The translations under genes were made by a program, and so were the position numbers. A DNA stretch of 45,679 nucleotides, taken from an uncultured Clostridia bacterium (GTDB lineage: Bacteria > Bacillota > Clostridia > Christensenellales > CAG-314). The stretch is from contig CANRHP010000008.1 in the NCBI GenBank assembly GCA_947630455.1, positions 1 to 45,679 of the forward strand. Direction: 5' to 3'. Under the pieces are notes generated by a model. That model was given only the letters and a program-made list of their open reading frames with translations, had not been told where the DNA came from and did not search any database. Below, piece after piece: positions 1 through 45,679 of the stretch. Every line of letters begins with the position of its first letter. Positions within the stretch are counted from its first letter, which is position 1.

Positions 1-7
1 CATCATT

Positions 8-337
8 TCAAATTACCTCCAAATTGATAAAATCGGAATATTCCGTGTAGAAGTCGTTAAGTCCGCACAGCATTGTGTTGAGGATAACATCCGCATCGTG
101 CCGCTCAGCTGCCGTAAGCTTTTCCGGCAGGGTGAACTTCAAAGAGCCCTTGTCCTCATCAACCTTGTAATGGACGTTTATTTGCGCCACCTGCAACAAA
201 CCCAGCAGTGCCGATTGTATGAGGGTGGAAACGCCTGCGCACACGATATCTTCGCCGCTTACGCCATAGCCCGTATGCCCGCTCGCCGTCACTTCCACAA
301 TGGAATTGTTTTTACGTGTGATTGTGATATCTGTCAT
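8..337 (-). CDS. prp: Ribosomal-processing cysteine protease Prp
   Basis: This 109-aa protein matches the Prp (YsxB) family. In Bacillota, Prp removes an N-terminal extension from ribosomal protein L27 before the protein joins the 50S subunit. The family catalytic pair is visible: His21 in GHTGYG and Cys33 in DIVCAGVS, at the usual distance for this roughly 110-residue family. The start codon overlaps the rplU stop by one base (TAATG), which implies translational coupling. The expected next gene, rpmA (L27), would lie beyond the left edge of the window. The gene appears complete and ordinary. Confidence 0.95.
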   Translation of the reverse strand: MTDITITRKNNSIVEVTASGHTGYGVSGEDIVCAGVSTLIQSALLGLLQVAQINVHYKVDEDKGSLKFTLPEKLTAAERHDADVILNTMLCGLNDFYTEYSDFINLEVI

Positions 338-645
338 TAGCCGATGGTAATTTTGTCTACCTTGAGCTTGGTATAGGGCTGTCTGTGACCTTGGCGATGA
401 CGGATATTTTTCTTGGCTTTGTAGGTGAAGATATTGATCTTTTTGCCCTTGCCGTGCTCTACTACCGTTGCCGAGACCTTGCAGTTTGCCGCATCGGGAC
501 CCGTAACTACTCTGTCACCGTCCGTTGCAAGCACAACCTCAAGCTCTACCGCGGAATTTACCTCAGCATCCAAAAGCTCTGTTTCGAAAACAAGACCTTC
601 CGTTACCTTGTACTGCTTTCCGCCGGTTTTCACGATTGCGTACAT
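337..645 (-). CDS. rplU: 50S ribosomal protein L21
   Basis: This 102-aa protein is full-length bacterial L21, which binds 23S rRNA in the large subunit. It shows the family start MYAIVKTGGKQYKV, the basic central stretch KAKKNIRHRQGHRQPYT typical of the rRNA-binding C-terminal half, and the conserved ending KVDKITIG. An AGGAGG-type ribosome binding site precedes the ATG at position 645. It is the first gene of the rplU-prp-(rpmA) operon and has its own strong promoter at 770-798. The leader of roughly 115 bases carries a hairpin. Confidence 0.97.
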   Translation of the reverse strand: MYAIVKTGGKQYKVTEGLVFETELLDAEVNSAVELEVVLATDGDRVVTGPDAANCKVSATVVEHGKGKKINIFTYKAKKNIRHRQGHRQPYTKLKVDKITIG

Positions 646-763
646 ACACTTTTTACCTCCTGAACAAGACTCGCTAATAGGGTGACCTTTGATTCGGTGT
701 TCTTTTTAAACATGTCCGAAATCGGTTTCGGCGCTTAACAAAATAACCCTTTTTATGCGGCTG
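646..763 (-). promoter_or_regulatory. rplU 5' leader, candidate L21 leader RNA
   Basis: The predicted rplU transcript begins near 763 and has about 117 bases before the start codon. The leader contains a perfect hairpin, CCGAAA/TTTCGG with a 4-base loop, at 716-731. Structured L21 leaders that act in autogenous control are known in Bacillota. Assignment of this leader to that family is an inference from position and the hairpin only. Confidence 0.45.
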
Positions 764-769
764 AAATAT

Positions 770-798
770 ATATTACATTAAAAAAGTTAAAATGTCAA
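770..798 (-). promoter_or_regulatory. Promoter of rplU operon
   Basis: On the minus strand TTGACA (793-798) and TAATAT (770-775) are separated by 17 bases. This is a near-consensus housekeeping sigma promoter. It begins one base upstream of the 3' end of the tetR-type gene (799). Confidence 0.75.
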
Positions 799-1446
799 TC
801 AAAAGTCAGTGCTTTCGATATTATTTGTCTCAAAATATTTTTGATTGACAGTATCCTGACACCTGGGAACAAAATTGGCAAAGCATCTGTTGCAGTAGCT
901 TGCCATTTGCTCGGGAGTTTCCCGCATGCCGCTCATCAGCCAATGCACCACTGCGTTGACTATACCTCCTATCCACAAAAGAGAAATGTATTTCTCCTCA
1001 TCAGTAAGAGATGGCAGCCGCAACACCAGCGAATTGACAAGCTGCAAATACTTGTCATGGTAACCCGCCGAAAAAATAGGTCCCAAAACATCGGATTTTT
1101 CCGCCACAAATCGAAACATTTCCCCATACCACATCACGGAAAAAGGCTTCCGAAAAGGACTGCCCACTCTCGTGATCATCTCGGTATGCAAATCGGTGAC
1201 TATACGATTGAAAATGTCGTCCTTGCTCTGAAAGTTGCCGTAAAATGCCATACGAGAAACGCCTGCCTTGCGGCAAAGCTCGGTTATTGTGATATTGTCA
1301 TAAGGTTTCTTGCCGATGAGCAGCAGCAACGCGCCCTGAAGGCTCTCCACCACCAATTTATTGACTTCTTCACTGTGGCGGCGAAGCCCGACAATGCGAT
1401 CGTCATTATTGACAACTTTTTGTGATTTACATTGTTCGTTTGTCAT
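799..1446 (-). CDS. TetR/AcrR family transcriptional regulator
   Basis: This 215-aa protein has a TetR-type helix-turn-helix at about residues 48-80, including ITITELCRKAGVSRMAFYGNF and SKDDIF. An all-helical ligand-binding and dimerisation domain of about 130 residues follows. Proteins of this family usually repress their own gene and a divergent neighbour by binding operators in the shared promoter region. Here the divergent neighbour is a membrane-anchored alpha/beta hydrolase gene, and the 179-base gap holds promoters for both genes plus nested inverted repeats. The start is supported by an AAGGGA ribosome binding site. The ligand cannot be read from the sequence. Confidence 0.9.
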   Translation of the reverse strand: MTNEQCKSQKVVNNDDRIVGLRRHSEEVNKLVVESLQGALLLLIGKKPYDNITITELCRKAGVSRMAFYGNFQSKDDIFNRIVTDLHTEMITRVGSPFRKPFSVMWYGEMFRFVAEKSDVLGPIFSAGYHDKYLQLVNSLVLRLPSLTDEEKYISLLWIGGIVNAVVHWLMSGMRETPEQMASYCNRCFANFVPRCQDTVNQKYFETNNIESTDF

Positions 1447-1508
1447 TTATGTTCCCTTTGATAAAACTGTGATATTCTTTTACCAATATTACAAATGTCA
1501 TTATCGTA

Positions 1509-1537
1509 AGTATACCATTTTGCCGCACAGTTGTCAA
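1509..1537 (-). promoter_or_regulatory. Promoter of the tetR-type gene
   Basis: On the minus strand TTGACA (1532-1537) is followed after 17 bases by TATACT (1509-1514). It lies near the centre of three nested inverted repeats in the divergent region, which fits autorepression by the TetR-type protein. Confidence 0.75.
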
Positions 1538-1590
1538 ATATATTGCTCTATTCGACAAAAAGTCAAAAGGGAATGTGCGCGCAGTTCAAC

Positions 1591-1619
1591 TTGACAAACG
1601 AAAAGTTATACAGTAAATT
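1591..1619 (+). promoter_or_regulatory. Promoter of the alpha/beta hydrolase gene
   Basis: TTGACA (1591-1596) and TAAATT (1614-1619) are separated by 17 bases. The -10 box matches consensus at 4 of 6 positions. Transcription would start about 7 bases later, at the ATG (1626). No ribosome binding site precedes that ATG, so the mRNA may be leaderless. The -35 box is part of an 11-base inverted repeat with the beginning of the tetR coding region. Confidence 0.55.
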
Positions 1620-1625
1620 ATTTAT

Positions 1626-2570
1626 ATGGTTTGGCTATTTACTGTATTGGGAATTGTCGGGTTTTCACTGCTGCTTGTATTTACGGCGGCGCTTATGTGC
1701 TACTTCAAAGCATTTTATCAACGATCTCACAAGCTACAGGATCATTATCGTCTGCCTGTAGGCAAACACTTCGACACCAACAGAGAAAAAATGTTTGCAC
1801 TCATTGCGGAGATGGACTCTGTGCCATATGAGAAAGTCTTTACATATTCTTACGACGGCTTGAAGCTTGCGGCGCGTTACTATCACGTTGCGGACGGCGC
1901 GCCTTTGCAAATTCAGATGCATGGCTACCGCGGGACGGCGATACGTGATTTTTGCGGAGGCAACAAGTTGGCGCGTAAAAGCGGGTTCAATACTCTCTTG
2001 GTGGATATGCGAGCGCACGGTGAAAGCGACGGACATACGATAACATTCGGAATACGTGAACGCCGAGATGTATTATCCTGGATAAGCTACGCTATCAAAC
2101 GATTCGGACAAAGCACGCAAATTTGGCTGGCAGGCGTTTCGATGGGCGCTGCAACGGTGCTTATGGCAAGCGAGCTTGACTTGCCTGTAAATGTTAAGGG
2201 TATTATTGCCGACAGCCCTTATGCCGCGCCTTCAGACATCATTGCAGACACCTGTAGCAAAATGAAGCTGAAGCCTCAACTCGCAATGCCGTTTGTACGT
2301 TTGGGCGCAAGAATATTCGGAGGCTTCGGATTGGACACGGCCAATGCGCTGCATGCCGTTGAAAATACGAAAATCCCTATACTTATCATTCACGGTGAGG
2401 ACGATGATATTGTGCCTTGCGAAATGAGCAGAAAAATTTATCAAAGCTGCAAATGCTATGCCGAGCTTGAAACCTTCCCCGGTGCAGGACACGGACTAAG
2501 CTACATGCAGGATTTTGAACGTTATGAACGTGTGATACGAGATTTCATTTCAAAGACAAAGAGTAAATAA
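1626..2570 (+). CDS. Membrane-anchored alpha/beta hydrolase
   Basis: This 314-aa protein begins with one hydrophobic segment (about residues 3-28), so the catalytic domain is probably anchored on the outer face of the membrane. The alpha/beta hydrolase fold is indicated by an HGYRGT oxyanion strand, the nucleophile elbow GVSMGA at about residue 172, an acid candidate in HGEDDDIVP, and the catalytic His in GAGHGLSY near the C-terminus. The family includes BAAT/YqkD-like serine hydrolases, and the substrate cannot be inferred. The gene is divergent from a TetR-type regulator that probably controls it. No Shine-Dalgarno sequence precedes the ATG. A later in-frame Met at residue 24 would remove most of the anchor and is less likely. 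Confidence 0.88.
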   Translation: MVWLFTVLGIVGFSLLLVFTAALMCYFKAFYQRSHKLQDHYRLPVGKHFDTNREKMFALIAEMDSVPYEKVFTYSYDGLKLAARYYHVADGAPLQIQMHGYRGTAIRDFCGGNKLARKSGFNTLLVDMRAHGESDGHTITFGIRERRDVLSWISYAIKRFGQSTQIWLAGVSMGAATVLMASELDLPVNVKGIIADSPYAAPSDIIADTCSKMKLKPQLAMPFVRLGARIFGGFGLDTANALHAVENTKIPILIIHGEDDDIVPCEMSRKIYQSCKCYAELETFPGAGHGLSYMQDFERYERVIRDFISKTKSK

Positions 2571-2622
2571 AGCTTGCAGTTTGGACACATAGAAGCTTTA
2601 CGTAAAGCAAAATTCTATCTGA

Positions 2623-2649
2623 TTGTGCGGAAAACGAAACTTATATAAT
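2623..2649 (+). promoter_or_regulatory. Possible promoter of the 48-codon gene unit
   Basis: A perfect TATAAT lies at 2644-2649, but the best -35 candidate is TTGTGC (2623-2628) with a short 15-base spacer. Only the -10 box is convincing. A transcript from here would have a leader of about 50 bases with an AGGAGG site. Confidence 0.4.
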
Positions 2650-2704
2650 TCAGGCATATTTCCCGAAGCACTGCTCATACTACTTCCAGATACAGGAGGT
2701 AACT

Positions 2705-2851
2705 ATGGCAAAAAGCAGACAGAATAACCACGAATATTACGCCAACTTCGAGACCTGCCGCAACCGTTTGTTCGACACATTTGACCCCGATTGGCTGCAA
2801 ATCGAGGACGCGCACCTAAGTTGGGAGGAGGCTTTCGAAGATGACGACTGA
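2705..2851 (+). CDS. Small acidic protein, 48 aa, unknown function
   Basis: This short gene starts with ATG at 2705, preceded by a textbook AGGAGG site six bases upstream, and encodes 48 residues. The product begins with a short basic stretch (MAKSRQNNHEYYANF) and ends very acidic (WEEAFEDDD). It has no membrane segment or signal peptide. Its last 11 bases overlap the start of the next gene in another frame, so the two are probably translationally coupled. I do not recognise the family. The strong ribosome binding site and the overlap are the evidence that it is real. Confidence 0.7.
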   Translation: MAKSRQNNHEYYANFETCRNRLFDTFDPDWLQIEDAHLSWEEAFEDDD

Positions 2852-3338
2852 AAACAAAACAAAAAAGCCGCAGACGGAAGATCCTACCGTGACGGAAAAC
2901 AATTGCGACGTGGAAAAAACACGTCAAGCGATGAGTGATTTGTACAAAAATGTTACCATGGCGCAAAGCTGCATCAAAACTTTGCTGCCATACGTGGAAA
3001 AGCAGGAAGTGACAAAGGCACTGCACAAGCAGGTGGAACAGTATGACCACTATGTTGAACAGTTGGACGAAATGTGTGAAAATCTCAATTTCGATCCGAC
3101 GCCGGCACCGAAGTTTGCAATTACCATGGCCAACATGGGGATAAAGGCAAAAATGATGACGGACAAAAGCATAACGCACGTGGCGAAAATAATGATGCAG
3201 GGTACACTGAACGGGATAATCGACCTCTACCGTATGATTCGCGAAAACAACGATATTCACCCGGATGTGATGCTGCTGCAAAAGCAGATTTTGCGTTACG
3301 AGGAAAGCAAGCTGGAAAGCCTCAAGGCCTATCTGTAA
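2841..3338 (+). CDS. Helical conserved protein of unknown function, 165 aa
   Basis: This 165-aa protein has an unstructured charged N-terminus (about residues 1-25) followed by a mostly alpha-helical body. The body has alternating heptads such as MSDLYKNVTMAQSCIKTLLPYV and a central KMMTDKSITHVAKIMMQGT segment. The pattern resembles ferritin-like four-helix-bundle proteins that are common but uncharacterised in Clostridia; this is from memory and was not tested. There are no membrane segments. It is the second gene of a two-gene unit, overlaps the 48-aa gene, and is followed by a terminator hairpin at 3364-3390. Confidence 0.8.
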   Translation: MTTENKTKKPQTEDPTVTENNCDVEKTRQAMSDLYKNVTMAQSCIKTLLPYVEKQEVTKALHKQVEQYDHYVEQLDEMCENLNFDPTPAPKFAITMANMGIKAKMMTDKSITHVAKIMMQGTLNGIIDLYRMIRENNDIHPDVMLLQKQILRYEESKLESLKAYL

Positions 3339-3363
3339 CAAAATATCTTATGAGATCAAAAAG

Positions 3364-3390
3364 CGCGCCGAGACCAAATCGGCGTGTTTT
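3364..3390 (+). terminator. Rho-independent terminator of the helical-protein gene
   Basis: An 8-bp stem (CGCGCCGA with TCGGCGTG, one G-U pair) with a 7-base loop is followed by TTTT. It lies 25 bases after the stop codon of the plus-strand unit. Confidence 0.7.
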
Positions 3391-3399
3391 GCTGTAATG

Positions 3400-3426
3400 A
3401 AAAAAGCTATCTCTTGAGAGATAGCT
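3400..3426 (-). terminator. Rho-independent terminator of the membrane-protein gene
   Basis: A 10-bp stem (AGCTATCTCT with AGAGATAGCT, 2-base loop) lies just downstream of the minus-strand stop at 3434. It runs into a T tract when read on the minus strand. Confidence 0.8.
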
Positions 3427-3433
3427 CATTTCG

Positions 3434-4051
3434 TCAGTTGCTTGCAAACATCCGCACCAATGCTTCGTTAATGGCATTTACGCAGGTTTCGATACTGCCC
3501 TCGTCGATTATGCCGCTGAGCAATTTGGCAAGAGCGCAGCGCTTTGCATCTACACTGCCCTCCTGCTTGTAAATTGCTTCGGCGTCGGAGGCTAGCAGCT
3601 TGACCTTGCCGATAAAGTCATCGAGAGTAAGCTCTTTTTCCACGATTTGCTTACGCACATTGCCGAAATACAACAGCTGTGTGTAAAATACGCCGAACAA
3701 ATCGTTTTTCATCAAAGCGGATAGACTTTGACCGGAAAGACGCTTGACAAATTGGAAGCCGGTCGAAGCCAGTGCGCCTATAGCCAAGGTGGAAAACAAC
3801 GTCTGTACAACCGTGGAAAAGGCAAATGCTTTTCTTTGAACTGCATAAACATCCAATACCGCGAACACCAATCCGAAAATAAAGGGTAAAATCGGCGACC
3901 AATCGAATTTGTGCAGCACATCTACCTTTGCTTTGCTTAGAAAAAGCCTCTTTACCAGCTGAGTCAGCAAGCATACTGCAATTGCGTACACAAGAAGGTA
4001 CGCACTGTTGCTGTCGGCGAGAACGCTCGACATAAAAGTTACAAAATCCAT
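3434..4051 (-). CDS. Integral membrane protein of unknown function, 205 aa
   Basis: This 205-aa protein has three likely membrane segments in its first half, at about residues 16-36, 52-70 and 78-98. The C-terminal half is soluble, helical and charged (about 110-205). The N-terminal layout is holin-like, but the protein is longer than a holin and no lysis gene is near, so I do not assign that role. An AAAGGAG site supports the start. The gene stands alone with its own candidate promoter (4143-4172), a leader hairpin and a terminator. Confidence 0.75.
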   Translation of the reverse strand: MDFVTFMSSVLADSNSAYLLVYAIAVCLLTQLVKRLFLSKAKVDVLHKFDWSPILPFIFGLVFAVLDVYAVQRKAFAFSTVVQTLFSTLAIGALASTGFQFVKRLSGQSLSALMKNDLFGVFYTQLLYFGNVRKQIVEKELTLDDFIGKVKLLASDAEAIYKQEGSVDAKRCALAKLLSGIIDEGSIETCVNAINEALVRMFASN

Positions 4052-4110
4052 AAAACGTATTTCTCCTTTTTAATATTGGAAAAACACAGTCCCCCAAGGA
4101 TTTTCCCGTT

Positions 4111-4135
4111 CAGTGTGCGTCCCCACGCCACACTG
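4111..4135 (-). other. Stable hairpin in the leader of the membrane-protein gene
   Basis: CAGTGT pairs with ACACTG and GCGT pairs with ACGC around a four-base GGGG loop (minus strand), with one bulged base. The hairpin sits about 60 bases upstream of the start codon and has no T tract, so it is not a terminator. Its role is unknown. Confidence 0.5.
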
Positions 4136-4142
4136 TAGCACC

Positions 4143-4172
4143 ATCGTATCACATATAAAAAGCAAAAATCAA
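4143..4172 (-). promoter_or_regulatory. Candidate promoter of the membrane-protein gene
   Basis: On the minus strand TTGATT (4167-4172) and TACGAT (4143-4148) are separated by 18 bases. A TGA immediately before the -10 box gives an extended -10 element. The match is moderate. Confidence 0.4.
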
Positions 4173-4190
4173 GTTTGCCTATCACCTTTT

Positions 4191-4220
4191 CATAAAAAAA
4201 CGAGGCTCTTTGCCTCGTTT
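4191..4220 (-). terminator. Terminator of the sigma/RsgI-like operon
   Basis: The 9-bp perfect stem AAACGAGGC/GCCTCGTTT is followed on the minus strand by a run of T residues. It lies 17 bases after the stop codon of the RsgI-like gene. Confidence 0.85.
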
Positions 4221-4236
4221 CTTTCTTTGAAATATA

Positions 4237-5700
4237 TCAATCGTCAAGCTCAGCCTTGAAGGTTACGTTGCCCGTGGCTACGTCCAACACACAGTCGAAT
4301 TCGTAACGACCCCACTTAAATTCCACTTCATACACCTGTCTGCCGTGCTCAACGTCCATTTCTATTTCCCATTCGCGGGTGGATTGCAGCGTTAGTGACG
4401 CAAATCTCGAATCCTTTGTTACTGCTTCCAAAATTTTCTGCCGTATCTTTTCCCGCGTCAGATCCGATTCGGAGCTGCCGCTGCTAATCTCTTTTTGCGA
4501 AGCCGACAGAATATTGCCATAACCGTCGATATCGAATTCGTAGTACTTGCCGTTGTAGGAAAATTTTACATCATATTCCATCACGCCGTCGTCAAGATCG
4601 CGTTCCACCATTACATTGACGCTGTCGCGTTCCGCCTGAGGAACCTCCGCAAGCTCCAACGCCTTTTGCTTGATTTGTTCCTCGGTAAGCTCGGATTGAT
4701 TGGGGCGGGTGTTTTGCGCCTCGCTCTCCACTCCTATGATCTTGCCGTCCAAGGCGTTGATCTCCACATCGTATTCGAAGTTTTTGTACACAAATTCCAC
4801 TTCGTACACCATCACGCCGTCATCGAAATCCATTTTGCACACAAGACGTTGAACATCGTTTTGAGTGAGACCGGCAGCTATACTGTTGAGCGCTGCCGCT
4901 ATGGCAGCATCGCGCCCGATGTACTTGCCTTCACTTGCCGCACCGTTTTGCGAAATCTCGTCCTGCGGCAGGCTCAATCCGTTTAGAATAAGATTGAGCT
5001 CGTTAATTTTGAGCTGTACAAGCTGCTCCACCGTATATTTGCCTTCGGGAGCATTTTGCATAATTTTGATTATCAACTGAGCCTTGCCGACGGATATGCC
5101 GTATTCGGCAGCCAATTCATCTGCATTGTCGGTATTGTCAAGCCGCTGCGAAACTACGCTTGACTCTATTTGACTTTCCTGCAAAATAACGGTGATTTCT
5201 CGTGATACTATATCCGCAAGCGCACCGTATTCGCTATTTTTGGCGTCTACCGACACAAGCACCGAGTTGGAGTCCGCGCTCAATTTGCCGCTACGAATCA
5301 TACTTCCTATCAAAGCGTTGACGGTAACCTCAAGCTGCGCGCCGCTGAAATCCATACTGCCAATGATTTTTTCACCGTCGAGATTCAACGCGTCTACGCT
5401 TATCACACGGCGATTGCCGTTTAGTCGTATCGCAACGCTGGGATTGACATCCAATGTGACGCTTGCTACTACAGAGTTTTGCTGACCGTACTGTCCCAAT
5501 GTTACTCCGCCGAACACAACTGCCACTACCATTATCAACGCAAGGGCACATGTGGCAATTTTCCAACCTAAAGCATTGTTTTTGCGAGCTTTTGAGGGTG
5601 ACCTGGTTGGGCACTGCGCGGCAACGTCGTCGTATATATTCGGCTTTGCAGAGGCAAAGCTTTCCGCTATTTTCTTTTCCGTTTGTTTGTTATTCATCAT
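4237..5700 (-). CDS. RsgI-like transmembrane anti-sigma factor with three PepSY-like domains
   Basis: This 487-aa protein has a cytoplasmic N-terminus of about 45 residues, one membrane segment (about 46-66) and a large extracytoplasmic part. Just outside the membrane, SVVASVTLDVNPSVAIRLNG and SVDALNLDGEK match the conserved periplasmic domain of RsgI anti-sigma factors. In that family the DVNPS motif (here Asn86-Pro87) is an autoproteolysis site. Three repeats of about 65 residues follow, at about 258-325, 335-405 and 412-487. They share the pattern DGVMVYEVEF / DGVMEYDVKF / HGRQVYEVEF and resemble PepSY domains. The gene overlaps the upstream sigma-factor gene by ATGA, as expected for a sigma/anti-sigma pair. 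The N-terminal 45 residues would bind the sigma factor; the signal sensed is unknown. Confidence 0.82.
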   Translation of the reverse strand: MMNNKQTEKKIAESFASAKPNIYDDVAAQCPTRSPSKARKNNALGWKIATCALALIMVVAVVFGGVTLGQYGQQNSVVASVTLDVNPSVAIRLNGNRRVISVDALNLDGEKIIGSMDFSGAQLEVTVNALIGSMIRSGKLSADSNSVLVSVDAKNSEYGALADIVSREITVILQESQIESSVVSQRLDNTDNADELAAEYGISVGKAQLIIKIMQNAPEGKYTVEQLVQLKINELNLILNGLSLPQDEISQNGAASEGKYIGRDAAIAAALNSIAAGLTQNDVQRLVCKMDFDDGVMVYEVEFVYKNFEYDVEINALDGKIIGVESEAQNTRPNQSELTEEQIKQKALELAEVPQAERDSVNVMVERDLDDGVMEYDVKFSYNGKYYEFDIDGYGNILSASQKEISSGSSESDLTREKIRQKILEAVTKDSRFASLTLQSTREWEIEMDVEHGRQVYEVEFKWGRYEFDCVLDVATGNVTFKAELDD

Positions 5701-6242
5701 TGTTCTCCTTTCAAAATACTTTGAAGCTTAGCAAGCGCCCGCTTGTACTTTGACAGCACCGTGTTGATAGATAAGCCCAGCTCGGAGGCGATTTCTCTGT
5801 GTTTGACACCGCCAACCGCATGCATCACAACTATCATGCGTTCATCTTCGTCGAGCTCGGTAAGACAGCTTGTTATCACAAGTCTGTCCGTAGCGTCGGC
5901 AACGGTGACAAGCTGTTGAGTAAGATGTTCCTCGTTGAAAGCGATTTGGCGAGACTGCTGTCTGAACCTGTCATAGCAAAGATTTTTGGCTATTCGCAGT
6001 ATCCAGCTCATTGGCTTACCGTTGGAAATGTAATTCGGCGCGGCATAGTAGACCTTCAAATAAGTTTCCTGCATAACATCCTGTGCGTCATATACATTTC
6101 CGGTGATTGTCAGCGCATACGCATAAACAGCGCTGCTGCTAAGTTCATAGAGAGCTTTCAAAGCTTCTTCCTCGCCGTTGGCAATGCCGTATATAGCGTT
6201 GTCAAGCTCTCTACGACGGGGTTGAGTGTAATCCGAAGACAT
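5697..6242 (-). CDS. ECF-type sigma-70 family RNA polymerase sigma factor
   Basis: This 181-aa protein has the two-domain layout of extracytoplasmic-function sigma factors. Region 2 lies at about residues 25-95 and includes DAQDVMQETYLKVY and SWILRIAKNLCYDRFR. Region 4 lies at about 120-178 and includes DEDERMIVVMHAVGGVKHREIA and the helix-turn-helix LGLSINTVLSKYKRALAKLQ. It would direct RNA polymerase to a small regulon when released by the membrane protein encoded next, with which it overlaps by 4 bases. A ribosome binding site (AAAAAAGG) precedes the ATG. No clear promoter or autoregulatory site is visible in the short upstream gap. Confidence 0.93.
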   Translation of the reverse strand: MSSDYTQPRRRELDNAIYGIANGEEEALKALYELSSSAVYAYALTITGNVYDAQDVMQETYLKVYYAAPNYISNGKPMSWILRIAKNLCYDRFRQQSRQIAFNEEHLTQQLVTVADATDRLVITSCLTELDEDERMIVVMHAVGGVKHREIASELGLSINTVLSKYKRALAKLQSILKGEQ

Positions 6243-6263
6243 CTTCTGTTTTTCCTTTTTTCA

Positions 6264-6295
6264 CAAAATAAACGCGGAGAACGAGCGTTTTATTG
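6264..6295 (-). terminator. Possible terminator downstream of rsmI
   Basis: AATAAACGC pairs with GCGTTTTATT (one bulged base) around a 9-base loop. On the minus strand the stem runs into TTTTGTG. It lies 63 bases after the rsmI stop and 22 bases before the sigma-factor start. The T tract is short, so the call is tentative. Confidence 0.45.
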
Positions 6296-6357
6296 CACAA
6301 ACTTTAAATTTTTATTGAAAATATTCGCACCGTCTTTGCGGCAATACGATCGACTGA

Positions 6358-7137
6358 TCATAACGTCTGCTTGTAAATTTCATTTTTGGGCAGATTGCGA
6401 TCCTTGGCAACGGCTTTAACCGCCTCCGATTTGCTCATTCCGTCCTTGAGATAATAATCTATGTGTTCCTTGACGGACAATTCGCAAAGCGGATTGATCG
6501 TTTTCCCTCGGTTGACCACCAGCACAAACTCGCCCTTGGCGTCCTCGATCGTATCGCCGAGATGGCAAAAACGTACCGATTCGTGCGATTTTGTAAGTTC
6601 TTTGACCACGCAGCACTCACGATTTCCCAAACGGCTGCACAAATAGGACATATTTTCCTTGATATCATGCACGGAGACATAAAATATTGCTACACCCACA
6701 CATCCGTCCAAAAGCTGGTCCCTGTCCGATGCTTTTTCCGGCAAAAAACCGTAGTAAGTAAAGGGAGGTAAATAACCGCTCAGCACAAAAGCGTTGACAA
6801 ATGCACTCGGTCCGCTGATCACCGTGCACGGGTACCCCTTTTCTTTGAGAGCGTTGACAAGCACATTGCCGGGATCGTTGATACATGGCATACCGGCGTC
6901 GCTTATAACCGCAATATCCTCGCCTTTTTCGCAAAAAGACAGCACAAAATTAAGCTGCTTTGTTTCATTAAATTTGTGATAACTGTAGGTAGGCTTGGAT
7001 ATACCCAAATGATCAAGTAATATTCTGCTGTGGCGGGTGTCCTCGCAAAAAATTGCCGAGACACTTTTGAGTGTTTCCACCGCGCGGTAAGTAATTTCGC
7101 TCAAATTTCCTATGGGGGTTGCAACAAAATATACCAT
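6358..7137 (-). CDS. rsmI: 16S rRNA (cytidine1402-2'-O)-methyltransferase RsmI
   Basis: This 259-aa protein is a tetrapyrrole-methylase-fold enzyme that methylates the ribose of C1402 in 16S rRNA at the decoding centre. It has the family start VATPIGNLSEITYRAVETL, the motif EDTRHSRILLDHLGI and the S-adenosylmethionine-site segment VISDAGMPCINDPG. Length is slightly below the usual 270-290. The gene follows a yabB-like methyltransferase gene by 90 bases, a common rsmI/yabB neighbourhood in Bacillota. No Shine-Dalgarno sequence is visible. A TGC-TATAAG extended -10 element 10 bases before the ATG would give a very short leader. Confidence 0.95.
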   Translation of the reverse strand: MVYFVATPIGNLSEITYRAVETLKSVSAIFCEDTRHSRILLDHLGISKPTYSYHKFNETKQLNFVLSFCEKGEDIAVISDAGMPCINDPGNVLVNALKEKGYPCTVISGPSAFVNAFVLSGYLPPFTYYGFLPEKASDRDQLLDGCVGVAIFYVSVHDIKENMSYLCSRLGNRECCVVKELTKSHESVRFCHLGDTIEDAKGEFVLVVNRGKTINPLCELSVKEHIDYYLKDGMSKSEAVKAVAKDRNLPKNEIYKQTL

Positions 7138-7227
7138 AAAAATTTGCCCGATTCTTATAGCAGAAGGGGCGAGACTCTCCTTTTTTAGATAATAGCAAAA
7201 TAATCAATCTATTTGCAGCAATTTTTT

Positions 7228-7965
7228 TTACTTTATCCCGTTATACCACATACGCGTTTGATCCGTGTAGCTGCCATATTCATCCGTTATGCAAAGTGGA
7301 GCTCGCAGCACACAGTCCGACGCGCCACCTTTTACCGCACGTACAAGCACCAAATTGGGCTGCTTGTTAGGCGCAGGGCACACGGGCAAAATCTCTTTGA
7401 CGGCAAGTCCTCTGCTTGCACATTCCATAATTATTTCGCACAAACGATCTGCTTGGTGTACGAGATAAAAGGTGCCGCGGTTGTTAAGCACTTTGGCAGC
7501 GCTTGTCACCACATCCGCAAGTGTAGCGGCGATTTCGTGTCGACATAGAGCGATGTTGGGACTAAGCTGCTGCTCTCCGCTGCCCACACGGCGATAGGGA
7601 GGATTGCAAACAACAACGTCAACGTCCCGTACCATGTCGCTCACATTTTTGAGATCCCCGTTGTAAACCTTTATGACCGCTTGCAAATTGTTGAGCTCAA
7701 TGCTGCGCTTCATCATGTCGCACAACTGCGGCTGAAGCTCCACGGCAGCTATGCGCGCTGGGCGCTTTTTGTACGCAACCAAAATAGAGATCACACCGCT
7801 GCCGGCGCCGAGTTCCACGCATGTCTTTCCGCGCATGTCCCTGCAAAAGTTGGCAAGCAGCACTGCGTCGGTTGTAAAGCGGTATTCCGTTGCGGACTGA
7901 ATGATTTTTAGTCCGCCGCACTGCAAATCCTCTATTTTTTCGTCAGATCTCAACTCGATATCCAT
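7228..7965 (-). CDS. yabB: tRNA1(Val) (adenine37-N6)-methyltransferase family protein (YabB-like)
   Basis: This protein has the class I S-adenosylmethionine methyltransferase motifs CVELGAGSGVISILVA (motif I) and VVCNPPYRR (motif IV, the NPPY of N6-adenine methyltransferases). The family N-terminus ATEYRFTTDAVLLANF is also present. In other bacteria such enzymes methylate A37 of tRNA1-Val. I place the start at ATG 7965 (245 aa) rather than the in-frame GTG at 7983, because a TTTACT-17-TACAAT promoter (7972-8000) would begin transcription at about 7965. Neither start has a ribosome binding site, so the mRNA may be leaderless. rsmI follows and is probably co-transcribed. Confidence 0.88.
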   Translation of the reverse strand: MDIELRSDEKIEDLQCGGLKIIQSATEYRFTTDAVLLANFCRDMRGKTCVELGAGSGVISILVAYKKRPARIAAVELQPQLCDMMKRSIELNNLQAVIKVYNGDLKNVSDMVRDVDVVVCNPPYRRVGSGEQQLSPNIALCRHEIAATLADVVTSAAKVLNNRGTFYLVHQADRLCEIIMECASRGLAVKEILPVCPAPNKQPNLVLVRAVKGGASDCVLRAPLCITDEYGSYTDQTRMWYNGIK

Positions 7966-7971
7966 GTAAAT

Positions 7972-8000
7972 ATTGTACACCACTCAAACAAATTAGTAAA
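7972..8000 (-). promoter_or_regulatory. Promoter of yabB-like gene and rsmI
   Basis: On the minus strand TTTACT (7995-8000) and TACAAT (7972-7977) are separated by exactly 17 bases. The predicted transcription start, about 7 bases downstream of the -10 box, coincides with the ATG at 7965. Confidence 0.6.
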
Positions 8001-8300
8001 GCCGCGAGACACAATTGTTTGAACAGATACTATTATCAACACATTTTAATGGTCGTCACAAGACTGTACAAGCTCAACCAACCTATCGCCACAATATGAA
8101 ACCGGAAATTCAGATATAATACGAACAGATTTTAGGAAAAGAGGGATTATTCACATGGTTTTTTGTAACAGTGCGGAAATTGGCGGATGATAACGAAAAA
8201 GACTTAAAGCGGATTTGATATCTCAAAGCCACTTTAAGTCGATTTTTTTCATTTATCCTTTCGCAAGGTATCTCCCTGCCGAACAAATCTTATAATTAAA
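7984..8300. other. Intergenic region between the yabB-like gene and the large lipoprotein gene
   Basis: This 317-base stretch holds the minus-strand yabB promoter (7972-8000) and a bidirectional terminator hairpin (8196-8249). An isolated TATAAT lies at 8115-8120 on the plus strand. It could only drive an 11-codon frame starting at 8156, which I do not consider a gene. Nothing else is evident. Confidence 0.6.
8196..8249 (-). terminator. Terminator of the large lipoprotein gene (bidirectional shape)
   Basis: GACTTAAAG pairs with CTTTAAGTC (8201-8209 with 8232-8240), plus two inner G-C pairs. The stem is flanked by AAAAA on one side and GATTTTTTT on the other, so it can act in both directions. 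On the minus strand it follows the lipoprotein stop codon by about 60 bases. Confidence 0.75.
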
Positions 8301-11300
8301 TTATTTGTTTGTAATATTGCCCTCTGCATCGGCTTGGTATGTAACAACAACGCCGTTATAAGTTACCTTTGCAGTACTGTTGATGAATGTTGCGTCACCA
8401 CCCATATTGGAGTAAAAACCGGAAAATCCGCCAGCGATTACCGTTCCTTCAAAAGTAAAATCAGTCACGGTTGTTGTAGCTTGAGAGGGTTGTTCACTGT
8501 CTATATCGTACACAACATCGCCAAAGCAGGCATTCGCTTTTCCATCGGCGTTTGTAGCCTTGATTGTGCCGGTTGACTTGCAATCAGTATAAATGTTGCC
8601 GCCCTGCTCACGACCGACAATTCCGCCAACTGCGCTTTGTCCTTCTACATCTATGCTTGCGGTCAAATTGGTATATTTACCACCGTTTTTCCTTGTGATG
8701 CCTGCAATACCGCCCACGTCAATGCTGGAACCCTTTACAAAGCTCCCCTTGTCGGCATTTACCGTGATTTGATCGGCAACAGCGCCCATGTGACCCACAA
8801 CGGCTCCAACATAAGAACCTCCGGACACTTTTATATCGCCTTGCAGGGTGATTTTTGTCAAAGTCGGAGTACCGCTTGAGCCTGCGCGACCTACTACTGC
8901 GCCCAGATAACTGCTGCCCGAAACGTCTACATTTTCAAAAACGATATTTTTTACCGCACCGTTTCCAACCAGACGCGCAATAAATCCGGAGCCTTTGTCA
9001 TAAGTTTGAGATATCTTCAAATTTTTGATGATATGCCCGTTGCCGTCAAATGTACCTCCAAAAGACACATCTCCTTCCAGTTGAGAATGTCCAATAGGCT
9101 CCCATTCTTCACCGTTAAGGTCGATATCGTTTTCAAGATATGCTGTCCAACCGGCAAAATTCTTAACGTTGATAGAACCATGATAATTGTTTGCCACCCA
9201 TGCATTGACTTCATCACGCCACCATTTCAAACCATCCAAAGAGTAGATGCGAACAGTATTACTGCTTGCGTTCAAGATATAGTCAATACCAACGACCTTT
9301 ATCTCTACGGCAGCCTTGTTTTCAATGGAGATCAGAGGCGCTTCTGCGGGAATATAATATCCCCCAAGCCAATCGTCCGAAACATTTTTTATTTCCGTTT
9401 TGAATCCGGTGAAATCCAAGGTTAATTCGCATTTTTCATCAATAATTCCGGTAACGGTGGAGCTTGATGCGTTGAGAACTCCCGCAAATACACCGATTCC
9501 GCCCCAACTTTCCGAATATTCGTTGTCATCAAAGTCTTTTGCAACAACCGTTATCGTACCTTTCAGGGTGCAGTTTTCAATTTTACCGCCTTCACTCTGT
9601 CCCACAAAAACGCCTGCCTGTGAGCCCGCTGCGCTTGCGCCGTCTATGGTAAGATTTTTAATCGTACCACCGCCGAGATAAGCAACAAGTCCGCTTTTAT
9701 CTACGCTGTTGTGTCCTGCATTGAGGTTGTAAATCGTGTGTCCGTTGCCGTCAAAAATCAGCCATTGACCGTTTAACGGCTGCCATTCCTTTCCTTCGAG
9801 ATCAATATCTTCGGCAAGCTTAATCGTCACCGCAAGACCTTCGCCCGAACTGATAACATCACTGTTTCGTGCTTCGGCAAAAGCGACAAGGCTTTCGGCG
9901 GAATCCACGATATATGTTCTGCCAACGTCTATACCTATTCCGTTCCAAAGCCACTCAACCTCGGTCGCTTCATTTCCGGAGAATGTGGTGACAGGACTTG
10001 CATTTCTGCTGCCGCCTGCAATTATATTGTTTACTGTACGATTATCTACCAACAAAATAGTATTGATCGTCGCCTTAGAAACTGTGCAGTTGTTGATAGA
10101 ATTTATCGTTTCTTTATATTTGCCGCCGTTGTACTCACCGACAATACCGCCGACAAAACATTTGTTGCCCTTAGAGTATTCTTCCGTTGCATTAGAGGAT
10201 ACCGAACCGTCTGTGAAGCTGCTTTTCTCTATGCTTACGCCATAATGCAAATAACCAACGACTCCACCGACTTTACGTGTGCCTTCTACAGCCAATCCGC
10301 TGACCTCAATATTGCTTATGGTGTGCACTGCTTCACCGGTGTAACCGATAAAGCCGCCGACATTGTCACCCTCGACGTTGTTGCCCTCTTTCCAAATGCC
10401 TTTTATAAAGCTCCCGGCGCTGCCCTTTACGGAGCAATCGCTGATACGAACGTATCCGCCTCCGAGCATACCGCCCACTTTGTAGTTACCTGTAATTTGC
10501 ACAAGACCGCTTACATGACAATCCTGTACCGAGCCTGTAAACGCCGAGCCTATGAGAGCGCCGACATTGGTGCTGCCGATTACTGATGCATTTACAATAT
10601 TTACCCCTTTAACAGCTGCGGGACTCTCCACACATCCGAACAAGCCTACGTTGTCTTTATCGGGAGTGTTGATAAACAAATCGGAAATCGTTTTTCCCTG
10701 ACCGTCGAAAATACCCTTGAAGGTACTTCCGGTTTTTCCGATAGGTTCCCAATTTTCGACATACTCCAGACTGATATCCTCATCAAGATAAACGGTTTTA
10801 CCGGAGAAGGTGTCACCGGCATTTACCAATTTGCCAAATTCTACAAGCTCGTCAACATTGGCGATATGGTAGCCGTCCTTTTGTTCCTGCTCTTCGGGTG
10901 TGATTTCCTCAGACATATCCACAAGCCTTGTCCAAGCTTTATCTGTGTAGCGGTAAATTTCATACCCTGTGCGGTCTGCAAAGTCGCTGAAGGTGCGGAA
11001 ATAGAAGTCTCCCTCTCTTACATCCTCTAAATGACTTGCGTCCTCAGGCGCCACACTGCCGCTGAACCACAAGGTTCCGCGTTCCCCTTGCTCGCCCTTT
11101 TCTCCGGCTGCACCGTTGAGTGACGTCAACCATTCTTCAAGACTCAGAGGCTCCTTACCTGCGTTTTCCTCTTTCGCCTTGAACTGCTCTACATACAAAT
11201 CGTATGCCGACTTGCCGTCAACGCCTATCGCTTTGTATTCCGTCTTGCTCTCTCCAAAGTACCAATATCCGTCCTCCCCAATGTGAGGCGTGACACCGCT

Positions 11301-11732
11301 GACTCCTTGCAGAGAATCAAGCCATTCTTCAAGACTTCCACTGTATTCCGGGTGCTCTTGTTTGTACAACTCATACGCGGATTTTCCGTTTACTCCGTCA
11401 TATCCGTCGTATCCAGCAGCACCCTTAAGAGAAGCAAGCCAGTCCTCCAATGTACCGGTGTATTCCGGATGCTCCTGCTTGTACAGCTCGTAAGCGGACT
11501 TGCCGTCCACTCCGTTGTTTCCTGTCGCTTTGTACTCCGTCTTTTCATCGCCGAAGTACCAATAGCCGTCTTCTCCTACGTGGGGCGTGACGCCATCCTT
11601 GCCGTTTGCGCCGTCTTGTCCGTTTGTACCGTCCTTGCCGGGTGTGCCCTCACATGCCGCAAGCAGTGACACGGACAGAACAAAACATAGTGTCAGCACA
11701 ATGCACAACAATACTTTCGTTATTTTTTTCAT
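8301..11732 (-). CDS. Large surface lipoprotein with collagen-like stretch, internal repeats and GLUG-type repeats
   Basis: This 1143-aa protein begins at ATG 11732. An upstream in-frame ATG at 11753 is rejected because the AAAGGAG ribosome binding site lies between the two. A signal peptide ends in the lipobox LLAAC (Cys27), so the protein is lipid-anchored on the cell surface. Next come collagen-like Gly-X-Y triplets (about 29-47). Two copies of a VTPHxGEDGYWYFG unit alternate with three copies of a GKSAYELYKQEHPEY unit (about 48-210), followed by a second short Gly-X-Y run. From about 290 to the end, three blocks begin with patterns such as YLDEDISLEYVENWEPIG and FDGQGKTISDL. Each leads into GLUG-like repeats (GGIVG, GAVVG), which suggests an extended beta-helix. 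It is probably an adhesin or glycan-binding protein; this is inference. Its promoter contains a G9 tract. Confidence 0.85.
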   Translation of the reverse strand: MKKITKVLLCIVLTLCFVLSVSLLAACEGTPGKDGTNGQDGANGKDGVTPHVGEDGYWYFGDEKTEYKATGNNGVDGKSAYELYKQEHPEYTGTLEDWLASLKGAAGYDGYDGVNGKSAYELYKQEHPEYSGSLEEWLDSLQGVSGVTPHIGEDGYWYFGESKTEYKAIGVDGKSAYDLYVEQFKAKEENAGKEPLSLEEWLTSLNGAAGEKGEQGERGTLWFSGSVAPEDASHLEDVREGDFYFRTFSDFADRTGYEIYRYTDKAWTRLVDMSEEITPEEQEQKDGYHIANVDELVEFGKLVNAGDTFSGKTVYLDEDISLEYVENWEPIGKTGSTFKGIFDGQGKTISDLFINTPDKDNVGLFGCVESPAAVKGVNIVNASVIGSTNVGALIGSAFTGSVQDCHVSGLVQITGNYKVGGMLGGGYVRISDCSVKGSAGSFIKGIWKEGNNVEGDNVGGFIGYTGEAVHTISNIEVSGLAVEGTRKVGGVVGYLHYGVSIEKSSFTDGSVSSNATEEYSKGNKCFVGGIVGEYNGGKYKETINSINNCTVSKATINTILLVDNRTVNNIIAGGSRNASPVTTFSGNEATEVEWLWNGIGIDVGRTYIVDSAESLVAFAEARNSDVISSGEGLAVTIKLAEDIDLEGKEWQPLNGQWLIFDGNGHTIYNLNAGHNSVDKSGLVAYLGGGTIKNLTIDGASAAGSQAGVFVGQSEGGKIENCTLKGTITVVAKDFDDNEYSESWGGIGVFAGVLNASSSTVTGIIDEKCELTLDFTGFKTEIKNVSDDWLGGYYIPAEAPLISIENKAAVEIKVVGIDYILNASSNTVRIYSLDGLKWWRDEVNAWVANNYHGSINVKNFAGWTAYLENDIDLNGEEWEPIGHSQLEGDVSFGGTFDGNGHIIKNLKISQTYDKGSGFIARLVGNGAVKNIVFENVDVSGSSYLGAVVGRAGSSGTPTLTKITLQGDIKVSGGSYVGAVVGHMGAVADQITVNADKGSFVKGSSIDVGGIAGITRKNGGKYTNLTASIDVEGQSAVGGIVGREQGGNIYTDCKSTGTIKATNADGKANACFGDVVYDIDSEQPSQATTTVTDFTFEGTVIAGGFSGFYSNMGGDATFINSTAKVTYNGVVVTYQADAEGNITNK
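11223..11294 (-). repeat. Internal repeat, VTPHxGEDGYWYFG unit, copy 2
   Basis: These 24 codons encode VTPHIGEDGYWYFG plus the KTEYKAIG tail, matching the copy at 11520-11591 with about four changes. Confidence 0.8.
11307..11387 (-). repeat. Internal repeat, GKSAYELYKQEHPEY unit, copy 2
   Basis: These 27 codons encode a unit nearly identical to the one at 11424-11504 (differences only at a few positions, such as S for T and E for D). A third, more divergent copy follows with KSAYDLYVEQF. Similar units occur in tandem in Bacillota surface proteins. Confidence 0.8.
11424..11504 (-). repeat. Internal repeat, GKSAYELYKQEHPEY unit, copy 1
   Basis: First copy of the 27-residue unit, separated from copy 2 by the Gly-rich linker GAAGYDGYDGVN. 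High DNA similarity between the copies could allow recombination that changes copy number. Confidence 0.8.
11520..11591 (-). repeat. Internal repeat, VTPHxGEDGYWYFG unit, copy 1
   Basis: First copy of the 24-residue unit, directly after the collagen-like triplets. Together with the other unit it gives the protein a repeated N-terminal stalk. Confidence 0.8.
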
Positions 11733-11782
11733 TCCGTTTATGCTCCTTTGCATATTTAGTTATGTAATATAACTATGCCGCT

Positions 11783-11810
11783 ATTATAGCGCCCCCCCCC
11801 TCATTGTCAA
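11783..11810 (-). promoter_or_regulatory. Consensus promoter with a G9 spacer tract (large lipoprotein gene)
   Basis: On the minus strand a perfect TTGACA (11805-11810) and a perfect TATAAT (11783-11788) are separated by 16 bases. The spacer consists of ATGA, nine consecutive G residues and CGC. Gain or loss of one G by slipped-strand mispairing would change the spacer to 17 (optimal) or 15 bases and so alter transcription. Homopolymeric tracts placed like this are established phase-variation switches in other bacteria. The predicted leader is about 44 bases and carries an AAAGGAG site. Confidence 0.85.
11792..11800 (-). repeat. Homopolymeric tract, nine G residues (nine C on the plus strand)
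   Basis: The tract lies wholly inside the promoter spacer of the large lipoprotein gene. I noticed no other G or C run of comparable length in the window. Confidence 0.95.
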
Positions 11811-11885
11811 GAACTTGCGTAGTAGTTTTTAATTTATTTTAATGTTTTTTTGCAATTGTCCCAAATTTTATCAAAAAGTTGACAC

Positions 11886-11934
11886 AAAAAAAGTCTAAAA
11901 TAATTTTGACGTGTTTACCAAAATTACTTTAGAC
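11886..11934 (-). terminator. Terminator of the 371-aa lipoprotein gene
   Basis: A 15-bp stem with one mismatch (11893-11908 with 11919-11934) is followed on the minus strand by seven T residues. It lies 30 bases after the stop codon of the upstream lipoprotein gene and insulates the G9 promoter from read-through. Confidence 0.88.
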
Positions 11935-11963
11935 CGTTTATTTTATGCTTTCAGTACGAAAAT

Positions 11964-13079
11964 TTATCCGAGTCTTTCATCTAAATCGGTGTAAGTGTCG
12001 AGATCTGAAGGTAACGTTACCTTGTCGGCAGATATTTCCTGCTCCTCTATTACCTCGAGTTTAAAGCTGCCGCTGAGCGAAACGGGTACTGTGAGAGATT
12101 TTTCCACGTCAATATTTATTTCCACATCCACAACGGAGGAAAGCTTAGACAGTTTGTTATCCTTGTCAAACCCGATGAAAAACTCCGCCCGACACCTACG
12201 GAAAGAGACACATTTGTTTAACAAATCCGCGGTTTCCTTGGGAACAAGCTCTCGGTCGGCAAGAATTGCCTTGACGGTTTCCTCACTGACGCTTATCCTG
12301 AGCGCCCATCCGTTATCCTCCGAAACGGCAAAATCAACCTTGTACTGCTTGAGAATTTTGAGAATATCGGCTATTTCAACAGATAGCTGTGCCTGCAAAT
12401 CCGTAGCGTTTCCATCGGCGTCTGCAGAGTAACCGACAATACCTTCGAAAGGATTTCCATAATTCAGTTTGATTTTGTCGGAAGGCAATTCCACGCCAAA
12501 TTCCGCAAAGGCGCTTTTTAAACTCTCACTTAGGTGAGCATATACATTGCTGTTGTCCATATATATGCTTGCGCCATAGTTAAAGCTTTTAAGTAAATTT
12601 TGCAGCTTCAGCGTCTGCTCCTCATCAAGCCCCAACATATTCAACAAAACGCGGGGTATATTAAGTCCTCCTTTTACAGCGATATCGGCGGATGCCGCAA
12701 TATCTATACCGCTCTGTTCGGAGTAACCGACGCTTTGAAGAGAGTTGTGCTCAAGATTGAACGTACCATCCATTTCCATCTTGGCATCTTCGTAGTCAAT
12801 ATCTAAATCCGCTTCGAAATTGAGCTTGCCGTTTTGGCGAACATTCAACTGTGCCATCCATTGATCCGCAATAGTACCGTCACCGGGATCGTTAGATACG
12901 TTTGCCATTATCTTTGCGGAAATAGTATCAGCCAAATTTGCCTGCTGTTCGGGAGTATCCAGCTCCACATTTTTGTAAGTTCCCGGTATTGTGCCTTCTT
13001 TGCTGCTGCATGCGGCGAGAGTAAAAGCAGAAGTCGCAACCATTAACAAAACCAGCAGCAATATGAAAGTTCTTTTCAT
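11964..13079 (-). CDS. Secreted lipoprotein of unknown function, 371 aa
   Basis: This 371-aa protein has a classical lipoprotein signal peptide: positive start MKR, a hydrophobic core, and the lipobox LAAC with Cys24 followed by SSK. The mature part is rich in alternating polar and hydrophobic residues (for example KLNFEADLDIDYEDAKMEMDGTFNL and similar stretches), which suggests large beta sheets as in LolA/LppX-like or DUF-type lipoproteins. No catalytic motif is visible. An AGGAGAG site supports the start. The gene has its own promoter (13136-13163) and terminator. It lies upstream of the large repeat lipoprotein but is not in the same operon. Confidence 0.8.
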   Translation of the reverse strand: MKRTFILLLVLLMVATSAFTLAACSSKEGTIPGTYKNVELDTPEQQANLADTISAKIMANVSNDPGDGTIADQWMAQLNVRQNGKLNFEADLDIDYEDAKMEMDGTFNLEHNSLQSVGYSEQSGIDIAASADIAVKGGLNIPRVLLNMLGLDEEQTLKLQNLLKSFNYGASIYMDNSNVYAHLSESLKSAFAEFGVELPSDKIKLNYGNPFEGIVGYSADADGNATDLQAQLSVEIADILKILKQYKVDFAVSEDNGWALRISVSEETVKAILADRELVPKETADLLNKCVSFRRCRAEFFIGFDKDNKLSKLSSVVDVEINIDVEKSLTVPVSLSGSFKLEVIEEQEISADKVTLPSDLDTYTDLDERLG

Positions 13080-13135
13080 AAATTCTCTCCTATTTGATAT
13101 TTTGCAGATAAAAGCTTATCTTATGCGTGTAAACT

Positions 13136-13163
13136 ATTATACGCAGTATTTGCCTATTGTTAA
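13136..13163 (-). promoter_or_regulatory. Promoter of the 371-aa lipoprotein gene
   Basis: On the minus strand TTAACA (13158-13163) and TATAAT (13136-13141) are separated by 16 bases. The leader is about 50 bases long. Confidence 0.7.
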
Positions 13164-13209
13164 GATTTGATGTACACTATTGTAAACAATCAAATTATTA
13201 ACCTTTTAA

Positions 13210-13244
13210 CAAAAGAAAAGCCCGAAGCAAGACGTGCCTCGGGC
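13210..13244 (-). terminator. Terminator of the ferredoxin gene
   Basis: GCCCGAAGC pairs with GCCTCGGGC (one mismatch) around a 7-base loop. On the minus strand the stem is followed by TTTTCTTTT. It lies 15 bases after the ferredoxin stop codon. Confidence 0.88.
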
Positions 13245-13259
13245 AAAATATGTTTTGGG

Positions 13260-13430
13260 TTACGCCTCTTCTATAGCGCCAACCGGACATTGTGCTGCAC
13301 ACGCACCACAATCTACGCAGAGATCTGCCGCAATTTCAAACTTGCCGTCGCCCTCGCTGATCGCGTCACAGGGACAAACGCTTTGGCAGCCACCGCATGC
13401 AATACATTCATTACTGATTTTGTGAGCCAT
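13260..13430 (-). CDS. 2[4Fe-4S] ferredoxin, clostridial type
   Basis: This 56-aa protein is a small soluble low-potential electron carrier. Two cluster-binding motifs are complete: Cys9, 12, 15, 19-Pro (CIACGGCQSVCP) and Cys38, 41, 44, 48-Pro (CVDCGACAAQCP). The arrangement and length are those of the clostridial 2[4Fe-4S] ferredoxins that serve pyruvate:ferredoxin oxidoreductase and hydrogenase in anaerobes. The ATG at 13430 is preceded by AAAGGAGAGG. The gene is monocistronic, with its own promoter and terminator, and supports an anaerobic host. Confidence 0.96.
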   Translation of the reverse strand: MAHKISNECIACGGCQSVCPCDAISEGDGKFEIAADLCVDCGACAAQCPVGAIEEA

Positions 13431-13462
13431 AACCTTATCCTCTCCTTTTTTAGGATAATTAC

Positions 13463-13491
13463 ATTATACACAGCAAATCGCAATTTGTCTA
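13463..13491 (-). promoter_or_regulatory. Promoter of the ferredoxin gene
   Basis: On the minus strand TAGACA (13486-13491) and a perfect TATAAT (13463-13468) are separated by 17 bases. The leader is about 25-30 bases long. Confidence 0.7.
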
Positions 13492-13584
13492 ATCTTTTAC
13501 GTCAATTTAACGAAAATTTTATTACAGACTTCGACAAATATAAACGTAATGCCCGCTGTTACTACGCGACGACGAAGCATACGA

Positions 13585-15219
13585 CTATTTTTTTACAGTA
13601 TCCTCAACCGTTTCAATTTGCAAAGAAACAGGATCGGGCTGTTTGCCGAGAATTTCCTGCAATTCACTGCAGGTCGCGGCTTCGTTGAAGGTTTGAGTGA
13701 TAATGGACAAGGTATCTCCTACATGCATTTTACGCTCGCCGTCGTCATCCATACGGGCAACATCGCCGGCGACTATTTCGCTGACTTTGGTGTTTGCAGG
13801 CCACAGCACGTCACGTACGGCTTTGCCCACTGCGAATGCACCGGATTGCACTGTGTACACAAGACGCAGTATGACAGGCTCCTTGTCCTTGTTCTGCTTG
13901 TGGATCATGCGCTCCAAAAGCACATCATAGAGCGGCTCCACCTTGAAAATTTCACACAGGAAATAACTTATGAATACTGTTATCGCCACGTAGAACAGGT
14001 TGGAAAAGCTCCAAGTGCTCTCAACCATAAACACAAGCGCCGTAAGCGGAGCGCGAGTTGTCGCGCCCATAAACGCCGACATGGTCAGCATTACAACGGT
14101 AGGGAACAACGCGCCGTCCATACCCATCGCTACGAATGCGTTTCCCAACAGTGCACCAAGCAGCGCTCCGATAGATAACATCGGAATAAACACACCTCCG
14201 GTCGCGCCGCTGCCTGTGGAAAAAGCTATCATAAAAAAGCGTATCGCAAGCAAAGCAAAAATAATTTTCCAACTGAAATTTGCGCTGTCGGCAAGACGCA
14301 CGATCAATCCGCCGCCGCCAAACAAAGCGTCCGTGCCGTCAAAGTTTCCGAAAGCCAACAAACCGATTGCCGCCGTAAGCACAAACACAATGATCAAACG
14401 GACCCATTGAGGAACCTTTTTGAGTTTTGTGTCGTAGAACTTGCCAATCCAAAACACGAGGTGGTTGTATCCGATTGCCAACCCTCCTACCGCAATGCCG
14501 AGCAGCAGCGGCACCCAGATATCTTTAAGCTCAAAAGCGGCGGTAAACTCGACGGCAAACAGCGGTATAGAATGCTCACCAAGTGCAAGAGTCCACAAAT
14601 TTGACGCTGTAACGCCGAAAAGCACACTGCTCATTGCCATTAGAAATATCATGGGGGTAAAGCGCTTGTGCGCTTCTTCCAGTGCAAACAGTATACCTGT
14701 AACAGGTGCGGAGGTGGCTACGGCAAAGCCCGCGCACGCACCACCCGTCATGATGTAGCGATCCCAACTGTTGTGTGAAAGCGGCAGCTTGCAAGTTCCG
14801 CCGCCTATTGCCGTACCCAATAGCACGCTCGGCCCCTCGCTGCCGAGAGGCAATCCGGCAAAAAAGCTTATCCAACTGTTGACTATGACCGCTATTCCCG
14901 TGCGAAGCCATCTGAAAGTAAGCAATCCCCGCAGCACACCCTCCGCGCGCGGAATACCTCCGCCCATCGTTTCGGGAGCCCATTTTTGCAAAAAATAAGC
15001 GACTACTGCAAGCACTGCCGCACCGGCAACAACAGCGACCGCTATCCATGGGTGAGTCTGCGCGTAGTGATAGATATCCTTGGACCAATCTGTCAGGTGC
15101 TCTGCCATCCATTTGAAAAAATAAACCACTGTGCCGACAAGTAAACCGGTAAAAGCACCGTATACAAAAACCGGCACTATTACATTTTTGAAATAACTTT
15201 TGTAGTCAGTACGTTTCAT
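13585..15219 (-). CDS. ClC-family chloride channel or chloride/proton exchanger
   Basis: This 544-aa integral membrane protein carries the three ClC selectivity motifs: GGGIP (86-90), GSEGP with gating Glu128 (126-130), and GGVFIPM in the second half. The retained gating Glu suggests coupled exchange or gated conduction, but transport mode cannot be fixed from sequence. After the membrane domain, about 100 cytoplasmic residues end in a TrkA-C-like segment (VARMDDDGERKMHVGDTLSI). ATG 15219 is preferred over an in-frame TTG at 15267, because it matches the family N-terminus and sits one base after the HAD gene stop. It is the last gene of the GH95-to-ClC operon. No clear terminator is seen before the ferredoxin gene. 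Confidence 0.92.
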   Translation of the reverse strand: MKRTDYKSYFKNVIVPVFVYGAFTGLLVGTVVYFFKWMAEHLTDWSKDIYHYAQTHPWIAVAVVAGAAVLAVVAYFLQKWAPETMGGGIPRAEGVLRGLLTFRWLRTGIAVIVNSWISFFAGLPLGSEGPSVLLGTAIGGGTCKLPLSHNSWDRYIMTGGACAGFAVATSAPVTGILFALEEAHKRFTPMIFLMAMSSVLFGVTASNLWTLALGEHSIPLFAVEFTAAFELKDIWVPLLLGIAVGGLAIGYNHLVFWIGKFYDTKLKKVPQWVRLIIVFVLTAAIGLLAFGNFDGTDALFGGGGLIVRLADSANFSWKIIFALLAIRFFMIAFSTGSGATGGVFIPMLSIGALLGALLGNAFVAMGMDGALFPTVVMLTMSAFMGATTRAPLTALVFMVESTWSFSNLFYVAITVFISYFLCEIFKVEPLYDVLLERMIHKQNKDKEPVILRLVYTVQSGAFAVGKAVRDVLWPANTKVSEIVAGDVARMDDDGERKMHVGDTLSIITQTFNEAATCSELQEILGKQPDPVSLQIETVEDTVKK

Positions 15220-15220
15220 A

Positions 15221-15868
15221 TCAAATAAGTAACTCCGTAATTTCTTTTGGCGAGGAAACAATCGCAATAGGATGAGCCGCTATGAGCTCCGACTCTTTAC
15301 CGAATCCGTAGGTTACGGCGACGGCGTCTATGCCGCAGTCGCGTGCGCCTTGTATATCGTGATATGTATCTCCTATCATCAGGCACAAGGATTTGTCCCA
15401 GTTGTGATCCTCGATAAGCTGTGCTATTACGTCTCGTTTGAAACCGCGCCGTTCTGTCTGTCCGTAGACGTAATCGAAATAATCCGTCAACCCTTTACAT
15501 TGCAGGCTTTTGACCACATGCGGCTCGTACTTGCTGGAGGCGATAGCTAAAATATATCTGCCGCTGTGCTTCAAGGCGGTAAGCACATCAACTATTCCTT
15601 CATAAAGAGTGCTGTTTGCGGCGGCATTTGTTTGTTCGAAAATCTGTTTGTGCAGATCTATTGCTTCATTGCAGAACTCTTTGCCCAAAAGCCGGGTATA
15701 GCTGTCGTCAAGCGGCGGACCGATGTGCCGTGATAAATCCACGGTGGAAGCATCCACTCCGAAATGAGTAAGCACCGCAGTAAAGGTGGCATATATACCG
15801 GGGGAAGTATCGTTTACGGTACCGTCGAAATCAAAAATGATATATCTGTAGGACTTTGTCGATTTCAT
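15221..15868 (-). CDS. HAD-superfamily phosphatase, phosphoglycolate phosphatase-like
   Basis: This 215-aa protein has all the haloacid-dehalogenase motifs. Motif I is FDFDGTVNDT with the nucleophile Asp, motif II lies in LAIASSKYEP, the Lys is in the region around RRGFKRDVI, and motif IV is MIGDTYHDIQGA. The helical C1 cap between motifs I and II is typical of Gph/PgpX-like enzymes that dephosphorylate small metabolites. The exact substrate is not predictable. The start overlaps the upstream CYTH gene by 4 bases (ATGA), and the stop is one base before the ClC start, so all three are translationally linked. Confidence 0.9.
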   Translation of the reverse strand: MKSTKSYRYIIFDFDGTVNDTSPGIYATFTAVLTHFGVDASTVDLSRHIGPPLDDSYTRLLGKEFCNEAIDLHKQIFEQTNAAANSTLYEGIVDVLTALKHSGRYILAIASSKYEPHVVKSLQCKGLTDYFDYVYGQTERRGFKRDVIAQLIEDHNWDKSLCLMIGDTYHDIQGARDCGIDAVAVTYGFGKESELIAAHPIAIVSSPKEITELLI

Positions 15869-16425
15869 TTGTTCAATGCTTCAAAAAAGCGTTCTGACTT
15901 TGGCTTTGAAGGTCTTTCGACCACGCCATAAGTGTAATAAAGGTAATTTTTGAGCTTGGTAAGCTCGCTTACATCGTTATTTTCACACTCCAATTCATAA
16001 TCGGTATTGCCCAAATAAACATTTTTATCAAGCTCCAACAACAAGCCGATCATTACGAACTTGGTGCGATATGTATCCAATTTTCCAACAAGGCGCAGCG
16101 CACTGTCTACTCGAACATTCAGCAATCTACGCATTTCGTCCACCGATACTCCGCGTGTGAGTATGTAGTTGGCATGCTCAGAGCTTATCTCACACTCGCG
16201 TTCGTCACAGACCATTACGCTGTCTGCAGATGTAAGACGCCGTTTGTATCCCAACAAATAGGTATCTCCTTTTTGACGAAGGCGTACCATGGTGTCACAC
16301 GGCATTGCCGGATAGGAAAAATAGAAATTGCTTTGCAATTGCGGATGTGCGTTGGAAGCGTCCACAAGCAGAGCGTATTCCCTTTCCGTAAGCTGCAATT
16401 TAAGCTCCTGTTCGATATTTTTCAT
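15865..16425 (-). CDS. CYTH domain protein (triphosphate-tunnel metalloenzyme family)
   Basis: This 186-aa protein has the CYTH signature near its start, EQELKLQL (the ExExK motif). Characteristic basic and acidic strands follow: TMVRLRQKGDTYLLGYKRR, then EREC, RTKF and LELDKN. In this family the charged residues line a tunnel that binds triphosphates with divalent metal. Members act as thiamine triphosphatase, inorganic triphosphatase or adenylate cyclase. The size and YjbK-like layout fit a small triphosphatase. It overlaps nrdR by one base (TGATG) and the HAD gene by 4 bases. Confidence 0.88.
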   Translation of the reverse strand: MKNIEQELKLQLTEREYALLVDASNAHPQLQSNFYFSYPAMPCDTMVRLRQKGDTYLLGYKRRLTSADSVMVCDERECEISSEHANYILTRGVSVDEMRRLLNVRVDSALRLVGKLDTYRTKFVMIGLLLELDKNVYLGNTDYELECENNDVSELTKLKNYLYYTYGVVERPSKPKSERFFEALNK

Positions 16426-16901
16426 CAGCGTTTTTTCTTCCCCTTGTTGCCCGAGTTGAAAATCTTGTTCATTTCCTCAAAAAAGGTGGCGCTGTCCTTA
16501 AACTGACGGTAAACTGCGGCGAAACGAATGTATGCAACGTCGTCCAACTCCTTCAATTGTTCCATCACGAGGTCGCCTATTTTTTGCGAAGTAATTTCCT
16601 CATCCAGACTGTTGTAAAGAACTTTTTCGACGTTGTCCACGAGAGCGTCTATCTGCGCCATTGATATGGGGCGCTTTTCGCAGGAGCGCAAAACTCCGTT
16701 TTTAATTTTAGAGCGATCGTAAATTTGCCGCGTTCCATCCCGCTTGATCACAAGAAACGGCACCGTTTCGATAGTTTCGAATGTGGTAAAACGGCGGCCG
16801 CAGTTGATACACTCGCGACGTCTGCGGATACTCTTGCCGTCGTCGGTGGAACGTGAATCTATCACTTTGCTGTCCTCACAGCCACAGTACATACATTTCA
16901 T
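16425..16901 (-). CDS. nrdR: Transcriptional repressor NrdR
   Basis: This 158-aa protein has the family N-terminus MKCMYCGCEDSKVIDSR, a four-Cys zinc ribbon completed by CINCGRRFTTFE. The ATP-cone domain follows (about 48-138, including LVIKRDGTRQIYDRSKI). NrdR senses ATP/dATP and represses ribonucleotide reductase genes. I set the start at ATG 16901, preceded by GGAGG. A longer frame to 17102 would overlap purC and adds unrelated residues. No ribonucleotide reductase gene is in the window, so its targets are elsewhere. Confidence 0.96.
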   Translation of the reverse strand: MKCMYCGCEDSKVIDSRSTDDGKSIRRRRECINCGRRFTTFETIETVPFLVIKRDGTRQIYDRSKIKNGVLRSCEKRPISMAQIDALVDNVEKVLYNSLDEEITSQKIGDLVMEQLKELDDVAYIRFAAVYRQFKDSATFFEEMNKIFNSGNKGKKKR

Positions 16902-16914
16902 AGTCCATCCTCCG

Positions 16915-17622
16915 TCAGTAATTTGTAATCTGTTTAAGCAAAGCAAGCAGGCGTTCGTACTCCAACTCCGGGTTTTTACCATCATTGTCCATACGGCGAA
17001 GTGTGTTTTTATCCCAAAAACGCGCAACGTTAGGTGAAATTTCGTCGGCGACAAGCAATCTGCCAGAGACGCGCCCAAATTCCACCTTAAAATCAGCGAC
17101 AATAATACCCACTTCCTTCATAAGGTCCGTAAGCACCTTGTTGATCCGCATTGCGTTGTAGCACATTGTGGACATTTCTTCCTGAGTACACAATTCCATT
17201 GCATAGGCATGATATTCGTTTATTACAGGATCGCCGAGATCGTCATTTTTGTAGCAGAATTCCAAAACGGGAGACTTGAGTTTTTTGTGATACTCCAAGC
17301 CCAACCTGTCGCACATTGCACCTGCGGAATAACTACGCACTACCACCTCGATAGGCAACATTTCCGCAAGCTTGACCACCATTGAGTTGTCCGAGTACTT
17401 GCTTACAAATGCGGTGGGTATGTTGTTGTCCTCCAACACCTGCATGAGTATCACATTGATTTGATTTGCAAGCGCACCCTTACCGTCAAAGTACTGCTTG
17501 TGCTTGCTGTGATACATGATAGCGTCATCGTAGAACTCGGCTATTGCCAGCTTTGGATCGTTTGTTGCCCAAAGCCGTTTGGTTTTACCTTCGGAAATGA
17601 GGTTAAGCTTTTCCAATTTCAT
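16915..17622 (-). CDS. purC: Phosphoribosylaminoimidazole-succinocarboxamide (SAICAR) synthase
   Basis: This 235-aa enzyme joins aspartate to CAIR in purine biosynthesis using ATP. Family motifs are present: EGKTKRLW (phosphate-binding strand), FDGKGALANQIN, EVVVRSYSAGAMCDRLG and VADEISPNVARFWD near the C-terminus. Length is normal for the short bacterial form. The motifs differ somewhat from enterobacterial PurC (YSAGA where VAAGS is common), so this is a divergent branch. It sits between a GH95-like gene (7-base gap) and nrdR (13-base gap). No other pur gene is adjacent, which is unusual. Confidence 0.93.
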   Translation of the reverse strand: MKLEKLNLISEGKTKRLWATNDPKLAIAEFYDDAIMYHSKHKQYFDGKGALANQINVILMQVLEDNNIPTAFVSKYSDNSMVVKLAEMLPIEVVVRSYSAGAMCDRLGLEYHKKLKSPVLEFCYKNDDLGDPVINEYHAYAMELCTQEEMSTMCYNAMRINKVLTDLMKEVGIIVADFKVEFGRVSGRLLVADEISPNVARFWDKNTLRRMDNDGKNPELEYERLLALLKQITNY

Positions 17623-17629
17623 AACACAC

Positions 17630-19993
17630 CTATTTGGTTTTATATAGCAATTCTACTTTTTTGCCTGCGGGTACTGTAAGCTCAAAGTTGTTGCCCTGCG
17701 GTTTAAATGGCAAAGAAGATTTAGTAAGTTTTTTTATAAAGTCCGGCAAATAAATATGTATGTCGGTATCCTTTTTACATTCGAGCGTCACGCGAAGCGT
17801 TTTTTTGTATGAATCGAAGAACGCCGCAGCCTCCACGCCGTTTTCCGTTAGAAAACCGTCAAAGCTTGCGCTGCCCCACGCCTCCGGCAATGCGGGAAAC
17901 ACACTCAACGTATTGCCGCAGCTGTACATCAACATTTGCTGTACCGCATGGGCAAAAGTCATATTTACGTTCAGCTGCACAGGCGTCCAAACACCGCTTC
18001 CGCACACACCCATACCACGCCAATCCTTGTCCACAAATACAAGATTGTTCATAACGCAGCCGCGCACGGCGTTGGTAAGACTTTCGTTAGCCTTGCCGCT
18101 TTCACCGAGACGAGCGTACACTGCAGCAAGTACCGTCATATTGAAGCTGTTTTGCTGGGCGGGATTACCGCGCTTTTTGTCGGCGGTGAGTATGTAGTGA
18201 TTTTTGGTTTCGTCATCGGACAAAAAACTAATTTCTTCGCCGAAATAAACGGGATACAATGTGCCATTGGATATACCTGTGTAATCCGCGGAAATCAATG
18301 AATTTACAAACTCACGGAAGGTACCGTCGCTGGCAATCTGTTTGTCGGGAAAGCCCTCCAACAGCTTTTGCCACACAGCAAGTCTGCCCTTAACGTTGTT
18401 GGCTTTACACGCCTCGACAAGATTTGTCAGCAGATCCTTAGCAAGCGCCAATTCCAGAGCGCTGTTTTTTGCCACAAACGGGCGGTCAGTAATACCCCAG
18501 CCGTCGGCTATCCGCATCGGAAGTGCCGAGGGACTCATTTCCAACCCGCTATCCGTGTGGCTGATGAAATCCTCATAAAACTGCGCGACCTCCTTCATGA
18601 AGGGTATTAGTCTGTTTTTGAGAAATTTGGTATTACTGCTGTATTTAGCGTATTTGTAATACAGATTGGCGATCCATGCCGCACAACCGGAAAAATGAAT
18701 GGCAAAAATATCTGTACTGCCCAATCTTCCCGTATACGGAGCGGCAACTACAGGGACAACAATACCTCGACAGCCGAATATACGTTGAGCGTTGTTGCGG
18801 TAGTCTCCCAGGTTGTTCCAAAAATACTCAAATGAGCGTTCGAAGCCGCCCATCATGTTGCCTTGCAGCCTGTGCAGCAAGCTCATTTCCAGTTCGCCGC
18901 CTGCAGATACAAATGCGCGATATGGCTTGTAACAGCCGTTCCACAGCCCGCATGGCCCCATAAATCCCTCTTCGGGAATACCCGATACCGTTAAGTATCT
19001 TGCAAAACGATACATGCGTGCTACAAGCTGCGGCGGCAAAACGCCGCTGTCCACCTGTAAAAGAAGATTTTCCACATTGACGTTTTCCGCCTTGCCCAAC
19101 TGCAATGAAGCCGTGCCGTAAAGCTTTGAGTGCAGCGCAGCGTGTGCTTTAAACAGTTTTTCGTAACCGTCCTTACAACTGTCCAGCTGCAGTTTGAGAT
19201 TGCTCCATTCCCTTTCACGTGAGCCGCTTGCAAAAACCTTGACAAGAATCAACACACTCTGAGCATGCAGCACATCTACATAGTCCTCTTCGGCGCGAAC
19301 GCTGCCGCCCAATATATGCAGCTTTGCTACTGCACCAAAGTCGGTGCCGTTGTCGTCGTTACGGGCGGCAAAACACATATTTTGCCTGTCGTATTTGACG
19401 CTTGTTCCCTCCGGTATGTCGCAAAGCCCTTCATAAGTATGCGAATTGACACGATGCATCAACCGAAAGCTTAAGCGAACACTCACCGTACCGTTTCCCT
19501 GTTTTGTAATGCGGTAAGCGAACAAATTGTCGGCGCGCGACACGAATGAACAGCGCTTGTAACGAGTGTCTCCTACGTTGTAGCTGACGGTGACTTCACC
19601 TTTTGCCATATCCAGCTTTCGTTCGAAATTCCCTGTAACGTCATTTTGATCGAACAACATATTCAGTTCGCACAAAGGAAGGGGATATGCAGCCTGAGGA
19701 CGGAAATTTTTTTGCTTGAGTGCAGAAGGAATGACATTTTGTGCACCCAAGAAGTCACCGTCATCAATTTTGCGCTTTGTTTCCTCGATACGATCTGAAA
19801 CGTCGGGAACCACTGTCGTGCGCCCACGCCAGCTCAGCGTTGCCTCGTTGAACAATATTTTTTCTTCCGAAGCACCGCCGTATACGTTCGCGCCCATTTT
19901 ACCGTTGCCGAGGTACAGTCCCTCACGCCATTTTTCTCCCCACCAGCGGGCAGGCGTGCAAAATTTCAAAATGTCGTCAAAATTGTTCGGCAT
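17630..19993 (-). CDS. GH95-like glycoside hydrolase, catalytic residues apparently altered
   Basis: This 787-aa protein follows the GH95 (alpha-L-fucosidase/galactosidase) plan. It has an N-terminal beta domain starting WREGLYLGNGKMGANVYGG and ILFNEATLSWRG, a linker, an (alpha/alpha)6 barrel and a C-terminal beta domain. There is no signal peptide, so it should act in the cytoplasm. In studied GH95 enzymes a catalytic Glu lies in a SPEN motif and an Asp in a QIDGNFG motif. At the matching places this protein seems to read SPSALPMR (about residue 484) and VQLNVNMT (about 673). It may have another specificity or be inactive. A consensus promoter (20030-20058) makes it the first gene of the purC-nrdR operon. 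Confidence 0.78.
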   Translation of the reverse strand: MPNNFDDILKFCTPARWWGEKWREGLYLGNGKMGANVYGGASEEKILFNEATLSWRGRTTVVPDVSDRIEETKRKIDDGDFLGAQNVIPSALKQKNFRPQAAYPLPLCELNMLFDQNDVTGNFERKLDMAKGEVTVSYNVGDTRYKRCSFVSRADNLFAYRITKQGNGTVSVRLSFRLMHRVNSHTYEGLCDIPEGTSVKYDRQNMCFAARNDDNGTDFGAVAKLHILGGSVRAEEDYVDVLHAQSVLILVKVFASGSREREWSNLKLQLDSCKDGYEKLFKAHAALHSKLYGTASLQLGKAENVNVENLLLQVDSGVLPPQLVARMYRFARYLTVSGIPEEGFMGPCGLWNGCYKPYRAFVSAGGELEMSLLHRLQGNMMGGFERSFEYFWNNLGDYRNNAQRIFGCRGIVVPVVAAPYTGRLGSTDIFAIHFSGCAAWIANLYYKYAKYSSNTKFLKNRLIPFMKEVAQFYEDFISHTDSGLEMSPSALPMRIADGWGITDRPFVAKNSALELALAKDLLTNLVEACKANNVKGRLAVWQKLLEGFPDKQIASDGTFREFVNSLISADYTGISNGTLYPVYFGEEISFLSDDETKNHYILTADKKRGNPAQQNSFNMTVLAAVYARLGESGKANESLTNAVRGCVMNNLVFVDKDWRGMGVCGSGVWTPVQLNVNMTFAHAVQQMLMYSCGNTLSVFPALPEAWGSASFDGFLTENGVEAAAFFDSYKKTLRVTLECKKDTDIHIYLPDFIKKLTKSSLPFKPQGNNFELTVPAGKKVELLYKTK

Positions 19994-20029
19994 AAAAACT
20001 CCAGATCGTGCATATTATCACAGTGTAAT

Positions 20030-20058
20030 ATTATACTCAAATTGTACTATATTGTCAA
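20030..20058 (-). promoter_or_regulatory. Consensus promoter of the GH95-purC-nrdR-CYTH-HAD-ClC operon
   Basis: On the minus strand a perfect TTGACA (20053-20058) and a perfect TATAAT (20030-20035) are separated by 17 bases. The leader is about 30 bases with a GGAG site before the ATG. Confidence 0.85.
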
Positions 20059-20087
20059 TGTGGTCACGCAAATTTTGCCTATCGGAA

Positions 20088-20121
20088 TAACAATAAGCGA
20101 ACTGCAATAAATGCAGTTCGC
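20088..20121 (-). terminator. Terminator of the pdp/peptidase E-like operon
   Basis: A perfect 10-bp stem (GCGAACTGCA/TGCAGTTCGC, 5-base loop) is followed on the minus strand by the T-rich TTATTGTTATT. It lies 45 bases after the stop codon at 20166. Confidence 0.78.
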
Positions 20122-20165
20122 CATTTTCTTTACGTTGACTTTCTGTAAGTTGATGTTGCTGATAA

Positions 20166-20822
20166 TCAATCCTGCTCAACGCTGCCCATTAGCGTCAGTT
20201 TGCCATCCGTCAGCAACAAGCCGCCTTCGTGCCACATACGATATACCGGCATACCGTGCTCGAGTGTTGCCCTTTCCGCACATCGTTTTTGAATATCGGT
20301 TGCAAGATAGTGGACCTCAATATCCAGTCCCTCGACCAATCCCAAACCCTGCCAAATACCGTAGCTGTCGTAGTCCTCGTCCGGTGTGATATGATATGTT
20401 CCCAACTGTAGCATTGCACCCGCCGAAGCTCCAGCAACAATGCCTTCAAAATTCTTGACGGCTTGCGTCAATCCCAATTTGTCCAAACGCGCAATAGCTT
20501 TTTCCGGCATACCGCCAGTAAAAAACAACATTTTTGCTCCCGCAATTTGCGCAAGATGATCGGATCCGTCATAGGGATTGAGCCACTCTATATCCTTTTC
20601 CTTGTACCCGTATGAAATAAACGGACGAAGTATATTGTCGTACTTTTCGCCGCCTTTGCCGTAAATAGTGAGCCAACTACGGTTATCCGTTGCCTGACTT
20701 TCGCGGTAAGCAAGGGGCAAAATAAGTACGTGAGGATGATTTTGCAACAAATTATCCAGATGCGGACGCGCCCAATCGCCGTCAAAATTGTAATAATTTA
20801 GCAAAATGTTCGCTTTTGTCAT
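20166..20822 (-). CDS. Peptidase S51 (dipeptidase E)-like protein
   Basis: This 218-aa protein resembles the peptidase E / cyanophycinase family, serine peptidases with a class I glutamine-amidotransferase-like fold. The motif FFTGGMPEKAIARL and the nucleophile GASAGA (Ser133) are present. A His/Glu-containing C-terminal half (LDIEVHYLATD) completes the probable active site. Family enzymes hydrolyse Asp-X dipeptides or are uncharacterised homologues. It overlaps the preceding phosphorylase gene by one base (TGATG), so the two are co-translated. The functional link between them is not obvious. Confidence 0.85.
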   Translation of the reverse strand: MTKANILLNYYNFDGDWARPHLDNLLQNHPHVLILPLAYRESQATDNRSWLTIYGKGGEKYDNILRPFISYGYKEKDIEWLNPYDGSDHLAQIAGAKMLFFTGGMPEKAIARLDKLGLTQAVKNFEGIVAGASAGAMLQLGTYHITPDEDYDSYGIWQGLGLVEGLDIEVHYLATDIQKRCAERATLEHGMPVYRMWHEGGLLLTDGKLTLMGSVEQD

Positions 20823-22138
20823 CAGTACAGCTCCACACCGTCTTTGCTTACGTAGGCATAGGCGATTTTATGCTCGGCGGGCTTATCACAACCGATCGTG
20901 ATGGCATTTTCAATTAGAGCCTTCGCCTCGGACAAGCCCCTGCCGCCGTTGTGGAACACTTCGCAAAGCACATCGCCGCGCTTGACGCTGCTGCCTATTG
21001 CAACATGCATAATTACACCCACAGAGAAGTCGATAGTATCGCTCTTGGTCATACGTCCGCCGCCGAGATGAGTGACTGCTCTGCCTATATCGGCTGCCAC
21101 CATTGCGGTCACATAGCCGTCTGTTTTTGCCGTTACCACGTCGCGAGTTCCTATTGCGAACTTATCGGGATTGAGAATATAGCTTGGATCGCCATGCTGC
21201 GCCTGCACCATTTCCGCAAATTTATTGAGTGCGCTGCCACTGTCAATAGCTTCTTGAAAAGCTTCATTTGCGGTAACGAGGTTATATTTGCCCGTCAACG
21301 TCAACAAACGCAAAGCAACCTCGCGAATTTCATAATACAGGCGGTTCTTTTTGCCCTTAAGTACATCCACAATGCCGATGATTTCCAAGCTGTTTCCCAC
21401 ATGATCGCTCAGAGGCTGCTGCATATCTGTAATAAGGGCGCCTATCCTCTTGCCTGCAAGAGTGCCTATCGCCACCATCTTGGTTGCCAATTCCAATGCG
21501 CTTTCGGGATCGGGCATAAACGCTCCGCTTCCATACTTGACATCCAACAATATAGTATCCGAACCGCTTGCAAGCTTTTTACTCATTATACTTGCGCAGA
21601 TTAGCGGAATGGAATTTACCGTACCGGTAACGTCGCGCAAGGCATAGATCTTTTTATCGGCGGGAGCCAAGTTTGCCGTTTGCCCAATTACCGCGCACCC
21701 TACACGTTTTACCACTTGGAAAAACTCATCTTCGGACAATGCAGTGTCAAAGCCGGGGATACTTTCCAGCTTATCTATGGTGCCTCCCGTAAAGCCCAAG
21801 CCGCGGCCGCTCATTTTTGCGACATACACACCGCAGCAGGCAAGTATCGGAGCAAGCGCCAACGTCGTGCTGTCCCCTATGCCTCCGGTACTGTGCTTAT
21901 CCACCACAATTCCACCGAGCGCAGACATATCCACCACGTCGCCGCTGTGCAGCATGGCGTCCGTCATTTCGAAGGTTTCCCTGTCCGTCATTCCGTTAAG
22001 CAAAATTGCCATCAGCAGCGCCGACATCTGATAGTCAGGAACAGTACCGTTCGTAAACCCATTGATAAAAAACATAATTTCTTCTTTTGTCAGCTCTTGC
22101 TTGTTCTTTTTCTTTTCTATGATATCCAAAATAGTCAT
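20822..22138 (-). CDS. pdp: Pyrimidine-nucleoside phosphorylase
   Basis: This 438-aa protein shows the full thymidine/pyrimidine-nucleoside phosphorylase signature SGRGLGFTGGTIDKLES near residue 110, and the phosphate-binding KHSTGGIGDST. The enzyme splits uridine, thymidine or deoxyuridine with phosphate into base and (deoxy)ribose 1-phosphate for salvage. Domain order is the normal small alpha domain, large alpha/beta domain and C-terminal PYNP domain (from about 345). The start has an AAGGAG site, and the promoter is at 22217-22245. It is followed by the peptidase E-like gene and a terminator. Confidence 0.96.
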   Translation of the reverse strand: MTILDIIEKKKNKQELTKEEIMFFINGFTNGTVPDYQMSALLMAILLNGMTDRETFEMTDAMLHSGDVVDMSALGGIVVDKHSTGGIGDSTTLALAPILACCGVYVAKMSGRGLGFTGGTIDKLESIPGFDTALSEDEFFQVVKRVGCAVIGQTANLAPADKKIYALRDVTGTVNSIPLICASIMSKKLASGSDTILLDVKYGSGAFMPDPESALELATKMVAIGTLAGKRIGALITDMQQPLSDHVGNSLEIIGIVDVLKGKKNRLYYEIREVALRLLTLTGKYNLVTANEAFQEAIDSGSALNKFAEMVQAQHGDPSYILNPDKFAIGTRDVVTAKTDGYVTAMVAADIGRAVTHLGGGRMTKSDTIDFSVGVIMHVAIGSSVKRGDVLCEVFHNGGRGLSEAKALIENAITIGCDKPAEHKIAYAYVSKDGVELY

Positions 22139-22216
22139 GATAAGCTCCTTGTAGATATTAGTTTACATTCCACGCTTACGCCAAAATTAAAAATAAATTC
22201 GATTTGCGTAATATTT

Positions 22217-22245
22217 ATTATATCATATATTTTAGGTTCATTCAA
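22217..22245 (-). promoter_or_regulatory. Promoter of pdp
   Basis: On the minus strand TTGAAT (22240-22245) and a perfect TATAAT (22217-22222) are separated by 17 bases. The leader is about 70 bases long. Confidence 0.7.
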
Positions 22246-22680
22246 TAGCAAAAACAAAATTGACGCACAATTTAATGCAGGCATTTCCAAAATCTAATCG
22301 GAGTTTGCTTTAAATTTTACATATTTTGGGAGGAGAATTTAACAATTTAAAGCAATAAAGACGCAAAGACAACGCATTATATACCGCTTGAGGAAATTTT
22401 TCTGCAAAATTCCATTACTCGAATATAAAATGATTGCATAAGGAGTGTTTGTCAAAAAAGTGTACAAATTGTTTTTTGAATGACGGAAACAATTCTGTAA
22501 ATTTCACCTTCTCTAGTTCGGTAGAAAATCGCTTTTTAAAGTCTATTAATCAATTGCAGCCGATTGACGCCGGTATAGTAGGCATTTGTCTCCAACGTCA
22601 CAATTCGAATAATGTTAAACGCTATAATTCGGGGAAAATTTTTGTTGAAATAGACAAGAAAAATATGTTAAAACAAAATA
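22246..22680. other. Gene-poor AT-rich stretch
   Basis: No convincing gene is present here. A plus-strand frame (ATG 22434, or TTG 22449 after an AAGGAG) runs to 22733 and would encode 94-99 residues of no recognisable family, including KKCTNCFL. Its end runs through the terminator palindrome at 22681-22706, which argues against it. A GGGAGGAG near 22330 has no start codon at a useful distance. The stretch may be the remnant of a lost gene. Confidence 0.5.
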
Positions 22681-22706
22681 GAAGGGCGTCAAATTTGACG
22701 TCCTTC
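22667..22706 (-). terminator. Terminator of the CvpA-like gene
   Basis: A 13-bp palindromic stem with two wobble or mismatch positions (GAAGG, CGTCAAATTTGACG, CCTTC; 22681-22706) is followed on the minus strand by TATTTTGTTTT. It lies 98 bases after the stop codon. Confidence 0.65.
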
Positions 22707-22803
22707 CTTGATTTGCCCAAAGGCGTATTTTGATAGTTATTTGGTTTTGCAAATTTATATTGAAACAACCAATATGTCGTAAAACCCTGTTGAAAACACC
22801 AGA

Positions 22804-24123
22804 TCACAAACCAAGCAACTCGCGCAGCGCATCAATTTTGGATTGATCAACTGAGCCTTCGGCTTCTATTTCCTGCAATGCCACTTCAACCATTTCCCTT
22901 TGATAATCCAACAAAAATTCCTGACAGTTTATATCGGAGCCTTGCAGTACGGGGATTGCAAGTGTGCTGTCCAATATATCCTGAACAACTTCCGTCGTTT
23001 CATCTTGGTCTAAGCTTTCTTTTTTAGAGAAATTGATCAGATCCTCCACAATCTCGCCTTCGTGTTCAAATTTCACATTGTCCAAATCTATAGAACCGAA
23101 ATCGAGGTCTACCGGCAGATCGAAGCTGTCACTGATAGAATCAAGGGTTTCCTTTATGGTTTCTTTTGCTTCCGGAGACAGATTTTCATTTATGATATCC
23201 ATATTTTTGAAAATATCCTTCATCTCCTTGAGATCGACCTTATCTTCCGCCTGATGAATATTTTCGAGATCAATATTCTCAAGAACCCCCTGAAGGTTGA
23301 CTACTTCTTTCGCCATCTTTACTACGCCGTCCACTGCATCTATTGTGCCGGATAACGTAATTTTTCTGGATGTGCCGTCCTCATGTGTAATGTCTACTTG
23401 GGAAAGCCAATTGAACGGCTCATTGAAAACACTGTAAAATTTGCAAGTTGAGGTATCGGCGTAATCAATGAATACTTGAAAAATTTCCGTATCAAGTTGA
23501 GCGGTAGGATCGCTTTGCTCACCCACTGCACTGTCGGATAAGGTCTGCGCGCCGCCTTGATCTGTTTGAAGATTTCCTTCCAACTCGGCTAATTGATTTA
23601 CCACATTGCCTATTCTGCCTGCTTGTAAAGACAAGCCGGAAAAGACGATACAAACCATTACGCCAACGATCAAGCCTTGCACTGCGCCGATACCGGCACC
23701 GATAAGACGGCGTTTTTTGATATTGCCGTCGCTGTCCTTGTAGGGCTTGACAAAAATTTTGCATATCGGATACACGATTGCCCAGGTAACGAACATGATT
23801 AATCCGAACAAAAGCAAAAATACTGTAATTTTTATTAAGCTTTCGGCAAGCGCTGTTGAAATTGTGCTGATATCCACACCCTGCGTAGCTTCCGTTATCG
23901 ATTGAACAATAAATTCGTTAACAGTCATACCTGCAGAAGGAATTTGCATATTCATTATGGCGTGACCTACAACTCCGCAAAGAGCAAAAGCCAATACCAA
24001 AGAAACAATAACAAGTCCAAAACGCAGGAGGGAACGACGCCATCCGCGCAGTATTCCCAACAGAATCCCGAAAATAATGGGGACTATCGTCAGAGTTATA
24101 ATTCCCACGGCGACATAGTTCAT
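22804..24123 (-). CDS. CvpA-like membrane protein with large extra domain
   Basis: This 439-aa protein has four likely membrane segments in its first 175 residues, at about 5-25, 32-55, 97-125 and 140-170. The layout and the GILRGWRRSLLRFGLVIVS stretch fit the CvpA/colicin V production family, whose plain members are about 160-180 residues. The remaining 265 residues are acidic, mostly helical and contain no known motif. Depending on topology they lie outside the cell or in the cytoplasm. The start at ATG 24123 follows AAAGGAG; an upstream in-frame ATG at 24162 has none. The gene is monocistronic, with its own promoter and a palindrome just downstream of the promoter. Confidence 0.72.
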   Translation of the reverse strand: MNYVAVGIITLTIVPIIFGILLGILRGWRRSLLRFGLVIVSLVLAFALCGVVGHAIMNMQIPSAGMTVNEFIVQSITEATQGVDISTISTALAESLIKITVFLLLFGLIMFVTWAIVYPICKIFVKPYKDSDGNIKKRRLIGAGIGAVQGLIVGVMVCIVFSGLSLQAGRIGNVVNQLAELEGNLQTDQGGAQTLSDSAVGEQSDPTAQLDTEIFQVFIDYADTSTCKFYSVFNEPFNWLSQVDITHEDGTSRKITLSGTIDAVDGVVKMAKEVVNLQGVLENIDLENIHQAEDKVDLKEMKDIFKNMDIINENLSPEAKETIKETLDSISDSFDLPVDLDFGSIDLDNVKFEHEGEIVEDLINFSKKESLDQDETTEVVQDILDSTLAIPVLQGSDINCQEFLLDYQREMVEVALQEIEAEGSVDQSKIDALRELLGL

Positions 24124-24165
24124 GTTGATTCTCCTTTTTATGTTATTCGGTAATTGATACAAACT

Positions 24166-24181
24166 GTGTAGTATACTACAC
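24166..24181. promoter_or_regulatory. 16-bp perfect palindrome, operator candidate
   Basis: GTGTAGTA/TACTACAC is a perfect palindrome directly downstream of the -10 box (24192-24197) of the CvpA-like gene, covering about +4 to +19. This is a typical place for a repressor site. The 10-mer TATACTACAC recurs at the promoter of the zinc-ribbon gene (27299-27308). The regulator is unknown. Some GntR/YtrA-type operators share the GTGTA-TACAC ends. Confidence 0.55.
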
Positions 24182-24191
24182 GTTCCGTGAC

Positions 24192-24220
24192 ATTATAACA
24201 CTTTATTTGATTAAGGTCAA
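24192..24220 (-). promoter_or_regulatory. Promoter of the CvpA-like gene
   Basis: On the minus strand TTGACC (24215-24220) and a perfect TATAAT (24192-24197) are separated by 17 bases. TGT directly before the -10 box forms an extended -10 element. Confidence 0.75.
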
Positions 24221-24334
24221 GACAAATAAGTACTATCTTTTAAAAATGAAACATTTATAGGCAATTTTCCGCTTTGGCAATATTATTCGAAAAACAAAGC
24301 CACTCCCATACGCCGACAAGGAGTCGAATTTATT

Positions 24335-24371
24335 AAAAATGAAACGCTCCGACAAAAATATCGGAGCGTTT
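24335..24371 (-). terminator. Terminator of gap
   Basis: A perfect 11-bp stem (AAACGCTCCGA/TCGGAGCGTTT, 8-base loop) is followed on the minus strand by CATTTTTAATAA. It lies about 20 bases after the gap stop codon. Confidence 0.85.
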
Positions 24372-24391
24372 GGCATCAAGTTAAATTTTTA

Positions 24392-25459
24392 TTATTCGCA
24401 AAGCTCGGCGAAATATTTGATAGTACGAACCATCTGTGTGGTGTAGCTGTTTTCATTATCGTACCAAGCAACTACTTGTACTTGATAGGTATCGTCGTCC
24501 AGCTTTGAAACCATTGTCTGGGTCGCGTCGAAGATGGAGCCGTGAGTTTCGCCGATTATATCGCTGCTGACGATGGGATCCTCATTGTAGCCGTAGCTTT
24601 CGCTTGCAACGCTCTTCATGTAGGCGTTGATGCCTTCCTTGGTGACGTCATGTCCCTTGACAACAGCCACAAGAATAGTTGTGCTGCCGGTGCAAACGGG
24701 AACACGCTGTGCCGAACCGATCAATTTCTTGTCCAACTCGGGGATGACGAGTCCGATAGCCTTTGCAGCGCCGGTTGAGTTGGGAACTATATTTTGAGCT
24801 GCAGCACGCGCACGGCGAAGGTCACCCTTGCGGTGAGGTCCGTCCAACACCATTTGATCGCCTGTATAAGCGTGTACCGTGGTCATGATACCGGAAACGA
24901 TGGGGGCATAATCATTCAAAGCCTTTGCCATAGGTGCAAGGCAGTTTGTCGTGCAGCTTGCTGCGGATATAATAGTATCCGTGGGCTTCAAAATGCCTTC
25001 GTTTACACCGTATACAACGGTAGGAAGATCATTTCCTGCTGGAGCGGAAATTATAACCTTCTTGGCGCCCGCGTCGATGTGCGCCTGGCTCTTAGCCTTG
25101 CTGCAATAGAAGCCGGTGCACTCCAACACCACGTCTACGCGCAACTTCTTCCAGGGAAGCTTTTCCGCCTTGGGTTCAGCATAGATATTGATTGTCTTTC
25201 CGTTGACGGTAAGCGTACCGGGAGTGACGACTTTTTTGCCCTCCTCGTCAAGTACGGGTTCGGTACTGGACACGGTGTCTGCCAACGCATAACGACCTTG
25301 TGCAGTGTCGTATTTGAGCAAATGCGCCAACATCTTGGGACTGGTGAGGTCGTTGATTGCGACGATCTCATAACCTTTTTGTCCAAACATCTGTCTGAAA
25401 GCCAAACGACCGATACGTCCAAAGCCGTTAATTGCAACTCTTACTTTTTTTTGTGCCAT
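24392..25459 (-). CDS. gap: Glyceraldehyde-3-phosphate dehydrogenase, type I
   Basis: This 355-aa enzyme oxidises glyceraldehyde 3-phosphate to 1,3-bisphosphoglycerate in glycolysis. It has the NAD-binding start [13 protein letters not shown] and the catalytic [10 protein letters not shown] with Cys169. The conserved HAYTGDQ and the ending [21 protein letters not shown] are also present. It is about 20 residues longer than typical GapA because of an insertion near residues 62-85, also seen in some clostridial and gut-bacterial enzymes. A GGAGG site supports the start. The promoter (25579-25607) lies about 120-150 bases upstream, in a region shared with fba. Confidence 0.97.
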
Positions 25460-25505
25460 TGTGAGTTTACCTCCAAAAAATTTTTAGTTGGTTTTGCAAT
25501 ACTTC

Positions 25506-25534
25506 TTTACTAAAAAACAGTATTGTGGTACAAT
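25506..25534 (+). promoter_or_regulatory. Predicted fba promoter, facing the gap promoter
   Basis: TTTACT (25506-25511) and TACAAT (25529-25534) are separated by 17 bases. TGG before the -10 box gives an extended -10 element. The -10 region TTGTGGTACAAT is an inverted copy (11 of 12) of the gap promoter's. Predicted start is near 25541, with a leader of about 140 bases. Confidence 0.5.
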
Positions 25535-25578
25535 ATCCGCGAGGAAAATCCTCTTGGCGCCCAAATCCACTATTTCAA

Positions 25579-25607
25579 ATTATACCACAAGGCTAACGGT
25601 TTGACAA
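25579..25607 (-). promoter_or_regulatory. Promoter of gap
   Basis: On the minus strand TTGTCA (25602-25607) and a perfect TATAAT (25579-25584) are separated by 17 bases. TGG gives an extended -10 element. The predicted start is near 25572, about 30 bases past the predicted fba start, so the two transcripts would overlap at their 5' ends. The leader contains a GAGGA/TCCTC hairpin at 25541-25553. Confidence 0.7.
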
Positions 25608-25681
25608 CATATAGTAATAAATTTTTACTATAAAATTCCGTTTTGTCTTACATAAAATCTATTTATATCGGAGGAAAAACA

Positions 25682-26617
25682 ATGCCACTTGTAACAACAA
25701 AGGAAATGTTCGCAAAGGCCTACAAAGGCGGCTACGCAATAGGCGCGTTTAACGTAAATGATATGGAGATGGTTCAAGCCATAGTTGAGGCTGCAAACGA
25801 ATGTCATTCGCCGGTGATACTTCAGGTGTCGGCAGGCGCCCGTAAGTATGCCAACCCCGTTTATTTGAAGCATCTCGTGGAGGCAGCTGTGGAAACGACC
25901 GATATTCCCATTGCGCTGCACCTCGATCACGGTGCGGATTTCGATATCTGCAAAGCCAGCATAGACGGCGGCTTTACCTCCGTGATGATCGACGCCAGCT
26001 CCAAGCCGTGGGAAGAAAACATCGCGGTTACGCGAAGCGTTGTTGAATATGCCCATGCGCACGGAGTTGTTGTAGAGGCAGAATTGGGTAAGCTTGCAGG
26101 CATTGAGGACGACGTGCATGTAGAGGCAAGTGACGCATTGTTCACCAGCCCCGACGAAGTGGAAGAGTTTACCGCACGCACAGAGATCGACAGCTTGGCT
26201 ATCGCAATAGGAACCAGTCACGGCGCATACAAATTCAAGCCCGGTCAGGATCCAAAGCTCAGATTGGACATTCTCGAAGAAGTAGGCAGGCGCTTGCCCA
26301 ACTTTCCCATTGTGCTGCACGGAGCCAGCAGTGTACCACAAGATAAGGTAGCGATAGTAAACCAATACGGCGGAGAAATGCCCAATGCAATAGGCATCCC
26401 CGAAAGTGAATTGAGAAAAGCCGCACAAATGGCTGTGTGCAAAATCAATATAGACAGCGATCTGCGCGTTGCCTTCACTGCGGCGGTACGCAAGCACTTT
26501 GTAGAATATCCGTCGCACTTCGACCCAAGACAATATTTGGGCGACGCACGCGCAATGATGAAGGAAATGGTAAAGCACAAAATAGTTAACGTGCTCGGTT
26601 CCGCCAATAAAGCTTGA
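25682..26617 (+). CDS. fba: Class II fructose-1,6-bisphosphate aldolase
   Basis: This 311-aa enzyme cleaves fructose 1,6-bisphosphate to two triose phosphates. It is a zinc-dependent class II enzyme, shown by ALHLDHGADFD with catalytic Asp and zinc ligands, VEAELGKLAGIEDDV, the zinc His in GTSHGAYKFKP, and HGASSVPQ. NIDSDLRVAF near residue 260 binds substrate. Start is ATG 25682, preceded by GGAGG. It is divergent from gap and monocistronic, with a terminator at 26634-26663. Confidence 0.96.
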   Translation: MPLVTTKEMFAKAYKGGYAIGAFNVNDMEMVQAIVEAANECHSPVILQVSAGARKYANPVYLKHLVEAAVETTDIPIALHLDHGADFDICKASIDGGFTSVMIDASSKPWEENIAVTRSVVEYAHAHGVVVEAELGKLAGIEDDVHVEASDALFTSPDEVEEFTARTEIDSLAIAIGTSHGAYKFKPGQDPKLRLDILEEVGRRLPNFPIVLHGASSVPQDKVAIVNQYGGEMPNAIGIPESELRKAAQMAVCKINIDSDLRVAFTAAVRKHFVEYPSHFDPRQYLGDARAMMKEMVKHKIVNVLGSANKA

Positions 26618-26633
26618 CGACTAAACGACAAAA

Positions 26634-26663
26634 AAACGGCTTTCATGCGAAAGTCGTTTTTTT
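26634..26663 (+). terminator. Terminator of fba
   Basis: An 8-bp stem (CGGCTTTC with GAAAGTCG, one G-U pair) extended by A-T pairs, with a 4-base loop, is followed by a T tract. Confidence 0.88.
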
Positions 26664-26912
26664 GTTTACAATCAATGTATAATCGCGCCGGTGTCGCTGC
26701 AAAAAAGCAATATTGCCGCGATTTTATATACGAACAACTTAATTTAAAACGCGCCGGCATAAAAATTACGCACGTCTAAGCAACGCCGCCGTCATCGGAA
26801 TAGTCTAAGCAACCCAGTTAAAAATGCGTCGATTCAACTGCAGTACATCCTATTACCATAACAATTTTAGCCAAGGTCGGTACGCCGTTTACGGTTCACC
26901 TTCAAGCAACAT

Positions 26913-27251
26913 TCAACACAAATAATTTTCCGTATCAATAAAGAAAAGCAGAATTCCGGCTATGACGCTTACAAACAACAGCACGCACACCTTGAAACCG
27001 ACGCCTATGGGTTGACGACTTTCCAAACGGTTAACGACGCTGACAGTCATCGGAATCATCCAAGCGAGCGGGATAAGAAACGCGAAGCCGCCCAGTACGC
27101 AGGCAACTATCATAAATATCTTTATCACCATTATTAAATCCTTTTGGTCGGTGGCCTTAACGCCCTTGCCATTTTCAACACGGCAACCGCATTTGGGGCA
27201 AATTACCGCCTCGTCCAACAGTTCGTTTCCACAATGAGCACAGTACTTCAT
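26913..27251 (-). CDS. Zinc-ribbon membrane protein, 112 aa
   Basis: This small protein begins with a zinc ribbon (Cys4-x2-Cys7 and Cys18-x2-Cys21, MKYCAHCGNELLDEAVICPKCG split over the first 22 residues). A short linker and two membrane segments follow, at about 40-68 and 83-106. Such fusions are common in Bacillota and mostly uncharacterised; the ribbon may mediate protein contacts near the membrane. ATG 27251 is chosen because GTAGGAG precedes it; an earlier in-frame start at 27278 has no site. The gene has its own promoter and a 200-base featureless region downstream. Confidence 0.82.
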   Translation of the reverse strand: MKYCAHCGNELLDEAVICPKCGCRVENGKGVKATDQKDLIMVIKIFMIVACVLGGFAFLIPLAWMIPMTVSVVNRLESRQPIGVGFKVCVLLFVSVIAGILLFFIDTENYLC

Positions 27252-27296
27252 AGCTTTTTCTCCTACAAGCTGCAGCAAACTAAATTTTACACGTAA

Positions 27297-27324
27297 ATTA
27301 TACTACACACTTAAACACTGTCAA
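27297..27324 (-). promoter_or_regulatory. Promoter of the zinc-ribbon gene
   Basis: On the minus strand a perfect TTGACA (27319-27324) and a perfect TATAAT (27297-27302) are separated by 16 bases. The spacer contains GTGTGTAG, and with the -10 box it reproduces the 10-mer of the CvpA-gene palindrome. It starts 5 bases after the acyltransferase stop codon. Confidence 0.82.
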
Positions 27325-27328
27325 GAGA

Positions 27329-28105
27329 TTACACAATATTTATATCGGTATCATATACAAGCTGTTTGTGATACACCTTTTCATACAATAGTTCCCATTG
27401 CCGGAAACATTCGTCTCTCATTTTCTCGACATTTTGCCTGTCGCTAAGTCCCTCCGTTGGATAGATGGGTGACAATACATTTATAACCGCCCGCTTGTTT
27501 CTCCCCTCGAAGGTTATGAACAGCGGGACAACGGGGACGTTGAGCTTTACTGCGTAATTGAATGCACCGTTTTTCAGCGGACGCGGTTTTTCATAATACT
27601 GCCAAAGAGCTTCTTCGGGATAGAAGTTTATTATCGCGCCTTTACTTATCAGTATGCGCATGGTTCGCAGCAAATTTTTTTGTGCGGAAAAGCTTCCGCC
27701 AAGAGACAAAAATCCCGCTCGACGCATGATAAAGCCGCCTAACCCCTTTTTGTTGTTGTGCGGCGCACCTGTATGATAGCTTCGATAGTGCCCTATTGCC
27801 TGTTTGACGAACAGCGTATCCAACACAGACACGTGATTGCAAACGCTTATCGCCCCCTTGATTCCCTTTAGATTTTTGCGACCGCGAACACGCAATCCGT
27901 ATCTAATAAAACATACAACCGGACCGAACAGAAACGTAACAGTGCGACAAAAAATACAAGAGAGGCGGTAAAAAATATTTGTTCGCACATACTTGTACTC
28001 ACCGTCCGGTAAAGTGTAACGTTTGCCGCGAGGAAGATAATCTTCGTCAAAGGCTCCGCGGGCTTCCAGGCTACTTATTAACTGTTGACGCTTGCTCGTT
28101 TTCAA
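27329..28105 (-). CDS. Lysophospholipid/glycerol-phosphate acyltransferase (PlsC-like)
   Basis: This 258-aa protein is a 1-acyl-glycerol-3-phosphate acyltransferase family member. The catalytic HX4D motif is NHVSVLD (about residue 91), the second block is around RTMRILISKGAIINFYPEEALW (EGTR-like position), and a hydrophobic segment lies near residues 47-68. It would acylate a lysolipid at the membrane. The start is uncertain: no ATG lies upstream of the HX4D motif, and TTG 28105 is the only plausible start. It lies inside the 3' end of the glycosyltransferase gene (35-base overlap), which indicates co-expression for lipid or glycolipid synthesis. Confidence 0.85.
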   Translation of the reverse strand: MKTSKRQQLISSLEARGAFDEDYLPRGKRYTLPDGEYKYVRTNIFYRLSCIFCRTVTFLFGPVVCFIRYGLRVRGRKNLKGIKGAISVCNHVSVLDTLFVKQAIGHYRSYHTGAPHNNKKGLGGFIMRRAGFLSLGGSFSAQKNLLRTMRILISKGAIINFYPEEALWQYYEKPRPLKNGAFNYAVKLNVPVVPLFITFEGRNKRAVINVLSPIYPTEGLSDRQNVEKMRDECFRQWELLYEKVYHKQLVYDTDINIV

Positions 28106-29276
28106 TTTTGTGTTTTACCTGTTCAAATACTATGTCGGCAATTTGTTGTCCGCCGTCGACGGACTTGTCTATATGCTCGGCGATTGCCTTTCGGCATCCG
28201 TCCAATTGCGTTGGATCTGCCACATATTTTTTGATAAGCTTTAATGCGGTACGACGGTGAAATGCCGTTACTCCGCAGCCGTAATACTTGACAAACAGCT
28301 TGTATGTTGCGCGTTCAATGGGATGCGGACAGTAGTCCACCATTACGGGAGTGCCTACAAACAAGCTATCCAAAATGGAATTCGGCCCCGCCTTGGTAAC
28401 AAACAAATCACATGCGGCGTAGTACTCGTAGATTTTTTCCGTAAAACGCAGCGGAATAAGGGTAATATTGTCGGGAGCGTTTTGCGCAATACGGCAAAAC
28501 TCGTCATACAGCTTGTCGTTTTTGCCCGCAAGGAACAGTATCGTGAGCGGCTGTTTGATATGAGAAACGAAATACTTGCAGTACTTTCGCGATTTGGAAA
28601 GAGCATAGGCGCCGTCGGCAATCATTATACAAAATTTATCCTGCGGTATTCCGTACTTGTCACGACACTCTTGCTTTGTGAGATTGAACTCGCGAATACA
28701 CTTGCGCACGGTAAAATAAACCTGTCTGACATGAGAGTAGTCAAACTTACGACGGCGAATTGCTTCGGTGCTTGCAAGGCTGTTATTGGTAATGAACACG
28801 TCGCAGGTTCTGTCCCACCAAATATGTACGTTGTTGTCGGGGTTGTAGCTGATTACCGTAACGTCCAATTCGTTTTTGTAACGCCTTTTATACTCCATAG
28901 CGCAAAATGTGATGAAATAGTGCGTGGAAATGATCACATCCGGACGGCGCACATAAAATGCGTCAACCATTTCATTGACCGCCTTACGAAAAAACACATT
29001 ATGAACCAAATTCATAAACGGACGCTTGCCAAGATTCATAACAGCAAAAATCAAATCACCGTAATGCCAAATCTTGTTGGTGGCTTTTGTCTGATTTATA
29101 AGGAACCGCTCAAATTTGATAAGCGTTTCGTCATTGTCATCCTTCATTATCTGCGACTCGATTATTTCCATTTTGTCGCCGTATTTGGATTTAAGTCCGT
29201 CGGCAATAGCTCTCGCAGACATAATATGTCCGAACCCCGACTCGATGTAGGTAACCAAAACTCTCGGCTTTTGCAT
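28071..29276 (-). CDS. Diacylglycerol glucosyltransferase / MGDG synthase-like glycosyltransferase
   Basis: This 401-aa protein is a GT28-type (MurG-like) glycosyltransferase of the MGDG synthase/UgtP branch. The N-terminal glycolipid-binding motif SGFGHIMSARAIADGL and the sugar-nucleotide-site segment FVTKAGPNSILDSL with PVMVDYCPHPIE support this. Such enzymes move glucose or galactose from a nucleotide sugar to diacylglycerol at the inner face of the membrane, giving membrane glycolipids and lipoteichoic acid anchors. The start follows GAGGT. It is the first gene of a two-gene unit with an acyltransferase. Confidence 0.88.
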   Translation of the reverse strand: MQKPRVLVTYIESGFGHIMSARAIADGLKSKYGDKMEIIESQIMKDDNDETLIKFERFLINQTKATNKIWHYGDLIFAVMNLGKRPFMNLVHNVFFRKAVNEMVDAFYVRRPDVIISTHYFITFCAMEYKRRYKNELDVTVISYNPDNNVHIWWDRTCDVFITNNSLASTEAIRRRKFDYSHVRQVYFTVRKCIREFNLTKQECRDKYGIPQDKFCIMIADGAYALSKSRKYCKYFVSHIKQPLTILFLAGKNDKLYDEFCRIAQNAPDNITLIPLRFTEKIYEYYAACDLFVTKAGPNSILDSLFVGTPVMVDYCPHPIERATYKLFVKYYGCGVTAFHRRTALKLIKKYVADPTQLDGCRKAIAEHIDKSVDGGQQIADIVFEQVKHKIENEQASTVNK

Positions 29277-29524
29277 GATAATACCTCTTTCAGTAACCGT
29301 ATGCTACTGTTTTTTCCAAAAGTTGTTTTGCTCAAACCTGCTTTTACGCGAGGATATTGAAAAAACACAAAAATGACTTCATTTTTATGATGATATACTG
29401 CGTTGATAAACTCAAGGTCAACTTTCTGAGCAACAAAAATATAATAGCAGCTAAACCGAATTGCCAATAATTCAGCAAAGCAATATATAGATTACAACTA
29501 TATTTTAACTATTATATTTTATGG

Positions 29525-29995
29525 CTATTTTTTCAGACGAATTATTTTGTCCTCAAGCAGCTTTTCATATTCTTCAATAGTTCCTTTCACAATAAGATCC
29601 TTTTGACAAATTACATAATTATTTCTAAATCCAATATTGAAATAGATTTGATACCACCGACCGTAGTCAACCACTGCTTCAATTTCACTGATTGGATTGT
29701 TTTTGGGTTCCAAAACACTTAATTTGTCAATTCTATCATCGGCGATTGTTATTTGAGTAGGTAATTTCTTTTTCAAAAATACCGTTCCCTCAACAATTGC
29801 CATACCTACGGCGATGACAAAAATTAAACCGGCAAGTACTCCCCAGAACAACTCTTCTTTGACTATGGATAGAATTAACATAGGAATTATGAATGGCAAT
29901 GCAGGCAGTAAGAATATAATTAATGATCTTAATATATCCTTTTTGATATAAAAATGGATACACTCGGACGACAAATCGCCCTTAAACTCTATCAT
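29525..29995 (-). CDS. Small membrane protein of unknown function, 156 aa
   Basis: This 156-aa protein has two adjacent membrane segments (about 23-46 and 48-72), then a soluble C-terminal half with strands ending in a helix (KGTIEEYEKLLEDKII). The plan resembles small bacterial PH-like membrane proteins (YcxB/YdbT-like); the match is weak. Codon use is more AT-rich than in its neighbours. A GGAGAGAG site supports the start. It lies 81 bases after pepT and may be the end of that operon. Confidence 0.7.
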   Translation of the reverse strand: MIEFKGDLSSECIHFYIKKDILRSLIIFLLPALPFIIPMLILSIVKEELFWGVLAGLIFVIAVGMAIVEGTVFLKKKLPTQITIADDRIDKLSVLEPKNNPISEIEAVVDYGRWYQIYFNIGFRNNYVICQKDLIVKGTIEEYEKLLEDKIIRLKK

Positions 29996-30076
29996 ATCTC
30001 TCTCCTGTAACTGATTGTTATTTTCTATCTGCAGGATGCTGCGATATCGGTTGTACCTTGTCCGGCAGAATATTGT

Positions 30077-31303
30077 CTATGGATTTCGGCGATTTTTATA
30101 TATCTCAACCAGGTTAAGCAATACTCTGAGACATGCGTCCATTTCCTCCCCCACTGCATATTCGTATCTGCCGTGACAATTGTAGCCACCTGTAAACAGG
30201 TTGGGACAAGGCAACCCCTCATAGCTGAGACGCGCTCCGTCGGTGCCGCCGCGAATAGGCACAACCTTGGGGACGACGCCTGCTTGTTCCATTGCCAGCT
30301 TGGCGTTTTCCACAAGATGGATATGCGGAAGTATCTTTTCTTTCATATTGTAGTAGCTGTCAGAAATTTCCGACGTGACAGTATTCTGACCGTATTTGAC
30401 ATTGAGAAAATCACATATTTCGGCGAAAAGCTTTTTCTTTTGCTCAAACTTGGCGCGATCGTGATCTCGTATGATGTAGTAGGCTGTAGCTTCGTCGCAG
30501 CAGCCCTGCATGCTGTCCAAATGGAAAAATCCTTCGTAGCCGCTCGTGTAACGGGGATTTTGCTCAACGGGCAGCATTGATTGCAGCTCCATCAAAACAA
30601 GATTGGCATTGAGCATAACGTTCTTTGCCGTACCGGGATGTACGGACATCCCCTTGATATGTACCTTGGCGGATGCGGCGTTGAAATTTTCATATTCCAA
30701 CTCACCGACGCCCCCGCCGTCAACGGTGTAAGCGCCGTCAGCACCGAATCCCTTCACATCAAAGAAATCGGCGCCGCGTCCAACCTCCTCATCGGGAGTA
30801 AATGCAACACACAACCTTCCGTGCTCAATCTCGGGGTGCGTCACAACTGTTTCGACGAGCGTCATGATAGCTGCAACCCCCGCCTTGTCGTCAGCCCCCA
30901 ACAGTGTCGTACCGTCCGAACTGATGATTGTCTGACCCAAATGCCCAAGCAAATCGGGAAAGCTTTTGGGCGAAAGCACTCGACCTTCGGCAAGCGTTAT
31001 GTCCTTACCATCGTAGTTTTCCGTTACAATCGGCTTAACGTCCTTGCCGGAGACGGCAGATGAAGTGTCCACATGCGCAATAAATCCCAATGAATAATCA
31101 ACGTCGACGTTTGCGGGAATGGTTGCATACACATAACCGTAGTCGTCCATGCGGGCGGCAACACCCATACCCGTCAATTCTTCGCAAAGCAACTTCAACA
31201 GGTCTCTTTGCTTGGCGCTGCTGGGGAACTGCTCCACATCGGGTACAGATTCCGTATCGAAACGTACATATTTCAAAAAGCGTTTGAGTAATTTTTGGTT
31301 CAT
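30077..31303 (-). CDS. pepT: Peptidase T (aminotripeptidase)
   Basis: This 408-aa M20-family enzyme removes the N-terminal residue from tripeptides in the cytoplasm. Two-zinc ligands and catalytic residues are all visible: FIAHVDTS (His, Asp), LLGADDKAG (bridging Asp), FTPDEEVGRG (catalytic Glu and Glu ligand), YTVDGG (Asp) and GGYNCHGRYEYA (His). The length is standard. A GGAAGG site precedes the ATG. It probably forms an operon with the upstream HD, glycosylase and MATE genes. Confidence 0.97.
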   Translation of the reverse strand: MNQKLLKRFLKYVRFDTESVPDVEQFPSSAKQRDLLKLLCEELTGMGVAARMDDYGYVYATIPANVDVDYSLGFIAHVDTSSAVSGKDVKPIVTENYDGKDITLAEGRVLSPKSFPDLLGHLGQTIISSDGTTLLGADDKAGVAAIMTLVETVVTHPEIEHGRLCVAFTPDEEVGRGADFFDVKGFGADGAYTVDGGGVGELEYENFNAASAKVHIKGMSVHPGTAKNVMLNANLVLMELQSMLPVEQNPRYTSGYEGFFHLDSMQGCCDEATAYYIIRDHDRAKFEQKKKLFAEICDFLNVKYGQNTVTSEISDSYYNMKEKILPHIHLVENAKLAMEQAGVVPKVVPIRGGTDGARLSYEGLPCPNLFTGGYNCHGRYEYAVGEEMDACLRVLLNLVEIYKNRRNP

Positions 31304-31367
31304 TTTGTAATCCTTCCTGCAATTGTATTTTCACAGCGCCGCCGCAAAGCTGCCGGCAATTGAGCGA

Positions 31368-31961
31368 TCAGCCTCTATCCTCGTCGATATAAGTGGCTTC
31401 GATATCGGCAACATGCAGAAAAAGCACCAACTTGTACTTGGCAAGCGCTTCGCTAAGAGCATAGCTTCCGCCTTTTACACGTTCGTCAAAGCCTCCCATA
31501 TGCCAATTGATAGCCATTGCCTCTTCGGCGGACAATTTGATATATTGCGAAACAATAAATACGGATTTTTCTCCATGTCCGTAGGGGAACCTCTCCTCCA
31601 CTTTGAAAAAGGGTTTTTTGACCCACTCATTGCCCTCTTTGACGTTGCGATATTCCGTCACATAGTAATTGACCTTGCATACGTCGTGCAGCAATCCGCA
31701 AATTGCCAAGGTTTCTTCGCTGAACACATTGGTGTAATTCTCGCCAAATTCGCTCCTTATCAAGGATCTTAGACGCTTGTAAACGTTGATGGAATGTTCA
31801 CAAAGTCCGCCTGTTTCCGCAAGATGAAAACGCGCTGAGGCAGGCGCCGTGAAAAAGTCGTTGTTTTCAAGATATTCAAGCAGCTTATCCGCACCATCGC
31901 GATGCACATTGGAAAGAAACAGATCGGTAAATTCCGTTTTGGTAAGCTTTACGTCGGACAT
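31368..31961 (-). CDS. HD-domain phosphohydrolase-like protein
   Basis: This 197-aa protein has an HD-type metal site: His in GLCEHSINVYKRL, the His-Asp pair in CGLLHDVCKV, His in YGHGEKSVF and His in INWHMGG. Helical HD proteins hydrolyse nucleotides or related phosphates; the substrate is unknown. The C-terminus (LHVADIEATYIDED) is typical of the HD family found in Clostridia. An AAAGGAG site supports the start. It follows the glycosylase gene by 12 bases. Confidence 0.88.
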   Translation of the reverse strand: MSDVKLTKTEFTDLFLSNVHRDGADKLLEYLENNDFFTAPASARFHLAETGGLCEHSINVYKRLRSLIRSEFGENYTNVFSEETLAICGLLHDVCKVNYYVTEYRNVKEGNEWVKKPFFKVEERFPYGHGEKSVFIVSQYIKLSAEEAMAINWHMGGFDERVKGGSYALSEALAKYKLVLFLHVADIEATYIDEDRG

Positions 31962-31973
31962 ATATATTCTCCT

Positions 31974-32438
31974 TTATTTGGTCAGCAGTTCGTCAATCCA
32001 CAGGGATTTGTCAAAACGCACATTTGCAGGACTGGTAGAGGGCAGACAAACGACCTTCTTATCCCCATGGTAAACGGATAACGTAATATGATAGGCGGTT
32101 TTGCCGTTGCATAATATTTTTTCTATTTGTGAATTTTCCAACACCCCAGACAAATCTGCCGTTCGGTAGTTTCGGATATCGGCGTCCATGCTTCCCTCTA
32201 TATCACAGCTTGTCACGATATCCCACAAGGCTACGCCGTGCCTCAAACACAAGCTTTTCTTATCCTCGATTGTTTTGGGTAGTACTTCTCCAAACGCTTC
32301 GGAAAGAATCGTCCAAAATCTGTTGCGTGGATTTCCATAGTAAAAGCACTGTTCTCTTGACTTTACGCTTGGAAAGCTTCCCAAAATCAACACTCTGCTG
32401 TTTTCGTCGAATATAGGATCAAAACCTTGGTAACTCAT
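31974..32438 (-). CDS. Hypoxanthine-DNA (deoxyinosine) glycosylase, UDG superfamily
   Basis: This 154-aa protein matches the small deoxyinosine glycosylases (uracil-DNA-glycosylase family 6). It shows ILGSFPSVKS (motif 1), FYYGNPRNRFW, ALWDIV and LPSTSPAN (motif 2 position). Such enzymes remove hypoxanthine that arises by deamination of adenine in DNA. Its ribosome site is weak, with GGAAAAAAG lying farther upstream than usual, and the palindromic AGTATACT precedes the ATG. It follows the MATE gene by 6 bases, so translation may be coupled. Confidence 0.88.
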   Translation of the reverse strand: MSYQGFDPIFDENSRVLILGSFPSVKSREQCFYYGNPRNRFWTILSEAFGEVLPKTIEDKKSLCLRHGVALWDIVTSCDIEGSMDADIRNYRTADLSGVLENSQIEKILCNGKTAYHITLSVYHGDKKVVCLPSTSPANVRFDKSLWIDELLTK

Positions 32439-32444
32439 AGTATA

Positions 32445-33794
32445 CTACTTTTTTCCTTTCAATGCAACGTATCCGTAGCGCTTGTTGTTTACAATAAACA
32501 TAACAGCGCACAACACCACCGAAACTCCCTCTGCCACCGGGGTGGATATCCAGATGCCGTCCAGCCCGAGCCACAGCGGAAGTAGGAAAATGCACACAAG
32601 TTGGAGCACAAGCGTACGTCCGAAGGAAACGATCGCAGAAACAAGCCCGTTGTTGAGCGCCGTGAAAAATGAGGAGCAGAACATGCAAAAGCCGCTAAAC
32701 AAAAAGCATATGGAGTACAATCTCATACCGCGCGTTGTCATTTGCATCAGCACATCATCGTAGCTTACGAATATGAGTGCGATCACGTCGGCAAGCGCCT
32801 CTGCCGCCACAGTCATTACAAAACCGGTCACGGCAAGGATTATCATGGATTTTTTGAATACATTTTGCAATTCCGTTCTGTTTTGGGCGCCGAAATTATA
32901 GCCGACCACAGGCGCCACTCCAAGACAGTAACCAATGAATATCGCCACGAACACAAACTGCACGTACATGATCACCCCGAATGCCGCAACGCCGTCGTCT
33001 CCGACGGTTCGTATCAACTGCCAATTGTAAATAATGGAAACCAACGACATGGCTATGTTTCCAAGCAGCTCGGACGATCCGTTTACGCATGCTTTGCCGA
33101 TAATCCGCCAATAAATGCGGAATTTTACAAATTTAAGCAGACTGCTGTTTTTTCTGAAAAAGTAAATAAGAGGCAACAAGCCGCCAACAAATTGTGAAAG
33201 TGCCGTACCTATTGCCGCGCCGGCAGCACCCAACCCGCATCCGACAATGAATATTGCGTCAAACACAATGTTTGTGATACCGCTTGCCACTGTAAACAAA
33301 AATCCGAGACGCGGTTTTTCTGCCGTAATGAAAAAGCTTTGAAACAGGTTTTGCAGCATAAAAAACGGCATTGCGCAGATGATAATCTGCGAATAAGTAA
33401 CAGCGTCATTCAACACATTGCCTGTTGCGCCGATAAGTGAGGAAATAGGCCTCAGCAAAAAGAAAAAGCCCGCAGCCAACACAATGCCCAACACAAAGGT
33501 TACCGCCACCACAAGGGTGAAATATTCGTTGGCACGTTGTTTGTCTCCTTCACCGAGGGTTTTGGACACAACCGCAGTGCCGCCTGCACCGAACATAAAT
33601 CCCACTGCGCCCAAAATCATTATCACAGGGAAAATGAGATTTATCGCTTTGAAGGGATCCTCTCCTGCAAAATTGGAAACGAAAATACCGTCCACCACCG
33701 AATATACCGATGTGAAAATCATCATAAAAATCGGACCGAGACAAAAACGCAGCAATCTGCCGTAAGTGAAGTTGTCGGAGAGTTTTATTTTCAT
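32445..33794 (-). CDS. MATE-family multidrug/cation efflux transporter
   Basis: This 449-aa protein has about 12 membrane segments and the MATE plan. The first helix carries PIFMMIFTSVYSVVDGIFVS with the family-conserved Asp, and GTAVVSKTLGEGD follows the second helix. A paralogous second half starts near residue 235. MATE proteins export drugs or other organic cations using a sodium or proton gradient. No Shine-Dalgarno sequence precedes ATG 33794, and TATAAT ends 11 bases upstream of it, so the mRNA probably has almost no leader. It is the first gene of the MATE-glycosylase-HD-pepT unit. Confidence 0.92.
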   Translation of the reverse strand: MKIKLSDNFTYGRLLRFCLGPIFMMIFTSVYSVVDGIFVSNFAGEDPFKAINLIFPVIMILGAVGFMFGAGGTAVVSKTLGEGDKQRANEYFTLVVAVTFVLGIVLAAGFFFLLRPISSLIGATGNVLNDAVTYSQIIICAMPFFMLQNLFQSFFITAEKPRLGFLFTVASGITNIVFDAIFIVGCGLGAAGAAIGTALSQFVGGLLPLIYFFRKNSSLLKFVKFRIYWRIIGKACVNGSSELLGNIAMSLVSIIYNWQLIRTVGDDGVAAFGVIMYVQFVFVAIFIGYCLGVAPVVGYNFGAQNRTELQNVFKKSMIILAVTGFVMTVAAEALADVIALIFVSYDDVLMQMTTRGMRLYSICFLFSGFCMFCSSFFTALNNGLVSAIVSFGRTLVLQLVCIFLLPLWLGLDGIWISTPVAEGVSVVLCAVMFIVNNKRYGYVALKGKK

Positions 33795-33804
33795 AATAGC
33801 TTAT

Positions 33805-33836
33805 ATTATACTATACTAATAGTAATCAAATGTCAA
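33805..33836 (-). promoter_or_regulatory. Promoter of the MATE gene
   Basis: On the minus strand a perfect TTGACA (33831-33836) precedes two possible -10 boxes: TATAGT (33810-33815, 15-base spacer) and TATAAT (33805-33810, 20-base spacer). Either would start transcription within about 10 bases of the ATG. Confidence 0.55.
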
Positions 33837-33940
33837 ATTAGTTTGCCGCAGGGTAACATTTTTTTTGCAAAAACCATATTGTACAACAGACTGACAAAGT
33901 CAAATACGAAAGTCGAGTTTCTCGGCGAATGGAGGTAAAA

Positions 33941-34189
33941 ATGTTTAACGGAATGTTTAACGAAGGCGGCTACGGCGACAACAACAACTGCGGCGGTGGC
34001 TGCGGCGGCGGAATGAGCTTCGGCGGCTGCAATTGCACCTGGATTCTGCTCATAATCCTGTTTTTGTGCTGCTGCGGAGGCAAACTCAAAAATTTCAGTC
34101 TTAACGTAAATCCCTGCTGCCTGATCCTGCTCACTGCTTTGCTGTTCTGCACGGGCGGAATTTCTCTCGGCAACGGCTGCAATAAATAG
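33941..34189 (+). CDS. Cys/Gly-rich small membrane protein, 82 aa
   Basis: This 82-aa protein starts at ATG 33941 right after a perfect GGAGG. The N-terminus is rich in Asn, Gly and Cys (NNNCGGGCGGG). Two short hydrophobic segments follow (about 33-43 and 58-71), with a Cys triplet at the end of the first and a Cys pair at the start of the second; there are 11 Cys in all. There is no lipobox or signal cleavage site. It resembles no family I can name. It stands alone on the plus strand between convergent and divergent minus-strand units. The Cys pairs suggest metal binding or disulfide cross-linking at the membrane, as inference. Confidence 0.75.
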   Translation: MFNGMFNEGGYGDNNNCGGGCGGGMSFGGCNCTWILLIILFLCCCGGKLKNFSLNVNPCCLILLTALLFCTGGISLGNGCNK

Positions 34190-34223
34190 CCGGGTCTTTG
34201 CACTCTCTTGTACATAACCAGAG

Positions 34224-34253
34224 AAAAAAGGGCTGCCTGTTTTGGGCAGCCCT
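34224..34253 (-). terminator. Terminator of the YitT pair
   Basis: A 9-bp stem (AGGGCTGCC with GGCAGCCCT, 7-base loop) runs on the minus strand into six T residues. It lies 31 bases after the YitT stop codon at 34284. On the plus strand there is no T run, although it could still pair in the Cys-rich gene's mRNA. Confidence 0.85.
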
Positions 34254-34283
34254 CAGATATTTTCGCAATATTTTCACACAAAT

Positions 34284-35279
34284 TTATTCGTCGGATTTTT
34301 GCTCGGTTCCTTTCTCTTCCTCATCCTGTTCCAGCTCTATTTCTTTGTTGGCAAAGCCCTTACCGATAACTTCTCTGACGTTTTCGACGTACGCAAAGGC
34401 AAGCGGATCCACCTGATTGATAATACGGCGAGCCTTAACAAGCTGCGACTTGTGAATTACACAAAGCAGCATTTGTTTCTCTATGTGAGAATAACCGCCC
34501 ACCACCTTGACGGATGTCAGACCGTGTTTGAGCTTTGAGGTGAGCGCTTCCGACATTTCGACGGGCTTGTCCGTTGTGATCTCCAACTCGATTGCGGAAG
34601 AAAAGCCTTTGAAGATCACTTCCTGAACTATCTCACATACAAAAAGCGCCGCAACGGAATATATGAACATATTTACCCCTTCGGTAAGACTGTTTTTCAC
34701 CAAGCCGTAAGTTATGCTCGCTCCGGATATCACGATAAAATTAGCCATCAAGATAAACCGCATAGCGTCGCTGCTGCTTTTTTTGGAGTGTTTTTGCACA
34801 ATCAGCCCAACAATATCGGTACCGCCGGTAGAAGCATTTACAGAGAGCAGCAAGGGCAGAGAAATGCCGTGCAGCGCACCTCCCAGCAAGACATAAAGCA
34901 CCTTGTCAAACGTTTCGCCGTCGCTGGACATAATTCCTTTGATAAGTTCAGCCACGTTGAGTACTCTCAACAACACCAGCTCGGTACCGAGCATCAGTAA
35001 ATAAACAGTGGTTTTGACGGCAAAGCGTTTGCGAAACTTGCAAAAGCAATATATGATGATGGGCACATTGATAGCAATCAGCCACAAGCCGGCGGAGAAA
35101 TACCACCTGTCGGCAGAAAGCTCGGAAAGCAGCAGATCGAGAATGGACGACAACCCCAACACACCGCCGATGATTGTGTCGGATGGCAGCAAAAACACTT
35201 CCACTGACACAGCTGTTGCAAGGCTGGCAAGAAAAATGATCACATATTGTTTGAAATTGTACAAAAAACCTCGTTTCAT
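34284..35279 (-). CDS. YitT family membrane protein (second copy)
   Basis: This 331-aa protein has five or six membrane segments in the first 220 residues, with the YitT marks GGVLGLSSIL and SVNASTGGTDIVGLIV. A cytoplasmic DUF2179 domain follows (about 228-305, with IEKQMLLCVIHKSQLVKARRII). The C-terminus is an acidic tail (EQDEEEKG). Function is unknown in this family. It overlaps the upstream YitT gene by 4 bases, so the two may form a heteromer. An AGGAG site precedes the ATG. It is the last gene before a strong terminator. Confidence 0.93.
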   Translation of the reverse strand: MKRGFLYNFKQYVIIFLASLATAVSVEVFLLPSDTIIGGVLGLSSILDLLLSELSADRWYFSAGLWLIAINVPIIIYCFCKFRKRFAVKTTVYLLMLGTELVLLRVLNVAELIKGIMSSDGETFDKVLYVLLGGALHGISLPLLLSVNASTGGTDIVGLIVQKHSKKSSSDAMRFILMANFIVISGASITYGLVKNSLTEGVNMFIYSVAALFVCEIVQEVIFKGFSSAIELEITTDKPVEMSEALTSKLKHGLTSVKVVGGYSHIEKQMLLCVIHKSQLVKARRIINQVDPLAFAYVENVREVIGKGFANKEIELEQDEEEKGTEQKSDE

Positions 35280-36199
35280 TTGTTTTTGTAACTCCTGTTG
35301 AAGGTGGGACGGCTAAACACATCGTAAACATCCTTTACGAATACGAATGCATGCGGGTCACGCGCTTTTATCAGCTGCTTTAGATAGACGCGCTGACGAT
35401 ATTGCACTACCACGACCACAATTTTACGCGTAGGCTCCTCGGGATCTTCGGAAATATCAACACAGCTGCATCCACGTTTGAAGTAGGTAGTAATATCTTG
35501 GATAAGCTGCTCGTATTCGGTAGTGACAATCATAAATTTTTGCGGATGATTGAAGCCTCTCTTGAACATCCCCATAAACGTTGACCCGAGAATAACATAA
35601 ATAAATGAATAAATGATTATCGCAGCGTTTTCGTGCTCTATGATAATTACTATTATACTGCCCATTATCGTAATTAAAAAGTTGGCGCAGAATATCACCT
35701 TTGACAAATCAATCTCCGGATGATATTTGGAAACTATACGCGCAATAATCTCAGTACCGCCGTTGGAACCGTTGAATTCGCTTGCAATGTACATGGCGTA
35801 GCCGATGAGTACCGCTCCGAAAATGACGGCTATTATGCGTGAATCGGTAAACTGGGGAAAGCCTATATTGGGGAAAATCGCCAATACTGCCGTGCAGACA
35901 ACGGTTGCATAAACGGTTTTTACGGTAAAATCACCGCGTAAAAACACAATAGAACAGATAAGCAGAGGAATGTTGAGAACAAAGTACACAATCGACATAA
36001 GCTGATCGTATTCAACTCCGGGCACAGCCAGCCTGATAATGTAAGTCAACGCCGAGCTGAGTCCGCTGAAACCGCCTGCAATCAACTTGGACGGGTTGAG
36101 AAAAGTATATAGACTGGTTGCGTTAAGTATACCCGCTACAGTAATCCAAAAAAATTCTTTGATTTTTGTCCAAATGTCTTTTGCTTTAAATTTGCTCAC
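35276..36199 (-). CDS. YitT family membrane protein (first copy)
   Basis: This 307-aa protein is a paralogue of the next gene, with GGFSGLSSALTYII, SEFNGSNGGTEIIARIV and a C-terminal DUF2179 domain (about 215-290). I choose GTG 36199, five bases after GAGAGG, over an in-frame TTG at 36217. The family is widespread in Bacillota, membrane-located and uncharacterised. A TTGACT-17-TATATT promoter lies upstream. A terminator-like hairpin lies between that promoter and the gene. Confidence 0.92.
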   Translation of the reverse strand: MSKFKAKDIWTKIKEFFWITVAGILNATSLYTFLNPSKLIAGGFSGLSSALTYIIRLAVPGVEYDQLMSIVYFVLNIPLLICSIVFLRGDFTVKTVYATVVCTAVLAIFPNIGFPQFTDSRIIAVIFGAVLIGYAMYIASEFNGSNGGTEIIARIVSKYHPEIDLSKVIFCANFLITIMGSIIVIIIEHENAAIIIYSFIYVILGSTFMGMFKRGFNHPQKFMIVTTEYEQLIQDITTYFKRGCSCVDISEDPEEPTRKIVVVVVQYRQRVYLKQLIKARDPHAFVFVKDVYDVFSRPTFNRSYKNK

Positions 36200-36212
36200 T
36201 TTGTCCTCTCGT

Positions 36213-36249
36213 AACAAAAGAGATTTTGCATTATTATATACAAAATCTC
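36213..36249 (-). terminator. Terminator of the glycogen operon or attenuator of the YitT genes
   Basis: A perfect 9-bp stem (GAGATTTTG/CAAAATCTC, 12-base loop) is followed on the minus strand by TTTTGTT. It lies 67 bases after the GH13 stop codon, but also inside the predicted leader of the YitT transcript. The loop itself contains TATAAT (36233-36238). Either reading is possible. Confidence 0.6.
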
Positions 36250-36258
36250 CTTGAATTA

Positions 36259-36287
36259 AATATATACCATGCGAAAAAATAAGTCAA
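36259..36287 (-). promoter_or_regulatory. Promoter of the YitT pair
   Basis: On the minus strand TTGACT (36282-36287) and TATATT (36259-36264) are separated by 17 bases. Transcription would begin near 36252, directly before the terminator-like hairpin. Confidence 0.6.
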
Positions 36288-36316
36288 TAATTTACGCAGC
36301 TTTACATAAAAATTTG

Positions 36317-38164
36317 TCAATACTGTGGCATTTTCCGCAATATTACATATCCATTGTGCTGCAAATGACAGCTATTGGAATATTTACGCCCTGTCAAGAC
36401 GTCCTCATAAGTTCCGCCGAGGTACAAATTGTATATTTCGTTGCCGCGGTTGACTGCAACAATTGCTTGCGAATCCGTTTCCGTATCAACACGTTCAAAT
36501 GCATACACTCCGCGCTCAGCGACAAGCTGATGAAAATCCCCGTTGGCAAACACGTTATGCTTGCGCAGCTCGCCCAAACGCCGGTAGAAATCCAACATAA
36601 GCTTGTTTTCCTCTCCCCAAGGATAGCAGGCGCGACAGAAAGGATCCTTGTAGCCCTCAACTGCCACTTCATCGCCGTAAAATACGCATGGGAAACCGAA
36701 CATCGTGTACTGAAGCACAGCCGCAATCTTGAGCAGCTTGCAGCCCTCCTTGTACTGATAATCGTCTAATTTGGTGCGCGCCATCGCTTCTTTGGGAGCA
36801 TTGTCCAGACGCGTGCCCGCAAGATTTGTGAGTATCCTGATAGTGTCGTGCGTGCCCAATATATTCATCAGGTTGTTGCGCACAAAACGCGGATAATTGT
36901 TTACAATGTTAAACACGATATTGCTAAGCAGTTGCTCGTTGCCGTCCCGAACAAAGGATATAATACCGTTCATAAGAGGATAATTCATTACGCTGTCCAG
37001 CTGACTGCCATCCAAATAATGACGGCGCACGCCGTAGTCCACCTTGTTGGAAGCGTCCTCCCACACCTCACCGATGATCACCGCGTCGGGCTTTTCTCTT
37101 TTGGCAGAGGCAACGATCTTATCCAACATGCAGTCGTCGATTTCATCCACCACATCCAAACGCCAACCGGAAGCACCCGCTTTGAGCCAACGGGGTACTA
37201 TGCCGTTTTTAGAAGTAAAGTATCGCTGCGCACCCTTACTGTGAGCATTGATACGCGGCAGACTTTGAAAATTCCACCAGCACTCGTAACTGCCGTCAGT
37301 GTAGATGTGAAACCAATCGCGATACGGCGAATTTTCGTCGTTGTACGCGCCGCCGTCGCCGTATTTTTTTTCTCTGTTGAAATACTTCGACGTACTGCCC
37401 ACATGATTGAAAACGCCGTCGAGAATTACTCTTATGCCTCGCGCGTCCGCCTGACGGCACAATTCGACAAAATCCTGCTCGGAGCCGAACATGGAATCTA
37501 TCAACTCATAGTCCTCGGTATCGTATTTGTGATTGCTGTACGCCTTGAAAATGGGATTTAAATACAATGTTGTGACGTTGAGCGATTGCAAATAGTCCAG
37601 CTTAGATATAAGTCCCTTCAGGTTGCCGCCGAAGAAATCACGGTTGCGCACAACACCATCCTCTTCGCGGAAGAAGGGCTGCTCTCCCCAACGACGCAGT
37701 ATTTTATCCTCGGTAGGAACGGTTTCTCCGTTAGAGCAAAAACGATCGACCATTACCTGATACATCACACCCTTGTTAAGCCAAGCAGGCGTTTCGTACT
37801 GCTTTTTGTAGACAGAAAGCTGATACGGACGAACATTGTCGAAATACATCGCTGCCCTGAGATCGTCACCCAAACCGATAAAATGCTCGTAGGCGACGCC
37901 ATCCATAACAAAATAGTACCAGTACAGCCCCTTTTTCAGCTGAACGTCGGCAAGGTAGTTGTCATAGCCTCCACCGCTCGCATCCTTGTACATCACATAT
38001 TCGCGATTTAGTGTGTGGTCATCGCTGTATATCACAAGCGTAACCTTGGACGGATTGACAACCTCATGAATTTGCAGCCTTATGCCGAAGCGCACACCAT
38101 CGCCTACCGCCCCTACTACGGATTTGTAAAATTCGTCTATGGGATTGTATCTAACGTAGTCCAT
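36317..38164 (-). CDS. GH13 alpha-glycosidase, neopullulanase/cyclomaltodextrinase-like
   Basis: This 615-aa enzyme has an N-terminal beta domain (about 1-125, CBM34-like) and a GH13 (beta/alpha)8 barrel. The four conserved regions are present: DGVFNHVG, GWRLDVVDEI with the nucleophile Asp, IIGEVWED with the acid Glu, and LGTHDT. YDTEDYELIDSMFG is typical of the neopullulanase/maltogenic amylase group, which hydrolyses maltodextrins, cyclodextrins or pullulan. No signal peptide is present, so it is cytoplasmic. ATG 38164 is used because GGAGA precedes it and it overlaps the glgP stop (TAATG). It is the last gene of the malQ-glgB-glgP operon. Confidence 0.93.
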   Translation of the reverse strand: MDYVRYNPIDEFYKSVVGAVGDGVRFGIRLQIHEVVNPSKVTLVIYSDDHTLNREYVMYKDASGGGYDNYLADVQLKKGLYWYYFVMDGVAYEHFIGLGDDLRAAMYFDNVRPYQLSVYKKQYETPAWLNKGVMYQVMVDRFCSNGETVPTEDKILRRWGEQPFFREEDGVVRNRDFFGGNLKGLISKLDYLQSLNVTTLYLNPIFKAYSNHKYDTEDYELIDSMFGSEQDFVELCRQADARGIRVILDGVFNHVGSTSKYFNREKKYGDGGAYNDENSPYRDWFHIYTDGSYECWWNFQSLPRINAHSKGAQRYFTSKNGIVPRWLKAGASGWRLDVVDEIDDCMLDKIVASAKREKPDAVIIGEVWEDASNKVDYGVRRHYLDGSQLDSVMNYPLMNGIISFVRDGNEQLLSNIVFNIVNNYPRFVRNNLMNILGTHDTIRILTNLAGTRLDNAPKEAMARTKLDDYQYKEGCKLLKIAAVLQYTMFGFPCVFYGDEVAVEGYKDPFCRACYPWGEENKLMLDFYRRLGELRKHNVFANGDFHQLVAERGVYAFERVDTETDSQAIVAVNRGNEIYNLYLGGTYEDVLTGRKYSNSCHLQHNGYVILRKMPQY

Positions 38165-40584
38165 TACATTCTCCAAATCCTGGTTGCATATTCCTTTACG
38201 GCACGATCTGCAGCGAAACGTCCCGATTCGGCTATATTTTTGAGAGACATTTTGTTCCAGCGATCAAGATCTTTGTACGCCTCATCCAGCTTGTCGTAAG
38301 CGTTCATGTAATCTCCGAAATCCGCAAAACACATATAAGGATCGGCTATAGGATAATTTCTGAGAAGGTAGTTGCTGATGTTTTCGAAGGTTTCACCTGC
38401 AAAGCCGTTGTTCAATTCTTCGATGATAACACGCAGCTTGGGCAACTTGAAATAGTACGAAGTGCTGTTGTATCCCGTTTCCCACAGTTCGGCAACCTCT
38501 TTGGCATTCATACCGAATATGAAAATATTGTCGTCGCCTACACTGTCGTGTATCTCAACATTGGCACCGTCCAGCGTACCCAGTGTAATGGCGCCGTTTA
38601 TCATAAACTTCATATTGCTGGTGCCGCTGGCTTCCTTTCCCGCAAGGGATATCTGCTCGGAGATCTCGGCAGCAGGAATAAGATCCTCCGCCATGGTTAC
38701 GCTGTAGTTTTCCATAAACACAACGTTAAGCTTTTCGCGGATTTTCGGATGCGCTTCAAGATCCTGTTGAATAAAACAAATGAGTTTGATGACCTCTTTT
38801 GCGGTATAGTAGCTGGGCGCGGCCTTCGCGCCGAAAATAAACGTTTGCGGCGTCACATCCAAATCGGGATTTTCTTTAAGGTCGTGATACAAGCTTATGA
38901 TTTTCAGCACGTTGAGCAGCTGACGTTTGTACTCATGCAAACGCTTGATTTGCACATCGAAACGCGTGTTCGGGTCGATTTTCACACCGAGACGCTGCAT
39001 AGCACGCTGAGCGAAACGCTCCTTGTTGGCGTGCTTTATCTGTTCCATCCGCTTGTGCACCTGTTCATCGTCCAAAAAGGCATTCAGCTTGGTAAGCTGA
39101 CTGGCGTCGGAAACAAAGCCGTCGCCGATCAGATCTTTTATCAACTCTGTGAGTCCTTGATTGGCTTGACACAACCATCTGCGGTGCGCTATACCGTTGG
39201 TTACATTGGTAAACAACTTAGGCTCCAGCTCATAGAAATTTTTGAACAAGTCCTTTTTCAAAATATCGCTGTGCAATTCGCTGACGCCGTTGACGCTGTG
39301 TGAACTGATAATAGAAAGGTTTGCCATACGTACTTGCCCGTAAGCGATGATCGCAAGGTCGGAAACCTTTTTGAAATCCTGCGTTTTTTCGAAAAATTCC
39401 TTGCACGCCCGTTCGTTGATTTCTACGATTATTTGATAAATACGCGGCAGCAAACGTTGGAAAATGTATTCGGGCCAACATTCCAAAGCCTCTGCCATAA
39501 CGGTATGGTTTGTATAAGCGGTAACAGACTTTACCATATTCCACGCCTTGTCCCAATCCATGTGATATTCGTCGATGAAAATGCGCATCAGCTCGGGACC
39601 GCAAAGCGCCGGGTGCGTGTCATTTATATGAACAGCAACGAGGTCGGTAAACTTGTCGAAATTGCCGTAACGTTTGTAGTGGTCGCTTACGATATTTTGC
39701 ATTGCAGCAGACACAAGGAAATACTCCTGCTTTAAACGCAGCGTTTTGCCCTCCTCATGATCGTCATTGGGATAAAGTACCTTGGTAATCATCTCCGCCT
39801 GAGATTGTTCTTCCAGCGCCCTCAGGTACTCTCCTTGACCAAACGTCCGAAAATCAAAGGGCTTATTGGTACGTGCCGCCCACAAACGCAGCACACCGAC
39901 AGCCGTCGAATCATAGCCTTCTACGACCATATCATAGGGAAATGCCTTAACCTCCTGGCAGTTTACCTGCTGATAAATGGGTCCCTGATCCGTCCAAATT
40001 TCTTTGACCTCACCGCCGAAACGAACGATTTGAGTCTTGTCGGCACGCTCTTTGAGCCACACTTCGCCGCCGGGAAGCCAATTTTCCGGCAGTTCGGTTT
40101 GCCAACCGTCAACTATTTTCTGTTGGAAAAAGCCGTACTCAAAACGAAGCGAATGTCCCATGACAGGATAGTTTTCTTTGGCAAGGCAATCGAGGTAGCA
40201 GGCGGCAAGTCTGCCTAAACCACCGTTGCCCAAGCCGGCATCCGGTTCGCAATCGTACAGCTCGTTTATATCAACGTAATAATACTTTTTGAGAGTTTCC
40301 GCAAACAAGCTTTCCATTTCCATATTGAAAAGATTGTTTTTGAGGCTGCGTCCCATAAGAAATTCCATTGAAAGATAATGTACTCTCTTTCTGTCGCGCG
40401 CTTTATACTGACGGTTGAACGCCGTACGCTTTTCAAGAAGCATATCTCTTACCACGCTTGCCACACATTTGTACAGCTGTGCATTGGTGAGTTCACTTGC
40501 GGATATACCATAAGCTTTGTTGGACGCGCTTTCAATCATATCTTTTATGCGCGATTTAGTCATATTTCCGTATGCTGTTTCCAT
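38164..40584 (-). CDS. glgP: Glycogen/maltodextrin phosphorylase
   Basis: This 806-aa GT35 enzyme releases glucose 1-phosphate from the ends of alpha-1,4-glucan chains. The pyridoxal-phosphate motif EASGTSNMKFMINGAITLGT with its Lys and the following DGANVEI are intact. The N-terminal LGNGGLGRLAACYLDCLA is also canonical. Length is usual. The gene starts directly after the glgB stop (TAAATG) with a GGGAGAG site, and its stop overlaps the GH13 start by one base. It supplies glucose 1-phosphate from the polymer made with GlgB. Confidence 0.98.
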   Translation of the reverse strand: METAYGNMTKSRIKDMIESASNKAYGISASELTNAQLYKCVASVVRDMLLEKRTAFNRQYKARDRKRVHYLSMEFLMGRSLKNNLFNMEMESLFAETLKKYYYVDINELYDCEPDAGLGNGGLGRLAACYLDCLAKENYPVMGHSLRFEYGFFQQKIVDGWQTELPENWLPGGEVWLKERADKTQIVRFGGEVKEIWTDQGPIYQQVNCQEVKAFPYDMVVEGYDSTAVGVLRLWAARTNKPFDFRTFGQGEYLRALEEQSQAEMITKVLYPNDDHEEGKTLRLKQEYFLVSAAMQNIVSDHYKRYGNFDKFTDLVAVHINDTHPALCGPELMRIFIDEYHMDWDKAWNMVKSVTAYTNHTVMAEALECWPEYIFQRLLPRIYQIIVEINERACKEFFEKTQDFKKVSDLAIIAYGQVRMANLSIISSHSVNGVSELHSDILKKDLFKNFYELEPKLFTNVTNGIAHRRWLCQANQGLTELIKDLIGDGFVSDASQLTKLNAFLDDEQVHKRMEQIKHANKERFAQRAMQRLGVKIDPNTRFDVQIKRLHEYKRQLLNVLKIISLYHDLKENPDLDVTPQTFIFGAKAAPSYYTAKEVIKLICFIQQDLEAHPKIREKLNVVFMENYSVTMAEDLIPAAEISEQISLAGKEASGTSNMKFMINGAITLGTLDGANVEIHDSVGDDNIFIFGMNAKEVAELWETGYNSTSYYFKLPKLRVIIEELNNGFAGETFENISNYLLRNYPIADPYMCFADFGDYMNAYDKLDEAYKDLDRWNKMSLKNIAESGRFAADRAVKEYATRIWRM

Positions 40585-42447
40585 TTATTTGCTCTCCCTG
40601 TTTATTTTGTGCGCAGGTGCGCTTTTGTAATAGTACAAAACACTGCTTGCCGGTATTGTAAATTCCGCATACCCCTCTCCGTCGGTGTGAATATCCGTCA
40701 CGACATCGACGCCTCTGCCACCGAATCGCTGTTCATCACTGTCGAGAACAAGCTCGTAATCACCTGCATCCATAAAGAACCCATATTTGCGGTAGTCGTA
40801 TACGCTGAAATTGACGATAACCAGCATCACGTTGCCCTTTTTATCCACTCGTTCGAATGCCAATACCGAATTTGCACTGTCATCTGCCAGGCGCCAACGG
40901 AACCCGTTCCAATCCGAATCGTTTTGATAAAGCGGCTTATATTTTTTATATATACCATTGAGCTGTTGAACGAAAAGCTTGTGACTGTCGTGCTTGGGAT
41001 ATGTAAGCAGCATCCAATCCAGCTCGCGATCCTCGTTCCATTCGTTCCACTGCGCCAGCTCCACGCCCATAAAGTTGAGCTTTTTACCCGGATGTGCATA
41101 TTGAAATCCGAGGAGCGCCTTGAGTTGGGAGAATTTGGTGTCATAATCTCCGAACATCTTGTTAATTAGGCTACCCTTCATATGCACTACCTCGTCGTGC
41201 GAAAGAGGCAAAACAAAGTTTTCCGAATAGGCATAACACATAGAGAAGGTAAGCTGATTGTGATGCTCCGCACGCCACAGTGTATCCGTCTTCATGTAAC
41301 TCAACACGTCATTCATCCAGCCCATATTCCACTTGTAGTTGAAGCCCAGTCCGCCGACATAGGTAGGATGAGTAACTTGAGGAAAGGCAGTGGATTCCTC
41401 CGCTACAAACAATGCATAAGGACAAGCCTCAAACACTTTGCAGCTTAATTTTCTTAAAAAATCTATAGCTTCGATATTTTCTTTTCCACCCCATTTATTG
41501 GGACGCCATTCGCCTTCGCGACGATCGTAGTCAAGATACAGCATACTGGCAACCGCATCCACTCTTAGCCCGTCAACGTGAAACTCCTTTAACCAATAGA
41601 GCGCGTTGGAAATAAGAAAGCTTTGTACTTCGTAGCGGGAATAATCGAATATTCGCGTACCCCAACTTTTATGTTCCTTCTTAAATTCGTCTGCACTTTC
41701 GTAGCAGCAGGTTCCGTCGAATTCAATGAGTCCGTGTGCGTCTTTGCAGAAATGCGCGGGGACCCAATCCAAAATGACGCCGATGCCCGCCTTATGAAAT
41801 TTATTGATCAGATACTTCAGATCATCCGGCGTTCCGTAACGGCTGGTTGGAGAATAGAACCCGGTTACTTGATAGCCCCAGCTGCCGTCAAACGGATGCT
41901 CGGACAACGGTAAAAATTCCACATGGGTGTAGCCCATCTTTTTGACATAAGGCACTAAATATTTGGCAAGATCACGGTAACTGTACATGCGTCCGTCATA
42001 GTGACGCCGCCAACTGCCCGCATGCACCTCGTAAATATTTACGGGACTTTTGTAAATGTCCTTTTTCTTTTGTTTCTCTATCCATTGTTCGTCCGACCAC
42101 TCAAAAGGAACACGGGGATCAAATATGACGCTGGCAGTTTTGGGTCGCAGCTCGGAGTACCTCGCGTAGGGATCTGCCTTGTAAAGTATGTTTCCCGACT
42201 GCGTTGTGATAGCAAATTTGTAGCAATCTCCCGGACGCGCCTCTACAGTAATCTGCCATATTCCATCCTCGAGAGTCAGTTTGTCATGAGCAAACAGCCA
42301 GTTGTTGAAGTCACCCACCACGCACACGTCCTTGGCATTTGGCGCCCACACTGCAAAGTGATACAGCCCCTCTGAAACTCTGTGACAACCCAGTAATTCA
42401 TAGGCGTCGGTGCTTTCTCCGTTGTAGAAGCTCGTAAACTTGTTCAT
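40585..42447 (-). CDS. glgB: 1,4-alpha-glucan branching enzyme
   Basis: This 620-aa enzyme makes alpha-1,6 branches in glycogen. It has an N-terminal CBM48 domain (about 20-110), a GH13 catalytic barrel and a C-terminal all-beta domain. The conserved regions are DWVPAHF, GLRVDAVASMLYLDY (nucleophile Asp), FVAEES (acid Glu) and PLSHDEVVH. Missing the extra N1 domain of long GlgB forms, it is the short Bacillus type. A GGAGG site lies 6 bases before the ATG, one base after the malQ stop. Glycogen synthase and ADP-glucose pyrophosphorylase genes are not in the window. Confidence 0.98.
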   Translation of the reverse strand: MNKFTSFYNGESTDAYELLGCHRVSEGLYHFAVWAPNAKDVCVVGDFNNWLFAHDKLTLEDGIWQITVEARPGDCYKFAITTQSGNILYKADPYARYSELRPKTASVIFDPRVPFEWSDEQWIEKQKKKDIYKSPVNIYEVHAGSWRRHYDGRMYSYRDLAKYLVPYVKKMGYTHVEFLPLSEHPFDGSWGYQVTGFYSPTSRYGTPDDLKYLINKFHKAGIGVILDWVPAHFCKDAHGLIEFDGTCCYESADEFKKEHKSWGTRIFDYSRYEVQSFLISNALYWLKEFHVDGLRVDAVASMLYLDYDRREGEWRPNKWGGKENIEAIDFLRKLSCKVFEACPYALFVAEESTAFPQVTHPTYVGGLGFNYKWNMGWMNDVLSYMKTDTLWRAEHHNQLTFSMCYAYSENFVLPLSHDEVVHMKGSLINKMFGDYDTKFSQLKALLGFQYAHPGKKLNFMGVELAQWNEWNEDRELDWMLLTYPKHDSHKLFVQQLNGIYKKYKPLYQNDSDWNGFRWRLADDSANSVLAFERVDKKGNVMLVIVNFSVYDYRKYGFFMDAGDYELVLDSDEQRFGGRGVDVVTDIHTDGEGYAEFTIPASSVLYYYKSAPAHKINRESK

Positions 42448-42448
42448 T

Positions 42449-43921
42449 TCAGTCCTCCGTTCGATGCGTTCTGACTGTAAGATCCGCCAGCCATGCGGCG
42501 TTTTTGCGGGAGAAATCCGCTCGTTTTGCCATATATTTCCAACATCCGAGCGTACCCGGTATATTCATGCGCGCAGTCGTGTCGTTTTCCGCAATATCCT
42601 GCATACTGTAAATTACCATTTCGGATTTGCTTTCGGCAAGAAGCGTTATCAGTTTATGCGCGATGTGCTCACCATTGTCCAAACCGGTAATATTCAGCGC
42701 ATTTTGCCGCTGCTGCGGTTCAAGACTTTGCCACCACCCAACTGTCGTATCATTGTCGTGAGTACCCAGATAAGCCACACAGTGCTCGTTGAAATTGGCG
42801 GGCAGAAAAGGATTGTTCGGGTTGCCGTCGCAACCGAATTGAACTATTTTCATCCCCGCAAGACCGCATTTGTCCCTAAGCTCCAATACGCTCTTTGGAA
42901 TATCGCCGAGATCCTCGGCAATGATTTCCAAGCTGGGGAAGCTGTCATGGATATGCTTTAGAAACTCATAACCTATGCCCTTTCTCCAATGTCCTTTTCG
43001 AGCGGTAGGCTCACCGTACTTGATAGCATAGTAACTGTCAAAAGCACGGAAGTGGTCAATACGCAATACATCCATAAGCTCGGCGCATTTACCGACGCGT
43101 GCAGTCCACCATTGAAATTTATCTTTTTTCATGGCGTCCCAATCGTACAGAGGATTGCCCCACAGCTGTCCGTCCTCACTGAAATAGTCCGGGGGGACGC
43201 CCGCCACCCAGTTGGGACGGCGATCCGAAGTCAAATCAAACAGCTCCGGATGTGACCAAACGTCGGCTGAGTCGTATGCCACATATATAGGTATATCTCC
43301 TATGAGCTTGATCCCCGCCGTGTGAAGCTTTGCACGAAATTGCTTCCATTGCTTGTAGAATATGTACTGACAAAAAATTACGTAATCTATTTCGTCGGAA
43401 AGCATCGTCGAGTAGCGTTCCAATGCCTCCGCTTTGCGCATACGCACATCCTCGTCTTCCCATTCCAACCAGGACTTACCGCCGAAATGCTTTTTGAGGG
43501 CGCAAAACAACGCATAATCACTTAGCCAAAAATCATTGTGCTCACGAAATTCTTCGTAGTCATCGGGCGGATTGTGTTTAATAAAAGCGGCGTACGCCTC
43601 TCTCAGTATTTTCTCCTTGTGGTAGATGGCATAACCGTAGTCGTTCCCTCGAGCGTGCTTGCTGTCCGACAGCGTTTCCTCGCTCACCAAGCCCTCACGA
43701 CAAAGCTCATCGGCGTCGATCACAAGTGTGTTGCCTGCAAAAGCCGATGGAGAGGCGTAGGGAGAATTTACAAAATCAGTGGGTGTGATGGGAAGAATTT
43801 GCCAATAGCGCTGCTTTGACGCACGTAAAAATTGAATGAATCTGTCCGCCTCGGCGAGAGTGCCGACACCGCTTGCACCGGGCAAAGACGTGATGTGTAA
43901 CAAAATACCGCTTGTTCTCAT
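42449..43921 (-). CDS. malQ: 4-alpha-glucanotransferase (amylomaltase)
   Basis: This 490-aa GH77 enzyme transfers maltodextrin segments between chains and releases glucose. The catalytic regions are LRIDHFRAFDSYYAI (nucleophile Asp), EIIAEDLG (acid Glu) and LGTHDNDT. The family N-terminus RTSGILLHITSLPG follows ATG 43921, which has a CGAGGA site. An upstream in-frame extension to 44008 would cross the promoter and is rejected. It is the first gene of the malQ-glgB-glgP-GH13 operon. Confidence 0.97.
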   Translation of the reverse strand: MRTSGILLHITSLPGASGVGTLAEADRFIQFLRASKQRYWQILPITPTDFVNSPYASPSAFAGNTLVIDADELCREGLVSEETLSDSKHARGNDYGYAIYHKEKILREAYAAFIKHNPPDDYEEFREHNDFWLSDYALFCALKKHFGGKSWLEWEDEDVRMRKAEALERYSTMLSDEIDYVIFCQYIFYKQWKQFRAKLHTAGIKLIGDIPIYVAYDSADVWSHPELFDLTSDRRPNWVAGVPPDYFSEDGQLWGNPLYDWDAMKKDKFQWWTARVGKCAELMDVLRIDHFRAFDSYYAIKYGEPTARKGHWRKGIGYEFLKHIHDSFPSLEIIAEDLGDIPKSVLELRDKCGLAGMKIVQFGCDGNPNNPFLPANFNEHCVAYLGTHDNDTTVGWWQSLEPQQRQNALNITGLDNGEHIAHKLITLLAESKSEMVIYSMQDIAENDTTARMNIPGTLGCWKYMAKRADFSRKNAAWLADLTVRTHRTED

Positions 43922-43979
43922 ATTATCCTCGAAATAAAATATATATGTGCCGTCATTTGTGCATACGCGCACAGAATAT

Positions 43980-44008
43980 ATTGTAGCATTTGTTGGAATT
44001 AAAAGCAA
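43980..44008 (-). promoter_or_regulatory. Promoter of the malQ-glgB-glgP-GH13 operon
   Basis: On the minus strand TTGCTT (44003-44008) and TACAAT (43980-43985) are separated by 17 bases. TGC before the -10 box makes it an extended -10 promoter, which would offset the weak -35 box. The leader is about 50 bases. I see no catabolite-response element. Confidence 0.6.
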
Positions 44009-44101
44009 TTATTTTAAATGAATTGCCTTATAAAATGCTTCAAAAAAACACAGGACCGTTTATCTGCCAAATTCGGCATTTTTTAAAAAATTTTTAAAAT
44101 G

Positions 44102-44130
44102 TTGACAAATTTGCCCAAATAGCATATAAT
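44102..44130 (+). promoter_or_regulatory. Consensus promoter of the EamA gene
   Basis: A perfect TTGACA (44102-44107) and a perfect TATAAT (44125-44130) are separated by 17 bases. Such a strong promoter followed by a terminator before the gene points to control by premature termination. Confidence 0.88.
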
Positions 44131-44136
44131 AATATT

Positions 44137-44201
44137 GTAAAAAAACTTAACATCCGACGGAAATGTGGGAGAAATCCCGTGTCCATTCGCCTCGGAAATG
44201 T
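44137..44201 (+). promoter_or_regulatory. Structured leader of the EamA gene, candidate riboswitch or attenuator
   Basis: The leader contains ACATCCGA (44150-44157), which can pair with TCGG plus ATGT at 44192-44201. Inside lies a GGGA-GAAA-TCCC tetraloop hairpin (44167-44178). The 9-mer CGGAAATGT occurs twice (44158-44166 and 44193-44201), so the 5' strand could pair with either copy. A terminator follows immediately. I do not recognise a known riboswitch class. Confidence 0.55.
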
Positions 44202-44240
44202 AACGACAGACTAATATTAGAGTTTGTCGTTTTATTTTTA
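44202..44240 (+). terminator. Terminator in the EamA leader
   Basis: An 11-bp stem (AACGACAGACT with AGTTTGTCGTT, one G-U pair, 8-base loop) is followed by TTTATTTTTA. It ends only 3 bases before the EamA start codon, so it must be bypassed for expression. Confidence 0.82.
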
Positions 44241-44242
44241 GT

Positions 44243-45211
44243 ATGAAGATTTCAAGCAAAAAACAACATCTGATTGGGCTGCTGATGCTTAGCGCAGTGG
44301 CAATATTTTGGGGAGCCGGATTTGTGCTAAACGCACAGCTGATGGCACATACCTTTGTCAACACGCCCTCTCTGCTCAATGCCTTTCGATTTGGAGTATC
44401 GGCATTGTGTTTGCTTGCCGTTTTCAACAAGCGTATTCGGTTTAATTGGCGGATCCTACTCTACGGCGCCGTTGGCGGTGCGTTGCTTTTCGGCGGATTT
44501 TTGCTGCAGCTGATCGGACTGAATTACACCACACCTTCTCACAACGGATTTTTTACCGCATTTTACGTAGTACTTGTACCATTCATTGCTTGGATCGTAT
44601 ACCGCCGCTGTCCGCACTGGACCACATTTGTGGGAGCTGCACTGGCTATCGGCGGATTGCTTATACTTAACTTTACGGGCAAAGAATCGGAAATCACCTG
44701 GAAGGGCGATATACTGACGCTGGCGTGCGCCTTGTGCTTTGCACTGCAAATAGTATGGGCAGATTACGTGTTGAAATCAAATAAAACGGATTACGTGCAG
44801 CTTACATTTTGGCAGGTGACAACAGCGGCAATACTGTTTGTATTGTACACCGTTATTTTTGAAAGCAAAAACTATGCGTCTATGAAGATTGACGTCGGCT
44901 ACGACTTGTGGCGCCTTGCCATAGTCGTTTTGGGCGGAACTGCATTTGCCTACTACGCGCAGACATTTGCGCAAACACGTCTGTCGCCATCGGAAGCTTC
45001 TTTGATCATGGCATGCGAGTCGCCAATAGGCGCTGTGTTGTCGGTAGTCGTCGGATTGGAGTCATTGCAGTGGTCAACAGTTGTAGGCGGCATAATGGTT
45101 GTAGGCTCCGTCATTCTTGTGGAGGTACTGCCCGGTTTGCTAAGCAAAAGAGCGCACCCGACTGCTCCTCCCGACGAGAAAGTCGACGACACGCCGCATG
45201 ATAATGAATAA
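44243..45211 (+). CDS. EamA family (DMT superfamily) transporter
   Basis: This 322-aa protein has ten predicted membrane segments in two EamA repeats of five, with the first repeat starting LSAVAIFWGAGFVLNAQL and the second near LACALCFALQIVWADYVL. The ending SPSEASLIMACESPIGAVLS is typical of the family's ninth helix. Members export amino acids, metabolites or drugs; the substrate is unknown. No Shine-Dalgarno sequence lies before the ATG, which directly follows the T tract of a leader terminator. The gene is monocistronic. Confidence 0.92.
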   Translation: MKISSKKQHLIGLLMLSAVAIFWGAGFVLNAQLMAHTFVNTPSLLNAFRFGVSALCLLAVFNKRIRFNWRILLYGAVGGALLFGGFLLQLIGLNYTTPSHNGFFTAFYVVLVPFIAWIVYRRCPHWTTFVGAALAIGGLLILNFTGKESEITWKGDILTLACALCFALQIVWADYVLKSNKTDYVQLTFWQVTTAAILFVLYTVIFESKNYASMKIDVGYDLWRLAIVVLGGTAFAYYAQTFAQTRLSPSEASLIMACESPIGAVLSVVVGLESLQWSTVVGGIMVVGSVILVEVLPGLLSKRAHPTAPPDEKVDDTPHDNE

Positions 45212-45385
45212 TCAACTCACAGCCCCGCCCTGCAACGGAGAAAATCCATAAAAATTTTGCTTTCAAACGCTAGGACATTGAGATTGCCTTACCACTTAAT
45301 ACTTAAAAAGGCAAATTTTAAATATTAAAGTAACTCTTGTCAGATAAATAAAATCGTAAATCAAAATAAAAGATTGTCAAATCAC

Positions 45386-45414
45386 TTGCAAATTGCACGA
45401 TAATAAAGTATAAT
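45386..45414 (+). promoter_or_regulatory. Promoter of the tRNA-Leu gene
   Basis: TTGCAA (45386-45391) and a perfect TATAAT (45409-45414) are separated by 17 bases, and transcription would begin about 7 bases before the tRNA. Confidence 0.78.
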
Positions 45415-45427
45415 GATATAGCAATTT

Positions 45428-45510
45428 GCGGATGTGGCGAAATTGGCAGACGCGCATGATTCAGGTTCATGTGAGAAATCATGCAGGTTCAAGTCCTGTC
45501 ATCCGCACCA
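45428..45510 (+). tRNA. tRNA-Leu, anticodon CAG
   Basis: The acceptor stem GCGGATG/CATCCGC is perfect. The anticodon stem is CATGA/TCATG with loop TTCAGGT, giving anticodon CAG for CUG codons. The class II variable arm TGA-GAAA-TCA and the T loop TTCAAGT are both visible. The 3' CCA is encoded. Confidence 0.95.
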
Positions 45511-45519
45511 AGTCAGTAT

Positions 45520-45568
45520 AATCCGAACCAAATACTCGTAACGAGTGAATGGTTCGGATTTACTTTTT
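45520..45568 (+). terminator. Terminator of the tRNA-Leu gene
   Basis: An 11-bp stem (AATCCGAACCA with TGGTTCGGATT) containing an inner CTCGT/ACGAG hairpin is followed by TACTTTTT, 10 bases after the tRNA. Confidence 0.85.
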
Positions 45569-45590
45569 ATCTATGAGCATAGTTTCGGGC

Positions 45591-45619
45591 TTGATTTATG
45601 CGGAGTTTTATGCTATAAT
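45591..45619 (+). promoter_or_regulatory. Promoter of the gene at the right edge
   Basis: TTGATT (45591-45596) and a perfect TATAAT (45614-45619) are separated by 17 bases, and TGC forms an extended -10 element. Confidence 0.75.
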
Positions 45620-45656
45620 ATTAGAACGATAAACAGGAATTTAGCGGAGGAATATT

Positions 45657-45679
45657 ATGTTTGAATACAAAGTGGAAAT
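45657..45679 (+). CDS. 5' end of an unidentified gene, cut by the window edge
   Basis: ATG 45657 follows a GGAGG site by six bases and begins MFEYKVE before the window ends. The promoter at 45591-45619 fits it. Too little is visible to name it. The start resembles small DUF4177 proteins, but that is a guess. Confidence 0.6.

Follow-up and report, generated by a model that had tools for sequence, protein, structure and literature searches.

The promoter and the lipoprotein gene behind it

The window, by which we mean the whole 45,679-nucleotide stretch of DNA analysed here, contains on its minus strand a promoter with a run of G residues in its spacer, followed by a lipoprotein gene. The features of this locus, each with the means by which it was identified, are as follows.

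11805-11810, minus strand: -35 box TTGACA (direct reading and promoter scan)
11792-11800, minus strand: tract of nine G residues (G9), proposed slippage site within the 16-nt spacer (direct reading and run scan)
11783-11788, minus strand: -10 box TATAAT (direct reading and promoter scan)
8301-11732, minus strand: lipoprotein gene, 1143 aa (open reading frame, lipobox and Pfam)
11886-11935, minus strand: upstream intrinsic terminator, separating the promoter from the neighbouring gene at 11964-13079 (folding)
8196-8240, minus strand: probable downstream terminator, GACTTAAAG...CTTTAAGTC TTTTT (read by eye)

The original prediction described perfect TTGACA and TATAAT boxes on the minus strand, 16 bases apart and with nine G in between, and on re-reading this proved exact. 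The spacer consists of ATGA (11804-11801), G9 (11800-11792) and CGC (11791-11789), a total of 16 nt. The site scored 12/12 in a promoter scan, the highest of the 21 promoter-like sites found between 8000 and 16000, where shuffles gave an expectation of 12.6. Its G9 tract is the only G or C run longer than six in the 45.7-kb window. A mononucleotide tract of at least eight bases between the -35 and -10 boxes, the arrangement that characterizes SSR-mediated transcriptional phase variation, is thus found at this site. The whole genome (G000; 1.39 Mb in 53 contigs) has ten exact TTGACA-N16-TATAAT sites, compared with one for the reversed pattern. Searching these for further G runs, as had been proposed, returned the window site only (1/10).

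Translation of the gene starts at an ATG at 11732, with AAAGGAG upstream. As had been predicted, the promoter is followed by a lipid-anchored repeat protein of 1143 aa, which has a signal peptide with lipobox LLAACEG, short collagen-like GxD repeats and GLUG motifs. The protein is a member of the GLUG-motif family (Glug, PF07581; 27 bits against a cut-off of 20.5), while its score for Collagen (PF01391; 14.3 bits) lies below the cut-off of 27.2, leaving short GxD repeats only. Searches with this protein against solved structures and NCBIfam each returned zero matches.

Folding backed the earlier claim of a terminator between the promoter and its upstream neighbour: the A/U-rich segment 11884-11940 folds at -18.2 kcal/mol (z -6.8). 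Considering this terminator and the probable one downstream, the lipoprotein gene seems to be a one-gene, monocistronic unit. An exact-seed scan for inverted repeats of at least 10 bases found 0 pairs in 11500-12100, where it also missed the G-U-rich terminator stem, since exact seeds are required. Given that no inverted repeats flank the promoter in this region, we rejected phase variation by promoter inversion.

Recurrence of tract promoters in the genome, the genus and the order

We mapped 27 runs of at least seven G in G000, with lengths of 8 (one tract), 9 (nine), 10 (twelve), 11 (three), 12 (one) and 18 (one). None of the mapped runs was exactly seven, and one more contig-edge tract, from the control column, was left unmapped. 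TTGAC was located 2-14 nt upstream of 12 of the 27 tracts, compared with 0.36 expected from resampling (500 draws, sd 0.60, maximum 3). The mirror-image arrangement was seen at 0/27. The twelve include L083 and L096, where the -10 box is doubtful, and exclude L095, which has TTGAAA.

We then used the pattern TTGAC-N4..12-G7-N0..8-TATNAT, with seven or more G, as a search for tract promoters. In the genus, 20 of 25 genomes contained it, 76 times in all, and its reversed control had no match. The C-tract version had three matches in 2/25 genomes. G is strongly favoured over C on the non-template strand (74 typed tracts versus 3, p 1e-18). Within the family, the pattern occurs in 23/41 genomes and 3/11 genera. 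An even draw across the order gave matches in 64 of 297 genomes (190 matches, summed from the table; reversed pattern 0), with a maximum of 11 matches per genome in G071. The rest of the phylum was near chance, with 12/397 genomes having one match each and the reversed pattern having seven matches in 6/397, in a sample where the same class, outside the order, is represented by just 14 genomes. Tract promoters are frequent in the genus of the window and in some other families of the order, and these counts indicate that the class is a property of the order as far as sampled. The reversed-pattern controls and the resampling led us to reject chance as its source. We likewise rejected a phage origin: of 2.9 million viral contigs, 68 carry the forward pattern, 48 of these with no more than G7, and their spacers are scattered.

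Position and length were typed for 74 of the 76 matches in the genus, after two alternative readings of the -10 box had been dropped, and for 80 of the matches listed for the order beyond the genus. Alternative readings in G161, G227 and G242 and five matches from the family's other genera were left out. The tract touches the -10 box in 56/74 genus promoters. Among all typed matches its distance to the -10 box ranges from 0 to 8 nt and its length from 7 to 18. G9 accounts for 42/74 tracts in the genus and for 58/80 elsewhere in the order, among the matches listed.

Downstream genes, tract lengths and spacer lengths

Reading downstream from 68 of the tract promoters of the genus identified an ORF behind 64 of them and none behind four. 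A hydrophobic N-terminus was present in 49/64 of these ORFs compared with 9/37 ORFs of the window (Fisher p 4e-7), and a lipobox in 20/64 compared with 3/37 (Fisher p 0.007). Export was called by a hydrophobicity rule and the lipobox by a regular expression, without SignalP; the 37 control ORFs were picked by length and Shine-Dalgarno site, and there may be false genes among them. Among the 15/64 ORFs without an exported look are ABC transporter and cytoplasmic genes. A family of exported proteins with an MTxTxxWK-type signal peptide lies behind tract promoters in several species; a Pfam scan of three of its members found no domain.

Two relatives of the window lipoprotein also have a G run upstream. 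In G018 the run is cut off by the end of the contig, which leaves 5 G, and is followed by TAGGCGTATAAT. In G019 the promoter of a lipoprotein gene reads TTGACA-ACCGCAA-G10-TAGAAT. The tract is absent upstream of the in-genome paralogue L208, which has an ordinary promoter, and of relatives L210, L212, L214 and L215; the upstream DNA of L213 was unreadable and excluded. Elsewhere in the window, the gene of a zinc-ribbon membrane protein (PF13240; P0002, gene 26913-27251, region 26913-27324) is preceded by a perfect TTGACA-N16-TATAAT that lacks a tract. In G004, G001 and G017, relatives of P0002 carry G-tract promoters, which suggests that tracts may come and go. In the orthologue series, 16 upstream regions were tried and 11 read, with a tract in 2/11 and L222 as the third; this gain and loss is shown only loosely because the family is multi-copy. 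At another locus, the upstream neighbour DNA of L128 (G012:C51) and L079 (C4 of G000) is 87% alike over 1154 bp. The two lead to different exported-protein genes, both behind tract promoters, with G9 and G11, respectively, and the exported-protein genes seem to have been swapped there.

Tract lengths differ between otherwise similar promoters. The paralogous G000 promoters L086 and L100 are identical over the 12 nt on either side of the tract and have G11 and G9, while three G000 genes with an MTHKLHGKT-type start have promoters with G11, G9 and G10. Otherwise alike promoters of the MTxTxxWK-type family have G8, G9, G10, G11 and G18. In G019, near-identical upstream DNA precedes tracts of G18 and G10, and in G073 the flank TTGACAAATTACT carries both G10 and G9. 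An orthologous promoter has G10 and a spacer of 16 in G000 (L085, C18) and G9 and a spacer of 15 in G012 (L281), counted to the hexamers TAAAAT and TACAAT; G012 is ~96% identical to G000 at another locus. Identical promoters near contig ends (G006, G009 and C24/C40/C49 of G000) were not counted as signs of a constant length, since such repeats can be copies made by the assembly. Within G000, 12 promoter tracts (L095 and L096 included, L083 excluded) and 15 other tracts did not differ in length (Mann-Whitney p 0.50), as a shared mutational equilibrium predicts if slippage sets them.

Some G000 tracts lie outside promoters. At L097 (G000:C42:6648-6659), G12 lies shortly before the start codon (ATG) of a lipoprotein-like gene, where L279 (G002) has a GGAGG Shine-Dalgarno site. 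This is a possible translational switch. At L088 (G000:C20:2804-2813), G10 lies in a frame, which we take to be GH4-like, that ends shortly behind the tract; in five relatives there are at most 5 G at this place, and the site resembles a coding-frame switch that is OFF. Both tracts look like fresh gains. The longest mapped tract, G18 at L075 (G000:C2:78590-78607), is in frame and lies in the first part of a long reading frame whose beginning resembles a signal peptide. Finally, two pairs of G tracts lie on opposite strands ~120 bp apart (G000:C4:80707-80715/80827-80837 and C40:8185-8193/8307-8316), each consisting of one tract promoter and one tract without a recognisable -35 box.

Spacer lengths also set tract promoters apart from ordinary ones. 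Within one set of fetched sequences, ordinary promoters (fewer than six G in a row) had spacers of 16 (11), 17 (37), 18 (7), 19 (1) and 20 nt (5), and tract promoters of 16 (10), 17 (5), 18 (23), 19 (15) and 20 nt (6). A spacer of 17 was thus present in 37/61 ordinary versus 5/59 tract promoters in the range 16-20 (17 versus 16+18+19, Fisher p 8e-10). This comparison dropped L001-L010, which were fetched by their N16 spacer, viral loci and L071-L074. Elsewhere in the order, among the matches listed (80), spacers were 15 (14), 16 (24), 17 (4), 18 (17) and 19 nt (7), so that 17 is scarce between two peaks, with 10/154 typed matches, the order part again being among the matches listed.

The ordinary preference for 17 fits the proposed ranking of G10 over G9 over G8 at the window promoter, where the spacer is 16 and one added G (G10) would make it 17. 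The clustering of tract promoters at 18-19 and at 16 suggests that the optimum of poly-G spacers may differ. The distribution can be read in two ways: either the usual length is one slip off the optimum and these promoters are weak by default, or the optimum itself is different for poly-G spacers. On the first reading, the order would share a standard, reusable switch promoter, made of a -35 box, 7-9 bases, a non-template G9 and a -10 box over many exported-protein genes, whose equilibrium length is one base off 17, so that it would be weak by default and one slip from full activity. We regard this reading as tentative, somewhat short of an even chance; if it is true, each cell would make its own chance selection of surface proteins. 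The second reading is a variant of the same switch in which the optimum lies near 18 nt and the usual G9/G10 tract would correspond to ON, not to a weak state. Tract promoters do peak at 18-19, most sharply where the tract touches the -10 box, and the longest porA tract tested in Neisseria meningitidis, 11G, was the strongest (PMC3639595). Conversely, other families have a second peak at 15-16 with few promoters at 17, and the window promoter itself is at 16. We consider an 18-nt optimum possible, at slightly less than even odds. The scarcity of 17 between 16 and 18 provides a quantitative handle on whether contingency promoters are weak by default.

A candidate contingency switch and its relation to known systems

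We suggest that the window site is a transcriptional contingency switch, in which slipped-strand changes of spacer length cause phase variation, and that it is part of a multi-gene system, with a probability of roughly 0.84. Slipped-strand mispairing during replication would add or remove G residues in the tract and thereby shift the spacing between the -35 and -10 boxes (15 nt for G8, 16 for G9, 17 for G10 and 18 for G11). The changed spacing would alter promoter strength for the surface lipoprotein. The site would belong to a lineage-wide promoter set, commonly TTGACA-N7..9-G9..10-TATNAT, ahead of mostly exported-protein genes, and the selective reason may be a mixed surface coat. The core of the original prediction, a slippage-prone spacer tract before a surface-lipoprotein gene, finds strong support in an architecture that recurs across the genus and order, mostly at exported-protein genes, and with lengths that differ between paralogues and orthologues; that lengths vary within a population, as it also implies, is inferred.

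Loss of mismatch repair was considered as the driver and rejected. mutS1 was matched in 38/41 family genomes and was above the cut-off in 34/41, G000 included, which suggests that slippage in G000 would be limited by repair. Within the genus, G019, which has a G18 promoter, was the only genome without a hit, and G015 had a weak one. Besides the presence of mutS1, the missing tract at L208, L210, L212, L214 and L215 and the 15/64 downstream ORFs without an exported look count against the switch.

The dominance of G9 in several families could also mean that the tract is a fixed cis element, such as a regulator site or DNA-shape element, of conserved length and without switching. Slippage alone does not predict that non-template tracts should so strongly favour G over C (74 versus 3), and this bias points the same way. 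A fixed element is nevertheless unlikely, considering that the tract's position in the spacer varies from 0 to 8 nt from the -10 box, that its length spans 7 to 18, that coding and other G000 tracts share the same length spectrum, that paralogues and orthologues differ, and that tracts have appeared outside promoters too, at a Shine-Dalgarno site and within a coding frame. A chance G run in an ordinary constitutive promoter would agree with the ordinary promoter design of paralogue L208, but the enrichment is far above chance and is absent elsewhere in the phylum sample, which contradicts it for the class; for the window site it is highly improbable. Least credible is a sequencing or assembly artefact of two-colour poly-G calls: some tracts do lie at contig ends (L086, L094, L209 and the unmapped one) and G runs are hard for short reads (PMC9187656), which can still blur exact lengths, but 25/27 mapped tracts are 100 bp or more away from the ends of their contigs, spacer tracts occur in 20/25 genomes and never in the reversed pattern, and a tract is kept at the orthologous promoter of another genome.

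If the contingency-switch reading is correct, it predicts cell-to-cell surface mosaics that can be checked in existing metagenome reads at hundreds of promoters. Most of what is known of the lineage seems to come from metagenome assemblies. To our knowledge, homopolymer phase variation that acts on many genes has been described mainly in Gram-negative pathogens and mycoplasmas. The original prediction called such promoters little described in Clostridia, and this fits our search of the open literature, which found no report of slippage-tract promoters in Clostridia or in the order among titles and abstract beginnings.

Spacer-tract switches are known from Bordetella fim. Meningococcal porA has a poly-G tract between the -35 and -10 boxes and expression graded by its length, with 11G > 10G > 9G; the meningococcus has MutS, and a mutS mutant switches faster (PMC3639595). 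Like porA, the window site has a G tract in the promoter spacer of a surface-protein gene. Unlike in that Gram-negative pathogen, there are up to 11 matches per genome here, and in the genus the tract usually touches the -10 box. The poly-C tract of Neisseria fetA is likewise in the core promoter, where 6C is not variable and 8C or longer is, so that at least eight bases mark the variable form (PMC13293289). It is a C tract, whereas here the tracts are G and C tracts are rare (3 versus 76 matches). Campylobacter jejuni NCTC11168 has 29 tracts of at least seven, with assayed lengths of G8-G12, a number per small genome similar to the 27 mapped here, but 23/29 of its tracts lie within the main body of a reading frame, whereas ~12/27 here lie behind a -35 box (PMC4965091). 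In the Gram-positive gut commensal Bifidobacterium breve, slippage at G10 and G11 tracts affects pili, which are likewise surface structures; the tested tracts are intragenic frameshift switches, unlike the window promoter, and the authors mention promoter-spacer tracts elsewhere (PMC9187656).

Within Clostridia, phase variation is described for the flagellar switch of Clostridioides difficile (PMC8890394) and for the transcription of its pdcB and pdcC genes, which have invertible promoters (PMC11868660). Unlike these site-specific inversions, the window promoter has no inverted repeats. The Clostridia switches in the literature cited here are inversions (PMC11868660), whereas the lineage of the window has many tracts that are in promoters and not in reading frames.
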